NCBI RefSeq assembly: GCF_019837165.1
Contig: NZ_JAGYHC010000001.1
Span: 2,046,001 to 2,110,000, forward strand
DNA length: 64,000 nucleotides
Direction: 5' to 3'
Origin: Virgibacillus sp. NKC19-3
GTDB lineage: Bacteria; Bacillota; Bacilli; Bacillales; Amphibacillaceae
A model generated the notes under the pieces. It saw only the letters and a program-made list of their open reading frames with translations. It did no database searches and was not told the DNA's origin. A program made the position numbers and the translations under genes. The stretch's first letter is position 1, and every line of letters begins with the position of its first letter. Shown piece by piece: positions 1 to 64,000 of this stretch.

Positions 1-9
1 TTAGAATTG

Positions 10-29
10 CCCTGTTAGTCAGGGTTTTT
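10..29 (+). terminator. Intrinsic terminator of an upstream gene
   Basis: A 5-bp stem (10-14 with 20-24) and a TTAGT loop are followed directly by five T. It would end a transcript entering from before the window. In B. subtilis the gene before era is cdd, but no coding sequence for it is visible here. Confidence 0.6.
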
Positions 30-124
30 CTTTTTACATAAGGTTGTTTCTACTTCTGGCACAAAAGATAGAAACTGCGGCGTAGTGAAAGTAACTTTAT
101 GAGAAGGCTCTCGTTCTAATGATA

Positions 125-258
125 GTTGAGCGTAGGATACCGCTACGGAAACACATTTCGCTTTTCGCGGGGGCTGATGAGCCTCCTCGTGCTAACCGCA
201 CTTCGGTGTCTCATCTAGGCCTTTGCTCCCGCAGGAGTCTTCATGTGTTTCCTCCGCT
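125..258 (-). repeat. Structured dispersed repeat, copy 1 (minus orientation)
   Basis: Read on the minus strand this block carries the same ordered landmarks as three other blocks in the window: AGCGGAGG, a GACTCC-GCGGGA segment, a TGAGACACCGAAGTGCG-like segment, a GGCTCATCAGC segment, and an end with CCGTAGCGGTA. Copy 2 (374-512) lies head to head with it, so the two could fold into one large hairpin. The GC-rich, hairpin-forming core resembles elements scattered through Bacillaceae genomes. The short open frames here are not genes. Confidence 0.7.
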
Positions 259-373
259 GGTGGTCCCATTCCTACCGTTAAACTGCATTTGTAAGCATAT
301 CAAACATATCGAAGCTCTCTTACCAGTTCGGTGTTGAATACGAATGAAATTTAGCGACAGAAACTGTGACATT

Positions 374-512
374 AGCGGAGGAAATACACGGAGACTCCGG
401 CGGGAAGAAAGGCATCGGTGAGACCCAGTAGTGCGCACGTCAGGAAGGGGCTCACCAGCCGCCCTAAGGTGCGCGAAGTTGTATTTCCGTAGCGGTATGC
501 CTACTCTCAACC
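374..512 (+). repeat. Structured dispersed repeat, copy 2 (plus orientation)
   Basis: This is the plus-strand partner of copy 1. It holds AGCGGAGG, a GGAGACTCC-GCGGGA segment, GGTGAGACCC, GGGGCTCACC followed by AGCCGCCC, AAGGTGCGCGAAGT, and CCGTAGCGGTATG. GGTGAG near the 5' part can pair with CTCACC near the 3' part. Flanking sequence is also inverted: an AAACTGCG segment near 75 mirrors a CGCAGTTT segment near 543, so about 60-560 behaves as one inverted unit. No coding function is supported. Confidence 0.7.
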
Positions 513-739
513 AAAGTTTGCAAAATGAAATATCACTTTGTCGCAGTTTACATCAACTGTGATGATTAAAACGAAAAGTACGTTATGAATAGGTTCTTAC
601 AACCAATCATGTGAAAATACCAGGGGTTGTGTCTTATTTTATAGAAGAAGAGAAACTTTTTAAAGGTTTTGTCGAATGGATGAAAGCTGGGTATATTTGT
701 AGTATTATAAAACATAAGAAGTGCATGGAGGATTACAAG

Positions 740-1642
740 ATGGAACAAATTTTTAAATCTGGATTTATTGCAATCATTGGCAGACCGAATGTTGGAAAAT
801 CAACATTTATGAACAAAGTTATTGGCCAGAAGATCGCTATCATGAGTGATAAGCCACAAACTACAAGAAATAAAATCCAAGGTGTATTAACCCAGGAAGA
901 TGCACAAATGGTCTTTATTGATACACCAGGTATTCATAAACCAAAGCATCGATTGGGTGATTTTATGATGCGGATTGCTGAAAACACATTAAATGAAGTT
1001 GATGCTATCTTATTTATGATTGATGCAAAAGAAGGATACGGTAAAGGAGATCAATATATTTTAGATCGTCTGCAGCAGGTTAAACGTCCTGTATATTTAA
1101 TTATCAACAAAATAGATTTGATTCATCCAGACGACCTATTTTCCTTAATCGAGCAATACAGGGTAAAACTTACATTTGAAGAAATTATTCCTATTTCTGC
1201 CCTGCAAGGAAATAATGTAGGACATCTACTTGATGTGTTGAAGACACATTTGCCAGAAGGTCCGAAGTACTATCCGGAAGATCAAGTGACCGATCATCCA
1301 GAGCGTTTTATTATCAGCGAGTTAATAAGGGAAAAGGTTCTAGCGTTAACAAAAGAAGAAATACCGCATTCCGTAACCGTGGTTATCGAGAATATGGAAA
1401 CAAGGGAATCAAATGCTATATTTATTCAAGCTACCATAATAACCGAGAGAAAAACACAAAAGGGAATACTAATTGGTAGGCAGGGAAGCATGCTGAAAAA
1501 TATTGGGAAAAGTGCCCGAAAAGATATTGAAGCTCTACTTGGCACAAAAGTTTATGTAGAACTATGGGTGAAAGTAAAGGAAAATTGGAGAAACAGGCAA
1601 AGTCAACTTACACAATACGGTTATCGTGATGACGAATATTAA
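740..1642 (+). CDS. era: GTPase Era
   Basis: Era is an essential GTPase that binds the 3' end of 16S rRNA and helps mature the 30S subunit; it acts in the cytoplasm near the membrane. The 300-residue product starts MEQIFKSGF. The P-loop GRPNVGKS is at residues 14-21, DTPG near 60, NKID near 123, and the C-terminal KH domain contains [12 protein letters not shown]. The open frame extends upstream to 611, but the ATG at 740 has a GGAGG site 10 bases before it and matches the family N-terminus. It is followed by yqzL and recO as in B. subtilis. Confidence 0.97.
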
Positions 1643-1739
1643 ACATGGTAAATTTTTATACTAATTGTTTCTGCAGCTGTGGAAATTCTAAGTAGTGAGT
1701 TACATTTTCAAACATGTTAAAAGAAAGGTGGGGTTTCTT

Positions 1740-1886
1740 GTGATCGATATTACTTGGAAGCTGTTCAGTCAAACGGGAAACATTGAAACCTATTTATTAA
1801 TGAAAGAGTTGGAAAATGATTCAAAGTCACATGAGGTCACACAGACTGCAAATGTGGATAGTAGACCACTAAATACAAACGTATAA
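1740..1886 (+). CDS. yqzL: YqzL family small protein
   Basis: A 48-residue protein of unknown function, a conserved small gene between era and recO in Bacillaceae. Its N-terminal half (DITWKLFSQTGNIETYLLMKE) is the recognisable family signature; the C-terminal tail is variable and polar. Translation most likely starts at the GTG at 1740, after an AAAGGTGGGG site. A longer reading from 1695 would add residues not typical of the family. No catalytic motif or membrane segment is visible. Confidence 0.8.
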   Translation: MIDITWKLFSQTGNIETYLLMKELENDSKSHEVTQTANVDSRPLNTNV

Positions 1887-1970
1887 GTAATAAGCACTGT
1901 CGCTTTAATGGACGCGGACCCGATTAACTTTAGAATGTTGATTAATCGGAGAAGATTAGAGGTGTGAGGC

Positions 1971-2729
1971 GTGCTCGAAAAAATGGATGGAATTATTATT
2001 AAGACACAAGATTATGGTGAAACACATAAAATTATAACCATTTTTAGTAAAAAGCTTGGGAAGTTCTCTGCTATTGCCAGAGGAGCAAAAAAACCGAAAA
2101 GCAGAATGGCTGCAGTCACGCAGCCATTCATATATGCTCAATTTTTTGTTTATGTCAATAGTGGACTGAGTACAATTCAACAAGGAGAAGTGATATATTC
2201 ATTCAGATCCATTCGTGAAGATATTATAAAAACTGCCTATACAGCTTATATTACAGAATTGACAGATAAACTTACCGATTTTCAAACGCCGGATATTTAT
2301 ATATATGATCAATTATATCAAACGATGAATTGGATTTCCGAAAATGAGGATGTAGATATCCCGATCATGATGTATGAGTTAAAACTGTTTAAAAAGGGTG
2401 GATTTGCACCAATCGTTGATAGATGTGTTCATTGTGGAAATAAAGATACGATTGCAGCCTTTTCTATTGCAGAAGGGGGATTGTTATGCAATCGCTGCAG
2501 GCATTTGGATCAAGAAGCGATTTCCATACCTTCATCAGTAGCTAAACTCCTGTATATGTTTTCAAGCGTTGATCTTGAAAGAGTCGGTTCTATTTCTGTC
2601 AAAACAAAAAATAAACATTTACTAAGGCGAATTTTGGATGCTTATTATGATCAGTATGGGGGCTACTTTTTAAAATCACGTAACGTATTAAATCAATTGG
2701 AACTTTTTAGATATGAGAATTCTTATTGA
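1971..2729 (+). CDS. recO: DNA repair protein RecO
   Basis: RecO works with RecF and RecR to load RecA onto SSB-coated single-stranded DNA in gap repair and recombination. The 252-residue product has the N-terminal OB-fold opening (MLEKMDGIIIKTQDYGE), a basic stretch (ARGAKKPKSR) and a zinc-finger-like pair of CxxC motifs (CVHCGN and CNRCRH) near residues 146-168. The start is a GTG at 1971 preceded by AGAGGTGTGAGG. A hairpin (1920-1927 with 1942-1949) lies just upstream of the ribosome-binding site and has no T run. Length is normal for the family. Confidence 0.95.
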   Translation: MLEKMDGIIIKTQDYGETHKIITIFSKKLGKFSAIARGAKKPKSRMAAVTQPFIYAQFFVYVNSGLSTIQQGEVIYSFRSIREDIIKTAYTAYITELTDKLTDFQTPDIYIYDQLYQTMNWISENEDVDIPIMMYELKLFKKGGFAPIVDRCVHCGNKDTIAAFSIAEGGLLCNRCRHLDQEAISIPSSVAKLLYMFSSVDLERVGSISVKTKNKHLLRRILDAYYDQYGGYFLKSRNVLNQLELFRYENSY

Positions 2730-2784
2730 CATATATGAATAGATACAGTATTATTTATACATAAATTCAATAAAAATGATATGT

Positions 2785-2983
2785 ATTGCTAAGAAGGAGA
2801 ATAGTACTTATTTGACTATTGGTAGCGAGTCCAGATCAGTGTAAGCTGGATAATAGAAGAATAAGGAATGGCACTCTGGAGCAAATATAATAAGTGGCTC
2901 TAATTTTATGAGCAAATAGGGTGGAACCACGGCTAAAAACCCGTCCCTATGTCTATATTTAGACATAGGGACGGGTTTTTAAT
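2785..2983 (+). promoter_or_regulatory. Glycine-specific T-box riboswitch leader
   Basis: Stem I carries the AGTA element and AGTGTAAGCTGG region. The specifier triplet is GGC at 2870-2872 (context GGAATGGCACTCTGG), matching glycine. The conserved T-box AGGGTGGAACCACG is at 2918-2931. A strong terminator follows: stem 2940-2954 with 2961-2975, then T5 at 2976-2980. Uncharged tRNA-Gly would stabilise the antiterminator and switch on glyQS just downstream. The layout matches the known B. subtilis glyQS leader. Confidence 0.95.
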
Positions 2984-3015
2984 GATGTGTCTAAAGAAAG
3001 TAGGGAGGAATTGTG

Positions 3016-3897
3016 ATGATGAGTATCCAAGAAATCATTTTAAAACTTCAGAAACACTGGTCTGAGCAGAATTGTATTATTATGCAAGCTTATGATGTAG
3101 AAAAAGGGGCAGGAACAATGTCACCAATGACATTACTGCGCAGTCTTGGGCCGGAACCATGGAATGCGGCATACGTAGAACCATCACGAAGACCAGCGGA
3201 TGGTCGCTATGGAGAAAACCCGAATCGATTGTATCAGCATCATCAATTTCAAGTTGTTATGAAGCCATCTCCGGATAATATTCAAGATTTATACTTGGAG
3301 TCATTGGAACAGCTTGGGATTGATCCACTGCAACATGACATCCGCTTTGTGGAGGACAATTGGGAAAATCCAACCCTTGGTGCTGCTGGATTAGGCTGGG
3401 AAGTATGGCTAGATGGGATGGAAATTACACAATTCACATATTTCCAGCAAATTGGTGGACTAGAAGCGAGTCCCGTAACAGTAGAATTAACCTATGGTAT
3501 TGAACGTCTGGCATCTTATATTCAAGATAAAGAAAATGTATTTGATTTAGAATGGACAAATGGGGTTACGATAGGAGATATATTTTTTCAACCGGAATAC
3601 GAACATTCAACCTATACATTTGAAGAATCAAATACCGATATGTTGTTTCAGTTATTTTCCATGTATGAACAGGAAGCAAAAGTAACCATGGAAAAAGGGC
3701 TGGTTTTCCCGTCTTATGATTATGTACTAAAATGTTCGCATACATTTAATTTGCTTGATGCAAAAGGAGTTATATCTGTAACAGAGAGAACCGGTTATAT
3801 TACAAGAATCAGGAAGTTAGCCAGAAGTATTGCAAAGACTTATGTTGCCGAAAGAAAACGGCTTGGATTTCCTATGTTAAAAAAGGAGGCGAAATAA
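3016..3897 (+). CDS. glyQ: Glycyl-tRNA synthetase alpha subunit
   Basis: This is the catalytic alpha subunit of the bacterial alpha2beta2 class II glycyl-tRNA synthetase, which activates glycine and charges tRNA-Gly. The 293-residue product shows the highly conserved [30 protein letters not shown] and [18 protein letters not shown] segments. Three starts are in tandem (GTG 3013, ATG 3016, ATG 3019). ATG 3016 is 7 bases after the GGAGG site and is preferred, though 3019 is also possible. It lies directly under T-box control and abuts glyS. Confidence 0.97.
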
Positions 3898-5982
3898 ATG
3901 GGGAAAGATGCCTTATTTGAAATTGGACTCGAAGAATTACCTGCACGATTTATCGATGATGCAGAAGATCAACTTGCTGAGCGGACAAAAAATTGGTTGG
4001 AAGAAGAACGAGTATCTTACGGAAGTATAACAACGTTTTCTACACCAAGAAGACTCGCCGTAAACATTCAAGACATGGCAGAAGAGCAAACAACGATAGA
4101 AGAGGAAGCAAAAGGACCAGCGCTAAACATAGCTAAAGATGAAGAAGGCAAGTGGTCAAAAGCAGCATTAGGCTTCACAAAAGGGCAAGGAAAAACAGTA
4201 GAGGATATCTATACAAAAGAGGTAAATGGAACCTCCTATATTTTTGTTAAAAAACATATCGAGGGAAAGAAAACCACGGATTTATTACCCGAGTTTAAAG
4301 CAATCATTACGTCCATCCAATTCGGAAAAAATATGCGTTGGGCTGAGGAAACGCTAAGATATGCTCGACCGATCCGTTGGCTTGTAGCTTTGTTCGGTGA
4401 AACTGTGATTCCTTTTGAAATTGCTCAAGTAAAAACAGGTAATAAAACATTCGGTCATCGGTTTTTAGGAGGAACAATCACACTCAAAAAGCCATCAGAA
4501 TATCAATCCGCTTTGCGTAAAAATTTTGTTTTGGTTGATACCAATGAGCGTGAGCAGTTGATTTTAGACGGAATAAAGAGGCTGGAAGAAAAGGAAAACG
4601 TCCAAATTCCCGTTGACCAGGAACTACTGGATGAAGTACGTAATTTAGTGGAATATCCAACTGTATTTATTGGTTCATATGATCAAAAGTTCCTGCAGTT
4701 GCCTTCAGAAGTATTAATCACATCTATGAAAGAGCATCAACGTTATTTTCCTGTGAAGTCTAAGGATAATGATCTCCTTCCTTATTTCGTTGGTGTTAGA
4801 AATGGCGATGACCACGAGCTTGAGACTGTTATAAGGGGAAACGAAAAGGTACTTCGTGCACGGCTGTCGGATGCGCAGTTTTTCTATGAAGAGGATCAAA
4901 AACATTCCATTGATTCCTATTTAGAAAAACTAAAGCGTGTTGTTTTCCAGGAAAAGTTAGGAACGATCAGTGATAAAGTAAAGCGTGTGGTTCATCTTAC
5001 CACCAAGCTGGCAGATTTATTGAATATTGATGAAAAGGCAAGAGATATAGCTGTAAGGGCTGCAGAAATAAGTAAGTTCGATTTAATGACAAATATGGTA
5101 AATGAATTTACCGGTTTACAGGGAGTAATCGGAGAAAAATACGCTCTTCATTATGGTGAGGATAAAAATGTATCGAAAGCAATAAGGGAGCATTATTTAC
5201 CTAAGCAGGCAAATGGGGAGCTACCTGAGTCACTTGCAGGTTCGATTGTAAGTGTTGCTGACAAACTGGATACCATTGTAGGCTGTATTGCCGTAGGGTT
5301 AATACCAACAGGTTCAGCAGACCCGTATGGTTTGCGTAGACAGGCGACAGGGGTACTTCGTATCTTGAAAGACAATAAGTGGAATGTTTCATTCGAGCGT
5401 CTGTTAGACATCACCCAAAATCTATACCAACTTATGGATATTGACCAAGAGGATAGTGAAAAAGTGAAAGACAACCTGCATGAATTTTTCCAGCTTCGTA
5501 CTGCGTATTTGCTCAACGAAGTACACATTGAACAAGACATTGTGCATGCAGTGCTAAATAGGGAAATTGGTGTTGTACATTATACATTTTCAAAAGCGAA
5601 TGTCTTAACAGCAAAACGTAATGACGATCAGTTTAAGCATATTCAGGAAGCGTTGGTTCGTGTCTTAAAGTTATCAACCAACTCCAATCAATCAGACATA
5701 TATCCGGCATTTTTTGAGACAACAACAGAGCGGACATTATTTGAAATGTATCAATCTGTATGCGGTAACTACCATGAAGCTAAGCAGGAAATGAAAGCAG
5801 ATTGCGCTTTGGCCAAACTTGGGGAACTAGCTGATCCTATTCATCATTTCTTTGAATATAATATGGTAATGGCTGAAGATAAGCAGCTCCGGGAAAACCG
5901 TCTTGCCCTTATAAATAAGATTGCTTATTTAATAACCGACTATGCTGATTTGTCAGCTGTAGAGTGGAAACAACACTTTTAA
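3898..5982 (+). CDS. glyS: Glycyl-tRNA synthetase beta subunit
   Basis: The beta subunit provides the tRNA-binding part of glycyl-tRNA synthetase. The 694-residue product has the usual family length, the N-terminal FEIGLEELPARF signature, and an HD-like domain around 380-440 with KFDLMTNMVNEFTGLQG. Its ATG follows the glyQ stop with no gap, and its AAGGAGG site lies inside the end of glyQ, so the two are translationally coupled and share the glycine T-box. No frame damage is visible. Confidence 0.97.
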   Translation: MGKDALFEIGLEELPARFIDDAEDQLAERTKNWLEEERVSYGSITTFSTPRRLAVNIQDMAEEQTTIEEEAKGPALNIAKDEEGKWSKAALGFTKGQGKTVEDIYTKEVNGTSYIFVKKHIEGKKTTDLLPEFKAIITSIQFGKNMRWAEETLRYARPIRWLVALFGETVIPFEIAQVKTGNKTFGHRFLGGTITLKKPSEYQSALRKNFVLVDTNEREQLILDGIKRLEEKENVQIPVDQELLDEVRNLVEYPTVFIGSYDQKFLQLPSEVLITSMKEHQRYFPVKSKDNDLLPYFVGVRNGDDHELETVIRGNEKVLRARLSDAQFFYEEDQKHSIDSYLEKLKRVVFQEKLGTISDKVKRVVHLTTKLADLLNIDEKARDIAVRAAEISKFDLMTNMVNEFTGLQGVIGEKYALHYGEDKNVSKAIREHYLPKQANGELPESLAGSIVSVADKLDTIVGCIAVGLIPTGSADPYGLRRQATGVLRILKDNKWNVSFERLLDITQNLYQLMDIDQEDSEKVKDNLHEFFQLRTAYLLNEVHIEQDIVHAVLNREIGVVHYTFSKANVLTAKRNDDQFKHIQEALVRVLKLSTNSNQSDIYPAFFETTTERTLFEMYQSVCGNYHEAKQEMKADCALAKLGELADPIHHFFEYNMVMAEDKQLRENRLALINKIAYLITDYADLSAVEWKQHF

Positions 5983-6068
5983 AACACAGGCGCATATTTT
6001 CTTTTGCTCATAATTAGTATATAATACTTGGACATAGTATGTCATAGTGTTTTTTAGGTGGTGAGAAG

Positions 6069-6698
6069 GTGGAATTATCTAATAGGCAACAACAGATCAT
6101 TGAAATTGTTAAAGATAATGGACCTATTACCGGTGAGAAAATTGCGGATCGTCTACACTTGAGACGAGCTACATTGCGTCCGGATTTGGCTATATTGACA
6201 ATGGCTGGATTTTTGGAAGCTAGGCCCCGTGTCGGCTATTTTTATACTGGCAAAACTGGTTCTGAATTACTTACTGAAAAAATTAAAGAATATAGAGTTC
6301 ATGAATTCCAACATGTACCAATTGTAGTGAAAGAACACACATCGGTATATGATGCTATTTCCACCATGTTCTTGGAGGATGTCGGCACATTATTTGTTGT
6401 CGATGATAGTGCCTGTATAATCGGTGTACTTTCCAGAAAGGATTTGCTGCGAGCTAGTATTGGCAACCAGGATTTAAACGCTATCCCTGTCCATATTATC
6501 ATGACAAGGATGCCCAATATAACTGTCTGTAGAAAAGAAGATCTATTGATTAATGTTGCACAGAAATTAATTAATAATCAAATCGATGGAGTACCGGTTG
6601 TGAAGGATGCCCAAGCTGGACTGGAAGTGGTAGGACGTATTACGAAAACTACGATAACGAAAGTGTTTGTTGAACTGATTAGACAAGACGATATATAA
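6069..6698 (+). CDS. ccpN: CcpN-type transcriptional repressor (HTH plus two CBS domains)
   Basis: CcpN represses gluconeogenic genes (gapB, pckA) in B. subtilis during glycolytic growth. The 209-residue product has an N-terminal winged HTH (MELSNRQQQIIEIV to ARPRVGYFY, residues 1-60) and two CBS domains. The first contains DVGTLFVVDDSACIIGVLSRKDLL, broken here only for quoting: DVGTLFVVDD then VLSRKDLLRASIG. The second contains IDGVPVVKD. The GTG start at 6069 follows TAGGTGGTGAG. ppsR begins 16 bases after the stop; in B. subtilis the ppsR product modulates CcpN, and the pair is conserved. Confidence 0.93.
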   Translation: MELSNRQQQIIEIVKDNGPITGEKIADRLHLRRATLRPDLAILTMAGFLEARPRVGYFYTGKTGSELLTEKIKEYRVHEFQHVPIVVKEHTSVYDAISTMFLEDVGTLFVVDDSACIIGVLSRKDLLRASIGNQDLNAIPVHIIMTRMPNITVCRKEDLLINVAQKLINNQIDGVPVVKDAQAGLEVVGRITKTTITKVFVELIRQDDI

Positions 6699-6713
6699 GG
6701 GGAGTGAGCTTCT

Positions 6714-7515
6714 ATGGATGGTAAACCAATTGTTTATGTGCTATCTGATTCTGTTGGGGAAACAGCTGAACTCGTTATTAAAGCTGGTTTAAGCCAGTTT
6801 AATAATGGGGAATTTAAAATACAACGGATTCCATATGTGGAAGATATAGGAACGATTAATGAAGCCATTCAGTTAGCGAAGGAAAAAAGGGGATTATCGG
6901 CTTTACATTGGTAGATCCCGTCTTAAGAGATTATTTAAATGATCAGGCAAAACAGATGAATATAGAAGCTATTGATATTATGGGGCCAATGTTATCAGCT
7001 ATGGAGCGCGTTTTTGACAGTCCTCCCAGACTAGAGTCGGGGTTAGTTCATAAACTTGATGAAGATTATTTTAAACGGGTGGAAGCCATTGAATTTGCTG
7101 TAAAATATGACGATGGACGGGATTCAAGAGGAATTGCGAGAGCAGATATCATTTTAATAGGTGTGTCACGCACCTCCAAAACCCCTTATCTCAATATTTG
7201 GCTCATAAGCGATTAAAAGTTGCGAATGTGCCCATTGTCCCAGAAGTGGACCCACCGGAAGAATTATTCGATGTTGATCCAAGAAAATGTATCGGGTTAG
7301 CCATTAGTCCGGAAAAATTGAATGAAATTAGGAAAGAACGTCTCAAAGCTTTGGGTTTAGGTGATCAAGCAACTTATGCAAATATAAAAAGAATTCATGA
7401 GGAGATCGATTATTTTAATAAAATAGTTGAAAGAATAGGGTGTGAAGTTATTGATGTTTCCCATAAAGCTGTTGAGGAAACAGCAAATATGATTCAACAC
7501 ACCATTAATAAATAA
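6714..7515 (+). CDS. ppsR: PPDK regulatory protein-like kinase/phosphorylase (DUF299), two frame lesions
   Basis: Family members use ADP to phosphorylate, and Pi to dephosphorylate, pyruvate phosphate dikinase or PEP synthetase; the B. subtilis homologue YqfL modulates CcpN. The start [13 protein letters not shown] and the P-loop-like GVSRTSKTP are clear. The frame breaks twice: at A6G4 (6883-6892), where one extra base restores [12 protein letters not shown], and at C4 (7182-7185), where one extra C restores [12 protein letters not shown]. With both repaired the protein is 267 residues, the normal length. I infer undercalled homopolymers, not a pseudogene. A terminator-like hairpin follows. 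Confidence 0.88.
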
Positions 7516-7559
7516 TAGTAATTCTGTTAGACGCTTCTTGAATATAAACAAGGTGAAAA

Positions 7560-7596
7560 AGCATTCCATAAGTTTATGGCATGTTTTTTCCTCTTT
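7560..7596 (+). terminator. Terminator after ppsR
   Basis: A hairpin with CCATAA pairing with TTATGG, extended by GCAT/ATGT across one mismatch, is followed by a run of six T. It would end the ccpN-ppsR transcript. The remaining sequence to 7800 contains an AT-rich promoter-like TATAAT near 7664 but no gene. Confidence 0.55.
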
Positions 7597-7807
7597 TTTC
7601 TACTAAATTCCTACTAATTTTTATAAATCATAGACTTTTTTATAGCATTTTGTCCATACTGTATTATAATTAACATTTGTGCAAAGTTATATATGATATC
7701 AAGCTGGTATTCTGAAAAGTAAAACATTCAAAATAAGGAAGGATAATCATATCCAGAAGTAGAATTAATGTAAAGTAGGTAAGCAAGACAAAAGAATGGA
7801 GAAGAAG

Positions 7808-7882
7808 ATCCTTCAAAATGTAACAAGAAGGAAATTTTTTTCAAGTTAGAGAAAAAAATGTCGAATGATGAAGGATTTTTTC
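7808..7882 (+). promoter_or_regulatory. Leader with competing hairpins upstream of dnaG
   Basis: TCCTTC at 7809-7814 can pair with either of two downstream GAAGGA copies, at 7827-7832 or around 7870-7875. Each GAAGGA is followed within two bases by a T run (7835-7841 and 7876-7881). Either hairpin alone looks like a weak intrinsic terminator, and the two cannot form together. This sits inside the 400-base non-coding gap before dnaG. The sequence pattern is direct; a regulatory role is inference. Confidence 0.4.
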
Positions 7883-7920
7883 ATATGCATCTCGAATATT
7901 AATGCAGAATGGTGATTTAT

Positions 7921-9731
7921 ATGGCCAATCAAATACCAGATGAAGTGGTAGAAGACATTCGTAAGGCTAATGACATTGTTGATGTAATTGGCGAGTATGT
8001 ACAATTGAAGAAACAAGGAAGAAATTATTTTGGCTTATGTCCATTTCATGGTGAAAATACTCCTTCTTTTTCAGTTACGCAGGAAAAACAAATTTTTCAT
8101 TGTTTTGGTTGTGGAAAAGGTGGAAATGTAATGACGTTTCTGATGGAGATGGAGAACTATTCTTTTTATGAAGCATTACAATTTCTTTCCAATCGAAGTG
8201 GTATAACCCTACCGGAATCAGGGGTTAAACAAGAATCGTCTTTATCCAGTGAAAATCAAGGGATTCTATCCGCCAATGAATGGCTTACGAAACTTTATCA
8301 TCATTTATTAAGATATACGAAAGATGGGAAAGAGGGATATACCTATTTTCGAGAAAGAGGACTTGAAGACGAAACAATTGAGGTATTTCAATTAGGATTT
8401 GCACCTAATGTAAAAGATTTCACCAGAGATTTCCTTGAAAAAAGGGCTTTCATCAACAATTATTAATAAAAGCAGGTTTACTATCATTAAATAATGATAA
8501 TAGTGTAACTGATCGTTTTAAAGGAAGAGTAATCTTTCCAATCCGTAACCATCTAGGTAAAACAATCGGATTTGGCGGTCGCACCATTACGGGGCAAGAA
8601 CCTAAATATCTAAACAGCTCCGAAAGTGATCTGTTTCAAAAAGGCAAACTTTTATTTAATTTTGATTTAGCTAAAAAGCATATTCGCAAGAAAAATGAAG
8701 TAATCTTATTTGAAGGGTATATGGATGTTATAGCAGCATACCAGGCTGGCGTTAAAAATAGTGTTGCTACACTGGGAACTGCATTATCACAAAATCAGGC
8801 TAAGCTCTTAAAACGCTATGTTGATACAGTGATATTGTGTTATGATGCCGATGATGCCGGTCTTGAGGCGACATATAAATCTGCAAATTTACTGCGTCAG
8901 GTTGGCTGTCATGTTAAAGTTGCTAATTTAAAGGATGATATGGATCCGGATAATTTTATTAGTGAATATGGTGCACGCGTTTTTGAGAATGAAGTAATAA
9001 AAGCAAGTGATACGTTTATGAGTTTTTATATGCGTTATTTGAAAAAAGATTATAATTTAAGTCTTGAAGGAGACCGCATAAATTATATAGAAGAGGTTCT
9101 AAAACAGCTTGCAGTGATTGAGAGTTCCATTGAACGGGAATATTATATTAAAGAGCTAAGTAATGAATATAATATTTCTGTAGATACGTTAACAGATGAA
9201 ATATATGCACATCGACAAAAGTTGGGAATTCATAAGGATAAGAGAGAAAAGAACAGATATACTAATAGGAAAGCAAACACTGATACTGAAAAATTACTGC
9301 CGGCTTTTCATAATGCTGAAAGACAGCTTATTTCATATATGTTGCAAGATACGCATATTACTGATAAGGTGCAAAAGGAATTAGGGGCAGCCTTTAACAT
9401 AGATGAGCATAAAATAATTGCAACACATCTATATGCTTTTTATGAAGAAGGTCATCCAGCTGATGTTAGTTTGTTTATTGAAAATTTAACAGACGAAAGC
9501 ATCAAGGATCTAGTTATTGAAATAGCAATGACACCGATGCTTAAGGATATCAGTGATAAAGAGATCAATGATTATATTACTATTATTCGTGCTCAAACAA
9601 ACGATATAGTCAGCATTAAATCGCTTCAAGAACATCAGAAATTAGCTGAACAACAAAATGATCCACTAAAAGCAGCTGAGATTCTTCAGCAAATCATTGA
9701 TATACAGAAGCAATGGAAGCATACAAATTGA
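7921..9731 (+). CDS. dnaG: DNA primase DnaG, one frame lesion
   Basis: DnaG makes RNA primers for replication. Visible parts are the N-terminal zinc-binding domain (CPFHGENTPSF, then HCFGCGKGGN, near residues 40-65), the TOPRIM core (VILFEGYMDVIAAYQAG and CYDADDAG) and a C-terminal helicase-interaction region. The frame shifts at 8438-8446 (A6G3): one added base gives FLEKKGFHQQLLIKAGL and restores 603 residues. DnaG is essential, so a real break is implausible. The ATG at 7921 matches the family N-terminus (MANQIPDEVVE), and a GTG at 7909 is less likely. sigA follows at 30 bases, as in the classic macromolecular-synthesis operon. Confidence 0.93.
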
Positions 9732-9761
9732 ATTACAATGTAGTCTGGAAGGAGGGGACTC

Positions 9762-10889
9762 ATGGCCGAAAATAAGCCTTCACAAATAAAGCAAAATGAA
9801 GCAGAACCAGAACAAACAATGGAACAGGCAAAAGAACAATTAGTAGAAGCAGGTAAAAAGCGCGGTGTTTTAGCTTATGAAGAAATTGCGGACCGTTTGT
9901 CCAATTTCGCTATTGAATCAGATCAAATGGACGAGTTTTATGAGCACCTGTCAGAACAAGGTGTGGAAGTCATAGGCGAGTCGGAAGATGACCCCAGTAT
10001 GCAGCAAATAGCGAAAGAGGAAGAGTTTAATGTAAATGATTTAAGTGTCCCATTGGGCATAAAAATTAACGATCCTGTTCGTATGTATTTAAAAGAAATA
10101 GGTCGTGTTGACCTGTTATCAGCTGCGGAGGAAATTGATCTTGCCACCCGTATCGAAAAGGGCGATGAAGAAGCAAAACGGCGCCTATCCGAAGCAAACC
10201 TACGCCTAGTTGTCAGTATCGCCAAACGTTACGTCGGGCGTGGAATGTTATTTCTTGACCTTATTCAAGAAGGAAATATGGGCTTAATAAAAGCAGTGGA
10301 AAAATTTGATTATCGAAAAGGCTTTAAATTCAGCACATATGCAACGTGGTGGATCCGTCAGGCAATTACACGCGCCATCGCTGACCAGGCAAGAACAATC
10401 CGTATACCGGTTCATATGGTTGAAACCATTAACAAACTTATTCGAGTGCAGCGTCAATTATTACAGGATTTAGGACGGGAGCCGACACCGGAAGAAATCG
10501 GTGAAGAAATGGAGTTATCACCTGATAAAGTTCGTGATATTCTTAAAATTGCTCAGGAACCTGTGTCACTCGAAACTCCAATCGGTGAAGAAGATGATTC
10601 CCATTTAGGTGATTTCATCGAAGATAATGAAGCAGTATCACCATCTGACCATGCTGCATATGAACTTCTTAAAGAACAACTGGAAGATGTACTTGATACA
10701 CTTACTGACCGCGAAGAAAATGTATTACGCCTGCGTTTTGGTCTTGATGATGGCAGAACCAGAACGTTAGAAGAGGTTGGGAAAGTGTTTGGTGTAACCA
10801 GAGAAAGAATCCGCCAAATAGAGGCAAAAGCGCTTCGTAAACTAAGACATCCAAGCAGAAGCAAACGACTAAAAGACTTTTTGGATTAA
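9762..10889 (+). CDS. sigA: Primary RNA polymerase sigma factor SigA (RpoD)
   Basis: This is the housekeeping sigma-70 factor that directs core RNA polymerase to -35/-10 promoters. The 375-residue product has a short acidic N-terminal region 1.1, then region 1.2 ([13 protein letters not shown]), region 2 ([20 protein letters not shown] and [12 protein letters not shown]), region 3 and region 4 with the HTH ([21 protein letters not shown]). The ATG follows GGAGGGG at normal spacing. It lies downstream of dnaG in the same operon and is followed by a hairpin. Confidence 0.98.
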
Positions 10890-10895
10890 TTTGTT

Positions 10896-10945
10896 TAAGT
10901 CATTGGTCACCATCCACGTGAACAATGACTTACCCACTCTTTTCT
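10896..10945 (+). terminator. Hairpin after sigA
   Basis: A perfect 10-bp stem (TAAGTCATTG at 10896-10905 with CAATGACTTA at 10923-10932) is followed by a pyrimidine-rich stretch ending in short T runs. It probably terminates dnaG-sigA. From here to 11190 I see AT-rich promoter sequence for cccA and no gene. Confidence 0.6.
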
Positions 10946-11191
10946 TTCTCTGCTTGTGTTATCGTTTTCAATGCTTTGGTTTTTATTTTACTCTAATTCT
11001 TCATGGATTGCAAATGCATATAAAAATTTTTGCTGTATCATTAAAGCTCTTTTGATGATCTCTTTATATTTTTAATATCTTTTTAATAAATTTCATATCG
11101 TATCTCTTTAAACCAATCGGATTATAGAGTAAAATATATATAGTCTTTTTCAATATAGAAAAATATGGATTATACATAAGGAGGAAATACA

Positions 11192-11605
11192 ATGAAAAGA
11201 AATCCAGTCATCCCTTATGCTGTTATTGCTGTTTTAGGGATACTCACGGTCCTGGTTATCTCTCTGGTTGGTGTAGGGCAACGTGATGATATTCAACAGG
11301 CTGAAGAAGGCAATGGAGAAGAACAGCAGGAAGAGTCACAAGAAGGGGAAGAATCCGGTGAAGACGCTGAAGGTGGAGAAACAACAGAAGATCCATCTGA
11401 AGTTTTTGAATCGAATTGTGCAAGCTGTCACGGTTCCGATTTATCCGGTGGAGCTGGCCCTGAATTAGCAGAGGTTGGCGACAGATTATCAGAAGATGAA
11501 ATTCGAGAAACGATTATTAACGGTACAGATGGTGGCATGCCTGGTGGCCTAGTTGACGATGATCAAGCAGAAGCGATTGCAACATGGCTGGCAGAAGGTC
11601 AGTAA
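11192..11605 (+). CDS. cccA: Membrane-anchored cytochrome c-550
   Basis: A small c-type cytochrome of the respiratory chain, facing the outside of the membrane. The 137-residue product has one N-terminal membrane anchor (residues 5-27), then an acidic linker rich in E, G and Q (about 30-70). The haem-binding motif CASCH is near residue 76, and a C-terminal MPGG supplies the likely axial methionine. It occupies the same slot downstream of sigA as B. subtilis cccA. The long acidic linker suits a surface protein of a salt-adapted organism, which is inference. A terminator follows. Confidence 0.93.
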   Translation: MKRNPVIPYAVIAVLGILTVLVISLVGVGQRDDIQQAEEGNGEEQQEESQEGEESGEDAEGGETTEDPSEVFESNCASCHGSDLSGGAGPELAEVGDRLSEDEIRETIINGTDGGMPGGLVDDDQAEAIATWLAEGQ

Positions 11606-11618
11606 TAAAATATATATA

Positions 11619-11656
11619 AGAAAAGCTTTCTGCTATCATCAGAAAGCTTTTCTTTT
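11619..11656 (+). terminator. Terminator after cccA
   Basis: A strong 14-bp stem (11619-11632 with 11640-11653, AGAAAAGCTTTCTG and its complement) is followed by T residues. It separates cccA from trmK, whose start is about 20 bases further on. Confidence 0.85.
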
Positions 11657-11677
11657 TAATCGGAAAGTGGAGATTTA

Positions 11678-12414
11678 ATGAAGAATCGGATAAAGTTATC
11701 AAAACGGTTGGACAAAGTTGCATCGTACCTTCCTAAGGGTGCTTTTTTTGCCGATATCGGCTCAGATCATGCTCATCTACCTTGTTTTATCTGTATGCAA
11801 GATAGAACGGCTAAGGCTATTGCCGGTGAATTAAATGAGGGGCCAGCCCGTAGCGCATTGGACAACGTGGACTTATACGGATTGTCAGATGTTGTTGATG
11901 TTAGATTAGGTAATGGGTTATTCGTGTTAAAAAAGAACGAAGTCAGACAGCTTGTTATCGCAGGTATGGGGGAGCACTGATTAGAGCCATTTTGGAAGAT
12001 GGCAGAGGAAAGCTGGGATCCGTACAACGGATAATAGCCCAACCTAATATTGATGCAAGAAGTATCCGCAGGTGGTTTTTAGAAAATGCGTTTACAGTTA
12101 CGAATGAAGAAATCATTGAAGATAACGGGCATATTTATGAAATTATCGTAGCTGATAGAGGGGAAGTGCATAGTCCTTATACAGATGATCGGAAAGAACA
12201 GCAATTGCTCTTTGGTCCATTATTATTAAAGCATAAATCAGACACATTTTATAAAAAATGGGAATCGGAATACGAAAAGTTGCATTTTGTTATAAATCAA
12301 ATGAAGGAAGCAAACGTACAAGATCTGGAGAAAATAGAGAGATTTGAAACGGAATTAAGATGGATAAAGGAGGTAGTAGGTGATGATGACGAAAGTGAAT
12401 TCGAATATTTTTGA
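11678..12414 (+). CDS. trmK: tRNA (adenine22-N1)-methyltransferase TrmK, one frame lesion
   Basis: TrmK (YqfN) methylates N1 of A22 in tRNA using S-adenosylmethionine. The product begins KLSKRLDKVASYLP; the SAM-binding motif ADIGSDHAHLP lies near residue 26, and AGELNEGP and VRLGNGL follow in order. The frame breaks in G5 at 11968-11972: a sixth G gives IAGMGGALIRAIL, restoring 245 residues. The C-terminal half is rich in charged helices. The gene overlaps yqfO by about 30 bases, and the neighbours match B. subtilis. Confidence 0.88.
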
Positions 12415-13495
12415 TATAATGGAGGAGTGGGCACCATCTAGTCTTTCATATGAATGGGATAACCCTGGTCTGCAAATCGGATCTTATCATAATCCAGTAA
12501 AAAAAATAATGATTACATTAGATGTACTCGAGTCTGTAGTTGATGAAGCTATTGAAAATAATGTTAGCCTTATTATTGCACATCATCCACTTTTATTTAA
12601 GCCAATCAAAAAAATAAATGTCGATATACCACAAGGTCGAGTTATTCATAAGTTAATGCAACATAATATTTCTGTATATGCATCACATACGAACTTAGAT
12701 ATCGCAGCCGGTGGCGTTAATGATATGTTGTGTGATGCTTTACAACTGAAATCTCGTGAGGTGCTTGCAGAAACAAGTGGGCAGAAATTGTATAAAATTG
12801 TTGTTTATGTTCCTACCTCACATATCAATGAAGTACGTGAGGCTTTTCATACTGGTGGGGCAGGATATATTGGAAATTATAGTCATTGCACTTTTCAAGC
12901 AGCTGGTAAAGGCTCCTTTAAACCACTTGAAGGAACAAATCCATATATCGGGAATCAAAATGAAGTAGAAAAGGTCGATGAGTTTAAAATCGAATCAATT
13001 GTGCAAGAAGAAAAGCTGTCGCAGGTTATACGTGCTATAATAGATGCACATCCTTATGAAGAGCCTGCCTATGATATCTTTCCACTGGAAAACAAAGGGA
13101 CATCCTTAGGACTTGGAAGAATAGGAGCCCTTGATCACGCAGTGACATTAGGAGCTTTTTGCAGACATGTTAAAGCTGCTTTTGGTATCTCGGATCTTCG
13201 TGTTAGTGGAGATTTAACGAAAGAAGTAAAGTGGGTAGCGATTTTAGGAGGTAGTGGAGAGAAATATATCGATACTGCTAAGGAAAAGGGAGCAGATGTA
13301 TATATAACTGGTGATATGTCTTTTCATGCAGCCCAAGAAGCTTGGCAATGCGGATTATCTGTTATCGATCCAGGGCATTATATTGAAACGATAATGAAAA
13401 AAGGAGCAAAAGATTATTTAGATGACAAACTTACAAATGACAATATAGAAGTTATCGTATCACAAGTTAATACAGAGCCTTTTCAATTTATGTAA
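12383..13495 (+). CDS. yqfO: Nif3-like dinuclear metal-centre protein YqfO
   Basis: YqfO belongs to the Nif3/DUF34 family, which binds two metal ions; its exact substrate is unsettled and it is often labelled GTP cyclohydrolase 1 type 2 homologue. The 370-residue product shows IIAHHPLLF (metal ligands HH, near residues 68-76), SHTNLD and, near the end, DPGHYIE. A PII-like insert containing VPTSHINEVREAF lies in the middle, as in YqfO relatives. GTG 12380 and ATG 12383 both follow AAGGAGG; ATG 12383 is chosen. It overlaps trmK, so the two are probably coupled. Confidence 0.9.
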   Translation: MMTKVNSNIFDIMEEWAPSSLSYEWDNPGLQIGSYHNPVKKIMITLDVLESVVDEAIENNVSLIIAHHPLLFKPIKKINVDIPQGRVIHKLMQHNISVYASHTNLDIAAGGVNDMLCDALQLKSREVLAETSGQKLYKIVVYVPTSHINEVREAFHTGGAGYIGNYSHCTFQAAGKGSFKPLEGTNPYIGNQNEVEKVDEFKIESIVQEEKLSQVIRAIIDAHPYEEPAYDIFPLENKGTSLGLGRIGALDHAVTLGAFCRHVKAAFGISDLRVSGDLTKEVKWVAILGGSGEKYIDTAKEKGADVYITGDMSFHAAQEAWQCGLSVIDPGHYIETIMKKGAKDYLDDKLTNDNIEVIVSQVNTEPFQFM

Positions 13496-13534
13496 GAAAT
13501 GATGATCCCGAATCAACAAGAAGGAGAACTTTTT

Positions 13535-14848
13535 ATGGAAAACGAAAACAATCATTTCAGCAACTTTTCTTTTCATCCCGTGTTGTATAATGTTGTCGAG
13601 AAGCTGGGGTTTTCACGTCCTACTCAAATACAGCAACAAGTTATTCCGGCCGTTTTAAAAGGAAAAAGTGTAATCGGAAAGTCTCATACTGGTACTGGAA
13701 AAACACACGCCTATTTGCTGCCATTATTAAATCAGATTAATGAGAGTAAACGGCAGGTGCAGTTTGTTATAGTTGCTCCCACAAGAGAACTTGCAACGCA
13801 AATTTATGACGAAGTGAAAAAAACAATTCATTATGCGGATAAAAACGGCATATGGGTTGCGAAACTTCTAGTAGGTGGCACAGATAAACAAAAGGCAATG
13901 GAAAAGCTGAAAGAGCCACCACATATTATTGTCGGTACACCTGGTAGAATGTTGGATTTAGTGAAAGAAAATGCTGTTTCCATTTACTCTGCTACCTCAT
14001 TTGTAATTGATGAAGCAGATTTAATGCTAGATCTTGGCTTTATTAATGATGTAGATCAATTATTGATTCGTTCACGAGCAGACATTCAAATACTTGCCTT
14101 TTCTGCGACGATACCACAGCGATTACAACAATTTTTTGACAAATACCTGGAAGATCCATTACATGTTAATGTAAATAGTCATCTTTCACCAGAGACGATG
14201 GAACATTATTTAATTGATGTAAAGCATCGGGACACGGCTGATAGTATTATGGAAATTTCCAAAACGATTCAACCCTATTTAGCAATCATTTTTACCAACG
14301 GGAAAGAAATGGCTGATAATTTAGCTGGTTCTTTGCAACAAAAAGGATTGGACGCTGGCATTATCCATGGAGGGCTCGCTCCTCGTGAGCGCAAACGGAT
14401 GCTCAAAGAAATTCAAAATCTCCGGTATCAATATATTGTTGCAACAGACTTAGCTGCAAGAGGGATTGATATTAAGGGAGTTAGTCATATCATTAATGCT
14501 CAGCTCCCGAAGGAGGAAGACTTTTATATTCACCGCGTAGGCAGAACAGCAAGAGCAGGGATGAGTGGGACAGCGATAAGCCTTTACCAGGAAACGGATA
14601 TTAAACTCATCAAGAGGTTGGAACAAAATGGAATTCATTTTCATTATGCCGACGTTAAAGGAGGAGAGTGGCAGGAAGCAAAATCTTGGAACGAGCGTCA
14701 ATTACGAAATAAAACGACAACAAATATAGATAAAGAAGCATGGAAATATGTCCCTAAAAGAAAAAAAGTAAAACCAGGCTATAAGAAAAAAATGAAACAG
14801 CAACAGGACACTATTAAAAGACAATTAAAGAATAAGTATAAGAAATAG
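13535..14848 (+). CDS. cshB: DEAD-box ATP-dependent RNA helicase CshB
   Basis: CshB (YqfR) is a cold-shock-related DEAD-box helicase thought to unwind mRNA and work with cold-shock proteins. The 437-residue product has the motifs in order: Q motif (FSRPTQIQQQVIP), SHTGTGKT (motif I), PTRELA, GTPGRM, DEAD, SAT, then ATDLAARGID and HRVGRTARAG. The C-terminus is a short, lysine-rich tail of the kind that contacts RNA. The ATG at 13535 follows AAGGAG; an upstream in-frame ATG at 13499 lacks a good site. Confidence 0.93.
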   Translation: MENENNHFSNFSFHPVLYNVVEKLGFSRPTQIQQQVIPAVLKGKSVIGKSHTGTGKTHAYLLPLLNQINESKRQVQFVIVAPTRELATQIYDEVKKTIHYADKNGIWVAKLLVGGTDKQKAMEKLKEPPHIIVGTPGRMLDLVKENAVSIYSATSFVIDEADLMLDLGFINDVDQLLIRSRADIQILAFSATIPQRLQQFFDKYLEDPLHVNVNSHLSPETMEHYLIDVKHRDTADSIMEISKTIQPYLAIIFTNGKEMADNLAGSLQQKGLDAGIIHGGLAPRERKRMLKEIQNLRYQYIVATDLAARGIDIKGVSHIINAQLPKEEDFYIHRVGRTARAGMSGTAISLYQETDIKLIKRLEQNGIHFHYADVKGGEWQEAKSWNERQLRNKTTTNIDKEAWKYVPKRKKVKPGYKKKMKQQQDTIKRQLKNKYKK

Positions 14849-14866
14849 GAATAAAGGAAGAGGTGG

Positions 14867-15766
14867 ATGGATTTGCTTAAAATTGGATCACATGTATCGA
14901 TGAACGGAAAGAAAATGCTTCTTGGTTCAAGTGAACAAGCAGCCTCTTATGGTGCTAATACGTTCATGATCTATACGGGAGCGCCTCAAAATACAAGACG
15001 GAAACCGATAGAAGAGTTAAATATTGAAGAAGGTACGGAGCATATGGAAAAAAATAAGATCTCTGATATTGTCGTTCATGCTCCGTACATCATTAATATA
15101 GGTAATACCGTTAAACCGGAAACGTTTGATTTAGGCGTTAATTTTTTACGTAATGAAATTGATCGAACAGCTGCCATAGGCGCAAAACAAATTGTGCTTC
15201 ATCCTGGTTCACATGTTGGAGCAGGATCTGAAGAAGGGATTAAGAAAATTATCGAAGGATTAAACGAAGTCCTGGAGACAGATAAAGATGTGCAAATAGC
15301 ACTTGAGACAATGGCAGGTAAAGGTTCAGAAATAGGAAGAACATTTGATGAACTGGCGAAAATCATGGATGGTGTAACAGAAAATAATAAATTATCCGTA
15401 TGTTTGGATACATGTCATATCCATGATGGAGGGTATGACGTTGTCCATGATTTTGATGGGGTACTGAACCACTTCGATAAGGTTATTGGCTTAGATCGTC
15501 TAAAAGTTGTACATGTGAACGACAGTAAGAATGACCGGGGAGCTCATAAAGATCGTCATGAAAATATTGGTTTTGGCTATATTGGCTTTGATGCACTGGA
15601 ATATGTTATTAAACATCCACAGTTACAAGATTTACCAAAAATATTGGAAACGCCGTATGTGGGTGAGGATAAAAAGAACAAAAAAGCCCCATATAAATTT
15701 GAAATCAATATGATAAAAGAAGGGACTTTTGATCGCGAATTAAAAAATAAAATTGTTAATAGTTGA
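14867..15766 (+). CDS. nfo: Endonuclease IV (AP endonuclease)
   Basis: Nfo cleaves DNA 5' of abasic sites in base-excision repair, with spore relevance in B. subtilis (YqfS). It is a TIM-barrel enzyme using three zinc ions. The 299-residue product shows IGSHVSM at the N-terminus, [41 protein letters not shown] and DRHENIGFG, which carry the metal ligands. The ATG at 14867 is used, but the TTG at 14873 (LLKIGSHVS) has comparable support and matches relatives better at the N-terminus. Confidence 0.96.
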
Positions 15767-15772
15767 TAAAAG

Positions 15773-15806
15773 AGGAATAACACTGCCGGTGTTATTCCTT
15801 CTATCT
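15773..15806. terminator. Bidirectional terminator between nfo and the yqfT-like gene
   Basis: An 11-bp perfect stem (AGGAATAACAC at 15773-15783 with its complement at 15789-15799) lies between two converging genes and touches the stop of the minus-strand gene. It can serve both directions. Confidence 0.75.
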
Positions 15807-16093
15807 TATTCTGTAAATAAATAATCCACGCCATATGATTTAATTAATTCATTAAATAAGAGACGTGCTTTTTTTGCAGTATCTACATTCGTTATGCGAG
15901 CAAGCTCTTTAAACATCTTCTCCCGATCTGCTGTGCGAAATGGATCAATCGAAGCTGTTTTTAAATATGCTGTTATTTCCTGGGCTTCTGAAAGATTTAG
16001 TGAAAATCCATATTGCTTGCCGTATTGAAGTAAATCTTCAGGTGAAAGCTGTTTTAATTTTTGTCTTACCAATTCTTTAATAAAAATGGACAT
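15806..16093 (-). CDS. yqfT: YqfT-like DUF2624 protein
   Basis: A 95-residue soluble protein of unknown function in the slot held by B. subtilis yqfT. It is helical and charged, with LSPEDLLQYGKQYGFSL near residue 20 and DTAKKARLLFNELIKSYG near the end. No membrane segment or catalytic motif is visible. The ATG encoding MSIFIKEL at 16093 is preferred because GGGAG lies 7 bases upstream; an ATG at 16099 would leave only one base of spacing. It converges on nfo across a shared hairpin. Confidence 0.7.
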   Translation of the reverse strand: MSIFIKELVRQKLKQLSPEDLLQYGKQYGFSLNLSEAQEITAYLKTASIDPFRTADREKMFKELARITNVDTAKKARLLFNELIKSYGVDYLFTE

Positions 16094-16244
16094 AATCATG
16101 CTCCCTTAACAGATTCTATTTACTATATGCATCATTCTTAAAAAGTTGCAACACAGCTTTTGGCAAAATGTAACACAAGTTAGATAACGATAAATCCATA
16201 AACTATAGATGTACCTCAATCCAGAAATAAGGGAGGTCTTAGCT

Positions 16245-16640
16245 ATGGATGAATTTAATAGTCAACGAAACCAAAATGTCGAGGATCGATCCAATGATCA
16301 CCAGCTGCAAAAGAATGAAGATTATGTTGGTATTGAACCGGACAGTTCCAGAAATGAGGAATTTGCCAGCGAAGTAACGGCAGACGATCATATCAGTGAC
16401 CGACAACCGGTAAGTGAACAGAATGAACACATGGAAAATGATGTAAATAGTACGTATGGTTGGATAGGTGTAGCTTTATCCATTATATCCTATTTTATGA
16501 TGCCAATCATACTAGGTGGCGCAGGGATTATTCTTGGTTTCATATCAAGATCCCGGGGTGCAGACACCTTAGGTAATATTGCGATTGCTGCAGGGGCGAT
16601 TTCGATTATCATTACACTTTTTATTCTTCCTTTCATTTAA
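16245..16640 (+). CDS. yqfX: YqfX-like small membrane protein (DUF4190-type)
   Basis: A 131-residue protein with a long acidic hydrophilic N-terminus (about 1-70, rich in D, E, N, Q) and two C-terminal membrane segments (about 78-100 and 105-130). The loop ILGFISRSRGADTLGNIAIAAG is typical of DUF4190 proteins (in parts: ILGFISRSRGAD then LGNIAIAAG). Function is unknown. The ATG at 16245 follows GGGAGGT; an upstream ATG at 16209 has no site. It converges on the LysM-like gene across a shared hairpin. Confidence 0.7.
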   Translation: MDEFNSQRNQNVEDRSNDHQLQKNEDYVGIEPDSSRNEEFASEVTADDHISDRQPVSEQNEHMENDVNSTYGWIGVALSIISYFMMPIILGGAGIILGFISRSRGADTLGNIAIAAGAISIIITLFILPFI

Positions 16641-16645
16641 TTAAG

Positions 16646-16677
16646 ATAAGGGCTGAATTTCTTCAGTCCTTATTTTT
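16646..16677. terminator. Bidirectional terminator between the yqfX- and yqfZ-like genes
   Basis: A 12-bp stem with one G-T pair (16646-16657 with 16662-16673) is followed by T residues on the plus strand. It overlaps the stop of the minus-strand LysM-like gene, so it probably ends both converging transcripts. Confidence 0.75.
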
Positions 16678-17013
16678 ATGGGTCAGGATACAAAGGAAAG
16701 TAATAATAAGTGTGAGGCTTAAGGTTATGTGGATCCATAGATGGATTAACGGTATTAAAATCTGTTAAGATTTGTGTAGGGTCCATTTTTTCAAGATTCC
16801 TATTGTTATTTATTCGTTCTACAATCGATAAAACCGTCTCACCGGGTTCTGCTTTAACCTGAATGACAGTAAACGGTATTTCTGAGGATGGTTGGCTTAT
16901 TTGATTGGGTTTATCTTCTAAAGCAGGTGGACTTCCTAATGATAAGTCGTTATATATACTAATACCAAGTAATATAATTAATACATATACAAAGGTTTTT
17001 TTATGAAATCCAT
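16676..17013 (-). CDS. yqfZ: YqfZ-like LysM-type protein, hidden by a frame lesion
   Basis: A continuous minus-strand frame encodes one membrane segment (VYVLIILLGISIY), a polar linker, then a LysM-like domain with IPFTVIQVKAEPGETVLSIV (read as FTVIQVKAEPGETV) and NTVNPSMDPHNLKP. It lacks a start in its own frame. A T7 run at 16996-17002 (poly-A in the gene) needs one more base to join the ATG at 17011-17013, giving MDFIKKTFVYVLII, which follows a GGGGT site. The repaired product is 112 residues. Position matches B. subtilis yqfZ, a LysM protein. Function is inferred only from the domain. Confidence 0.65.
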
Positions 17014-17086
17014 ATTTTATACCCCTTTTTTATTGAAACAATTTATAATAGTAGTACGTACAATTTAGTAGGAAGGAGGAAATATA

Positions 17087-17719
17087 TTGGATATATTTTC
17101 TTTAACATGGATAGGCCTTGTTATTACTGGACTTGGTACATTATTTTTAATTGGTGAAGTTTTGGTTAATATGCGTGGGATATTTGCATTATTAGGTATC
17201 GGATTTATTACAGTATATTTTGGAGCGTATGTAGAAACAGGCTCTTTTACCATCATGTTTATTATTTACTTTGTTGGATTATTACTTATTATCATTGACG
17301 GAAAAGTAGTTAACGATGGAACCCTTGCTACCATCGGTTTGGCTACAATGTTAGCTTCCGTTGGCTTAGCGGCACCGGATTTTACTTCAGGACTGTATGC
17401 AGTTATAGGTGTCCTGTTGGGGGGAGGCGCTTCTTTCTTTTTCTTGAAAGTGTTCAAACGAAGAGAAATGTGGACAAAGATCACGCTGAAAGATCAATTA
17501 ACAAAAGAGGCCGGTTATAATTCCATGAACATGGAATATGAAGCATTGGTTAATGAAGAAGGGATTACTTTAAATGACTTGAGACCGACCGGGACCATAA
17601 GGATTAATGAAAAAGATTATAGTGCAGTGTCAAATGGACAATGGGTTTCTAAGGGGACTCCAGTTCGGGTTGTACAGGTAGATGGAACGAAAATACTTGT
17701 TGAAAAAATAAACATATAA
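17087..17719 (+). CDS. NfeD-like membrane protein
   Basis: A 210-residue protein with four to five membrane segments (about 5-25, 28-45, 53-72, 78-95, 100-120) and a C-terminal OB-fold NfeD domain (about 150-208) with EGITLNDLRPTGTIRI and SKGTPVRVVQVDG. NfeD proteins often pair with flotillin/stomatin partners in membrane microdomains, but no such partner is adjacent here; its neighbour is a Na/Pi transporter. The TTG at 17087 follows a very strong AAGGAGG site. A terminator follows. The specific role is unknown. Confidence 0.85.
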   Translation: MDIFSLTWIGLVITGLGTLFLIGEVLVNMRGIFALLGIGFITVYFGAYVETGSFTIMFIIYFVGLLLIIIDGKVVNDGTLATIGLATMLASVGLAAPDFTSGLYAVIGVLLGGGASFFFLKVFKRREMWTKITLKDQLTKEAGYNSMNMEYEALVNEEGITLNDLRPTGTIRINEKDYSAVSNGQWVSKGTPVRVVQVDGTKILVEKINI

Positions 17720-17730
17720 ATTTCAAAGCG

Positions 17731-17763
17731 TCTTCCATGTTTTTTTCATGGAAGATTTTTTCG
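17731..17763 (+). terminator. Terminator after the NfeD-like gene
   Basis: A 9-bp stem, TCTTCCATG (17731-17739) with CATGGAAGA (17747-17755), has a T-rich loop and is followed by T6. Confidence 0.85.
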
Positions 17764-17937
17764 CATTTGCATTTCATGTTTTTCAATGTAAAGAATAGAT
17801 AAAAACAAAGGAAAAGAAGAGAAATGTTAAGTTATTGTTAATTATTTATAAAGATCCTTTACAAATCATCCTTATTCATTTAATAATAGTAGGGGCATGT
17901 GACAAGTTTCAACATGAATAAAGGGGCGATACAACAA

Positions 17938-19562
17938 GTGGATATCGATTTACAAACACTGTTATTTGAGTTCATTGGTGGATTAGGTATTTTTCTTATT
18001 GGTATAAAATTTATGGGGAAGGCCTGCAAAAATCAGCCGGTGACCGCTTAAGAGACATTCTGGATAAATTTACCAGTAATCCTTTTTTAGGAGTACTGGC
18101 TGGTATGATTGTAACCATACTGATTCAAAGCAGTTCTGGTACAACAGTGTTAACCGTTGGACTTGTGAACGCTGGGTTTATGACGTTTAGACAAGCCATC
18201 GGTGTTATAATGGGTGCTAATGTTGGTACAACGGTAACAGCGTTTATTATTGGTATCGATTTGGGTGCATATGCTTTACCAATTATTGCGGTAGGTGCAT
18301 TTTTGTTATTCTTCTTTAAACATCAAAAGGTTACAGCAGTGGGACAAGCAATATTTGGTTTCGGTGCCTTATTTTTTGGTTTAGAGTTAATGAGTAGTGG
18401 AATGTCCCCATTACGCAGCTTAGAGGCCTTTCAAGAATTGACCATAAGTATGAGTACATCACCAATTTTAGGTGTTGTGGTTGGTACAGTGTTTACACTG
18501 ATTGTTCAAAGTTCTAGTGCAACGATAGGAATAATTCAAGGTTTATTTGCTCAAGGTGCCATTGATTTGGGAGCTGTATTACCGGTGTTGTTTGGTGATA
18601 ATATAGGAACAACGATCACGGCTATATTGGCATCCTTAGGTGCCTCTGTGGCAGCAAAAAGAGCTGCTTATACACATGTGATATTTAATGTAGTAGGTGC
18701 AACTATCGGTATTTTATTATTAGGTGTATTTACACAATATGTCATGTTTTTACAAGAACAATTCAACTTAAATGCAGAAATGACGATAGCATTTGCACAC
18801 GGTAGTTTTAATATCGCAAATACACTGATACAATTTCCTTTTATTGGTGCGCTGGCATGGTTTGTTACAAAATTAGTCCCAGGTGAAGATACGATTATCG
18901 AGTATAAGCCGAAGCATTTGGATCCAATTTTTATTCAGCAATCATCTACATTAGCATTAGATCAAGCAAAATCCGAAATAATTCGCATGGGTGAATACGC
19001 ATCAAAGGGATTAGAAGAAACAAACCTGTATTTGACCACGAATCAGCAGAAACATTCCGAAATGGCAGTACAAGTAGAAGGAGCTCTAAATAATTTAGAT
19101 CAAAAAATAACCGAGTATCTTATTAATATATCTGCAGGTTCACTGTCTGAGGCTGATAGTGCAAAACATACATCGTTAATGGACTCCGTACGCGATATTG
19201 AGCGAATTGGAGATCACTTTGAAAATATTCTTGAATTAATTGATTATAAAATAACGAACAAGGTTCAAATAACAGAACATGCGCAGGAAGACTTAAATAA
19301 CATGTTTGATTTAACAATCATGACTGTAAAACAAGCTGTACAATCGCTTGGTCGAATGGACAGGGAAGAAGCTCTGGCGGTCATTCAAAAAGAAGACCAA
19401 ATAGATAAAATGGAGCGTAATTATCGAAAGAAACATATTATACGGGTGAATGAAGGTCGATGTAGTGCATCAGCTGGAATTGTATTTGTTGATATTATAA
19501 GCAATTTAGAAAGAATTGGAGATCATGCTGTAAATATTGCTGAGGAAGTTTTAGAAGAATAG
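17938..19562 (+). CDS. Na/Pi cotransporter with PhoU-like tail, one frame lesion
   Basis: A PNaS-family (NptA/YqeW-type) sodium-phosphate cotransporter. The two inverted QSSS repeats that mark the transport site are visible (LIQSSSGTTVLTVG and LIVQSSSATIGIIQG), with about eight membrane segments. A cytoplasmic PhoU-like helical domain follows from about residue 350 (DSVRDIERIGDHFENI and NLERIGDHAVNIAEE). The frame breaks in G4 at 18015-18018: one more G gives FMGEGLQKSAGDRLRDIL and a 541-residue product. The GTG at 17938 fits the family N-terminus; an in-frame ATG at 17914 is the alternative. Confidence 0.85.
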
Positions 19563-19731
19563 CGATTAAACGAGAAGGGCTTTCGGGTCCTTCTCTAGGT
19601 TGCTGTATTAGATCATTGAAATCTTTTTCGTTTTTTCTTGAAATCTATTATGGAAAGTGCTATAGTAAATAATGTTGTTTTAGATAACGCTATTACACAT
19701 ATGCACACGTTAATTTAAAATGAAAAAATTG

Positions 19732-19760
19732 TTGACAGTTTCTGTCGAACATGTTAAATT
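19732..19760 (+). promoter_or_regulatory. Promoter of the tRNA cluster
   Basis: A consensus TTGACA at 19732-19737 and a TTAAAT/TAAATT -10 region at 19754-19760, with a 16-17 base spacer, lie about 50 bases before the first tRNA. No other promoter of this quality is seen in the gap after the transporter gene. Confidence 0.65.
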
Positions 19761-19808
19761 ATATTTCGTCGCTGTTCTTTTTATTTGTAAGAAGAAATTG
19801 TTAAATAT

Positions 19809-19883
19809 TCCACAGTAGCTCAGTGGTAGAGCTATCGGCTGTTAACCGATCGGTCGTAGGTTCGAATCCTACCTGTGGAGCCA
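19809..19883 (+). tRNA. tRNA-Asn (GTT)
   Basis: 75 bases with encoded CCA. The acceptor stem TCCACAG pairs with CTGTGGA, the anticodon GTT sits in CTGTTAA, and the T-loop is TTCGAAT. First gene of a six-tRNA cluster. Confidence 0.95.
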
Positions 19884-19886
19884 TGT

Positions 19887-19960
19887 GGCGGTGTAGCTCA
19901 GCTGGCGAGAGCGTACGGTTCATACCCGTGAGGTCGTGGGTTCGATCCCCTCCACCGCTA
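19887..19960 (+). tRNA. tRNA-Met (CAT), elongator
   Basis: 74 bases; CCA is not encoded. The GGCGGTG acceptor and CAT anticodon (TTCATAC) match the Bacillus elongator tRNA-Met, not the initiator. The T stem has a T-T mismatch at its second pair (GTGGG against CCCTC), and the D loop reads GGCGAGAGC where relatives usually have GGCTAGAGC. Confidence 0.92.
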
Positions 19961-19979
19961 TCACTTACAAAAATCAAAC

Positions 19980-20056
19980 GGCGGTCGTGGCGAAGTGGTT
20001 AACGCACCGGATTGTGGCTCCGGCATTCGTGGGTTCGATCCCCACCGGTCGCCCCA
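19980..20056 (+). tRNA. tRNA-His (GTG)
   Basis: 77 bases including CCA and the encoded G-1 typical of histidine tRNA, paired with C73. The anticodon GTG is in ATTGTGGC, and the acceptor GCGGTCG pairs with CGGTCGC through wobble pairs. Confidence 0.95.
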
Positions 20057-20087
20057 TATATACATAAGAAAAACTTTTATTAAAGTT

Positions 20088-20164
20088 GGACCCTTAGCTC
20101 AGCTGGTCAGAGCTATCGGCTCATAACCGATCGGTCGCAGGTTCGAATCCTGCAGGGTCCACCA
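20088..20164 (+). tRNA. tRNA-Ile2 (CAT, probable lysidine-modified)
   Basis: 77 bases with encoded CCA. The anticodon is CAT (CTCATAA), but the GGACCCT acceptor stem and overall sequence match the minor isoleucine tRNA whose C34 is converted to lysidine by TilS to read AUA. Automatic annotation often mislabels this gene as Met. Confidence 0.85.
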
Positions 20165-20174
20165 TATACTATTA

Positions 20175-20267
20175 GGAGGAATACCCAAGTCTGGCTGAAG
20201 GGATCGGTCTTGAAAACCGACAGGGGTGTCAAAGCTCGCGGGGGTTCGAATCCCTCTTCCTCCTCCA
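20175..20267 (+). tRNA. tRNA-Ser (TGA)
   Basis: 93 bases including CCA. The acceptor GGAGGAA pairs with TTCCTCC, the anticodon TGA is in CTTGAAAA, and there is a long variable arm as expected for serine. The discriminator base before CCA is T where bacterial serine tRNAs normally carry G, and the variable arm pairs poorly (GGGGT against AGCTC, one mismatch and one wobble). Confidence 0.9.
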
Positions 20268-20381
20268 TAGAATTAACTAGATGTCAACAAATATCTTATA
20301 ACGTAACCTATCCAAAACATCCTTGAAATCATATTGAAGTGACATAAAATGCGAGAAATCATTTAGGAATACATATCATTA

Positions 20382-20454
<73 letters not shown>

Positions 20455-20466
20455 TCGTGTTATTTT

Positions 20467-20495
20467 AACAAGCTATGTGCTTGTTTTTATTTTTT
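20467..20495 (+). terminator. Terminator of the tRNA cluster
   Basis: A 7-bp stem, AACAAGC (20467-20473) with GCTTGTT (20479-20485), is followed by a T-rich run. Confidence 0.85.
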
Positions 20496-20685
20496 GTTCG
20501 TTTGTTGTAATTTTCAAATTTATAAAACATTTAAAATATATGTTTTAATCTAGTGCAAAAGGGAAGGAAATATATAAAGGATATTTACCTATGCATAAAA
20601 TTTGCATATGGTATTAGGCTTTGATAACCTTGATTAAAAGGGTGAATTTTCAGCCCCTTTAATACACATAGAGGAGGAATTAGAA

Positions 20686-21296
20686 ATGGCAAAATTTGAA
20701 TTACCGGAACTACCTTATGCGTATGATGCATTAGAGCCAACAATCGATAAGGAAACGATGAACATACACCATACGAAGCATCATAACACGTATGTCACAA
20801 AATTGAATGGGGCTTTAGAAGGGCATTCAGACCTTCAAAATAAATCGCTTGAAGATTTATTAAGTAATTTGGATGCTGTACCGGAAAGCGCTCGTACGGC
20901 AGTTCGTAATAATGGCGGTGGCCATGCTAATCATAGCTTGTTCTGGAAAATACTCTCACCTAATGGGGTGGAGAGCCATCTGGAGAATTAGCTGATAAAA
21001 TAAATGCGAAATTTGGCAGCTTTGATAAATTCAAGAAAGAATTTGGAAATGCTGCAACAGGTCGCTTCGGTTCAGGTTGGGCATGGCTTGTTGTTAATAA
21101 CGGAGAGCTTGAAATAACAAGCACACCTAATCAGGATACACCTGTAATGGAAGGAAAAACTCCAATTCTAGGTCTGGATGTTTGGGAGCATGCATATTAT
21201 CTTAAATATCAAAATAAGCGTCCGGAGTACGTTGCTGCATTCTGGAATGTAGTAAACTGGGATGAAGTTGCTAAAAACTATAACGAAGCAAAATAA
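20686..21296 (+). CDS. sodA: Manganese superoxide dismutase, one frame lesion
   Basis: SodA converts superoxide to hydrogen peroxide and oxygen in the cytoplasm. The Mn/Fe ligands are visible: His in MNIHHTKHH, His in [11 protein letters not shown], and the [12 protein letters not shown] motif supplying Asp and His; GSGWAWLV is also present. The frame breaks in G4 at 20965-20968: a fifth G gives [16 protein letters not shown] and a 203-residue protein of normal length. The ATG follows GAGGAGG. The gene has its own downstream terminator and sits between a tRNA cluster and an MFS gene. Confidence 0.93.
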
Positions 21297-21306
21297 GTAA
21301 TTTAAT

Positions 21307-21343
21307 TAAAAAAACACGGGAAACTTTCCCGTGTTTTTTAATT
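21307..21343 (+). terminator. Terminator after sodA
   Basis: A long stem built around ACACGGGA with TCCCGTGT, flanked by A and T runs and ending in T7, can terminate in both directions. Confidence 0.9.
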
Positions 21344-21427
21344 TCGATTATTATTTAAAGGAAGGCTTTCTGCATATCTGATACTCATTTGCTTAAACTA
21401 TAATTAATAAAAAAAGGAGTATCCGTG

Positions 21428-22699
21428 ATGCGAAAAAGTCTGCAGTATTACCAAGATAAATTTGATATCAATCGTGATTTATTACTCTTATTACTGGTCG
21501 GAGGTCTTTATTTTTTAGGGATATTTCTCTCTAATACATTTGTTAACATTTATCTATGGAAGCAATCAGGTGATTATATTACTATTGCTGTATATAATTT
21601 AGCTATATTCTTGTTTCAGCCAGCTACGTTTATTTTGGCTGGAAAACTGGCTAAAAAAGTAGATCGTGTTATTGTGTTACGATTAGGAGTGATTTTTTTA
21701 TCTTTTTTCTTTTTATGTGTGCTCATCATTGGAGAAAATGCCTCTACTTATAATTTTCTGCTGGGGAGTTTGCTCGGAATTGGGTATGGATTTTATTGGT
21801 TGGCATTTAATGTTTTAACTTTTGAAATTACGGAACCGGAAACAAGGGATTTTTTCAATGGATTTTTAGGTGTCTTGCAATCTTTTGGTGGAATGATTGG
21901 ACCTTTATTAGCAGGTACAATTATCGCTAAAATGACAGCAAACCTTGGTTACACAACTATTTTCACCATTTCATTTATTTTATTTATTTGTGCGGTAGTA
22001 TCAAGCTTTTTCCTAAATCGTCGCAAGGCAGAAGGAAGTTTTCACTTCAGGCGAATTTTGGAAGAAAGACGGCATAATAAAAATTGGAACCGGATTTTAA
22101 ATGCCCATGTTGCTCAAGGATTAAGAGAAGGAATGTTTGCGTTCGTTATTACGATTTGGGTCTATTTAATCACAAATAGCGAATTTGCTTTAGGTGTGTT
22201 TAATTTATCTTTATCTGGGCTTTCGTTTATTTTTTATTTAGTGGCTACAAAGTTTATCAAACCATCCATGAGAAAAAAGGCCATTTTTATTGGAGCGTTA
22301 ATTCTTTACTTATCGATATTTATTATTTTGTTTGAAATGAGTTATCTGCTCATGATCATTTATGCTATTTTTATTGGAATTGCTTATCCGATTATCAATG
22401 TTCCTTATGATTCATTGACCTATGATGTAATAGGGAAAGCTTGGAAAGCAAAGGATTTACGTGTCGAATATATTGTTGTTCGCGAATTATTTGTTAATAT
22501 TGGACGTGTTTTATCAATTGGTATTTTTCTTATAGCTGTTTCTGTTTTCTCAGCTGAGGAAATAATTCCGTGGTTATTGGTCATTTTTGGAACAGGCCAT
22601 TTATTTATTTATGTTTTTGTAAAAAATATTTACCTGAGCAGTCCAAATAACAAAGATGTGATGATCAAAAATCAAATAACCGATGAAAAAAATCGTTAA
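21428..22699 (+). CDS. MFS transporter (YqgE-like)
   Basis: A 423-residue membrane protein with about twelve hydrophobic segments in the major facilitator pattern and a positively charged central loop (FLNRRKAEGSFHFRRILEE split by charged residues near 190-215). Substrate is unknown. It occupies the position of B. subtilis yqgE between sodA and pbpA. ATG 21428 is 8 bases after AGGAG and is preferred over the GTG at 21425. A polar C-terminal tail follows the last membrane segment. No specific substrate motif is visible. Confidence 0.82.
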   Translation: MRKSLQYYQDKFDINRDLLLLLLVGGLYFLGIFLSNTFVNIYLWKQSGDYITIAVYNLAIFLFQPATFILAGKLAKKVDRVIVLRLGVIFLSFFFLCVLIIGENASTYNFLLGSLLGIGYGFYWLAFNVLTFEITEPETRDFFNGFLGVLQSFGGMIGPLLAGTIIAKMTANLGYTTIFTISFILFICAVVSSFFLNRRKAEGSFHFRRILEERRHNKNWNRILNAHVAQGLREGMFAFVITIWVYLITNSEFALGVFNLSLSGLSFIFYLVATKFIKPSMRKKAIFIGALILYLSIFIILFEMSYLLMIIYAIFIGIAYPIINVPYDSLTYDVIGKAWKAKDLRVEYIVVRELFVNIGRVLSIGIFLIAVSVFSAEEIIPWLLVIFGTGHLFIYVFVKNIYLSSPNNKDVMIKNQITDEKNR

Positions 22700-22779
22700 T
22701 CCTGTTCGAATTTCATGAAATAAATGGTATAATAGAGGGAAGTAAGTCGTCATGAAGTAATTTATATGGGGGAGAATAA

Positions 22780-24831
22780 ATGGTAAAAAAGAAAAAAAAG
22801 AAAAAGGCACAGCTTCCTTTTCGATTAAATATACTATTTTTCGTTGTATTTTTATCTTTTTCTGTATTAATTCTTCAACTGGGTGTTGTACAGATTTTAA
22901 ATGGGGAAAGCTTTCAAGAAGAAATTGAACGCACGATAGAAGATACATCGAAAGTTCCGGTTCCACGGGGCAAAATATATGATAGTAATCACGATGTTGT
23001 GGTTGACAATAAACCGTTATACTCGATAACATATACGCCGCCCAAAAGCGTACAGGCAGAAGATCGGTTGGAGGTGGCAGAAGATTTAGCCGCATTTATT
23101 TCCATGGACACCGATGGGATTACCGAACGAAACAGGCAGGAATACTGGTACTTGAAAAACGAGGATGAAGCAGAGAGCCGTGTATCAGATGAAGAGGCGG
23201 AAGAGATGAGTGATTCCGAACGCTATAATACAGTTTTGGATCGAATCTCGGAAGAAGAGATAAGTGATTTTTCTGAAGCGGAAGAAGAAGTAATTGCTAT
23301 TAAGAAGGAGTTAGACAAGGCACAGTCATTAACACCTCAAATTGTTAAAAATAAAGAGGTAACGTCAGAAGAATATGCTCTTGTTGCTGAACATCTCGAT
23401 GATTTACCTGGTGTTAATGCAACAACAGACTGGAATAGAGAATATCCATATGATGAAACTTTCCGTAATCTTCTTGGTGCCATTACGTCACAGGAGGAAG
23501 GAATTCCTGGAGATCAAGAAGAATATTATGTCACAAGGGGATACAGTAGAAATGATCGTGTCGGCAAAAATGGCTTAGAAGAACAGTATGAAGATGTACT
23601 AAGAGGTACAAAGGAACAGATTCAATATTCAACAGATAAGAGTGGAAATGTTGTTAATACAGAAACGGTTGTAGAAGGAGAGCGCGGTAAAGATTTAGTA
23701 TTAACCATTGATATGGAATTCCAAGAACAGGTGGATGAAATTGTTCGTGAAGAATTAGATAAAGCGATAAGTGAAGAACCATATGAAAATCGGAATATAG
23801 AAGATGCGCTTGCTGTCGTTATGAATCCACAAACTGGTGAATTATTAGCGGTATCCGGACAAAGTTATGACAGAGAAAAAGATGAGTTCAATAATACTGC
23901 TTCTAAAGCATTATATGACGCGCATCGACCAGGATCGATTGTAAAAGGTGCAACGATGTTAGCAGGCTACGAGTCTGAAGTTATTACACCGGGACAAACA
24001 TTCTATGATTCACCAATTAAAATTGCTGGAACAGAGGAAAAATCATCCTGGAAGAACTTAGGGTTAGTTAATGATCTGAATGCTTTACAACAATCATCCA
24101 ACATATACATGTTTCATCTTGCTATGCGTATGGGTGGTGAGTATAATTATCAGCGAAATGAAACTGTATCATTTGATTCGGGTGCTTGGCAGGAGATGCG
24201 TAACTACTTCAGGCAATTTGGTCTTGGTTCAGAAACAGGTATTGATTTCCCATTTGAATCTACTGGCTTTGTAGGTTCCCAAGGTAATGCTGGTAATTTT
24301 ATGGACTATGCAATTGGCCAATTTGACACCTATACTACCTTGCAAATGGCACAATATGTATCAACAATCGCTAACGATGGGTATCGTGTTCAACCGCATT
24401 TCCTGAAAGAAATTCGAAACCCTGTTGCTTCAGAAGATAATTTGGGCACTATCTATAAACATCATAATACCGATGTATTGAATAGAATTCAAATGGATCA
24501 GGATAAGATTGATCGCGTGCAGGAAGGATTCCGTCAAGTATTTCAAACCTCCGATGGAACGGGGTACAATTATTTTGGAGACAAGGATTATAATCCTGCC
24601 GGTAAAACAGGTACGGCAGAAAATGAAGTATATGAGGATGGAGACGTGGAACAATATACAGAGAATCTCAGTTTAGTCGGATATGCTCCTTTTGATGAGC
24701 CGGAAATAGCGTTTGCGGTTATTGTTCCAAATACCGGAGATGCTAGTGGAGTCAATCACTATATCGGAGAAGGAATTCTGGATACGTATTTCGATTTAAA
24801 AGAGGATAGAAGTGAAGAAGACGAGGAATAA
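22780..24831 (+). CDS. pbpA: Penicillin-binding protein 2A-type transpeptidase
   Basis: A class B PBP that cross-links peptidoglycan during cylindrical elongation (PbpA/PbpH group). The 683-residue product has a short lysine-rich cytoplasmic tail, one membrane segment (about 17-40), a dimerisation domain beginning PVPRGKIYD, and the transpeptidase domain with the active-site SIVK (in RPGSIVKG), SSN (QQSSNIYMF) and KTGTAEN motifs in order. Two acidic inserts lie around residues 125-170, in line with a salt-adapted extracellular domain (inference). The ATG follows GGGGGAG. A strong terminator follows. Confidence 0.95.
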   Translation: MVKKKKKKKAQLPFRLNILFFVVFLSFSVLILQLGVVQILNGESFQEEIERTIEDTSKVPVPRGKIYDSNHDVVVDNKPLYSITYTPPKSVQAEDRLEVAEDLAAFISMDTDGITERNRQEYWYLKNEDEAESRVSDEEAEEMSDSERYNTVLDRISEEEISDFSEAEEEVIAIKKELDKAQSLTPQIVKNKEVTSEEYALVAEHLDDLPGVNATTDWNREYPYDETFRNLLGAITSQEEGIPGDQEEYYVTRGYSRNDRVGKNGLEEQYEDVLRGTKEQIQYSTDKSGNVVNTETVVEGERGKDLVLTIDMEFQEQVDEIVREELDKAISEEPYENRNIEDALAVVMNPQTGELLAVSGQSYDREKDEFNNTASKALYDAHRPGSIVKGATMLAGYESEVITPGQTFYDSPIKIAGTEEKSSWKNLGLVNDLNALQQSSNIYMFHLAMRMGGEYNYQRNETVSFDSGAWQEMRNYFRQFGLGSETGIDFPFESTGFVGSQGNAGNFMDYAIGQFDTYTTLQMAQYVSTIANDGYRVQPHFLKEIRNPVASEDNLGTIYKHHNTDVLNRIQMDQDKIDRVQEGFRQVFQTSDGTGYNYFGDKDYNPAGKTGTAENEVYEDGDVEQYTENLSLVGYAPFDEPEIAFAVIVPNTGDASGVNHYIGEGILDTYFDLKEDRSEEDEE

Positions 24832-24860
24832 GCCCTTAGCTGGATCTTCATATTCATTAA

Positions 24861-24910
24861 AAAAGCTATATTGCAGCAAATGTTCAGATGCTGCAATATA
24901 GCTTTTAATT
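24861..24910. terminator. Bidirectional terminator between pbpA and the MltG-like gene
   Basis: An 18-bp perfect stem (24861-24878 with 24889-24906) starts with A4 and ends with T4, so it works on both strands. It overlaps the end of the converging minus-strand gene. Confidence 0.92.
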
Positions 24911-25429
24911 TGCGATATGTTCAGCTATTTCATAAAAACTCATGTCGCTTGATACTTCATGTTCTCCGATTTGTATATACTCCTCATAGCCCTCTTCATT
25001 CAGGTATTGGCTAAATTCCGCAGCATCGTCTATTATATCGTTCTCGGCCAATGATGAACTAATGGTGCCAGAATCCATACCTTCTTCTATATTTAATGTA
25101 TACGATGTTTCTGTATCCACATCTGTTGTATTATCTTCTTCTGAACCATTTTCATCGGTTTCTTCCGCGTCCTGGTTTTCTGATTCGTCGCTTTCAGATT
25201 CCTCGGATAAAGTGTCTTCATTTGAATTACTTCCGTCATTTACCGATAGTGAAATGTATTCGGATTCCGTCAAAACATGATAACCTTGTTCCTCAAGTGT
25301 CGAGATCATCTCATCAGAGGATAGCGGTTTGGTTTCATTTGATGGCGGATCAAAAAAATAAACTACAATCAGCATAATTAGCCCAGCTGTAAATAAGCCT
25401 ATTGCGAATGAACGTACTGGTTGTTTCAT
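24905..25429 (-). CDS. Membrane-anchored protein with MltG LysM-like subdomain only
   Basis: A 174-residue protein with one N-terminal membrane anchor (residues 8-26), a very acidic Ser/Glu/Asp linker (about 70-110) and a C-terminal segment (LNIEEGMDSGTISSSL through EVSSDMSFYEIAEHIA) that resembles the LysM-like N-terminal subdomain of the endolytic transglycosylase MltG. The catalytic half of MltG is missing, so it is not expected to be a transglycosylase; a peptidoglycan-binding role is inference. It probably forms an operon with the small membrane gene 25 bases upstream. Position suggests B. subtilis yqzC, with moderate certainty. Confidence 0.7.
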   Translation of the reverse strand: MKQPVRSFAIGLFTAGLIMLIVVYFFDPPSNETKPLSSDEMISTLEEQGYHVLTESEYISLSVNDGSNSNEDTLSEESESDESENQDAEETDENGSEEDNTTDVDTETSYTLNIEEGMDSGTISSSLAENDIIDDAAEFSQYLNEEGYEEYIQIGEHEVSSDMSFYEIAEHIAN

Positions 25430-25454
25430 ATTTTTCTCCTTCTTTTCTATTAAA

Positions 25455-25685
25455 TTATGAATTATTTTTCTCCTTTTTAGAGCGTGAATCTTGCATGATA
25501 TCCTCTGAACGTAATTTCTCTTCCAGAATATTAATTTTTTTCTTCATCTGATATGTATCCTGCATGGTGGAGATAGAAAGCTGTTCCACTTGACTTTCCA
25601 AGTCTTTAAATTTATCATTCATGAAAAATGATGAGATAAATAAGACGATAGCAACAATTATTATAGCAATTCCTGCAACAATCAT
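25455..25685 (-). CDS. Small membrane-anchored coiled-coil protein (YqzD-like)
   Basis: A 76-residue protein: one N-terminal membrane segment (residues 2-21), then a predicted coiled coil ([20 protein letters not shown] followed by [11 protein letters not shown]), and a basic tail. Function is unknown. A GGAGGG site precedes the ATG at 25685. The stop lies 25 bases before the MltG-like gene on the same strand, so the two are likely co-transcribed. The pair resembles the B. subtilis yqzC-yqzD neighbourhood. Confidence 0.65.
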
Positions 25686-25901
25686 TTGAGTCCCTCCATT
25701 TCATTTATAGTAGTTATCTATTTATGATACAGTATTAGTTATAACATAGAAATAAAAATGGGGAAACACTATTTTTTGTTCTAGAGTTCTTGATAATTAT
25801 TAAAACATCTGCTATTATAATTAGGTCTGATGTGCACTAAAAGCAGTTTATAAAGAAAGCTTATTACACTTAAGAAAAAGTGAATTTCTAAGGATAATAA
25901 C

Positions 25902-25946
25902 AAAAACGTAGTATGTGATTGCTTGTTGGCAAAATCCTGCGTTTTT
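25902..25946 (+). promoter_or_regulatory. Hairpin in the rpmG leader
   Basis: AAAAACGTAG (25902-25911) pairs with CTGCGTTTTT (25937-25946) with one G-T pair and a 25-base loop; it ends in T5 just 11 bases before the rpmG ribosome-binding site. It looks like an intrinsic terminator within the leader, which could attenuate rpmG, or simply ends an upstream transcript. Confidence 0.4.
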
Positions 25947-25968
25947 CTAAAAGTTTGGAGGGAAAATG

Positions 25969-26118
25969 ATGCGCGTAAATATTACTTTAGCTTGTACAGA
26001 AACAGGAGACCGTAATTATATTTCAACTAAAAACAAACGTACTAATCCGGAGCGTTTAGAGCTTATGAAATATAGTCCACGCTTAAAGAAACATACACTG
26101 CACCGTGAAACAAAATAA
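25969..26118 (+). CDS. rpmG: 50S ribosomal protein L33
   Basis: A 49-residue L33 ([20 protein letters not shown], then [20 protein letters not shown]). Only one cysteine is present and the CxxC pairs are absent, so this is the zinc-free (C-minus) type of L33. The ATG at 25969 follows GGAGGG at good spacing; the ATG at 25966 is too close. The gene lies between the MltG-like pair and the 5-FCL gene, as B. subtilis rpmGA lies near yqgN. A terminator follows. Confidence 0.95.
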
Positions 26119-26131
26119 TTGGTACTAGGAC

Positions 26132-26166
26132 AAACTCTTATCAGCTTCATTGGTAAGAGTTTATTT
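26132..26166 (+). terminator. Terminator after rpmG
   Basis: A 9-bp stem, AAACTCTTA (26132-26140) with TAAGAGTTT (26154-26162), is followed by a T-rich stretch. Confidence 0.75.
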
Positions 26167-26232
26167 TCGCTGATAAGGTTTAAAAACTTCCGCATTTACA
26201 TAAGCGCAACTATTCTGATAAGAGGTGATTTT

Positions 26233-26792
26233 TTGGATAAAAAGCAGTTGCGAAAATCTGCAATCGCCACACTAAAGAATATTACAGGAATAAATAGGCA
26301 AAAATTGAAGAACAATTAACAGCAAATCTTGTTCATTCTACCCTTTGGGAAGAGGCAGACTCAGTGGGTATTACCATAGCAAAGGGATTTGAATGGGATA
26401 CCATACCTGTCATTGAAACTGCATGGAAGCAAAACAAAATCGTATGTGTACCAAAATGCTTTCCACAGGATAGAAAGCTTACATTTTATCAATTGAAGAG
26501 TTATGATCAATTGGAAGTCGTTTTTAACAATTTATTGGAACCAAAACCGGATGAAACAAGGGAAGTCGCCAAAGCTGCCATTGATTTATTGATCGTGCCT
26601 GGATTGCTATTTGATAAAAATGGCTATCGTGTTGGATTTGGTGGGGGATACTACGATCGTTTTTTAATGGACTACCCCAATGAAACAGCTTCTTTATTAC
26701 ACAAAAGTCAATTAACTGAAACAATCCCTACGGAGGAATTCGATCTTCCTGTTAAGCATCTGATTACGCAAGATGGTATAGATAAGCTATAA
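26233..26792 (+). CDS. 5-formyltetrahydrofolate cyclo-ligase, one frame lesion
   Basis: The enzyme converts 5-formyl-THF to 5,10-methenyl-THF with ATP, returning folate to the one-carbon pool. It begins with a TTG at 26233 after AGAGGTGA (LDKKQLRKSAIATL). The frame breaks in A5 at 26300-26304: a sixth A gives NRQKIEEQLTANLVHSTLW and a 186-residue protein, the normal length. The C-terminal signature VPGLLFDKNGYRVGFGGGYYDRFL (in parts VPGLLFD, GYRVGFGGGYYDRF) is intact. It corresponds to B. subtilis yqgN and precedes yqgO. One-carbon genes gcvT and folD are elsewhere in the window. Confidence 0.88.
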
Positions 26793-26875
26793 GGTTAGGG
26801 TTCATTTTATGCATAATTGTCGTGCTAACGGAAAATAACTAATAACACCATAAGTAGAAAAGGGTGTTTGTTTAG

Positions 26876-27076
26876 ATGCGATTTATTATCATTTTTGCTA
26901 GTGCTATAACTGCAGTTTCCGTTCTTTATAAATGGCGGTATCGAGTAATGAATACAATCTTGGCGATAAGTTTCTTACGGAGAATTGTAGTATCTCTTTC
27001 GATGAGGATGCCAGCAATAAGAAAGAAGGTCTTACCAGGATTATTTAATAGACAATCAAGTCATTCATTTTACTGA
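26876..27076 (+). CDS. yqgO: YqgO-like small protein
   Basis: A 66-residue protein with one N-terminal hydrophobic segment (RFIIIFASAITAVSVLY), then a basic amphipathic part (KWRYRVMNTILA and RIVVSLSMRMPAIRKK). It matches the short B. subtilis yqgO product in length, composition and position between yqgN and gluP. Function is unknown. The ribosome-binding site is weak (AGGGTG). A terminator lies 9 bases after the stop. Confidence 0.7.
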   Translation: MRFIIIFASAITAVSVLYKWRYRVMNTILAISFLRRIVVSLSMRMPAIRKKVLPGLFNRQSSHSFY

Positions 27077-27084
27077 TGAGTAAA

Positions 27085-27114
27085 AGAAGTTGTTTCGTTA
27101 AGCAGCTTCTTTTT
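27085..27114 (+). terminator. Terminator after yqgO
   Basis: AGAAGTTG (27085-27092) pairs with CAGCTTCT (27103-27110) with one G-T pair, followed by T residues. Confidence 0.75.
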
Positions 27115-27173
27115 GCTTTTTGTGGGAAAAAGCATTACTGTTTTGGTATGATGTATGGGGGGAGAGGAAATGT

Positions 27174-28724
27174 ATGTATCTGGATGAAAACTATACCATG
27201 TACGAAATAGCGTATTATTTGGTTGCTCATGAACATTTTGATGTTTTGGAAATAAGTGAAAAAGAGGAAGAAATATGGTTGGAAAAGTATTCCAAAAATA
27301 CATCGACGGTAGTACGGCTTTTACATAAAGGATTTGACTGGAAAAATCATTTAAAAAAAGATATCGCACTGGTATTTCAAAAAGCGAAAGCCATCAAGCG
27401 ATTATTGGCTGGTAAACATGTGGAATTGCATAATGTTTATGTGTCCGCCCATGCCCCGGTAGATGACTGGGAAATTTTAAGGAAACCAATGCAATTAAAC
27501 GAGAGAAATCCGGTAAAGATGAATGTATATTATTTAGCAGAAGATGACTTAACCGAAGAAAAAGAAAGGCTCTTTACAGATATTGGCTCCACTTCAAGCC
27601 CGAGTTCAGATGCGCTGACTGTTACTGCAAAAGAAGAAGCGGTTGAACATTATAAACGTTTTTTAATGAATGCGTTGCATCATAAAAAGCAAGAAGCTAA
27701 AAATGTATTTTCATTCGGTAAGCCATTCCTGACTTATTTGTTATTAGGTATAAATATTATTCTATTCTTTATATTTGAAAGCACTGGTAGTAGTACATCT
27801 ATTGATCACTTGATTGAATTCGGTGCAAAGTATAATCCGGCAATCGTAGAAGAAGGGCAATGGTGGCGCATTATCAGCTCTATGTTTCTGCATATAGGAT
27901 TCTTACACTTACTTATGAATATGCTAGCAGTATACTATTTAGGAACATTAGTAGAAAGAATGTATGGTTCATGGCGTTTTTTTGTTATTTATTTCCTTGC
28001 AGGTATCGCTGGAGGGCTTGCAAGTTTTGCATTTAGTACAAATGTATCTGCCGGTGCATCCGGTGCACTATTTGGCTTGTTTGGGGCTATTTTGTTTTTC
28101 GGTTGTATTCATAAGAAATTGTTTTTTCAAACGATGGGTAGTGGGGTTCTGCTATTAATAGGAATTAATATTGTATTTGGTTTCACCATTTCACAAATTG
28201 ATATGGGAGCCCATCTTGGAGGGTTAATTGGAGGATTTATTGCTTCAGCTATTATTCATTTGCCAAAAAATAAAAACGTTCGTATACAGTTTCTAGCGTT
28301 TATTGTTTATTTGCTTATGACGTATGGATTAGTAGCATTTGGCTTGCAGCATAATGTGAACAGTCAATCCTATCAATTAATGAAGATAGAAGAATTACTC
28401 ATGGAAGACAATTACGAGGGAGTAATCGATATTGCTGACCATGCACTAGAGCTATCAGGAGATCTCGAGGCGACTATATTATTTCAACGGTCTTATGCTT
28501 ACATTGAAATGAATCAAGTTGATCAGGCAATTGAAGATTTAGAGAATAGCATCAAATATGATGATGCTTTGCCGCAAGCTTACCAGAATCTAGCTCTCCT
28601 CTATTATAATAAAGGGGAGGAAGAAAAAGCAGAAGAAATGGTACAGACGGCTTATGAAATGAACCCGGATGATGAGGATGTTATAACGTTATATGAAGAA
28701 ATTACAGGTGAGAATGTGAATTAA
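27174..28724 (+). CDS. gluP: Rhomboid intramembrane serine protease GluP with TPR tail
   Basis: GluP (YqgP) cleaves membrane proteins and in B. subtilis also helps degrade the MgtE magnesium transporter with FtsH. The 516-residue product has a large N-terminal cytoplasmic domain (1-175), seven membrane segments (about 185-400) and a C-terminal TPR region (DQAIEDLENSIKYDDALPQA as DQAIEDLENS then YDDALPQAYQNLALLYY). The catalytic Ser is in GASGALFG and the catalytic His in GAHLGG; the HLLMNM motif is also present. The ATG at 27174 follows GGAGAGG; earlier in-frame starts lack a site. Confidence 0.92.
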   Translation: MYLDENYTMYEIAYYLVAHEHFDVLEISEKEEEIWLEKYSKNTSTVVRLLHKGFDWKNHLKKDIALVFQKAKAIKRLLAGKHVELHNVYVSAHAPVDDWEILRKPMQLNERNPVKMNVYYLAEDDLTEEKERLFTDIGSTSSPSSDALTVTAKEEAVEHYKRFLMNALHHKKQEAKNVFSFGKPFLTYLLLGINIILFFIFESTGSSTSIDHLIEFGAKYNPAIVEEGQWWRIISSMFLHIGFLHLLMNMLAVYYLGTLVERMYGSWRFFVIYFLAGIAGGLASFAFSTNVSAGASGALFGLFGAILFFGCIHKKLFFQTMGSGVLLLIGINIVFGFTISQIDMGAHLGGLIGGFIASAIIHLPKNKNVRIQFLAFIVYLLMTYGLVAFGLQHNVNSQSYQLMKIEELLMEDNYEGVIDIADHALELSGDLEATILFQRSYAYIEMNQVDQAIEDLENSIKYDDALPQAYQNLALLYYNKGEEEKAEEMVQTAYEMNPDDEDVITLYEEITGENVN

Positions 28725-28730
28725 AAATAA

Positions 28731-29005
28731 GAGGCTCGGACAAAACAAACGTGTTTCATTAAAAAGACGAACATTATCAAACTTAGCGTAGGAAATATGC
28801 GGAGACTCCAGCGGGAGGGAAGGCATAGGTGAGACACCGAAGTGCGATAGCAATCTTTTTTGCGAGGAGTGCTGCCCCTCGAAGTCGCTTGCAACACGAA
28901 GCGCACAAGGGGGCTCACCAGCCGCCCTAAGGTGCGCGAAGTATATTTTTAGAAGCGATGTATGTTCGGAATTTATTTGTTAAAAACACTTTTGTCCCAG
29001 CCCCT
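28731..29005 (+). repeat. Structured ~275-bp repeat with inverted ends, copy 3
   Basis: Ends are inverted: GAGGCTCGGACAAAA at the left against TTTTGTCCCAGCCCC at the right. The inside carries the same core as copies 1 and 2: GGAGACTCC-GCGGGA, GGTGAGACACCGAAGTGCG, GGGGCTCACC, AGCCGCCC, AAGGTGCGCGAAG. It is about 90 percent identical by eye to 31322-31595. It looks like a non-autonomous, MITE-like unit; it also places a hairpin between converging genes and may act as a terminator. Confidence 0.85.
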
Positions 29006-29866
29006 TTAAAATGAATAGTTTTGAATAAGTTTTTCTTTCTTACCATTTAATTCAAACAATACAAGTAAATGATCGTTGTCCTTATCGAATAATACAATCG
29101 GAACAAAGCTTTCCAGCTTATTATTTTCTGTATTGGCCGCTGGAATAATATAATTTTTGTATACACCTTCCCATAATTGGCCAATGACTTTATTTGTTTG
29201 TTCCTGTGTCATGGAAGGGAGAGGTTGATTGTTATAGTGATATAAATTTGTAAGTGGAACAGCAAGATAGGATTCACTGGAAATGTTAAAATGGGTAAAC
29301 AGTTGATGCCAATGATGCAGTAATTGTTGTTTTGTTGTACGATCGAGTAATTCCTTCCATTCGTTTTGGGCTTTGTTCTTAGGTGAGTGAAAAGCTTCAA
29401 GTGGTGTAGCTGGTGAATCTATTACATACAGGTGATCGTTGGACATCTGATGGATACTTTTAATTTCATCATTCGGATAATGTACCTCACCATGATGAAA
29501 CGAAATAGCTTGAAAGTAACTACTATCTTCACTTAGAAGTGCTTCTTCCAAATAAATAGATTCCGTATCCTGCATCCATTTACTATGAACCCCTCTTAAT
29601 CTACCGTTGTCAAATAACAATGATGCATCTTGACGTAGATACATTTCCTTACCGCTTCTGGAATTGCTTGTCCAATCTATCTCATACGAGTCATTTCCTT
29701 TAGCAGTAGACAGTTCCAAGCTTGTATTCGCATGGGTAAAAGGAGTTTTCTCATCGATAGGAAAATATGTAATAGCAGGAGAGGTATTCATTTTTACAAA
29801 ATAAACAATGCCAAATAAAGTGATTAATGATAGTGCAATTGTAATAAATATCCAATTCTTCATCAT
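29006..29866 (-). CDS. Uncharacterised membrane-anchored extracellular protein
   Basis: A 286-residue protein I do not recognise. It has one N-terminal membrane segment (residues 4-25 of the MMKNWIF start) and a large extracellular part with no cysteines or catalytic motif that I can name. Segments such as RLRGVHSKWMQD, FHHGEVHYPNDEIKSIHQM and LFDKDNDHLLVLFELNGKKE suggest a beta-rich fold. The start MMKNW at 29866 has AAAGGA 6 bases upstream; an earlier in-frame ATG at 29911 is less likely. It is single, flanked by a repeat and by glcK, where B. subtilis has yqgQ. Confidence 0.7.
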   Translation of the reverse strand: MMKNWIFITIALSLITLFGIVYFVKMNTSPAITYFPIDEKTPFTHANTSLELSTAKGNDSYEIDWTSNSRSGKEMYLRQDASLLFDNGRLRGVHSKWMQDTESIYLEEALLSEDSSYFQAISFHHGEVHYPNDEIKSIHQMSNDHLYVIDSPATPLEAFHSPKNKAQNEWKELLDRTTKQQLLHHWHQLFTHFNISSESYLAVPLTNLYHYNNQPLPSMTQEQTNKVIGQLWEGVYKNYIIPAANTENNKLESFVPIVLFDKDNDHLLVLFELNGKKEKLIQNYSF

Positions 29867-30088
29867 TGTCATTCCTTTAAATAACGTGACTTTCTTAAAA
29901 GGTATGTGCAAAAAGCAATATTTATGCTTTGTTTGGTAGATGATCTTGTTTTCTCATAGATATATTTATTCCTAATGAAGGTGAGATTTGATATAATTGT
30001 ATGTACTGATTTTCAAATAATAAAAATGGGTGAATTTACCTTGTGAAAAAAGTTACAATTATGTACGTGGGGAAATGGGGAGCAAAAT

Positions 30089-31060
30089 ATGGACAAAATA
30101 ATAATTGGTGCGGATATTGGTGGAACAACAGTTAAAATTGGATTTATTAATAATGAAGGTGAAATATTAAAAAAATGGGAGATACCAACCAATAAATCAA
30201 ATGGAGGCGTCTCCATCATTGATGATTTATGGCAGTCGATTCGTATTCAGTTAACAGCATTAAATTTAACTACAGACATGGTATTAGGCATTGGTGTAGG
30301 TGCACCAGGTTTTATCGATGGAGACACTGGATTTGTTTACGAAGCGGTCAATATTGGTTGGAAAAATTTTGAATTGGCGGCGCAATTGAAGGACAAATCT
30401 GGATTACCCGTATTTGTGGAAAATGATGCAAATATCGCGGTATTAGGTGAAAATTGGAAGGGTGCCGGAAATCAGGCACGAAATGTCATTGCCATAACGT
30501 TAGGTACTGGAGTTGGTGGTGGAATTATTGCAAATGGCGAGATACTAAATGGTGAAAATGGCATGGCCGGAGAGATTGGCCATACAACGATAGATCCGCA
30601 TGGTCATCTATGCAATTGTGGTCGCAGCGGCTGTTTGGAAACGATTGCTTCTGCTACAGGTATCGCACGTCAGGCCATGGATAAACTCCAAAACAACTCA
30701 ATAAGCAGGTTATCAACACATTATCAGCAAACAGGAACTGTATCTGCAAAAGATGTATTTGATTTAGCCAAAAGTGGAGATACCGACTGCAAACATATCA
30801 TCCATGACACTGCGGATGCGCTGGGACTGTTTATCGCGAATATGGGAACCATCATTAATCCCTCTAAAGTACTTATTGGCGGTGGTGTCTCTAAAGCGGG
30901 AGATCAACTACTTGATGAAATTAAAAATGCTTTTCACAAATATGCTCTGCCTCGTGTCAGTGATATTTGTGAAATGAAAATAGCTCGGTTAGGAAACGAT
31001 GCCGGAATCATTGGCGGTGCATTTTTTGTCCGTCAAAAGTTACTGGATATTACATTTTAG
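30089..31060 (+). CDS. glcK: ROK-family glucokinase
   Basis: Phosphorylates glucose with ATP to glucose-6-phosphate. The 323-residue product has the phosphate-1 loop GADIGGTTVKIG near residues 7-18, ENDANIAVLGE, the GTGVGGGIIANG loop and the ROK zinc motif GHLCNCGRSGCLE near residues 170-182 with the preceding GEIGH. The ATG follows GGGGA. In B. subtilis glcK sits directly after yqgP-yqgQ; here gluP and glcK are separated by a repeat and an opposite-strand gene, and no yqgQ is present. Confidence 0.95.
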   Translation: MDKIIIGADIGGTTVKIGFINNEGEILKKWEIPTNKSNGGVSIIDDLWQSIRIQLTALNLTTDMVLGIGVGAPGFIDGDTGFVYEAVNIGWKNFELAAQLKDKSGLPVFVENDANIAVLGENWKGAGNQARNVIAITLGTGVGGGIIANGEILNGENGMAGEIGHTTIDPHGHLCNCGRSGCLETIASATGIARQAMDKLQNNSISRLSTHYQQTGTVSAKDVFDLAKSGDTDCKHIIHDTADALGLFIANMGTIINPSKVLIGGGVSKAGDQLLDEIKNAFHKYALPRVSDICEMKIARLGNDAGIIGGAFFVRQKLLDITF

Positions 31061-31273
31061 GCTTTTTGCCGATAAAAAAGCTATTTTAACAATCGTCATA
31101 TTTAGATAAAATATAAGATGAGGCTTAATTAGGAAATGTTGGCTAATCGCTTGAATTTAGTTGCACGAAGGAAAGGTTTATGAATGCAAGGCTTCGGTAC
31201 TAATATATTCCAAGATGATATCGTTTATGGTGAATGATTGCGATTGATGGTTTTGAGGAAGAGAAGTAAAAAA

Positions 31274-31310
31274 TAAAAGCTGCTTTTAACAAATATTAAA
31301 GCAGCTTTTA
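31274..31310. terminator. Bidirectional hairpin after glcK
   Basis: A 13-bp stem, TAAAAGCTGCTTT (31274-31286) with its complement (31298-31310), lies 210 bases after glcK and just before repeat copy 4. The stretch 31061-31270 holds no gene that I can support; the longest readings are 15-17 codons. Confidence 0.7.
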
Positions 31311-31321
31311 TAATAGTTGAG

Positions 31322-31595
31322 GAGGCTGGGACAATTCAAACGTGTTTCATTAAAAAGACGAACATTGCCAAACTTAGCGTAGGAAATATGTGGAGACTCC
31401 AGCAGGAGGGAAGGCACAGGTGAGACACCGAAGTGCGATAGCAATCTTTTTTGCAAGAAGTGCTGACCCTCGAAGCCGCTTGCAACACGACGAGCACAAG
31501 GGGGCTCACCAGCCGCCCTAAGGTGCGCGAAGTATATTTTTAGAAACGATGTATGTTCGGAATTTATTTGTTAAAAACACGTTTGCCCCAACCTC
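31322..31595 (+). repeat. Structured ~275-bp repeat with inverted ends, copy 4
   Basis: Nearly identical to copy 3 (28731-29005) in the same orientation. Left end GAGGCTGGGACAATTCAAACGT and right end ACGTTTGCCCCAACCTC form imperfect inverted termini. Copies 3 and 4 are 2.3 kb apart and bracket the unknown membrane protein gene and glcK. No open frame of note lies inside. Confidence 0.85.
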
Positions 31596-31610
31596 TTGCT
31601 AATCTTTATT

Positions 31611-31784
31611 TTATGCGCCGGAAATTTCTGAAATGATAGTGGCAATTGAAAAAAAGCCAAATGCTAAGGTTGCAATTACTGAGAATCCTAATGCCAACAA
31701 ATTCTTGTATTTAAGTTGACGAATGACGGATACAACAGATAGTAGAGCAATCAATAAAAATAAAATCGCCAAAATGGTATGCAT
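31611..31784 (-). CDS. yqgW: DUF2759-type small membrane protein (YqgW-like)
   Basis: A 57-residue protein (MHTILAILFLLIALLSVVSV to ATIISEISGA) with two membrane segments (about 2-20 and 29-50) joined by RQLKYKNLL. Length, topology and position directly before yqgX match B. subtilis yqgW. The ATG at 31784 follows GGGAGGATAAAATAA, a good site. The gene is short and easily missed. Function is unknown. It is transcribed divergently from yqgX. Confidence 0.8.
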   Translation of the reverse strand: MHTILAILFLLIALLSVVSVIRQLKYKNLLALGFSVIATLAFGFFSIATIISEISGA

Positions 31785-31950
31785 TTATTTTATCCTCCCT
31801 TATTCCTTCCTAAATAATCAGTATTGATGTAGGAACTACTTTTGTATTATTATGTAACCAAGTAAGTATATTATTTATTTTATAATAGAAATGGGCTTTT
31901 GTCGAGGTATATCCTCAAAGTTTAAAAATAGGTTGTTTGGAGGTTTTTGC

Positions 31951-32571
31951 ATGGATATAAAAGGGATGTCTTTAGGTCCAATAGGCACGAATTGTTATAT
32001 TGTATATGATGATCACAATGCTCTAATTATCGACCCTGGCGGGGAAGCGAACAATGTAATTGATTTTTTACATAAAGAAGATCTCACTCCCCGAGCTATT
32101 CTATTAACACATGCGCATTTTGATCATATAGGGGGAGTAGAGGATTTGCGTAACTATTATGATTTGGATGTTTATTTACATGAAAATGAAGCATCCTGGT
32201 TGGAAGAACCACGTTTAAATGGATCCATCTCTTTTATTGGAAAAGAAATAAAAACAAAGCGGGCAGAATATATGTTAGAGCCTGGTGAAATACATTTAGC
32301 CCCGTTCACGTTTCAGGTAATTCATACACCAGGACATTCGCCAGGAAGTGTTAGCTTCATTTTCAAAGATGAAGGTTTTGTCATTTCCGGCGACGTTTTA
32401 TTTCAACAAGGAATTGGTCGAACTGATTTGCCAGGTGGAGATATGAAGCAACTAGAAGACAGTATACGCTTTTCTCTTTATCAACTAGATGACACGTTGG
32501 TCGTTTACCCAGGTCATGGCTCAAGAACAACTATAGGGAACGAAAAGGCAAACAACCCGTTTGTGCAATAA
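31951..32571 (+). CDS. yqgX: Metallo-beta-lactamase-fold hydrolase (YqgX, glyoxalase II-like)
   Basis: A 206-residue MBL-fold hydrolase. The metal motif THAHFDHIGG is near residue 53; HTPGHSPGS, SGDVLFQQGIGRTDLPGG and YPGHG follow in order, giving the seven expected ligands. Glyoxalase II-like members hydrolyse thioesters such as S-lactoyl-bacillithiol, and B. subtilis YqgX is implicated in methylglyoxal detoxification. The ATG at 31951 follows TTGGAGG; a frame opening at 31891 is not needed. A terminator lies 95 bases after the stop. Confidence 0.9.
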   Translation: MDIKGMSLGPIGTNCYIVYDDHNALIIDPGGEANNVIDFLHKEDLTPRAILLTHAHFDHIGGVEDLRNYYDLDVYLHENEASWLEEPRLNGSISFIGKEIKTKRAEYMLEPGEIHLAPFTFQVIHTPGHSPGSVSFIFKDEGFVISGDVLFQQGIGRTDLPGGDMKQLEDSIRFSLYQLDDTLVVYPGHGSRTTIGNEKANNPFVQ

Positions 32572-32667
32572 AAGATAAAGGGTGTTATAAAAATAGTGCA
32601 TGCTTCGTAACTATTGTTGCTTTTCAATGTTGGCTGTTACTTGACAATGGCGATATGAAAAATAAAA

Positions 32668-32710
32668 AGAACCCTGCGTATGTATGTAAAGCGGGGTTCT
32701 TTTTATTTTT
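32668..32710 (+). terminator. Terminator after yqgX
   Basis: A 10-bp stem with one T-G pair (AGAACCCTGC at 32668-32677 with GCGGGGTTCT at 32691-32700) is followed by T-rich sequence. It also abuts the stop of the converging yqgY-like gene. Confidence 0.85.
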
Positions 32711-32951
32711 AGTGTCCGAAACCAGGTACAAGTATAAATTCAGAATACCAAGTAAAGCCAACCATGAACACGGTAAGATAAGCACCGAATAAATACATAT
32801 ACATACGTTCGGATAATTTTAAGTAGCTTAATGTAAGGAAAAATGCCGTTTGAACGAGGAATAATAGTGCAGTTTGCAGCATATCGCCAACATAAAACAT
32901 TACTGTAAAAATACCCGTCCAAAAGGCACACACACGAAACATTCGATCCAT
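32709..32951 (-). CDS. yqgY: DUF2626 small membrane protein (YqgY-like)
   Basis: An 80-residue protein with three hydrophobic segments (MDRMFRVCAFWTGIFTVMFY, the QTALLFLVQTAFFL region, and YMYLFGAYLTVFMVGF). LKLSERMYMY is a clear family signature. It matches B. subtilis yqgY in length and place. The ATG at 32951 follows AAAAGGAGGGG; the upstream in-frame start at 32987 is not used. Function is unknown. Confidence 0.85.
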   Translation of the reverse strand: MDRMFRVCAFWTGIFTVMFYVGDMLQTALLFLVQTAFFLTLSYLKLSERMYMYLFGAYLTVFMVGFTWYSEFILVPGFGH

Positions 32952-33023
32952 GCTTTCCCCTCCTTTTGGTAACCTTATCATTGTCATTATAAACTAGGAA
33001 AGATAACTTGTAAACGAATCTTG

Positions 33024-33722
33024 TTAAACAATTGAAAGTTTTGCTGTATACGTACAATTTTCACAGCCTTGGAAAATATTGTCTTCTTCGATAAGATCAA
33101 CTTCTGTAAATAATGCTTCAAACATTCCTTTTAAAAAAGCATGGTGCATTTTACAAACCATTGTGTGATTGGTGGAGGCAATTTCCTTAAATGGGCAATT
33201 ACTAATTTGAAATGAAATACGATTCGAATCTGCATGGTGAACAAAACTAGGATACATTCCTAACATTGTTCCTGCATCTTGTAAAATTTTAACTTTTTGT
33301 TCTGTGTTGAGTTCTTGGGAAGCGCCCGACGTGTTGTATTGTTCCATTATTTGATTTCCGTACTTCTCCCCAGTTGTATATAGTGCCTGTTTACCTGGAT
33401 CACCGAGTTCTGCAAATGATTCAAGTGCAATGGTGGATAGAAGTTTATAGTCCCGGTGTGGAAAATTAAGTTCAACGACTTCGTCGGATAAGCGATATAA
33501 TCTACTTGGCCTTCCTCCTTTCCCGGTCTTTTGGGCATAGGAAACAATCATGTTAACATCTTCTAATTTTGATAAATGGAGCCGAGCTACATTTGGGTGA
33601 ATATCAAATTCTTCAGCGATTTCTACTACACTAACCTCTTTATGATATTTAATGATATACTGGTAAATATTGTACCTTGTTGGATCACTTAGTACATTCG
33701 TAACCTTTAGTGTATTTTCCAT
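33024..33722 (-). CDS. HTH regulator with C-terminal cysteine cluster (SufR-like architecture)
   Basis: A 232-residue regulator. The N-terminus is an ArsR/MarR-type winged HTH (VLSDPTRYNIYQYII, VVEIAEEFDIHPNVARLHL, and the GRPSRLYRL wing). The C-terminal half holds CPFKE, then MVCKMHH, and near the end CENCTY: the spaced Cys pattern seen in SufR-like Fe-S or metal-sensing regulators. The ligand is not determined by sequence alone. It stands alone, 90 bases downstream of comGG on the same strand with a promoter-like gap, so it may be independent of the competence operon. Confidence 0.75.
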   Translation of the reverse strand: MENTLKVTNVLSDPTRYNIYQYIIKYHKEVSVVEIAEEFDIHPNVARLHLSKLEDVNMIVSYAQKTGKGGRPSRLYRLSDEVVELNFPHRDYKLLSTIALESFAELGDPGKQALYTTGEKYGNQIMEQYNTSGASQELNTEQKVKILQDAGTMLGMYPSFVHHADSNRISFQISNCPFKEIASTNHTMVCKMHHAFLKGMFEALFTEVDLIEEDNIFQGCENCTYTAKLSIV

Positions 33723-33815
33723 CAAAATTCACCTCACCATATTTATTACCTTTATTATAATAAATATACGGGCCTAAGTGGGCGATTTATCGGCTTTGTT
33801 GGTAATTGTTCACAT

Positions 33816-34211
33816 TTAATCTTCAGCATCCTTATTATCTTGGTCCTGTTGCCATGTATGTGTTATAGAATAGACGGCGTTTTGGTCGGTTGTTATTTTA
33901 AAATACATTTCATACCTGTCCTCATCTGATAAAGTGTGTGTGATTTTGACATCACCATCAGGGAATGTGTAATATGTTTCACCGCTGCCCATTTCCTTTG
34001 TTTCATTTTCTTCTTTGAATTTGGCATGCGCCATTTGGAATAATGTCTCTATTTTGATTTGCTCCATGTGTTTCTCGGTTATCTTACCGTCATTGGCATA
34101 CATCGTAATCGTAGCTGTAATAAAAATAAATACAATTGCTGTCACAAAAAGTACGTAGGGGAAAAAGAAACCTGCAGCATGATTATTCATAAAAAATAAT
34201 TGTCTTTTCAT
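33816..34211 (-). CDS. comGG: Competence pseudopilus protein ComGG
   Basis: A 131-residue minor pseudopilin-like component of the DNA-uptake machinery, last gene of comG. It has an N-terminal hydrophobic segment (about 12-35, AAGFFFPYVLFVTAIVFIFI) without the usual GFTLxE cleavage motif, as in other ComGG, and a polar C-terminal domain. The start at 34211 follows AAGGAG and overlaps comGF by 29 bases. The identification rests mostly on operon position and topology, since ComGG is poorly conserved. Confidence 0.75.
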   Translation of the reverse strand: MKRQLFFMNNHAAGFFFPYVLFVTAIVFIFITATITMYANDGKITEKHMEQIKIETLFQMAHAKFKEENETKEMGSGETYYTFPDGDVKITHTLSDEDRYEMYFKITTDQNAVYSITHTWQQDQDNKDAED

Positions 34212-34602
34212 ATTGTTCTCCTTGCATTGAAGTGACTGTTGCATGTATACCGTATGGAAGTTCGGTAAAAGTTATATCTTCTATATCACGTAAATATATT
34301 TCATGGCCTCCATGATCGGTTTTCCGTCGAATGTGTTTTCCGTATTTTTCAATAGTTGCTGTTGTTTCATTTTCAAGTGTGAGAATTAAGGCAGATGATT
34401 CAATCGTAAAACTTGTTGCTTTAATGACATCATCCCGTAAAAAATGGAAGAACTGGTGCGTGGATACTTCTTCATAATGGGAAGAAGTATCCGTAATAGT
34501 ATTGATTAAATAACCTGTGAAAGGGAGGGTTACAGCTATAATGGAAATACTGAATAGAATAGAGACAAGCGTAAATCCCCGATCATTTTTCCCTATAGCC
34601 AT
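34183..34602 (-). CDS. comGF: Competence minor pseudopilin ComGF
   Basis: A 139-residue minor pseudopilin. The prepilin motif is KNDRGFTLVSILFSISII, with S at the fifth position after the cleavage site where glutamate is usual in major pilins. The C-terminal region contains HIRRKTDHGG, a typical ComGF feature. The ATG at 34602 overlaps the end of comGE, so it is translationally coupled. Confidence 0.82.
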   Translation of the reverse strand: MAIGKNDRGFTLVSILFSISIIAVTLPFTGYLINTITDTSSHYEEVSTHQFFHFLRDDVIKATSFTIESSALILTLENETTATIEKYGKHIRRKTDHGGHEIYLRDIEDITFTELPYGIHATVTSMQGEQYEKTIIFYE

Positions 34603-34924
34603 ATAAACATATAACTTCTTTGCTATTTTTGACATTTTGCCACTTGGCACATCCTTTGACTAACTCATTTTCATCCTGAAATTCAAATGCGACCGTTTTA
34701 TTGTGAATCGTTTCATTGTAATTTGTTGGCAATGCAGTATCTTGTTGATAAAGATAGGGTTGCAATGCATCATGTAAATGGTAACTAAACATGCGCCGAT
34801 CACTTAAAAGTGCTTGATGTTCCGAAATAAGGGATAGGATAGGAACAACAGTTGTTATAACCATCATGAGTACACTTGATGCTACCAGAACCTCCACCAA
34901 CGTAAATCCATTATTCTTCAACAA
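34583..34924 (-). CDS. comGE: Competence minor pseudopilin ComGE
   Basis: A 113-residue minor pseudopilin with the cleavage motif KNNGFTLVEVLVASSVLMMV. The most likely start is a TTG at 34924 or 34921 inside the end of comGD, preceded by GGAAGAGGA; an ATG at 34957 would add eleven charged residues not typical of prepilins. The body is short and polar with two cysteines near the C-terminus (KGCAKW and VICLYG). Confidence 0.78.
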   Translation of the reverse strand: MLKNNGFTLVEVLVASSVLMMVITTVVPILSLISEHQALLSDRRMFSYHLHDALQPYLYQQDTALPTNYNETIHNKTVAFEFQDENELVKGCAKWQNVKNSKEVICLYGYREK

Positions 34925-35339
34925 TATATCCTCTTCCTTTCCCGAGTGGGAAGACAACGAAGTAGGTACTATGCTTTGAGGTCATTTTAATCCTGCCGGG
35001 CTGCCTTATTGTTCCAGTTGATTTGAAAGATATTTCTTTCATCACACGTGGATCCACTTCCCAACCATCGGGGTAATACCTGGTCTTCATTGTTTTTCTT
35101 CCATGAATCATCTCATAACTCTCATTATGGAACTTGATGTATACTCTTTTATCGTCTGTAGTTGTTGTAGCAAGGTGTTGAATAAATAGAACATCGTATT
35201 GGAATGTTTCCAGAAATTGCTCAGATTGATGTTTTTGTAAACCGGAAATATTTAATGGAACATGAAGTAGTAATAGAATAGATAGAATGGATAGAACCAA
35301 AAGTAATTCGACGAAGGTAAATCCGCGTTGGCTTTTCAT
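34911..35339 (-). CDS. comGD: Competence minor pseudopilin ComGD
   Basis: A 142-residue minor pseudopilin beginning MKSQRGFTFVELLLVLSILS, with the GFxxxE prepilin site and a hydrophobic helix. The gene reads in frame from comGC because no stop separates them; the separation and its likely loss are described under comGC. GTIRQPGRIKM and GKGRGYIVEE at the C-terminus resemble type II pseudopilins of the GspH class. The ATG at 35339 overlaps the repaired comGC stop region. Confidence 0.82.
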   Translation of the reverse strand: MKSQRGFTFVELLLVLSILSILLLLHVPLNISGLQKHQSEQFLETFQYDVLFIQHLATTTTDDKRVYIKFHNESYEMIHGRKTMKTRYYPDGWEVDPRVMKEISFKSTGTIRQPGRIKMTSKHSTYFVVFPLGKGRGYIVEE

Positions 35340-35340
35340 G

Positions 35341-35642
35341 TTAATTGGCAGAGACATCCCATTATCAATGGATAGCGTATTCCCATTCGAGCATTCCGTT
35401 TGATCAGGGGTAATATATTCGTTATCAACTAATGCTTGTATGGTTCCAGGTTTTGATCCTTCTTCCAGTTCATATAATTCCACTTGGCTTTGTACGAGAC
35501 TTATAAGCGCATCACAACCCGTCCCATGGACATCGCCGCTTCTATCACTTAAATTAGGTATAAACAGGATAATCAGGACAGATATAATCATTAATACAAT
35601 AAGCATTTCAATGAGTGTAAAACCTCGATTATTTTTAAACAT
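35341..35642 (-). CDS. comGC: Major competence pseudopilin ComGC, probable frame lesion at its end
   Basis: The major pseudopilin: MFKNNRGFTLIEMLIVLMII has the consensus GFTLIE cleavage site, and two cysteines follow (GTGCDAL and TECSNG). As printed, the frame runs on into ComGD to give one 243-residue chain. Adding one base to the CCC at 35358-35360 (GGG in the gene) yields an ending DNGDVSAN and a stop 1 base before the comGD start. That is like the B. subtilis ending, and the length is 100 residues. I treat the fusion as an undercall. RBS is GGAGAG. Confidence 0.78.
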
Positions 35643-35672
35643 ACGATTTTCTCTCCTTTACGTTGATTGAAT

Positions 35673-36725
35673 TTAAATTGATTGAATTAATTCGAACATT
35701 GGCCACATTAAAGTCATATAAATAAAAATGATAAAACTTGCTAATACAATAAAAAATATTGGTTGAATTAGTGTGAGTGCTTTCATTATTTTTCGTTGTA
35801 TTTCCTCCGTAAGTATCTCTGCATATACATCTAGATCCTTCTCCAATGCATGAACATCTGCATTTCTTTGAAAAATGGAAGCAAGTTGGTTTTCCAAAAA
35901 GGACATTTGTGAAAGCAAGCTAGCAATGGGTAAGCCACTCATTAATTCTTCTGTCATTAAATGAGAGTAGTGTGCAATGATTGGTAATTTCTTTTGGCTG
36001 GATATCTGCGTTAGAATTTCTCTGAAGGACATGCCGGTTTTCAAAAGGGTACTAAAGTGTGTTGCAAAGAGAAAGGAGGTTTGTAGCTTTAAAAATGTTC
36101 GGTATATCGGTAGACTGTTATAAAATCTAATTTGTTTTGTTATGGTAAGCCTATGTTTGGTAAAGTGCCAAATAATGATCGCTATCAAAAGCAAAGCGAT
36201 TAGAACAATTACTAAATTACCCAAGAAATCAATAATGAAAATAGATACGGAGACCATAGAAGAAGCTTCTGTGCTTGTTTGAAAAAGTTCTGCAAAGGAT
36301 GGAAGCACATATTGTTTAATAAAGTAAAGTAGTAAAGAAAAAATAAGTAACAGGATTAATGGATATCGTATGATTTGTTGAAATTTTTTCATATATTTTA
36401 TTCGGTGTTCGTACATCTCAATACATTTACCGATACTACCTTGCACGTCTCCGTTGACTCTGACAAAATATAAATAAGTGGTAATCGTTTGATGAAATGC
36501 CGCTTTGTCAAACGCTTTATCAATAGGATATCCGTTTTTGACAGCATCCGTAATTTCTGTTGCGGGTATAATGAGCTGTTTGTCCCATTTGATTACTTCT
36601 AAAGCTTCGATTAATGGATATCCATTGTTTAATAATCGATTTAACCGTTTTAAAAAACGTAATTGAATGTCACTTGAGCGTTTGTCCTTACGAATTCTTA
36701 TAAATCTCTTCAGAGATATATCCAT
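35673..36725 (-). CDS. comGB: Competence pseudopilus membrane platform ComGB
   Basis: A polytopic GspF/PilC-type inner membrane protein that anchors pseudopilus assembly. About 350 residues; two GspF domains (LLNNGYPLIEAL and LLKTGMSFREIL, each near the start of a repeat) and three hydrophobic segments (about 120-140, 160-195, 325-345). It overlaps comGA by about 38 bases. ATG 36725 is 9 bases after GAAGG; ATG 36731 is the closer alternative. Confidence 0.88.
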   Translation of the reverse strand: MDISLKRFIRIRKDKRSSDIQLRFLKRLNRLLNNGYPLIEALEVIKWDKQLIIPATEITDAVKNGYPIDKAFDKAAFHQTITTYLYFVRVNGDVQGSIGKCIEMYEHRIKYMKKFQQIIRYPLILLLIFSLLLYFIKQYVLPSFAELFQTSTEASSMVSVSIFIIDFLGNLVIVLIALLLIAIIIWHFTKHRLTITKQIRFYNSLPIYRTFLKLQTSFLFATHFSTLLKTGMSFREILTQISSQKKLPIIAHYSHLMTEELMSGLPIASLLSQMSFLENQLASIFQRNADVHALEKDLDVYAEILTEEIQRKIMKALTLIQPIFFIVLASFIIFIYMTLMWPMFELIQSI

Positions 36726-37698
36726 ATGCATAAGCCTTCTTTCTTAAGTGGTCAAAGGTATGAAATGTGCTTGTTGCATCGTCATCTACTCCCACTATTG
36801 TGTTTTCCAATCGTTCACCTTCTAACAGTTCAAGTATTGCTGCTCGTCTTTTCGTTGTTGCATGGATTTGAATAGGCAATAATTTTAATGCTGCCACTGC
36901 GATAAGTGATTGTTGCAAATCGGTTTGTTTTAATCCCATTTCCAGTAGACGATGGACTGTTCCTGTCGCGTTTTTAGCATGTAACGTACTTAGTACAAGA
37001 TGGCCAGTTAGCGAAGCATCAAAAGCAAACTGTGCTGTGGCTTCATCACGAATTTCCCCAATCATGATAATATCCGGGTCATGTCGGAGTGCAGCTTTTA
37101 ACCCGGTTTGATAGGTGATACCGGCTTTTTCGTTAATCTGTACCTGTAAAATATTATCCATTTCTTTTTCAATAGGGTCTTCCAATGTAATCGTTTGATA
37201 GGAGTTTTCATTTAGAGTCGTTTGTAAGAGAGAATACATGGTTGTAGTTTTCCCACTCCCAGTTGGACCAGTAAATAATACAATACCAGCCTGGGCCATA
37301 ATCCATTCCTTCAGTTTAGTTAATTGATTTGGAAAAAGAAAAAGTTGGTCAAGCGAAAGGTTTTCTTCCTGTGGAAGGATTCGAATGGCTAAGCTTTCCA
37401 ATAAATTGACGGGAAGTGTGGACAATCTTAGGGAATATGTTTGCTTGGATGCTTGATGCGTAATGGTGCCATTTTGTGGTTTTCTGATTTCACCAATATC
37501 CATTCCGGATGTGAATTTATAGTACGTTAATAACAATTGATACTGTGCACTTTCTAAATACTTATAAAAAATTCGTTTCCCGTGGATGCGAAAATAGACA
37601 TTGGTGTGATTTTGAAAAGGGTAAAAATGAATATCCGATGCTTGGACTTCGAAGGCTGCAGTAAGAAGTTCATTCGATATTGCTGCAGCAGGATTCAA
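36688..37698 (-). CDS. comGA: Competence traffic ATPase ComGA
   Basis: The GspE/PilB-type ATPase that powers pseudopilus assembly for transformation. The 336-residue product shows Walker A GPTGSGKTTT near residue 145, the Asp box (ITLEDPIEKE), Walker B (DPDIIMIGEIRDEATA) and the His box (TGHLVLSTLHA). It contains no cysteine, so it lacks the CxxC zinc pairs of long PilB/GspE enzymes. It starts with a TTG at 37698 after a very strong AAGGAGGTGA site. The AT-rich region upstream should carry the promoter; I could not place clear ComK boxes. Confidence 0.92.
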   Translation of the reverse strand: MNPAAAISNELLTAAFEVQASDIHFYPFQNHTNVYFRIHGKRIFYKYLESAQYQLLLTYYKFTSGMDIGEIRKPQNGTITHQASKQTYSLRLSTLPVNLLESLAIRILPQEENLSLDQLFLFPNQLTKLKEWIMAQAGIVLFTGPTGSGKTTTMYSLLQTTLNENSYQTITLEDPIEKEMDNILQVQINEKAGITYQTGLKAALRHDPDIIMIGEIRDEATAQFAFDASLTGHLVLSTLHAKNATGTVHRLLEMGLKQTDLQQSLIAVAALKLLPIQIHATTKRRAAILELLEGERLENTIVGVDDDATSTFHTFDHLRKKAYAYGYISEEIYKNS

Positions 37699-37855
37699 AA
37701 GCGTTCACCTCCTTTTTAATTTGCAACACTTACTATATTCGACGCATTTTGCTAAATTCCTTCTTTTTTTCAAAAGTTTTTCAAAAAATATAGAAGGTAT
37801 AAGTTTAATTGGTACTGTAAAAGCTAGGACTAGAAACTATTAAGAGGTGATAACC

Positions 37856-38035
37856 ATGTCCGGAAATGATTATGTAAAATTTATGACGGAACAAGTGGTC
37901 ACATATATTGATTTACCTGCTGAAGAAAGAAAAAAGCGCAGAGCAGAACAAAAAAAGCCCCCTGCAACTTACAGTAGTCGCTGGTTGGGGATTTTGCCAT
38001 TCGCGCTAAAAACAATTTGGAAAAAGGCTCAATAA
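37856..38035 (+). CDS. yqzE: YqzE-like small protein
   Basis: A 59-residue basic protein (MSGNDYVKFMTEQVVTYIDL, EERKKRRAEQKK, then WLGILPFALKTIWKK). It matches B. subtilis yqzE, a small gene near comG. Here it is transcribed divergently from comGA. The ATG at 37856 follows AAGAGGTGA; the GTG at 37847 is not used. Function is unknown. Its stop overlaps a terminator. Confidence 0.85.
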   Translation: MSGNDYVKFMTEQVVTYIDLPAEERKKRRAEQKKPPATYSSRWLGILPFALKTIWKKAQ

Positions 38036-38065
38036 CAGGTGCTTATGCGCAACACCTGTTATTTT
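38031..38065. terminator. Terminator between yqzE and yqhG
   Basis: An 11-bp stem, AATAACAGGTG (38031-38041) with CACCTGTTATT (38053-38063), is followed by T residues and lies between converging genes. Confidence 0.88.
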
Positions 38066-38066
38066 T

Positions 38067-38855
38067 CTATGCAAACGCATCCTCCGTAAGATAAAAAATA
38101 CCTCCATTAATTACTTCATAGGATATGTATGGTTCATAACGTTTTTTGATTTCAATCAATTCTTTTTGCTTTTGTTCTTGCATTGTTTCTGTTTGTTCTG
38201 TATAAAAATGATGTAGCATTTGTATTTCTTCATCTAATGCTTTCCATGATTCTTCGGCCCATTCATGTGTTTGATTTTCAATGTAATTATCAATGACCGA
38301 CTGGATGCGAAGATAACCGCTATTTATTTTAATAAGCGGTGAAATGGGGTAACAATAATCAGATATGGACATTTGAAGCGATACTTGCTGCATTATCTCC
38401 ATCATTTCTACTTTCATTATTCCGCTGACTAAATGCAATCCGAGTGAAAAAACTTCATCCTTTTTTTGCTTTCCAACATAGCTTACCTTTAAATTTATCA
38501 CCAACCAGGGGTAAAGCGGGGTATTTTGATTGGTTTTCACCTTTTGGAATAATTTAGTAACCTTTTCATTTTGTTTAAGCTGGTTAAGTATTTGTTGTAA
38601 CCGTGGGCTTCCGAAATGAATCCATTCCCCTTTTTCTTCTCGCTTTTCCGGGTTCGTGATGAGTGTAAGTTTCATTGGCTCACCGGCATACCCCGTGTTC
38701 TTCACATAATGCCAATAGAACGGACGATTCATTAACGCCCTATCCATTTCTTCTGTTAATTGTACTGTTAATACACCATCCTCATTAAAAATGAGTTCAC
38801 ACTGATTTGCGGTAAAATAATCTTGCAGGAATTCATGTAAATTAGTAATTGCCAT
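38067..38855 (-). CDS. yqhG: YqhG family protein
   Basis: A 262-residue soluble protein of unknown function in the family of B. subtilis YqhG. It starts NLHEFLQDYFTANQCE, contains MNRPFYWHYVKNTG and HFGSPRLQQIL, and ends with an acidic coiled-coil-like segment. No catalytic motif is visible. It follows yqhH by 14 bases on the same strand, so the two form an operon as in B. subtilis; the partnership with a SWI/SNF-type ATPase suggests a nucleic-acid-related accessory role, which is inference. Confidence 0.85.
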   Translation of the reverse strand: MAITNLHEFLQDYFTANQCELIFNEDGVLTVQLTEEMDRALMNRPFYWHYVKNTGYAGEPMKLTLITNPEKREEKGEWIHFGSPRLQQILNQLKQNEKVTKLFQKVKTNQNTPLYPWLVINLKVSYVGKQKKDEVFSLGLHLVSGIMKVEMMEIMQQVSLQMSISDYCYPISPLIKINSGYLRIQSVIDNYIENQTHEWAEESWKALDEEIQMLHHFYTEQTETMQEQKQKELIEIKKRYEPYISYEVINGGIFYLTEDAFA

Positions 38856-38869
38856 AGGAACGCTCCTTA

Positions 38870-40504
38870 TTATCTCGCGTTATCACGAGTATGTTTAATA
38901 ATAGATGAGAGATTGTCCAATTTAATTTTAGCTTCACCTGTTGATGTAGATGTTGCATAAATATTTTCAATTTCCGTTTCCATATCTGTTATATCAAGCT
39001 CAGCTAAAATATCATCCAGATGACCAATAACTTGCTCAAAAAGGTTGATTTTTTCATATAGCAAGTTCATAATATGTTCTTCGATTGTATCCTTGATTGC
39101 AAAATTATATACATGGACATCTTTTTCCTGACCGTAACGATGGATGCGTCCAATACGTTGTTCTAATCGCATCGGATTCCAAGGTAGGTCATAATTAATC
39201 ATATGATTACAAAATTGCAGATTTATACCCTCACCGCCTGCCTCTGTAGCAATTAAAACCTGTGCATGATCTCTGAAAAGTTGCCGCATCCAGTCCTTTT
39301 TCCCTTTTTTGAAACCACCTCTAAAAGGAACAGAAGAAATTCCCTCTTGTTGCAGGTACCATTGCAGGTAATATTGGGTAGCCCGGTACTCGGTAAAAAT
39401 AATTACTTTTTCATCCCCAATTGCTTTCAGTAATTCAACCACTTTTTCTGCTTTTATATGGTGAGGTAATTGTTCAATTTTTGACAGTACCGACTGAATT
39501 GAATCTTTATTATCTCCTTCCATTGCTAATTTTTGAAGGGATAAATAACAAGCCTCACGTGACGAGCATAATTCTCGTAAAAAAGTAATCTTGGAAAAAG
39601 AGGAAAAAGGCATTGTTATATGATTAAGTTCCTCGTAAACCTCCATCTGTTCCGGTGCAAAATCAACCCAAACCGTTTCAATATTACGATTGGTATTATT
39701 CAATGTTGTATCTTGTCTGGTGTTACGAATCATTACTTTTTGGATTAGTTGCTTCAAATATATGTCCTGTTTGATTTTCTTGCGATCCTTTCCGTATTGG
39801 TTGAGAAATGAATCGTAATTACCCAAATGACCTGGCCTTAATATCGAAACCAGGTTAAATATTTCAACAAGTCGATTTTGAACAGGAGTTGCTGTTAGTA
39901 ATAAACAGTATTTCTTCTTTAACAAACGAACAAAGGAATAGTTTTTTGTTTTATGATTTTTTAACTTATGGGCTTCATCAATCAATATAAAGTCATAGTC
40001 GATATCCAATATATTTTCACGATGCGGGGAACGCTTTGCCGTATCCATCGATGAAATAATAACATCAAACTGATCCCAGGAATAATTTTTTCTGTGGGCA
40101 ACCGCTGGGATATAAAATTTTTCATTTAGTTCCTTCACCCACTGGTTTACGAGAGAGGCTGGAACGAGGATAAGGGCTTTTTTCACTAAGCCTCTAACCA
40201 TGTATTCTTTTAATATGAGACCCGCTTCAATGGTTTTGCCGAGGCCAACTTCATCAGCTAATATAGCACGGCCGTTCATGTTTTCGATTGCTTGCTTTGC
40301 TGTTTCAATTTGATGACCTAAAAATTCAACATGTGGTAGATATTCCAATGCGCGTAATCCGGAAAATGCAGGCGCAATTTTCGTAAGCTCAGCTTGATAA
40401 GCCATAGAAAAAAGATCCCATGATGAAAACTTGCCTTCCTTCTCAAAACTGGATTGCAGCTGATCAATGAATGTTGAATCTTTTTGTAAGTGAATAGACG
40501 TCAT
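38870..40504 (-). CDS. yqhH: SNF2-family DEAD/H helicase YqhH
   Basis: A 544-residue Swi2/Snf2-type ATPase. Motif I is ADEVGLGKTIEAG near residue 98, Ia LVPASLVNQW, II DEAH, III LTATPVQN; then motif V ATEAGGEGINLQ and VI RIGRIHRYGQ in the second RecA fold. Related to RapA/HepA proteins that recycle RNA polymerase or remodel protein-DNA complexes; the true substrate of YqhH is not known. It is the first gene of the yqhH-yqhG pair and is divergent from the glycine riboswitch and gcvT. Confidence 0.92.
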   Translation of the reverse strand: MTSIHLQKDSTFIDQLQSSFEKEGKFSSWDLFSMAYQAELTKIAPAFSGLRALEYLPHVEFLGHQIETAKQAIENMNGRAILADEVGLGKTIEAGLILKEYMVRGLVKKALILVPASLVNQWVKELNEKFYIPAVAHRKNYSWDQFDVIISSMDTAKRSPHRENILDIDYDFILIDEAHKLKNHKTKNYSFVRLLKKKYCLLLTATPVQNRLVEIFNLVSILRPGHLGNYDSFLNQYGKDRKKIKQDIYLKQLIQKVMIRNTRQDTTLNNTNRNIETVWVDFAPEQMEVYEELNHITMPFSSFSKITFLRELCSSREACYLSLQKLAMEGDNKDSIQSVLSKIEQLPHHIKAEKVVELLKAIGDEKVIIFTEYRATQYYLQWYLQQEGISSVPFRGGFKKGKKDWMRQLFRDHAQVLIATEAGGEGINLQFCNHMINYDLPWNPMRLEQRIGRIHRYGQEKDVHVYNFAIKDTIEEHIMNLLYEKINLFEQVIGHLDDILAELDITDMETEIENIYATSTSTGEAKIKLDNLSSIIKHTRDNAR

Positions 40505-40656
40505 ATGATACTTCCTTTTTTAATGGATTAAAATGAAATTAAAATATATTCTATATATTCTCCAGCAGTTATATGCTATAATGAAGTTAGATTTTTCACG
40601 TGATGCTTGTAATAGTATAACCAAATAAGCCATTTTCATAAAAGCGAATGAATACA

Positions 40657-40894
40657 AGGGGAGAGTTTACGTATAACGTAACGCCGAAGGAGCAAGCATT
40701 CCGCGAATCTCTCAGGCAAACAGACTCTTGTAGGACGCACCTCTGGAGAGTGTTTACGAACGAGTAGACCACCCACGAAGCAAGTATCTATGCGAAAATG
40801 CCGAATTTTCCTGTATAGATATGCAACTTTCTGGTATGAAGACAGAGATTTCCTGGTATCTGGTATCAGTGAAATCTCTGTTTTTGTGTTTTTT
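40657..40894 (+). promoter_or_regulatory. Glycine riboswitch (tandem, second aptamer divergent) with terminator
   Basis: Aptamer 1 is canonical: AGGGGAGAG, CGCCGAAGGAGCAA, TCTCAGGCAAACAGA and GGACGCACCTCTGGAGAG. A linker GAACGAGTAGACC leads to a second, degenerate aptamer (CACGAAGCAA in place of CCGAAGGxGCAA; CTTTCTGG in place of CTCTCAGG), which keeps a strong internal stem (GTATCTAT with ATAGATAT) and GACAGAG. A terminator follows: 40842-40852 with 40871-40881, then T residues. Glycine binding should prevent termination and turn on the glycine cleavage genes. Confidence 0.92.
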
Positions 40895-40922
40895 AGAATA
40901 AATATAAAAAGGAGTGGATGGG

Positions 40923-42036
40923 TTGAGTGAGTTAAAACGAACACCGTTATTTCCGGAGTATGAAAAATTGGGGGCAAAAACAGTCGATTTCGGTGGCTGG
41001 GATCTTCCAATACAATTCTCAGGTATTAAACATGAACATGAGACCACAAGAAACAAAGCGGGTTTATTTGATGTTTCACATATGGGGGAAATTACTGTAA
41101 AGGGTCAGAAAAGTTTGGAATTCCTGCAAAAGATGACAACAAACGATGTATCAAAACTAACCCCAGAACGTGCTCAATACACGTTCATGTGCTATGAAAA
41201 CGGTGGTACTGTTGATGACTTTATCATTTATATGTTGGAAGAAAATGATTATTTATTGGTAGTGAATGCAGCTAATACAGAAAAAGACTTCGATTGGCTA
41301 AAGGAAAACAATGACTATAGCGGAGAAGATGTAAGCATTGCCAATGTATCAAATAATTATGCGCAATTAGCCGTACAAGGTCCCGAAGCACAAAAAACTG
41401 CAAAAGGTAACGAATACAGATTTATGTGAAATTAAGTTCTTCCGTTTTTATAGTGATGTTTATTTCACGTCCATTGATGTACCTGCCATTGTGTCACGCA
41501 CAGGTTATACAGGGGAAGACGGATTTGAAATTTATATTGATAAATCATATGGAAGCGATTTATGGAGGTTAATATTGGAAGCTGGAGAACATGAAGGAGT
41601 GGAACCTATTGGATTAGGTGCAAGAGACACCTTACGTTTTGAAGCAAATTTAGCACTTTATGGACAGGAGCTTTCCAAAGATATAACACCAGTTGAAGCT
41701 GGGTTGAAATTTGCTGTAAAGGTTCATAAAGAAGCGGACTTTATTGGAAAGAAAAAATTAAAGCAGCAGATTGAGTATGGACCAGCGAGAAAACTTGTTG
41801 GGATTGAAATGATTGATAAAGGAATCCCTCGTCATGGATATGGGGTATATAGTGGGGAGGAGGAAATCGGGTTTATTACTTCCGGTACACAATCCCCAAC
41901 ATTGAATAAAAATATCGGATTAGCTTTAGTGAAAGCAGAATTTGCGATAGAAAACACAGAATTATATGTTCAAGTTCGAAAACGTAAGTTAAAAGCGACA
42001 GTTGTAAAAACACCATTTTACCAGCGAGCGAAATAG
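40923..42036 (+). CDS. gcvT: Glycine cleavage T-protein (aminomethyltransferase), frame lesion
   Basis: GcvT transfers the aminomethyl carbon of glycine to tetrahydrofolate, releasing ammonia. Features: [49 protein letters not shown] and [11 protein letters not shown]. The frame breaks near the A6 at 41392-41397. Two extra A restore [20 protein letters not shown], matching family spacing better than a one-base insertion error further on, and give 371 residues. A TTG at 40923 fits the AGGAG site and family N-terminus. First gene of the riboswitch-controlled operon. Confidence 0.88.
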
Positions 42037-42049
42037 GGAGGGATTAGTA

Positions 42050-43399
42050 ATGGAATTTCGTTATTTACCGATGACAGAAGCGGATAAGAAAGAGATGTTA
42101 GATACAATTGGGTTAGAGTCAACGGATGATTTATTTTCTGATATTCCGAGTAACGTGCGTTTTAAAAGAGAACTTAATCTCAAACAACCTGCAAATGAAG
42201 CACAATTAAAGAAGGAATTAACCGTAATGGCAAATAAAAATGCAAACGTAGCATCGTATAGTTCCTTTTTAGGTGCGGGGGTTTATGATCATTTTATTCC
42301 ATCTGTCGTAGATCATGTTATATCAAGGTCAGAATTTTATACTGCGTATACACCTTATCAGCCGGAAATATCTCAAGGCGAACTTCAGGCGATCTTTGAG
42401 TTCCAAACGATGATTACGGAATTAACAGGTATGGACGTCGCAAACTCATCGATGTATGACGGAGGAACCGCACTTGCTGAAGGGGTAACTCTGAGCGCGG
42501 CACAAACGAAGAAGAAAAAAATTCTCGTCTCCAAGGCCGTCCATCCTGAATCAAGGGAAGTTATTAACACCTATGCTAAAGGACCTAATCTAGAAATTAT
42601 AGAAATTGATTACCGTAATGGGCTTACTGACTTAGATCAGCTTTCAAGAGAATTAGATGAAAATACAGCAAGTGTTGTACTACAATATCCAAACTTTTTT
42701 GGACAAATTGAACCACTCGAGAAGATCAATGAATTAATCAGACAACAAAAGAAAACCATGTTTATTGTTTCCAGTAATCCGTTGTCGTTAGGTTATTTGA
42801 CGCCACCGGGGGAATTTGGTGCTGATATTGTTGTCGGGGATACGCAAGTATTTGGAATACCGGCACAGTTTGGTGGCCCGCACTGTGGATATTTTGCAAC
42901 AACCAGTAAATTAATGCGCAAAGTTCCCGGTCGCTTGGTTGGACAAACAAAGGATGAAGATGGTATGCGCGGTTTTGTATTAACATTACAGGCAAGAGAA
43001 CAGCATATTAGAAGGGATAAAGCCACATCCAATATTTGTTCAAATCAAGCATTAAATGCATTAGCAAGCTCTGTTGCGATGAGTTCCATCGGGAAGCATG
43101 GATTGAAAAAAATGGCGAAATTAAACATGCAAAAAGCTCGCTATGCAAAACAAAAGCTGGAACAATCCAATATTTCTGTCGTTACGGAAGGGGCTTTCTT
43201 CAATGAATTAGTTGTGAAACTAGTTGATTCGGTAAGTGAAATTAATTCAAAACTACTGCATAAAGGGATTATTGGTGGTTATGATCTTGGACAGGCGTAT
43301 CCGGAACTTGAAGGCCATATGCTAATTGCTGTAACTGAAAATCGCACAAAAGAAGAGATTGATACTTTTGTTAAAGAACTGGGGGATATCAATGGCTAA
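42050..43399 (+). CDS. gcvPA: Glycine dehydrogenase (decarboxylating) subunit 1
   Basis: One half of the split P-protein, which decarboxylates glycine with PLP and loads aminomethyl onto the H-protein lipoyl arm. The 449-residue product starts [20 protein letters not shown] and contains [30 protein letters not shown] and GGPHCGYFA. This subunit carries the fold but not the PLP lysine. It follows gcvT by 13 bases and overlaps gcvPB by 8 bases. Confidence 0.96.
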
Positions 43400-44849
43400 T
43401 AATGATTTTCCATTAATTTTTGAACGTAGTAAAGAAGGAAGAACGAGTTATAGTTTACCGGAAATGGATGTTCCTGAAGTAGAATTGGATGAGGAATTGG
43501 AAAGCTCTTATATTCGCGAATCTGCTCCTAATTTACCTGAAGTGAGCGAGTTGGATATTATCCGACATTATACAGGTCTTTCCAATCGGAATTATGGGGT
43601 GGATTCAGGTTTTTATCCACTCGGATCTTGTACGATGAAATACAATCCGAAAATAAACGAGGATGTTGCACGTTTGGACGGATTCAATCATATTCATCCA
43701 CATCAAAATACCGAGAGCGTCCAGGGTGCAATGGAAATGATGTATGAATTGCAAGCCTCATTACGGGAAATTACCGGAATGCATGAAGTATCACTTCAGT
43801 CTGCAGCAGGAGCCCAAGGCGAATGGACCTCCCTAATGATGATTCGTGCATTTCATGAAGCAAATGGTGATTTTAATCGTACAAAAGTCATTGTTCCTGA
43901 TTCTGCACATGGAACGAATCCTTCCTCAGCGGCTGTTGCCGGATTTGATGCAGTTACCGTTAAAACGAATGATCATGGTTTAGTTGATATAGAAGATTTA
44001 AAAGGTCTGGTCGGAAAAGATACAGCAGCATTAATGTTAACCAATCCGAACACATTAGGTTTATTTGAAACTGAAATTAAAGAGATGGCAGAAATCATTC
44101 ATGGTGTGGGCGGAAAATTATATTATGATGGAGCTAACTTGAATGCCATTATGGGCTATGCAAGACCAGCAGATATGGGATTTGATGCAGTGCACGTAAA
44201 CCTACACAAAACATTTACAGGCCCACACGGTGGCGGAGGTCCTGGATCTGGACCGGTAGGTGTATCCCAAGAACTCGAGCCATTTTTACCAAAGCCAATA
44301 CTGGTTAAAAATGAAAACAAATACGATTTTGACTATGATAGGCCAAATTCGATTGGCAGAATAAAACCTTATTACGGAAATTTTGGAATTAATCTTCGTG
44401 CCTATACGTATATCCGTACAATGGGGGCAGAAGGACTTAAGAAAGTTAGTGAATATGCTGTATTAAATGCAAATTACATGATGCGTAAACTTGGAAAAGC
44501 ATATGACCTCCCATACCAGCAACACTGCAAACATGAATTTGTTTTATCAGGAAAAAAACAGAAGAAATTGGGTGTTCGAACGCTGGATGTGGCCAAGCGA
44601 TTGCTTGATTATGGTTATCATCCACCAACGATATACTTCCCGTTAAATGTGGAAGAAGCAATGATGGTTGAGCCAACAGAAACAGAATCCAAGGAGACAT
44701 TGGACGGGTTTATAGATTCCATGCTGTCTATTGCTGAAGAGACAGAAAATAACCCTGAATTAGTTCAAGAAGCTCCGCATCATACAATTGTTAAACGCAT
44801 GGATGAAACAACGGCAGCAAGAAAGCCAATTTTAAGTTATACGAAATAA
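43392..44849 (+). CDS. gcvPB: Glycine dehydrogenase (decarboxylating) subunit 2
   Basis: The other half of P-protein, carrying the PLP site in [18 protein letters not shown] (the lysine of LHKTF). Also visible: [37 protein letters not shown] and HEFVLSG. 485 residues. The ATG at 43392 ([11 protein letters not shown]) lies within the end of gcvPA after TGGGGGA. The H-protein gene (gcvH) is not in the window. A strong bidirectional terminator follows. Confidence 0.96.
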
Positions 44850-44897
44850 GAAAAAGGCTCAAGGTTAAAGATACCTTGAGCCTTTTTCTTATTTCGT
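44844..44897. terminator. Bidirectional terminator between gcvPB and yqhL
   Basis: A very long, nearly perfect stem (GAAATAAGAAAAAGGCTCAAGGT with its complement, about 23 bp, given here by position 44844-44866 with 44873-44897) overlaps the ends of both converging genes. Confidence 0.92.
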
Positions 44898-45260
44898 CTT
44901 AATTTTACCAGTCCATTTTTTGAATCCGCCTTTTAATTGGCTAATATCTTGGTAGCCTTTCTTGCGTAGGAGTTGTGCAGCTCGTGCAGAGCGTGAACCA
45001 CTTTGGCAATAAAGGTATACCGGTTTATCTTTTCGGATTTCTACTAATCGCTGTTTCATTTGTGTTACCGGAATATTTCTAGCACCCAGAATATGTCCTT
45101 TATCAAATTCTTGGGGCTCTCTTACATCTATAAGTTGCGCTTTTCGATAACCTTCACGAAATTGGTCCTGTGTTAAAACCTTTAAAAAATTACGTTGTCT
45201 GAAATAACGAAACACACCAAACGCAATCAGAGCAACAATTGCTATTACTAAAAACTCCAT
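44889..45260 (-). CDS. yqhL: Membrane-anchored rhodanese-like protein YqhL
   Basis: A 123-residue protein: one N-terminal membrane segment (residues 2-18) and a rhodanese domain (LIDVREPQEFDKGHILGARN as LIDVREPQEF then GHILGARNIP). The active-site loop YCQSGSRS has the catalytic cysteine near residue 85. Likely a sulfur-transfer protein. It sits between the gcv operon and nrdJ; in B. subtilis it lies next to the gcv genes and lipM. Confidence 0.9.
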   Translation of the reverse strand: MEFLVIAIVALIAFGVFRYFRQRNFLKVLTQDQFREGYRKAQLIDVREPQEFDKGHILGARNIPVTQMKQRLVEIRKDKPVYLYCQSGSRSARAAQLLRKKGYQDISQLKGGFKKWTGKIKTK

Positions 45261-45497
45261 TGTATTTCCCCGTATTTCACATTTGTACTACTACTATTAT
45301 AGGGTGTTTAGGCTATTTTTTCAAAGTTTTTTCTTGCCATTAGGACAAAACTTCGTATTTATACGTATTGTCTTTTTTTGCAGTAAAGAAGTGTAAAAGG
45401 AGATATATGTAAAGCTCGAAATTGTTGATAGTTAGTATAAAAGCTATAAAAGCTTGAAAATCTTTTATTTACTATTGAAAATTTCGTTTGTTTGTTA

Positions 45498-45571
45498 TTG
45501 ACAAATTATACTTTATTTGCTTTGAACACAATATATAGTGTTTTTTATCTTTTACTATCAATATATTGTTT
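45498..45571 (+). promoter_or_regulatory. nrdJ promoter with two NrdR boxes
   Basis: ACACAATATATAGTGT at 45526-45541 fits the NrdR box consensus. A weaker box, TATCAATATATTGTTT, is at 45556-45571, 30 bases downstream, close to the usual three-helical-turn spacing. Candidate promoter: TTGAAC at 45523-45528 and TATCTT at 45546-45551 with a 17-base spacer, so box 1 lies between and partly over the elements and box 2 covers the start region. A TTGACA at 45498 lacks a good -10 partner. The rest of 45261-45630 holds no gene. Confidence 0.75.
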
Positions 45572-45630
45572 AAAATGAATGATCTGTGGTATCGTGTAAT
45601 TATAAAACTTAATAGTAAAGGGGCGATAAC

Positions 45631-48191
45631 ATGTCGATAGCTGTTGAAAAAAAACTCGGGATTAATGTGGAGAAGCTTAATGAAGATATTAAATTATTCC
45701 CACAGGTATATCCCATTACTGCGGATATGAAGCTTCGTCATACAGGCGTTTCTCGTTTAGTAATGCTGGATCGATATGCTTTTAAGGATACACAAAAGAA
45801 AACATTAAAAGAGGGCGATTTTGTTGTCTTAACAGTCAAAGCAGATCCTAAATTTCCAGCTCGTGGATTAGGAATTGTTAAATCAATCGATTGGACGAAA
45901 AAGGAAGCAAATATCCGGATAAATGATGAATTTCTATCTGTGCTAGATGACGAAAGTGAAGCAGCAACAGGGATTGTGCGGCGAAATATAAGTGTTATTG
46001 ATAAACCGTTGGAAGTGTATTACGAGCAAATAGCAAAAAGAAATGCTACTGGACTTGCAAGTGTGGAGCAAACAAACAATGCAAAACAAGAATGGGCTGC
46101 TAAGTTCAATGATGAGTTGGTAAACATGAATTTTATACCAGCAGGAAGGGTATTATACGGGGCTGGGGCAGATACGGATGTAACCTATTTTAATTGTTAT
46201 GTGATGCCTTATATTAAAGATTCCCGGGAAGGCATATCCGATCATCGTAAACAGGTAATGGAAATTATGAGTAGAGGTGGGGCGTCGGAACGAATGGATC
46301 TACCTTAAGACCCCGCAATACATTGGCAAGAGGTGTTAATGGAAAATCATCCGGATCGGTATCATGGCTTGATGATATTGCGAAACTGACTCATTTAGTT
46401 GAGCAAGGTGGTTCAAGGCGTGGAGCACAAATGATAATGTTAGTAGATTCTCACCCCGATATCATTGAATTCATTATTTCTAAAATGCAAAATCCAAGAA
46501 TTTTGCGTTATTTGATTGAAAATATAGAGGATGAGCAAATCAGACAGCTGGCACAGGAGAAATTGAACTTCACTCCATTTACAGAAACAGAAATGGATCT
46601 ATATCAGGGGATTGTTAATTACAGTTCAATGCCAGGATTAGGGGGATTTACGCAGGCGGCGATAAACCAAGCGGAAGAAAAATTGCAAACGGGTGGTACG
46701 TATACTGTTCATAACCCGGAATTTTTAACTGGAGCGAATATTTCTGTCTGTTTGACGAAAGAATTTATGGAAGCAGTTGAAAATGATGATTATTATGATC
46801 TCCGCTTTCCAGATGTTGAAAATTATACGAAAGATGAAATGGCAGCATATAATGAAAATTGGCATGATGTCGGTGATGTTCGAAAATGGGAAAAAATGGG
46901 GTATGGTGTGCGCACTTATCGTCATGTAAAAGCCAGAGAATTATGGAATTTAATCAATATTTGTGCAACATATGCAGCAGAACCAGGTATTTTCTTTATC
47001 GATAATGCGAATGACATGACAAATGCTCAAGCATATGAAGACCAGGTAGTGGCGACAAATCCATGTGGTGAGCAACCACTTGCTCCTTATTCGGTTTGTA
47101 ACCTAGCAGCAGTAAATCTTGCTGAAATGGCAAATAAAGATACGAAAACAGTTGATTTTGAAAAATTAAAGCAAACTGTAAAGACTGGAGTTCGCATGCA
47201 GGATAATGTAATTGATGCGACACCATATTTTTTAGAAGAAAATAAAAAGCAAGCACTTGGTGAACGCCGAGTCGGATTGGGCGTCATGGGCTTGCATGAT
47301 CTTTTGATCTATTGTGAAACAGCATATGGATCAAAAGCAGGCAATGAATTGGTGGACAAGTTATTTGAAATCATTGCTACCACAGCCTACCGCCAATCCA
47401 TTGAGCTTGCTAAAGAAAAAGGAAGCTTCCCGTTCTTAATTGGTAAAACAGATAAAGAAACAAAAGAACTACGAGAAGCGTTCATCAACACCGGTTATAT
47501 GAAAAAAATGCCCGAAGATATAAGAGAAGCAATACTTGAAAATGGTATTCGCAATTCCCATTTATTGACTGTTGCTCCCACAGGAAGCACAGGTACAATG
47601 GTCGGAGTTAGCACAGGGTTAGAGCCATATTTTTCCTTTTCTTATTACAGAAGTGGGAGACTTGGGAAATTTATTGAGGTTAAAGCAGGTATTGTACAGG
47701 AATATCTAGACAAAAATCCGGAAGTAGATTCGAATCATTTACCACATTGGTTTGTGGCTTCGATGGATTTAACTCCTGAAGCACATGCTGATACACAATG
47801 TACTATCCAGCGCTGGGTGGATAGTTCTATTTCCAAAACGGTAAATGCGCCAAAGGGGTATACCGTTAATCAGGTAGAAAGTGTTTATCGTAGGTTGTAC
47901 AATGGTGGAGCGAAAGGTGGAACGGTTTATGTAGACGGCAGTCGTGATTCCCAAGTGTTGACACTAAAAGCGGAAGAAAACACTGTAGGCGAGCAAACAG
48001 AGTTATTCCATGACACTGAAAAACCGAAAGTCGTATTAATGGACACTGTACAAGAATTGGAAAAAACGAATGTATCCATAGGTTCCGAAGTCGGAGACAC
48101 CTGTCCTGTTTGTCGAACAGGTAGAGTTGAAGATATAGGTGGCTGTAATACATGTACAAGTTGTAATGCTCAATTGAAGTGCGGATTATAA
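45631..48191 (+). CDS. nrdJ: Adenosylcobalamin-dependent (class II) ribonucleotide reductase, one frame lesion
   Basis: Reduces ribonucleotides to deoxyribonucleotides with an adenosylcobalamin radical, so needs no oxygen. The motif NPCGEQPLAPYSVCNLAAVN carries active-site cysteines; TNPCGEQ, GVMGLHDLLIY, VAPTGSTGTMVGVSTGLEP and a C-terminal CPVCRTG...CNTCTSCN cysteine cluster are present. The frame breaks in G4 at 46279-46282: a fifth G gives SRGGGVGTNGSTLRPRN and an 853-residue product. The ATG follows AAGGGGCG. Two NrdR boxes lie upstream. Alone in its operon. Confidence 0.92.
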
Positions 48192-48211
48192 ATAAAAGAA
48201 TTCCCAATTGA

Positions 48212-48243
48212 AGAGCTAAGATAAGCAGTTAGCTCTTTTTTTG
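48212..48243 (+). terminator. Terminator after nrdJ
   Basis: An 8-bp stem, AGAGCTAA (48212-48219) with TTAGCTCT (48229-48236), is followed by a run of T. Confidence 0.88.
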
Positions 48244-48329
48244 CTTGTTTTACCTTCTGTTTTACGATATCCTCATAGTATAGAAACATTGTTGCCTTTA
48301 CTAAAAAACTTTTGAAATGAGGAGATTTC

Positions 48330-48752
48330 ATGCCTACGCCTAGTATGGAAGATTATATTGAACAAATATACAATTTAATAGAAACGAAAGGATATGCACG
48401 AGTTGCCGATATTGCAGAAGCATTAATGGTACATCCATCCTCTGTAACAAAGATGGTCCAGAAATTGGATAAAGACGAGTATTTGCACTATGAGAAGTAT
48501 AGGGGGCTTGTACTCACTGCCAGAGGGAAAAAAATCGGAGAACGGTTGGTATTCCGACATGAATTGTTGGAAGAATTTCTTGGAATAATTGGTGTAGATG
48601 AAGAGAAAATATATGAGGAAGTAGAAGGCATCGAACACCACCTAAGTTGGAATTCCATTGATCGGATTGGCGATTTGGTAAATTATTTCAAATCTGATGA
48701 AAATCGTATATTGCAATTGAGGCAGCTACATATGGAAAACGAACAAGATTAA
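48330..48752 (+). CDS. mntR: Manganese-responsive regulator MntR (DtxR family)
   Basis: Mn2+-bound MntR represses manganese uptake genes and activates exporters. The 140-residue product closely matches B. subtilis MntR: the [23 protein letters not shown], ligands Asp8 and Glu11 in MEDYIEQIY, His in FRHELLEEF, and [18 protein letters not shown] in the dimerisation domain. The ATG follows GAGGAG. The gene is single, upstream of yqhO as in B. subtilis. Confidence 0.96.
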
Positions 48753-48859
48753 AAGCAGCTTTCACATAACAAGTTCCAATTGATTACATTTGAATAATGG
48801 GTTCTATTCTTCCTTTCTTGTGCTTAAAAATATAAAAAGAAGAATAAGGGAGCGAACTC

Positions 48860-49753
48860 ATGAAAATTGATGGTGTGTTTTCTGGCGGTGGAGTAAAAGC
48901 TTATGCATTTGTAGGTGCACTTAAAAGCATAGAAAAGAACACATTACAATTGGAACGTGTTGCGGGTACTTCTGCTGGAGCTATTGTAGCATCCTTTGTA
49001 GCTGCCGACTATTCGACGGATGAAATTGATGAAATGCTTGGTGAATTAGATTTAAAAGACTTTTTAGATCCACCATGGTTAAGTAAATGGATCCCTTTTA
49101 GTAAATGGTTTTTTTTATATTTTCAACTAGGCATATATAAGGGTGATAAGTTAGAGCATTGGTTGTACCAACATCTGGCTAAAAAAAATATTTATACATT
49201 TCATGACCTTCAACCAGGGTATCTTAAAGTGATTGTAAGTGACCTGTCATTAGGTAAATTAGTTGTCATTCCAGATGATCTAAAACGAATTTATAATATC
49301 GAACCCAATTACTTCCCAGTTTCAAAAGCTGTGAGAATGAGTGCGGGATTTCCCTATTTCTTTATGCCAAAAAAACTACCCGGGCGTTCAAAAAAGAAAA
49401 GTATCATTGTTGACGGAGGACTATTAAGTAATTTTCCACTATGGGTGTTCGAAAATAAAACGAAAAGAAATGATCGTCCAATTTTAGGGGTGAAATTAAG
49501 CGAAACGGTCGAAAAGCAAAATCAGCCCAGAAAAATTAAAAATGCTTTTGATATGTTTTTGGCTCTGTTTTCAACAATGAAACAAGCACATGATACCAGG
49601 TATATTTCCAAATCGTATAATAATCATATTATTTTTATTCCTGTAGAGGATATTGGAACTACGGACTTTCAAATTACTGAAGAAACGAAGGAAGTGTTAA
49701 TCGAAACGGGGATGAAGGCTGCAGATCAATTTTTAAAGGGCTGGCCAAAGTAG
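48860..49753 (+). CDS. yqhO: Patatin-like phospholipase YqhO
   Basis: A 297-residue patatin-fold hydrolase. The oxyanion hole motif SGGGVKAYAFVG is at residues 8-19, the nucleophile elbow GTSAG near 38-42, and the catalytic Asp in VDGGLLSNFP near 195. The family has lipid acyl hydrolase activity; the natural substrate here is unknown. No signal peptide, so likely cytoplasmic or peripheral on the membrane. ATG after AAGGGAG. Position follows mntR as in B. subtilis. Confidence 0.9.
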   Translation: MKIDGVFSGGGVKAYAFVGALKSIEKNTLQLERVAGTSAGAIVASFVAADYSTDEIDEMLGELDLKDFLDPPWLSKWIPFSKWFFLYFQLGIYKGDKLEHWLYQHLAKKNIYTFHDLQPGYLKVIVSDLSLGKLVVIPDDLKRIYNIEPNYFPVSKAVRMSAGFPYFFMPKKLPGRSKKKSIIVDGGLLSNFPLWVFENKTKRNDRPILGVKLSETVEKQNQPRKIKNAFDMFLALFSTMKQAHDTRYISKSYNNHIIFIPVEDIGTTDFQITEETKEVLIETGMKAADQFLKGWPK

Positions 49754-49756
49754 GAA

Positions 49757-49905
49757 ATCAATTCGGAAACAAGGGTACCAACTTTTCCCCCACGGCTAAG
49801 TTGAGCCTTGAGCCTACTCCTCCAACGGAGAAGTCCTTTTTATCGTAATGGAGGAATGTGAAGTTGGGATTGCTGAAGTTCGTCCCGCCCTTCTTAATGT
49901 AAAAA
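49757..49905. other. Compact non-coding block, candidate dispersed element
   Basis: The stretch between yqhO and the yqhP terminator is unusually GC-rich for this window, with small hairpins (GGCT-AGCC near 49796, CTCC-GGAG near 49818, GGGA-TCCC near 49872). A minus-strand frame across it (ending LAVGEKLVPLFPN) resembles hypothetical small proteins I recall as recurring in Bacillaceae annotations, which would be translated repeat DNA, not a gene. That recollection is weak and needs checking. Confidence 0.35.
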
Positions 49906-49909
49906 GATA

Positions 49910-49944
49910 ACCGGGCTTCCCTAAAAGGAAGCCCGGTCTTTTTT
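49910..49944. terminator. Terminator overlapping the end of yqhP
   Basis: An 11-bp perfect stem, ACCGGGCTTCC (49910-49920) with GGAAGCCCGGT (49927-49937), is followed by C and T6. The last codons of the minus-strand yqhP lie within it, so it may end transcripts from both sides. Confidence 0.88.
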
Positions 49945-50304
49945 CTTGTGCTTATTTCCGTCAATTACACGTAGGTGTGGTGCACGTTTATTTACTTTTT
50001 TCTTTATTTGCGTTTGCTGCCTATTAGCAGTTGTTGTTTGGTGAGTTGCCTTGGGCTGTTTATATTTTGCTTTTGATTGTTTAACAGCTTTTTTGTATTT
50101 TTGCATGTCATTCGAAGGGGTTCTTTTTCTGAGAAATACAAAATAGAATACCGCAAAAATTGCTATACCAATCCCGAGCGTAATAAAAATACTAGTGAAG
50201 AAATTTACCGTGTTTGTGAATAGTTGTGATACTATTCCTATCACTGCTAAACCGATCAGTGTATAGATCAATATGGACTTGACGGACATTTTATTACGAG
50301 GCAT
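49921..50304 (-). CDS. yqhP: YqhP-like membrane protein (SA1362 family)
   Basis: A 127-residue protein with two N-terminal membrane segments (about 10-28 and 33-57) and a long basic tail rich in K and Q (QKYKKAVKQSKAKYKQ). The C-terminal RAPHLRVIDGNKHKKKDRASF, quoted as RAPHLRVIDGN, is a recognisable family ending. Function is unknown; the basic tail could bind nucleic acid or membrane lipids (inference). The ATG follows AGGAGG. B. subtilis yqhP lies in the same place; the next gene there, yqhQ, is absent here. Confidence 0.8.
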   Translation of the reverse strand: MPRNKMSVKSILIYTLIGLAVIGIVSQLFTNTVNFFTSIFITLGIGIAIFAVFYFVFLRKRTPSNDMQKYKKAVKQSKAKYKQPKATHQTTTANRQQTQIKKKVNKRAPHLRVIDGNKHKKKDRASF

Positions 50305-50588
50305 CAGAAAGTCCTCCTTTCACGTTTCTCATTTACTATCTGTATACCACGAATGAAGGATTTATATCATGATATTTCCAAAAACATGTAAAAAGATTTG
50401 TTATTATTATTTCCTTTTCAACTTAAAGTATTCAACTTAAGTAACATTTTTAATTACTTTTTAACCGACAATCGTTATTACCTTTATTTTACTAGAAAAA
50501 ATGCATAATAACTAGCCTAGAGTTTTATAAATAAGGTTTATGATAGGTTTTGGGTGAATTGGTTATAATAAATATAGAGGTGGATGTT

Positions 50589-51104
50589 ATGAGTGAAGAA
50601 AATCAGCAATCAGAAAAAAATAGAACGGGAGAAGATCCCCAGTCCATCCTACCACGTTCCTTATTAACAGGTTTTATTGGTGGGTTACTTTGGGGGGTTA
50701 TTGGAGTGATTATGTATTATTTCAATTTTTCCGAAGTAAGCATAAAAAGTTATTTGTTGCGTTCATGGACAACAGCAACATGGACGGATACCTGGCTGGG
50801 TGATATTGTGTCTATCTTATTAGTTAGCGTAATCTCTATATTGTCGGCTTTTATCTATTATGGATTGTTTAAAAAAATAAACTCCATGTGGTTTGGAATA
50901 GCATATGGAATCATCCTTTGGGGTATTGTTTTTTATGTATTTCAGCCCATTTTCCCAAACGTCCCACCAGTCACCGATCTTAATGCAAATACGATTGTAT
51001 CAACGATTTGCTTATATACTCTATATGGAACCTTTATTGGATATTCCATATCATATGACTATCATGATACAAAATTAAAGAAGCCGCGAACTCAAAGCCA
51101 ATAG
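50589..51104 (+). CDS. yqhR: YqhR-like membrane protein
   Basis: A 171-residue protein with a hydrophilic, polar N-terminus (1-28) and four membrane segments (about 30-50, 72-92, 98-115, 135-155). The family motif GGLLWGVIGVIMYYFNFSEV, quoted as GGLLWGVIG, is visible. Function is unknown. The ATG at 50589 follows AGAGGTGG; earlier in-frame starts are not supported. It precedes pepP as in B. subtilis, except that aroQ (yqhS) is missing between them. Confidence 0.82.
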   Translation: MSEENQQSEKNRTGEDPQSILPRSLLTGFIGGLLWGVIGVIMYYFNFSEVSIKSYLLRSWTTATWTDTWLGDIVSILLVSVISILSAFIYYGLFKKINSMWFGIAYGIILWGIVFYVFQPIFPNVPPVTDLNANTIVSTICLYTLYGTFIGYSISYDYHDTKLKKPRTQSQ

Positions 51105-51199
51105 TATCACATAATCATTATTCAAATGTATTCTTTTATGATACACTAAAAGTTCGCAGCATATCGTTTTTGTAGAAGAATGAGAAGGGGATGAGTATA

Positions 51200-52261
51200 A
51201 TGGAGAAACTTATAAAACTGAGAAATGGATTGGAAGCTAACAATTTAGACGCCATTTTAATTACAAGTGCTATTAACAGACGGTACATTACAGGTTTCAC
51301 TGGCACTGCGGGCGCAGCTATTATCAGCAAGAATGAGGCCAAATTTATTACAGATTTCAGATATACAGCACAAGCAACAGCGCAGGCGGAAGGATTTGAA
51401 ATCATAGAACATAAGCAGGCTATAGAATTAGAAATGAAAGAACAGATAAAAGATATGAATGTGAAAAGGCTTGGTTTTGAGAAAGATCACGTAACTTTCA
51501 GCAAGTACGAGGAATATAAACAAGTAATCGATGCAGAATTGGTACCAATCAGTGGCCTGGTGGAAGACATACGTTTATTTAAAACAGCGGACGAGCTTTC
51601 CATTATGAAAGAGGCCGCTAAAATTGCAGATGAGGCATTTGAACATATTCAAGCTTATATTAAACCAGGAGTTAGAGAAATAGATATTTCAAACGAACTT
51701 GAATTCTTTATGAGAAGGCAAGGTGCTACTTCCTCAAGTTTTGATATAATCGTTGCATCTGGCATGCGCTCAACACTTCCGCACGGCGTTGCATCAGATA
51801 AAAAAGTAAGCTCAGGAGAACTGGTTACATTGGATTATGGTGCCTTATATAATGGATATTGTTCAGATATTACAAGAACCTTTGCAGTTGGCGAAATAAG
51901 TAATGATCTTAAAACGATCTATGACACTGTATTAAAAGCAAACTTGCAAGGGATTGAGGGCATTAAACCAGGTATTACCGGAAAAGAGGCAGATGCATTA
52001 ACAAGAGATTATATTGAAGAAAAGGGGTATGGCGATTATTTCGGACATTCAACAGGCCATGGTTTAGGTCTTGAAGTACATGAAGGTCCAAGCTTATCCT
52101 ATAGAACAGATAAAAAGCTTGAGACAGGTATGGTCGTTACTGTTGAACCTGGAATTTATGTTCCTGGTGTTGGTGGATGCAGAATAGAAGATGATATTGT
52201 TATTACAGAAACAGGGAATGAACGATTAACGTTTGCTAAAAAGGAACTAATTCAATTATAA
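51200..52261 (+). CDS. yqhT: Xaa-Pro aminopeptidase (M24B, YqhT)
   Basis: A 353-residue creatinase/prolidase-type metallopeptidase that removes an N-terminal residue preceding proline. The N-terminal domain ends near residue 125; the catalytic domain has the two-metal ligands Asp in TLDYGALYNGYCSDITR, His in HSTGHGLGLEVHE, and Glu in VTVEPGIY and CRIEDDIV. ATG 51200 has a better spaced AAGGGG than ATG 51191 and matches relatives. It is 31 bases upstream of efp, likely in one operon. Confidence 0.93.
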   Translation: MEKLIKLRNGLEANNLDAILITSAINRRYITGFTGTAGAAIISKNEAKFITDFRYTAQATAQAEGFEIIEHKQAIELEMKEQIKDMNVKRLGFEKDHVTFSKYEEYKQVIDAELVPISGLVEDIRLFKTADELSIMKEAAKIADEAFEHIQAYIKPGVREIDISNELEFFMRRQGATSSSFDIIVASGMRSTLPHGVASDKKVSSGELVTLDYGALYNGYCSDITRTFAVGEISNDLKTIYDTVLKANLQGIEGIKPGITGKEADALTRDYIEEKGYGDYFGHSTGHGLGLEVHEGPSLSYRTDKKLETGMVVTVEPGIYVPGVGGCRIEDDIVITETGNERLTFAKKELIQL

Positions 52262-52292
52262 GTCTTGTATTTAGGGTGAGGAGGACATAAAC

Positions 52293-52850
52293 ATGATTTC
52301 AGTAAATGATTTTAAGACAGGCCTAACGATCGAGGTGGACAATGATATATGGCAAGTTATGGAGTTTCAGCATGTAAAGCCTGGTAAAGGTGCGGCTTTT
52401 GTCCGTTCCAAACTCCGTAACCTGCGAAGCGGAAACATTCAGGAAAAAACATTTCGTGGTGGAGAAAAGGTAAGTAAAGCACATATTGAGAATAGGAAAA
52501 TGCAATATTTATACGCTTCTGGTGAATCCCACGCATTCATGGATACTGACACATATGAACAAGTCGAGTTACAGACAAGTGATATTAAAGATGAATTAAA
52601 ATTTATGAAAGAGAATATGGAAGTGCAGGTTATCACATATGAGGGAGAAATCCTTGGGATAGAACTGCCTAAGAATGTTGAATTGGAAGTAACAGAGACA
52701 GAGCCAGGGATTAAGGGAGATACAGCGAGTGGTGGTTCAAAACCTGCCACGTTGGAAACCGGTCATATTGTTCAAGTTCCGTTTTTTGTTAACCAAGGAG
52801 AAGTCTTAGTCATAAGCACTACGGATGGAAAATATGTTTCTCGAGCTTAA
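52293..52850 (+). CDS. efp: Elongation factor P
   Basis: EF-P relieves ribosome stalling at polyproline. The 185-residue product has the three-domain layout; domain I contains [16 protein letters not shown], whose loop lysine (PGKG) is the site modified in other bacteria. The signature [19 protein letters not shown] and the C-terminal [16 protein letters not shown] segment are intact. The ATG follows GAGGAGG. A terminator follows. Confidence 0.97.
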
Positions 52851-52866
52851 TTTTTATATCTAAAGT

Positions 52867-52911
52867 AAACATGCAGTGCGCCTTTTATAGGTGCACTGCA
52901 TGTTTATTTTT
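52867..52911 (+). terminator. Terminator after efp
   Basis: A 13-bp stem, AAACATGCAGTGC (52867-52879) with its complement (52893-52905), is followed by T-rich sequence. Confidence 0.88.
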
Positions 52912-52991
52912 CGTATTTACTGGCTTGTCATATTTTTATCCTTTATACATACATTTATTATAAAGCTACTACTAAGAAGTGAGGATATGCG

Positions 52992-53916
52992 ATGGAAGAA
53001 ATTTTAAGGTTATTTCCTGCAGAGATGAGACAAGCCATAAACACTAAAATTGCTAGTAAATGGCAGTCATTACAGGAAATTCGGTTTCGCCTTCATTATC
53101 CTGTTGAATTAATTTTTGATGGGAAGACCGAATGGGTGACTAGCATGAGACCAAATAAACAAGACAGCATATTTATTGTAAATCAATTAAGTGAGTTTTC
53201 CTTGTACCGAATGGAAGATGAACTTCGGGAAGGTTATATTACGATCGAAGGTGGTCATAGGGTTGGACTTGCAGGTAAAGTCAACACTATAAATGGTGCT
53301 GTCAAGGCAATTCAATACATCACATTTTTAAATATTCGAATTGCAAAGGAAGAGATTGGAGCAGCGCTAGAGGTTATTCCGTATATGTACCAGAAAACGT
53401 ATCTTAATACACTTTTTGTTGGACCTCCTCAAACTGGGAAAACAACGATAATACGGGATGCCGCAAGACTGATTTCATCTGGTTGGCGTAATATAGCTCC
53501 GCGAAAAGTTGGTGTCATTGACGAGCGATCTGAAATTGGAGCTTGCATAAAAGGTATACCGCAACATGATTTAGGGTTAAGAACCGATGTAATGGATGCC
53601 TGCCCGAAAGCGGAAGGTATGATGATGATGATTCGATCGATGTCACCAGATGTACTTGTTATCGATGAAATTGGTAGCAGAAAAGATGTCGAGGCTTTAA
53701 TGGAGGCCATAAATGCTGGTGTCATAGTTATCTGTACGATACATGGAGATACACTGGAAGATCTTAAGAAACGCCCGTCCTTACATTCTTTATTTCAGCA
53801 AAAGGTGTTCGGCCGAGTAATTTTATTAGAAAAACATAATCGGCCAGGGCATATTCAACGCATCTATAATAAAGATGAAAAAAATATTTTACAGAAATCG
53901 GGTGCTTACCGGATGA
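52992..53916 (+). CDS. spoIIIAA: Stage III sporulation ATPase SpoIIIAA, possible frame lesion near its end
   Basis: A secretion-type ATPase of the SpoIIIA-SpoIIQ channel between mother cell and forespore. Walker A is GPPQTGKTT near residue 146; Walker B is VLVIDEIG; RSEIGAC and HGDTLEDL are also present. As printed there is no stop before SpoIIIAB, and the two read as one 477-residue chain. If two A are missing from A7 at 53878-53884, the gene ends with a TGA overlapping the spoIIIAB ATG (ATGA), giving 308 residues, the usual size. A real fusion cannot be excluded. Confidence 0.85.
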
Positions 53917-54425
53917 AGTGGATTGGAGCACTTCTTTTCATAGGCACAACAACTTGGGTAGGATTTGAATGGAGTCATGTGCTGAACAATCGGCCAAAAC
54001 ACATTAGACAACTAAAAAATGCCTTGCAAATATTGGAAGCGGAAATATTGTATAGTCAACTACCTTTACAAGATGCATTTACAACAATAGCGAGTCAGAT
54101 TCCTGAGCCAATGAGAACATTCTTTCAAGCTTTAAGTACAAGTATGCAGGAAAATAATAAAGACTTGGTTGGATTTTGGGATAAACATGTCAATGCGTTG
54201 ATGAAGGAGTCCGCTTTAGGAAGTAATGAAGGAGAAATTTTGAAACAATTCGGAAGAACACTTGGTCAACACGATTTTTACCAACAACAAAAGCATATTC
54301 AATTAACAGTAAGTCACCTAGATCGTGAACTGGAAGAAGCAAGAGATAACCAGTTTAAATATAGCAAAATGGCTAAAAGCTTAGGAGTCTTATGCGGATT
54401 ATTCATCGTATTGCTGCTCATGTAG
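53913..54425 (+). CDS. spoIIIAB: Stage III sporulation protein SpoIIIAB
   Basis: A 170-residue membrane protein of the SpoIIIA complex. It starts MKWIGALLFIGTTTWVGFEW with one N-terminal membrane segment, then a GspF-like helical domain (QILEAEILYSQLPLQDAF, FGRTLGQHDFYQQQKHIQLT) and a C-terminal membrane segment ending GLFIVLLLM. The start is in frame with spoIIIAA in the printed sequence; see there. Needed for forespore gene expression after engulfment. Confidence 0.88.
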   Translation: MKWIGALLFIGTTTWVGFEWSHVLNNRPKHIRQLKNALQILEAEILYSQLPLQDAFTTIASQIPEPMRTFFQALSTSMQENNKDLVGFWDKHVNALMKESALGSNEGEILKQFGRTLGQHDFYQQQKHIQLTVSHLDRELEEARDNQFKYSKMAKSLGVLCGLFIVLLLM

Positions 54426-54449
54426 TATTAGCAGGAAAGGGGTACATCC

Positions 54450-54656
54450 ATGCTTGCAGATGCATCCATTTTATTTCAAATTGCCGGGATAGGAATTATT
54501 GTAGCATTAATTCATACCATATTGAAACAAATGGGGAAAGAGGAAATCGCTCAATTTGCCACATTATTAGGGTTTATTATCGTTCTCGTTGTGGTTATAA
54601 ACAGTCTTTCTGATTTATTTCAACAGATTAGATCCGTATTTCTTTTCCAGGGGTAG
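54450..54656 (+). CDS. spoIIIAC: Stage III sporulation protein SpoIIIAC
   Basis: A 68-residue protein with two membrane segments (about 6-25 and 33-52) and the typical MGKEEIAQFATLLGFII stretch. It is a small membrane component of the SpoIIIA-SpoIIQ channel, closely related in sequence to the N-terminal part of SpoIIIAD. The ATG follows GGAAAGG; 5 bases separate it from spoIIIAD. Confidence 0.93.
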   Translation: MLADASILFQIAGIGIIVALIHTILKQMGKEEIAQFATLLGFIIVLVVVINSLSDLFQQIRSVFLFQG

Positions 54657-54661
54657 AATTC

Positions 54662-55054
54662 ATGGACATCTTACAAATCGTAACACTTGGGATTATCGCA
54701 ACGATTTTATATATCGTGTTAAAAGATTTACATGCTTCATTTGCTTTTTTTCTTATTTTAATAACTGCGATTATCATTTTTTTCATTGTGGTTCAACAAA
54801 TTGGGACAATCATTCAACTCATTGATTCATTAGGAGAAAAAGCTAATATCGACGGAATGTATCTAGAAACTATTTTAAAAATTATTGGTATTGCGTATCT
54901 GGCCGAAATTGGATCAAGTATAACGAAGGATGCTGGTCTTGAATCTGTTGCAGCGAATATTGAGCTTGCTGGGAAAGTGTTTATTTTATTACTAGCCATA
55001 CCAATCATCACTGCACTAATCGAAGCTATCATAAGCTTTTTACCTGCTACATAA
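54662..55054 (+). CDS. spoIIIAD: Stage III sporulation protein SpoIIIAD
   Basis: A 130-residue membrane protein with four hydrophobic segments, starting MDILQIVTLGIIATILYIVL and including KIIGIAYLAEIGSSITKDAG, a clear family signature. Part of the SpoIIIA channel. It begins 5 bases after spoIIIAC and is followed after 36 bases by spoIIIAE. Confidence 0.93.
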   Translation: MDILQIVTLGIIATILYIVLKDLHASFAFFLILITAIIIFFIVVQQIGTIIQLIDSLGEKANIDGMYLETILKIIGIAYLAEIGSSITKDAGLESVAANIELAGKVFILLLAIPIITALIEAIISFLPAT

Positions 55055-55090
55055 TTAGCACAAGTTTTCTAAAGGGGAGAATTCGAGTGG

Positions 55091-56281
55091 ATGAGACTTA
55101 ATACATTATTTATTATCATTTTATTCACTTTCTTTTTATTCCCTATTGGAGTTTCCAATGTATATGCTGAGGAGCAATCAGAACAAGAAGAGAAAGATAT
55201 GGAAGATGCCATCCTTGACGAAGTCTCTTTAGATAGCATTCAGGAGCAATGGGACATATTAATTAACGAGTATGGTGGCTATTTGCCTGAACTTGAGAAA
55301 ACGAGTATTTATGAGTTTATAAAAAATGATGGAGATTCCTTTTCTTTAAAGAGTATAGTAACAGGGTTTATGGAATTTTTATTTCATGAGCTGATTCAAA
55401 ACGGAAGACTACTTGGTCAATTACTTATGCTTACCCTTTTTTCTGTCGTGCTACAAACCATGCATAATGCTTTTGAACGTAGTGCGGTGAGTAAGGTCGC
55501 CTATTTTGTAGTCTATATTGTGCTTATCTTTTTAGCATTGAATAGCTTTTATTCAGCTGTTTCTTATGCGACGGAAGCTATCGATGCAATGAGCAGTTTT
55601 ATGATTGCTCTATTACCACTTGTTCTTGGATTGATGGCAACATTTGGAAATGTTCTTGCCGTATCTTTTTTTCATCCCATCATTATTTTTCTCGTTAATG
55701 CAAGTGGTATTCTTGTTTCCAATTTTATTTTGCCATTATTGTTCCTATCTGCTTTGTTATTAATTGTGAGCAGTTTAAGTGATCATTATAAAGTTACACA
55801 TTTAGCTGATTTATTTAAGACAGTTGGAATGGGGACCCTTGGGGTGTTTTTTACAATATTTCTAGGTGTCATGTCCGTGCAGGGAGCTGTCAGTGCGGTA
55901 CAGGACGGAGTGGCTATGAAAACAGCGAAATTTGTAACAGGCAATTTCATTCCGGTTGTCGGCCGGACATTTACAGATGCAGCAGATACGATTTTAAGTG
56001 CAACATTATTGTTGAAAAATGCTGTAGGTATGGTTGGCGTTATCATTATCATCTTTGTAGCTTTGTTTCCTGCCATTAAGATATTTGCCATTGCAGTTAT
56101 TTATAAAATAGCAGCGGCTGTATTACAACCAATTGGAGACGGGCCTGTGATTACCAGTCTAAATACGATCAGTAAATATATTGTCTATGTATTTGCTTGC
56201 TTATTGGCAGTATCCTTTATGTTTTTACTTGCTATTGTCATTATCGTTGCAGCCAGTAATATTACCTTACTCTTACGATAG
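55091..56281 (+). CDS. spoIIIAE: Stage III sporulation protein SpoIIIAE
   Basis: A 396-residue polytopic membrane protein with an N-terminal signal-like segment (1-26), an acidic periplasm-side region (27-85), then about seven membrane segments. IALLPLVLGLMATFGN and the GNFIPVVGRTFTDAADTILS stretch are characteristic. Likely the permease-like core of the SpoIIIA channel. The ATG at 55091 follows GGGGAG, about 10 bases upstream. Confidence 0.93.
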   Translation: MRLNTLFIIILFTFFLFPIGVSNVYAEEQSEQEEKDMEDAILDEVSLDSIQEQWDILINEYGGYLPELEKTSIYEFIKNDGDSFSLKSIVTGFMEFLFHELIQNGRLLGQLLMLTLFSVVLQTMHNAFERSAVSKVAYFVVYIVLIFLALNSFYSAVSYATEAIDAMSSFMIALLPLVLGLMATFGNVLAVSFFHPIIIFLVNASGILVSNFILPLLFLSALLLIVSSLSDHYKVTHLADLFKTVGMGTLGVFFTIFLGVMSVQGAVSAVQDGVAMKTAKFVTGNFIPVVGRTFTDAADTILSATLLLKNAVGMVGVIIIIFVALFPAIKIFAIAVIYKIAAAVLQPIGDGPVITSLNTISKYIVYVFACLLAVSFMFLLAIVIIVAASNITLLLR

Positions 56282-56291
56282 GATGGTTTAC

Positions 56292-56918
56292 ATGGACGCG
56301 CTTATACAATGGGTTACACAAATTATCATATTTCTACTGCTAGCGGCAATAGTCGATCTATTGGTTCCTACAACTCCCATGAAAAAATACATTAAATTAG
56401 TCGTCGGATTAATTTTGATTTTAATATTATTACAGCCGATATTCTATCTTTTTAACGTTAATATCCAAAATGAGCTCGAAGCCTCATTCCTACAGGTTTC
56501 AGAGGAGACTTCAAATAATGAATCAGTAGAAAATTTGATCGAATTGCAAAAAAATGAAATACAAGACTCCCAAGATGCATATATTTTAGAACAAATGGCT
56601 GTCCAATTAAAAGATTTAGCAGAAGATCCTTTACTGGAGGAACATCAAGCAGAAATTAGAGACATTCAATTTCTTTTTTCATCAGAAGAGGAACTTACTT
56701 TTGAAAATTTGGAAGAAGTCATTGTTTATCTACAGGAAGCAGATGAGGAAGATGAGGAGGGAGCAGTTGATTTAGTAAAGGATGTAGAAATTAACACGAA
56801 TGACCCGGTCGTAGAGGAAGAAGAACAGGATAGTGAGGAAATCAAATCCTTATTACGTGAAGTCTGGGAATTGCATAATAAGGAAGTGACTATTACATGG
56901 GAGGGAGGGGCATCTTGA
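56292..56918 (+). CDS. spoIIIAF: Stage III sporulation protein SpoIIIAF
   Basis: A 208-residue protein with two membrane segments (about 8-28 and 37-55) around LVPTTPMKKYIKLVVGLI, a well-kept family motif, and an acidic C-terminal domain related to the ring-forming RBM fold of secretion systems. ATG at 56292. The acidic stretch 150-190 is longer than I expect for B. subtilis. The stop overlaps the spoIIIAG start. Confidence 0.9.
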   Translation: MDALIQWVTQIIIFLLLAAIVDLLVPTTPMKKYIKLVVGLILILILLQPIFYLFNVNIQNELEASFLQVSEETSNNESVENLIELQKNEIQDSQDAYILEQMAVQLKDLAEDPLLEEHQAEIRDIQFLFSSEEELTFENLEEVIVYLQEADEEDEEGAVDLVKDVEINTNDPVVEEEEQDSEEIKSLLREVWELHNKEVTITWEGGAS

Positions 56919-57553
56919 TACCAAAATTTGAAAAATTCTTTCGATCAAAAAATAAAGATGACAGTACGAAATCTCCATCCAAGAAAAAAGGGTATATCGT
57001 TGTACTTGCTTTAGCCGGGCTATTGCTACTTATTTTAAGCAATGTTTTTTCTTCCCCCGAGGAGTCTGATATGGATCCTGCCAATCTTGATAATGAAGCA
57101 GCAGATAATGATTCACAAGAGTCAAGAGTAGAGGAAGCTTCTGCAACAATGGATGTAGATGAACTGGAAGAGAGCTTTAAAAATGATTTGGAAGGTATGT
57201 TGAATAAAATACAAGGGGTGTCCGAAGTTGAAGTAATGGTTAATTTGGATTCAACAAATATTAAAGTCTATGAAAAAAATCTAATAAAGGGTATGCAGAC
57301 TACAGACGAAGATGATACCAATGGTGGAAAAAGACAGGTAGAAGATAATACGGAAGATTCGGAAGTTGTTCTCGTCAGGCAAGGGGATAAAGAAGTTCCT
57401 TTATTAACAACTACAGAAAAACCCGAAGTAAGAGGTGTATTTGTAGTAGCGAAAGGAGCAGATCATGCCAACGTAAAAAAATGGATGGTTGAATCCGTAT
57501 CGCGCGTACTTGATGTTCCATCACATAAAGTTTCTGTAATGCCAAAGAATTAA
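56915..57553 (+). CDS. spoIIIAG: Stage III sporulation protein SpoIIIAG
   Basis: A 212-residue single-pass protein whose B. subtilis homologue forms a large ring in the forespore channel. One membrane segment near residues 25-45 (GYIVVLALAGLLLLIL), an acidic linker, then the RBM-like domain (GVSEVEVMVNLDST, and near the end VRGVFVVAKGADHANV). The preferred start is a TTG at 56915, overlapping the spoIIIAF stop (TTGA) after GGAGGGAGGGG; the in-frame ATG at 56897 has no good site. Confidence 0.9.
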   Translation: MIPKFEKFFRSKNKDDSTKSPSKKKGYIVVLALAGLLLLILSNVFSSPEESDMDPANLDNEAADNDSQESRVEEASATMDVDELEESFKNDLEGMLNKIQGVSEVEVMVNLDSTNIKVYEKNLIKGMQTTDEDDTNGGKRQVEDNTEDSEVVLVRQGDKEVPLLTTTEKPEVRGVFVVAKGADHANVKKWMVESVSRVLDVPSHKVSVMPKN

Positions 57554-57569
57554 GGAGGAATAATGAATT

Positions 57570-58172
57570 ATGTTAAAAAAACAAACGGTGTGGCTATTAA
57601 CAATGTTGAGTTTAATGATTGTACTGAGTGTCTATTATATGACTTCAGATAGTGAAGATATAGCTTATATTGATGATGGGCAAAGTGACCAGGGGGAAAC
57701 GGTAACAACTGATTCATCCGAAACAGAATCAGAAATAGGAGACGATGCAGAAGTTGACGATATTTCTAATGTCGGACAAGATGAATTGTTCACTACATTG
57801 CGAATGGAGGTTCAGGACGACAGAAGTATGAAAAAAGACCGTTTAACAGAAATTGTGGCTTCTAGTACGGCTTCTTCAGATGAGAAAGACCAAGCTCTAC
57901 AGGATATTGATGTATTAGAAGAAGCAGCAACAAAAGAATCCATTTTAGAAGAGCAAATAATAGGTGCTGCCGCTTATCAGGATGTATTAGTTCGCTCAGG
58001 CGATGATAAAGTACATGTTCATGTTAAATCAGATGACTTATCTGAATCAGAGGCTAATAATATTATGCAAATGGTAAAAGATGAGTTTGGAGAAGTAACA
58101 GTGGATGTGAATTATCAGCCCACAGAAGGTGAAAATGGATCGGAAAGTGAAACAGAAATGGAAGGTGAATAA
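57570..58172 (+). CDS. spoIIIAH: Stage III sporulation protein SpoIIIAH
   Basis: A 200-residue single-pass protein that meets forespore SpoIIQ across the intermembrane space. The membrane segment is VWLLTMLSLMIVLSVYYM (7-24), followed by an acidic linker and the YscJ/FliF-like domain (LTEIVASSTASSDEKDQALQ, then ATKESILEEQIIGAAAYQDV). MVKDEFGEVTVDVNY lies near the end. Last gene of the operon; a terminator follows. Confidence 0.92.
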   Translation: MLKKQTVWLLTMLSLMIVLSVYYMTSDSEDIAYIDDGQSDQGETVTTDSSETESEIGDDAEVDDISNVGQDELFTTLRMEVQDDRSMKKDRLTEIVASSTASSDEKDQALQDIDVLEEAATKESILEEQIIGAAAYQDVLVRSGDDKVHVHVKSDDLSESEANNIMQMVKDEFGEVTVDVNYQPTEGENGSESETEMEGE

Positions 58173-58185
58173 AAAAGCTGAAGTC

Positions 58186-58217
58186 ATCCGGGCGCTAAAG
58201 AGTCGTCCGGATTTTTG
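58186..58217 (+). terminator. Terminator after spoIIIAH
   Basis: ATCCGG (58186-58191) pairs with CCGGAT (58207-58212), with extra pairing inside the loop, followed by T5. It separates the sporulation operon from accB; a TATAAT-like -10 for accB is near 58262. Confidence 0.75.
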
Positions 58218-58319
58218 CTATGCTTCCATAATTACAGGTAGCAACTAAACGATAAAATTGTTATAATTGGATAGATATTGATACGAATTTTTCACATAAA
58301 AATGAAGGAGTCGGTGAAA

Positions 58320-58823
58320 ATGTTAACAATTGAGGAATTGCGGGAAGTTATCACATTGATTGATCAATCATCCATCAATGAATTTACATATGAAACGGAT
58401 GGGACAACCATTTCAATGAAAAAAACAAATGGAGTAACAGAGCAACAGCTAGTGAATACACGGGCAGATCAACCAGCTCAAGAGACACCTGAAGTAGCAT
58501 TAAAAGAAGAAGCTGTTAAGGTAACATCAGAACAACAGCAGCCTGAAGAAAATCAAGTAAACCAAGAAAGTAATACAGCGTATGATTATGAAATTGTATC
58601 TCCAATGGTTGGAACACTTTATACAGCACCAACCCCTGAAAGTGATGCATATGTAACCAAAGGATCGACGGTGAAAGAAGAAACGGTTGTTTGTATCGTT
58701 GAAGCAATGAAATTATTTAATGAAATAGAAGCAGAGGTAACAGGTGAAATCGTAGAAATTATGGCTGAGGACGGCGAGCTTGTAGAATATGGCCAGCCTT
58801 TATTTCGAGTAAAGAAGCAGTAA
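58320..58823 (+). CDS. accB: Biotin carboxyl carrier protein of acetyl-CoA carboxylase
   Basis: Carries biotin between AccC and AccAD to make malonyl-CoA for fatty-acid synthesis. The 167-residue product has an N-terminal helical region ([16 protein letters not shown]), a Q/E-rich linker (about 40-85) and the biotinyl domain with [12 protein letters not shown] and the EAMKLFNEI biotinylation site (Lys of AMK). The ATG at 58320 follows AAGGAG; the frame upstream to 58278 is not used. accC follows closely. Confidence 0.95.
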
Positions 58824-58836
58824 GGGGATGGAGAGA

Positions 58837-60195
58837 TTGATTAAGAAATTGTTGATCGCTAACAGAGGCGAGATTGCAGTACGGATTATCCGTGCATGTA
58901 AAGAACTGGATATTGAAACAGTTGCCGTCTACTCTGAAGCGGATAAAGAAGCATTACATGTTCAATTAGCAGATGAAGCCTATTGCATCGGTCCTGTTTT
59001 AAGCAAAGATAGTTATCTTAACTTCACGAATATCATGAGTGTAGCAACGTCGGTAGAGGTTGATGCTGTCCACCCAGGGTATGGATTTCTAGCTGAGAAT
59101 GCCGATTTTGCAGAAATATGCAAAGCATGTAATATAAGTTTTGTTGGACCAACTCCTGAAGCAATTCAAAAAATGGGGATAAAAGACGTTGCAAGAGAAA
59201 CGATGAAGAAAGCAAATGTTCCTATTGTCCCGGGTTCAGAAGGGGTTATTGATAATGAACAGGAGGCAATTGAAATTGCTCGTGTAATTGGTTATCCTGT
59301 AATTATAAAAGCGACCGCCGGCGGTGGAGGAAAAGGCATTCGAGTTGCTAAAACAGAAGAAGAGCTAATCAAAGGAATACGGGTGACGCAGAAGGAAGCT
59401 GAAACATCATTTGGAAATCCTGGTGTGTATATTGAGAAGTTCATCGAAGACTTTCGCCATATTGAAATCCAAATTTTAGCAGATAAGCATGGAAATATAG
59501 TACACTTGGGAGAAAGGGATTGTAGCATTCAAAGAAGGTTGCAAAAATTAATTGAAGAAACCCCTTCTCCGGCAATAACACCTGCAATTCGTAAGAAAAT
59601 GGGAGAAGCAGCTGTAAAAGCCGCAAAAGCTGTGTCCTACGAGGGTGCTGGTACAATTGAATTTATTTTTGACAGAAAAAGTAACGAATTCTATTTTATG
59701 GAGATGAATACAAGGATTCAAGTAGAGCATCCAGTTACAGAAATGGTAACAGGAATAGATTTAATAAAAGAGCAAATAAATATTGCGAACAATGAAAGAT
59801 TATCTTTTAATCAAACAGATATAGATTTTGATGGCTGGGCAATTGAATGCAGAGTTAATGCTGAGAACCCATTTAAAGATTTCATGCCTTCAGCTGGTGA
59901 GATAGATATGTATCTCCCGCCTGGAGGATTAGGTGTAAGAATTGATTCTGCTGCATATCCTGGTTATAGGATACCTCCTTACTATGACTCCATGATTGCC
60001 AAATTGATAGCATATGGATCTAGTCGTGAAGAAGCAATTAAACGAATGAAACGTTCGTTGGATGAGTTTGTCATTGAAGGGGTGCATACCACGATTCCCT
60101 TTCACCGGTTAATTATGGCCCATGACGTTTTTGTGCATGGAGAATTTAATACGAATTTTCTGGAGGATCATCCGATTTTAGAAGCTAAAGAATGA
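58837..60195 (+). CDS. accC: Biotin carboxylase subunit of acetyl-CoA carboxylase
   Basis: ATP-grasp enzyme that carboxylates biotin on AccB. About 452 residues with [18 protein letters not shown], the glycine-rich loop [26 protein letters not shown] and ECRVNAENP. The TTG at 58837 ([11 protein letters not shown]) matches relatives and has GGAGAG-like spacing; the ATG at 58828 directly abuts GGGG with no spacing. It is the second gene of the accBC-yqhY operon. Confidence 0.95.
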
Positions 60196-60232
60196 TAAGA
60201 AAGGATTTGTATTTTATACGAGGAGTGAGATA

Positions 60233-60622
60233 ATGAGTGAACAACCACTGTTGAATGTGAGTGATGATTCAGGTTTAGGAACTGTTGAAATAGCTCCCGA
60301 AGTAATTGAGGTTATTACAGGATTAGCATCTACAGAAGTAGATGGCCTATTTGCGATGCGGGGTAATTTTGCCTCAGGCGTGGCAGAACGCCTTGGGAAA
60401 AAGGCTCATAATAAGGGTGTTAAAGTTGAGCTAACCGATAATGGGATTTTAATCGATCTTTATGTTATATTACATTTTGGTGTCTCTATTCCACAAGTGG
60501 CACAAAACCTACAATCAAGTATTAGACAAACATTAAAAAGCATGACCGCTTTGGAAATTGATGAAATTAATGTCCATGTTGTTGGTATTCAAATGGACAA
60601 TCAGACAGAGATGGATGAATAA
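60233..60622 (+). CDS. yqhY: Asp23/Gls24 family protein YqhY
   Basis: A 129-residue Asp23-family protein; in B. subtilis YqhY is linked to control of acetyl-CoA carboxylase activity and sits in the same operon. GTVEIAPEVIEVITGLAS and KGVKVELTDNGILIDLYVIL-type segments are intact, with VAQNLQSSIRQTLKSMT near the end. ATG at 60233 follows GAGGAG. It is 38 bases after accC. Confidence 0.93.
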   Translation: MSEQPLLNVSDDSGLGTVEIAPEVIEVITGLASTEVDGLFAMRGNFASGVAERLGKKAHNKGVKVELTDNGILIDLYVILHFGVSIPQVAQNLQSSIRQTLKSMTALEIDEINVHVVGIQMDNQTEMDE

Positions 60623-60725
60623 ATAAAATGAATGGATGAAGGTCAAAAGATTCTACTTATGATCTTCATTCTTTAGCTTATGATTGTTTCTGGAATATAT
60701 CCTCTTATCGTGCTATTATTTGTAG

Positions 60726-60880
60726 AGGATGTTCAAAAAAGACCGTTAAAAATGACAGATCGAATTTTATATGAATGCTTGCTTTATAGTTCCTCACGTA
60801 TTACGGTTTATACGTTCCGATACTTAGAGCTACGCTATCTCGAACTTCTTGGTCCTTTTTATCCACCTTTTTGAACACGT
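60726..60880. repeat. ~155-bp element with inverted ends between yqhY and nusB
   Basis: GATGTTCAAAAA at the left (GTTCAAAAA at 60731-60739) is mirrored by TTTTTGAACAC at the right (60868-60876). The interior (minus-strand reading includes AAGAAGTTCGAGATAGCG and GTATCGGAACGTATAAACC) looks like a family of short repeats I recall in Bacillus and relatives. No gene is supported; the 64-codon frame across it is composed of the repeat. A separate hairpin (about 60638-60672) lies between yqhY and the element. Confidence 0.6.
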
Positions 60881-60921
60881 ACTTGGTTACGGATATAAGA
60901 TAAGCTAAAAGGAGTTCTAAA

Positions 60922-61302
60922 ATGAATCGACATACAGCAAGAGAAAAGGCATTTCAAATTCTGTTTCAATTAAATATAAACAATAATAGTACAGACCAGG
61001 TAATGGATGAACTTCTGGAAAATGAAGAACGTGATGTGTTCTTAACAACACTTGTAGAAGGTGTTATAAACACCACTTCTGAAATCGATGCGATTATTGT
61101 AAACCATCTAGAAAATTGGTCACTGGATCGAATTGCCTTTGTAGAAAAAACAATACTCAGAATTGCTACATATGAAATACATTTTCTGGTCGATATCCCG
61201 AAAAATGTTTCGATAAACGAAGCCATCGAGTTAGGGAATACGTACGGTGATGAGAAATCAGGTAAATTTATCAATGGTGTTTTGTCTAAAATTATAGCGT
61301 GA
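60922..61302 (+). CDS. nusB: Transcription antitermination factor NusB
   Basis: NusB binds boxA RNA with S10 (NusE) to promote rRNA antitermination. The 126-residue all-helical product starts NRHTAREKAFQILFQL and contains LDRIAFVEKTILRIATYE and INEAIELGNTYGDEKSGKFINGVL, both quoted as LDRIAFVEKTILR and GDEKSGKFINGVL. ATG follows AAAAGGAG. The gene is separated from yqhY by an inserted repeat, so it may need its own promoter, but folD follows at once. Confidence 0.95.
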   Translation: MNRHTAREKAFQILFQLNINNNSTDQVMDELLENEERDVFLTTLVEGVINTTSEIDAIIVNHLENWSLDRIAFVEKTILRIATYEIHFLVDIPKNVSINEAIELGNTYGDEKSGKFINGVLSKIIA

Positions 61303-61317
61303 GAGGTGATGTTGGCT

Positions 61318-62175
61318 ATGTCTGCTAGTATCATTAATGGTAAAGAACTGGCACATGATATAAGACAGAATATGAAGGAGGAAGTTTCGCAGCTAATCAT
61401 AAATGAGGGAGTAACACCACATTTAACCGTAATCATCGTTGGAGACAATCCTGCATCGAAGTCATATGTTAGAGGAAAGCAAAAAGCATCTAATGAAACC
61501 GGAATCTCTTCAGATGTCATTGAATTTCCATCGTCTATAACAGAAGAAAAATTATTACAAGTGATCCAAGAGCTAAATAAAGACCCTAAGGTTCATGGTA
61601 TTTTAGTTCAACTTCCACTTCCGGATCATATAAGAGAAGAACACGTTATTGTTACGATCGATCCAGCCAAAGATGTGGATGGTTTTCATCCCATGAATAT
61701 AGGTAGAATGATGACAGGTGAAGATACATTTTTCCCTTGTACACCCTACGGTATTATAACAATGTTAAAATCAAAAAACATTCGAATAGAAGGAAAGCAT
61801 GCTGTCATCATTGGTCGAAGCAATATTGTAGGAAAGCCTGTTGGCCAATTGTTACTTAATGAAAATGCGACGGTTACATACTGTCATTCAAGAACAGAAA
61901 AACTAATGGACCATACAACTAGAGCAGACATCATCATTGCAGCAATCGGACAACCAAACGTAATAACCATGGACTATTTAAAACAGGGAGCGATCGTAAT
62001 AGATGTTGGGATTAATCGCTTGCAAGATGGCTCATTAACCGGTGATGTCGATTTTGATAATGTGAAACAAAAAGCGTCTTACCTAACCCCTGTACCCAAG
62101 GGTGTTGGTCCAATGACAATAACCATGTTATTGAAAAACACGATCAAAGCTGCAAAAGGACTGTCTAAACAGTGA
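61318..62175 (+). CDS. folD: Methylenetetrahydrofolate dehydrogenase/cyclohydrolase
   Basis: A bifunctional NADP-dependent dehydrogenase and methenyl-THF cyclohydrolase that interconverts one-carbon THF forms; it complements the glycine cleavage system and 5-FCL in this window. The 285-residue product shows SYVRGKQKA (catalytic lysine region), VQLPLPDHI, DVDGFHPMNIG, GRSNIVGKPVGQLLLNENATV and TPVPKGVGPMT. ATG 61318 is preferred (MSASIINGKEL); GTG 61306 and ATG 61309 lie too near the site. Confidence 0.96.
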   Translation: MSASIINGKELAHDIRQNMKEEVSQLIINEGVTPHLTVIIVGDNPASKSYVRGKQKASNETGISSDVIEFPSSITEEKLLQVIQELNKDPKVHGILVQLPLPDHIREEHVIVTIDPAKDVDGFHPMNIGRMMTGEDTFFPCTPYGIITMLKSKNIRIEGKHAVIIGRSNIVGKPVGQLLLNENATVTYCHSRTEKLMDHTTRADIIIAAIGQPNVITMDYLKQGAIVIDVGINRLQDGSLTGDVDFDNVKQKASYLTPVPKGVGPMTITMLLKNTIKAAKGLSKQ

Positions 62176-63514
62176 GGGATAACTATTTAACAGTTACCGC
62201 GTTAACTAAATATATCAAAAGGAAGTTTGACACAGATGCTCACTTAAAAAATATTTGGCTTAAAGGTGAAATTTCTAACTTTAAGCATCATAGCCGGGGG
62301 CATATGTATTTAACGATTAAAGATGACCACACGCGTATACAAGCAATTATGTTTGCCGGAAATAATCGATCACTCAAATTCAAGCCTGAAAGTGGTATGA
62401 ATGTATTAATTCAAGGTGATATAAGCGTTTTTGAACCGTATGGTCAGTACCAATTATATATTCAGCAAATGGAGCCTGATGGCATTGGCTCTTTATATTT
62501 AGCGTTTGAACAACTTAAAGAAAAGCTACATAAACAGGGTGTTTTTGATGCTGTCCATAAAAAGAAAATTCCATTATACCCGGAGCATATAGGTGTTATT
62601 ACGTCTCCAACCGGTGCGGCGATACGTGATATTATTACTACGATAAAGCGACGATACCCGATTGTGAAGACGACTATATTACCAGTACTAGTTCAGGGAT
62701 CAAATGCAGCGTTATCTATAAAACAGGCCATTGAATTAGCAAATGAAAAGGCAATATTTGATGTATTAATTATTGGCCGCGGTGGAGGTTCCATCGAGGA
62801 ATTATGGAGTTTTAATGAAGCATTAGTTGCGGAGGCTATATTTCAGTCTACCATTCCGATAATCTCTGCCGTTGGACATGAAACGGACGTTACCATCAGT
62901 GACTATGTTGCTGATCTACGCGCACCGACGCCAACCGGTGCAGCAGAACTTGCAGTACCATCCCAAATCGAATTGAAAGACAGAATAAATGCAAATGAAC
63001 AATCGTTAACCAAAGAAATGAATGCAACTATTACACAATGTAAAAACCATTTGCAGCGAATGAGGAAGTCTTATGCATTTCGCTATCCGGAGCAACTGCT
63101 AACGCAAAAAGAGCAAGAACTTGATAAACATGTAGAAAGCCTCGAGCGAGCAGCAGTAAATCATAAGGATAAGAGTGATAAAGCATATAAGAATCTTGTA
63201 ACACGTTTTGTAGCGCAGCATCCAGAAAAGCAGATCAAACAATCCCAAAATCATTTACGTCAGTTAATAAGGCAGCAAAACCACCATATATCACAAATTG
63301 TGGATCGAAATAAAATGCAATTATCTAATACAATCGAAAAATTGACCTTATTAAACCCTTGGAGATAATGAAACGCGGTTTTGCTTTGCCTTATACTTCT
63401 GACGGAAATATAATTAAATCCGTTAAACACGTAGATACGCAAGATATCATTACAGTAAATATAAGTGATGGAAAACTGGACGCGAAAGTTTTAGATATAG
63501 AGGGGGGAGAATAA
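62172..63514 (+). CDS. xseA: Exodeoxyribonuclease VII large subunit, one frame lesion
   Basis: The catalytic large subunit of Exo VII, which degrades single-stranded DNA from both ends. Visible parts are the OB-fold N-terminus (LKGEISNFKHHSRGHMYLTI), ITSPTGAAIRDI, IGRGGGSIEELWSFNE and SAVGHETDVTISDYVADLRAPTP, followed by a long coiled coil. The frame breaks in CCC at 63356-63358: a fourth C gives LNPLEIMKRGFALPYT and 447 residues. It starts with a GTG (62172) overlapping the folD stop (GTGA). Confidence 0.92.
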
Positions 63515-63746
63515 TGACAAAAGAAGAAGAGGTATCTTTTGAAGAAGCAATGAAGCAATTGGAAGAAATAATAGCAAAGTTAGAAGAAGGTGACGTCCCT
63601 TGGAAAAAGCGATTAATTATTATCAGGAGGGGATGAATCTTACAAAGCTATGTAATGATAAACTAAAAAATGTTCAAGTTAAGATGACTCAAATTATGAA
63701 TGAGCAAGGAGAACTTGAGCAGTTTGAAATGCAGGAGGAAGAATGA
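63514..63746 (+). CDS. xseB: Exodeoxyribonuclease VII small subunit, one frame lesion
   Basis: The small helical subunit that wraps the XseA coiled coil. It starts [20 protein letters not shown] in TAATG overlap with xseA. The frame breaks in CCC at 63597-63599: a fourth C gives [20 protein letters not shown], the family signature, and a 77-residue product ending FEMQEEE. Both xse genes show the same CCC-type loss. It overlaps ispA. Confidence 0.9.
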
Positions 63747-64000
63747 CGGTGGATGCAAACCTGACTGAATATATACAATCAAACAAAAAGATTTTTCAGG
63801 ACTCGTTAAGGACTTTTCTTCAAAAACTTGATATCCCCACCCAGCTGAAAGAGTCCATGCTTTATTCAGTAGAAGGGAGTGGAAAAAGACTACGACCTAT
63901 CTTGGCGTTGGCTAGTTACGAGGCGTACAGTAAGGATGTTGCTTCGAAAGTATACTCATCGGCAGCAGCCTTAGAATTTATTCATACCTATTCGCTTATT
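63743..64000 (+). CDS. ispA: Farnesyl diphosphate synthase (partial, cut by window end)
   Basis: The first 86 residues of a polyprenyl synthetase that condenses IPP with DMAPP and GPP for farnesyl diphosphate. Identified by [20 protein letters not shown] (quoted [11 protein letters not shown]), the helix with substrate-contacting Lys-Arg, and by [13 protein letters not shown] at the edge, just before the expected DDxxD motif. ATG overlaps the xseB stop (ATGA) after AGGAGG. Position directly after xseB is standard. Confidence 0.92.

Follow-up and report, generated by a model that had tools for sequence, protein, structure and literature searches.

BIMEs and REPINs are paired inverted hairpins that occur in many intergenic places. 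Among repeats of related bacteria, bcr1, bcr2 and bcr3 of the Bacillus cereus group are described, in the part of the source available, as intergenic, MITE-like sequences present in many copies and often situated in untranslated regions (PMC3446304), and Bhal-1 of Bacillus halodurans as a stem-loop repeat family of 74 bp with 36 copies (PMC2267715, likewise in part). Bcr1 is also named as the Bacillus example in the accessible portion of a paper on REP sequences, and the accessible text of a MITE review holds no mention of Bacill, Firmicutes or ISL3. Titles and opening lines of abstracts in the open-access literature yielded no description of the element reported here, and in the excerpts that contain it GGCTGGGACA occurs only as a printed PCR primer. 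The window studied here is the whole stretch of 64,000 nucleotides from Virgibacillus sp. NKC19-3 (NZ_JAGYHC010000001.1, 2,046,001 to 2,110,000, forward strand), near the start of which a pair of inverted repeats lies upstream of era. Our analysis points to positions of about 42-595 being, very probably, a MITE-like transposable element that carries no genes, with a dedicated control of era improbable.

An inverted hairpin pair between dgkA and era

The gene upstream of the repeats has its stop codon at 2-4 and was assigned to dgkA by Pfam (DAGK_prokar, 122.8 bits against a cut-off of 22.3), while a profile search gave no NCBIfam match for it. The gene starting at 740 encodes the GTPase Era (NCBIfam), whose closest named relatives among 80 named loci, from Ornithinibacillus caprae and Oceanobacillus bengalensis, share 82% identity with it. 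The element body spans about 42-595, limits that follow from comparing the copies and the congener spacers and that are wider than the 60-560 of an earlier sequence-only reading. It lies between a terminator-like site after dgkA (9-25, plus strand) and a promoter-like region of era (669-708, plus strand), both outside the element. The former was the one site returned by a consensus scan of 1-800, where shuffled sequences gave a mean of 0.6 (about chance level), and by eye both congeners have a comparable hairpin with T-run in this position. The same scan gave no terminator-like site inside the element and so does not bear out the idea that the unit is itself a terminator. Promoter-like sites numbered four on both strands of 1-800 (shuffles, mean 1.4). 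The block TTTGTCGA...(A/G)TGAAA...TAGTATNATA precedes era in all ten spacers compared (window, L095-L100, L104, L177 and L178) and includes TGTCGA(A), which we take to resemble a Spo0A box.

Read from the left, the element begins with a degenerate outer end A of GGCTGTTTTC... type (42-66, plus strand, by eye) and the inner terminal repeat T, GATAGAAACTGCGGCGTA (67-84, plus). There follow a reversed hairpin of the h1 type, copy A (141-259, minus), a central spacer without assigned strand (260-372) with a T-like internal copy, at four mismatches, at 356-373, and a forward h1 hairpin, copy B (373-495, plus). An inverted T with four mismatches (537-554, minus) and a degenerate outer end B of GGCTCTTTTC... 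type (555-595, minus, with a limit set by eye and good to a few bases) complete it. By eye, a possible left target-site duplication, TTACATAA, lies at 34-41 (no strand) and also precedes the element in congener G002; its candidate right partner, TTACAACC at 597-604, agrees with it in five of eight positions, also by eye, which is not convincing on its own, the copy being too worn. The two reading frames of at least 60 amino acids in the window element (72 and 89) both run through the repeats, and the small frames in the element copies appear to be chance-like and not genes.

The two copies are indeed inverted relatives, A (258-125, minus) matching B (374-511, plus) at 75.5% over 139 columns (E 1e-19), and the inversion extends to the outer flanks, with AAACTGCG at 72-79 and CGCAGTTT at 542-549. 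The inverted arms 169-293 and 339-463 are 71% complementary, and those at 137-155 and 480-498 are 95% complementary. Folded as RNA, 60-560 reaches -237 kcal/mol (z -13.4), a strength that a long inverted repeat must give. The branched RNA that had been proposed was not recovered, since in the minimum-energy structure A pairs with B along what is mostly a single long rod. Taken singly, copy A folds with unusual stability on its own strand (z -3.65) and with somewhat raised stability on the other (-2.68); copy B does not exceed shuffled sequences on either strand (z -0.50 and -1.07). No Rfam family scored above its cut-off in the window element or in those of its copies that were scanned; one scan listed only two rows, both sub-threshold (MIR837 at 28 bits against a cut-off of 117, DUF805b at 11.8 against 35.6).

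Dispersed copies, their ends and their target duplications

The sequence-only reading named the absence of further copies in the genome, and of covariation in the stems, as what would count against it. Further copies exist: with 40 candidate stretches scored in each case, copy A has at least 45 matches and the whole unit at least 81 rows, the latter overlapping and on both strands. Mapping of the unit's pieces on 45 merged genome stretches revealed elements with the inner repeat T (GATAGAAACTGCGACGTA) at either limit and, beyond it, two different outer ends, A and B, reading GGCT(G/C)TTTTC. Counting the own genome, 19 of 41 have the A-end, no more than 22 candidates having been scored in each. 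We read 20 such sites from six further genomes, two of them from congeners and four from other genera. The unit, for the most part its hairpin, is matched in 39 of 61 Bacillaceae-like genomes searched, again counting its own. The dispersed copies thus have terminal inverted repeats in common, as MITEs do. They are also short and non-autonomous, as expected of MITEs, with T-to-T lengths of 102-761 bp and no transposase inside.

The suggestion that a mobile unit had inserted as a pair is upheld for the family, because 8-bp duplications flank whole hairpin-bearing units. Across 19 elements the flanking octamers have a mean identity of 0.69, compared with 0.38 when the pairings are shuffled (z 7.5, no shift). 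This set keeps two mispaired-looking pairings (own1966724 and L188) and one repeated element (the second L181 row). The signal is strongest at 8 bp, the runner-up among lengths 2-12 being a z of 3.05 at length 7. When a shift of one base is allowed, nine of the 19 match at seven or eight of eight positions, as against 4.6% in shuffles. Three loci, L183, L186 and L210, have perfect duplications, each with a reversed and a forward hairpin inside, although scores are weak (23-28 bits) for the second hairpin of L210 and for both of those of L186. By its features, then, the element is a MITE. In the own genome, 28 A/B elements were placed, all of them intergenic according to crude reading-frame predictions, under which six overlap a predicted frame by 1-168 bases; by the same crude calls their neighbouring genes are codirectional in 18 cases, convergent in six and divergent in four.

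Some elements have an interior that is inverted relative to their outer ends. With 17 selected interiors oriented by their ends, which were assigned partly by eye, opposite-strand matches were seen between 1692522 and 177522 (92% over 337) and between 1692522 and 1967997 (83% over 398) in the own genome, and between L208 and L209 (98% over 177 and 92% over 355); 177522, 1967997 and L209 have degenerate B ends. Recombination between inverted T repeats would explain such interiors.

We also searched for a transposase with these ends. None was found among 35 ISL3 loci (L219-L253), where the best A or B match anywhere was 18 of 24 bases, and a search of seven genomes that bear the element drew a blank for ISL3 in six. 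In 17 of the 35 loci we could place both ends, by a search that required GG(C/T)T starts and a duplication of at least 7/8; they read GGCTCT... or GGTTCT... leading into TGTTGGGG or TGTGGTGG. We therefore do not class the element as an ISL3-derived MITE, only the first bases of the termini agreeing in those 17 loci, and an ISL3 driver was set aside on similar grounds: the style of the ends and the 8-bp duplications are alike, yet no copy among the loci examined has these ends. Among plasmids, one record from Parageobacillus matched 26 nt of the A-end (E 0.03); the 8 kb inspected there carries no annotated transposase.

Order, covariation and spread of the hairpins

Two models describe the hairpins, which are about 120 nt long: h1, the paired repeat upstream of era, and h2, a second subfamily. 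In clusters of at least two hits, each of at least 30 bits, the hairpins run reversed-then-forward in 34 of 34 (32 of type -+, one -++ and one --+), and at 20 bits in 38 of 38. The stretches are a non-random sample, chosen by their match to the unit, hairpin or A-end (to Era for the named loci), and the clusters are related by descent, so that 34 of 34 does not amount to 34 independent events. T-bounded elements show the same order in 21 of 21; their listing has 35 rows, three of them nested sub-rows, and includes five rows with one forward hairpin, three with one reversed hairpin and six with none. The window element belongs to the less common h1/h1 kind, found also at 2439143, at 2830237 and in L084. 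In such an order, a transcript in either direction would meet first a reverse-strand hairpin and then one of the proper strand.

The stems covary, the second point on which the earlier reading had depended. In 57 distinct h1 copies, 98.3% of the cells of 29 pairs are paired against 93.9% in shuffles, and 12 of the 29 pairs have double changes against 5.7 in shuffles, a level that none of 500 shuffles reached; in slid controls the paired share is 32-43%. Two circumstances favour this result, namely that the structure comes from this very alignment and that the aligned rows are related; the alignment was drawn from 64 distinct near-full-length hits with seven omitted (L013, L015, L025, L067, one of L085, L204 and L210). 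In a strand test of h1, pairs of the plus-strand fold, a fold chosen on that strand, gave 43 G-T against 10 A-C, whereas those of the minus-strand fold gave 15 against 21; the union of the folds gave 48 against 29 and the nine pairs common to both 10 against 2. For h2, with 15 sequences, the counts were 13:5, 11:6 and 10:5. An action of the hairpin at the RNA level is thus only suggested. In the 3' arm of both h1 and h2, at many loci, the alternative modules GCGGAAAGC and AAGGT(G/C)CGC occupy the same place, and they look as if they had been exchanged between copies.

The h1 hairpin is also carried by a second element family with different, GGCTGGGAC-type ends. Two of its members lie in the window (28733-29002 and 31324-31593, both plus strand), each with one h1 hairpin bearing an apical insert. 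This insert of about 60 nt at the hairpin tip is common to a subset of GGCTGGGAC-type elements, namely these two and L069-L074. In L214, one hairpin is apparently nested within another. When ends were sought, at set mismatch limits, within 130 nt of each of 20 h1 hits from loci L076-L094 of relatives, two hits had a GGCTGGGAC end, two a T repeat and 16 neither; by eye, degenerate versions of the ends are present in part of this last group (L077 and L088, for instance) and absent from the others. Since most hits are without either end, h1 is probably more widely spread than either element family. In L092 (1430-1690), h1 stands mid-way in what by eye is an apparent third inverted-repeat kind, with ends of TGTCCG...TGTGTAAA type.

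The covariation exceeds what a passive passenger would need, and this counts against the MITE account as we give it. It may be that the hairpin travels as a passenger among palindromic elements of unrelated kinds and is kept in this one as a divergent, invertible pair because it acts as strand-specific RNA, a reading that we regard as unlikely. Were it true, any insertion or T-repeat flip would leave a crossing transcript with one correctly folded hairpin towards its 3' side.

The era site and competing explanations

Ten dgkA-era spacers were compared by eye: those of the window, of two congeners and of seven loci among the 80 named ones, nearest by Era identity. An A/B element is present in the window and in both congeners (with a cut A-end in G001), at the same place and with different interiors; a similar element lies in L096, and L095 and L097, both Oceanobacillus, have a GGCTGGGAC-type element. 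No such element was seen in L098, L099, L100 and L104. That the other family occupies the Oceanobacillus site points to a permissive space after the terminator. The common place and differing interiors fit an old insertion with turnover of its interior, and repeated insertion at this site may be an alternative. In L097 (Oceanobacillus profundus) an inverted pair of Bacillaceae-1 RNA (RF01690) matches lies downstream of era (4127-4195, plus, and 4233-4300, minus).

These spacers weigh on the proposal that the unit is a small RNA or leader of the era operon, one long folded transcript kept for its effect on era. Covarying stems, the fold (z -13.4) and the presence of an element at the site in all three compared species of the genus would agree with it. 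Set against them are the many copies elsewhere in the same genome, interiors that differ between congeners at this very site, the four of ten spacers without the element and the position of the promoter-like block, which is kept in every spacer and stands after the element. We consider this explanation very unlikely, and the element is probably not a control of era.

Still less probable is that two separate single-hairpin elements came to lie side by side by chance. The T-like repeat directly before copy B does hint at assembly from two, but a single order of orientation in every hairpin cluster and target duplications that flank whole pair-bearing units disfavour such an origin in general; for the rise of the h1/h1 subtype it is possible. 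A REP pair spread by a RAYT tyrosine transposase is hardly credible: hairpins come in inverted pairs and many copies, and an open frame of 253 codons in the genome encodes a Y1 transposase domain (L192, 3882938-3883273), but this RAYT-like gene, one of seven Y1 matches and the one read, has a different, unrelated palindrome beside it (GGGACGAGGAACCTGTCCC, by eye), the hairpin measures about 120 nt rather than 20-40, and 8-bp duplications fit a DDE transposase.

In the MITE account that we favour, the element would have long imperfect inverted ends (outer A/B and inner T), generate an 8-bp duplication and be mobilised in trans by a DDE transposase. The ends, duplications and copy number are seen on the family; for the transposase, which we infer, the ISL3 family is our best guess. 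In its interior, covarying hairpins would form a divergent pair in the order h(-), h(+). Judging from its position downstream of the dgkA terminator-like site, the insertion probably took place before the three compared species of the genus split, and the interior may afterwards have been exchanged, deleted or inverted. The element would be tolerated there because dgkA seems to own a terminator and era its own promoter. A repeat common in Bacillaceae-like genomes is thereby given limits and a proposed mechanism, and its fixed divergent order, covariation and inverted interiors make RNA action of the hairpin and active switching of the interior questions that can be tested.

How does the element stand beside the systems already described? 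The bcr1-3 repeats are alike in being intergenic and MITE-like, are described from another group and, in the part of the source available (PMC3446304), without mention of two-subfamily divergent hairpins or an inverted interior, so that it is by description that they are set apart. Bhal-1, a stem-loop repeat of a related bacterium, may or may not be a piece of h1, again as compared by description from the accessible part of the source. Bacillaceae-1 RNA (RF01690) is a small RNA repeat of the same bacteria and occurs as an inverted pair in L097; neither the window nor any element copy that was scanned matches it. BIMEs and REPINs share the paired inverted hairpins and differ in size, ends and the 8-bp duplication. 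ISL3-family insertion sequences have termini that differ from those of the element past the first six bases, and the element is without a transposase, but in the loci read here they resemble it both in their GGCTCT/GGTTCT termini and in their 8-bp duplications.
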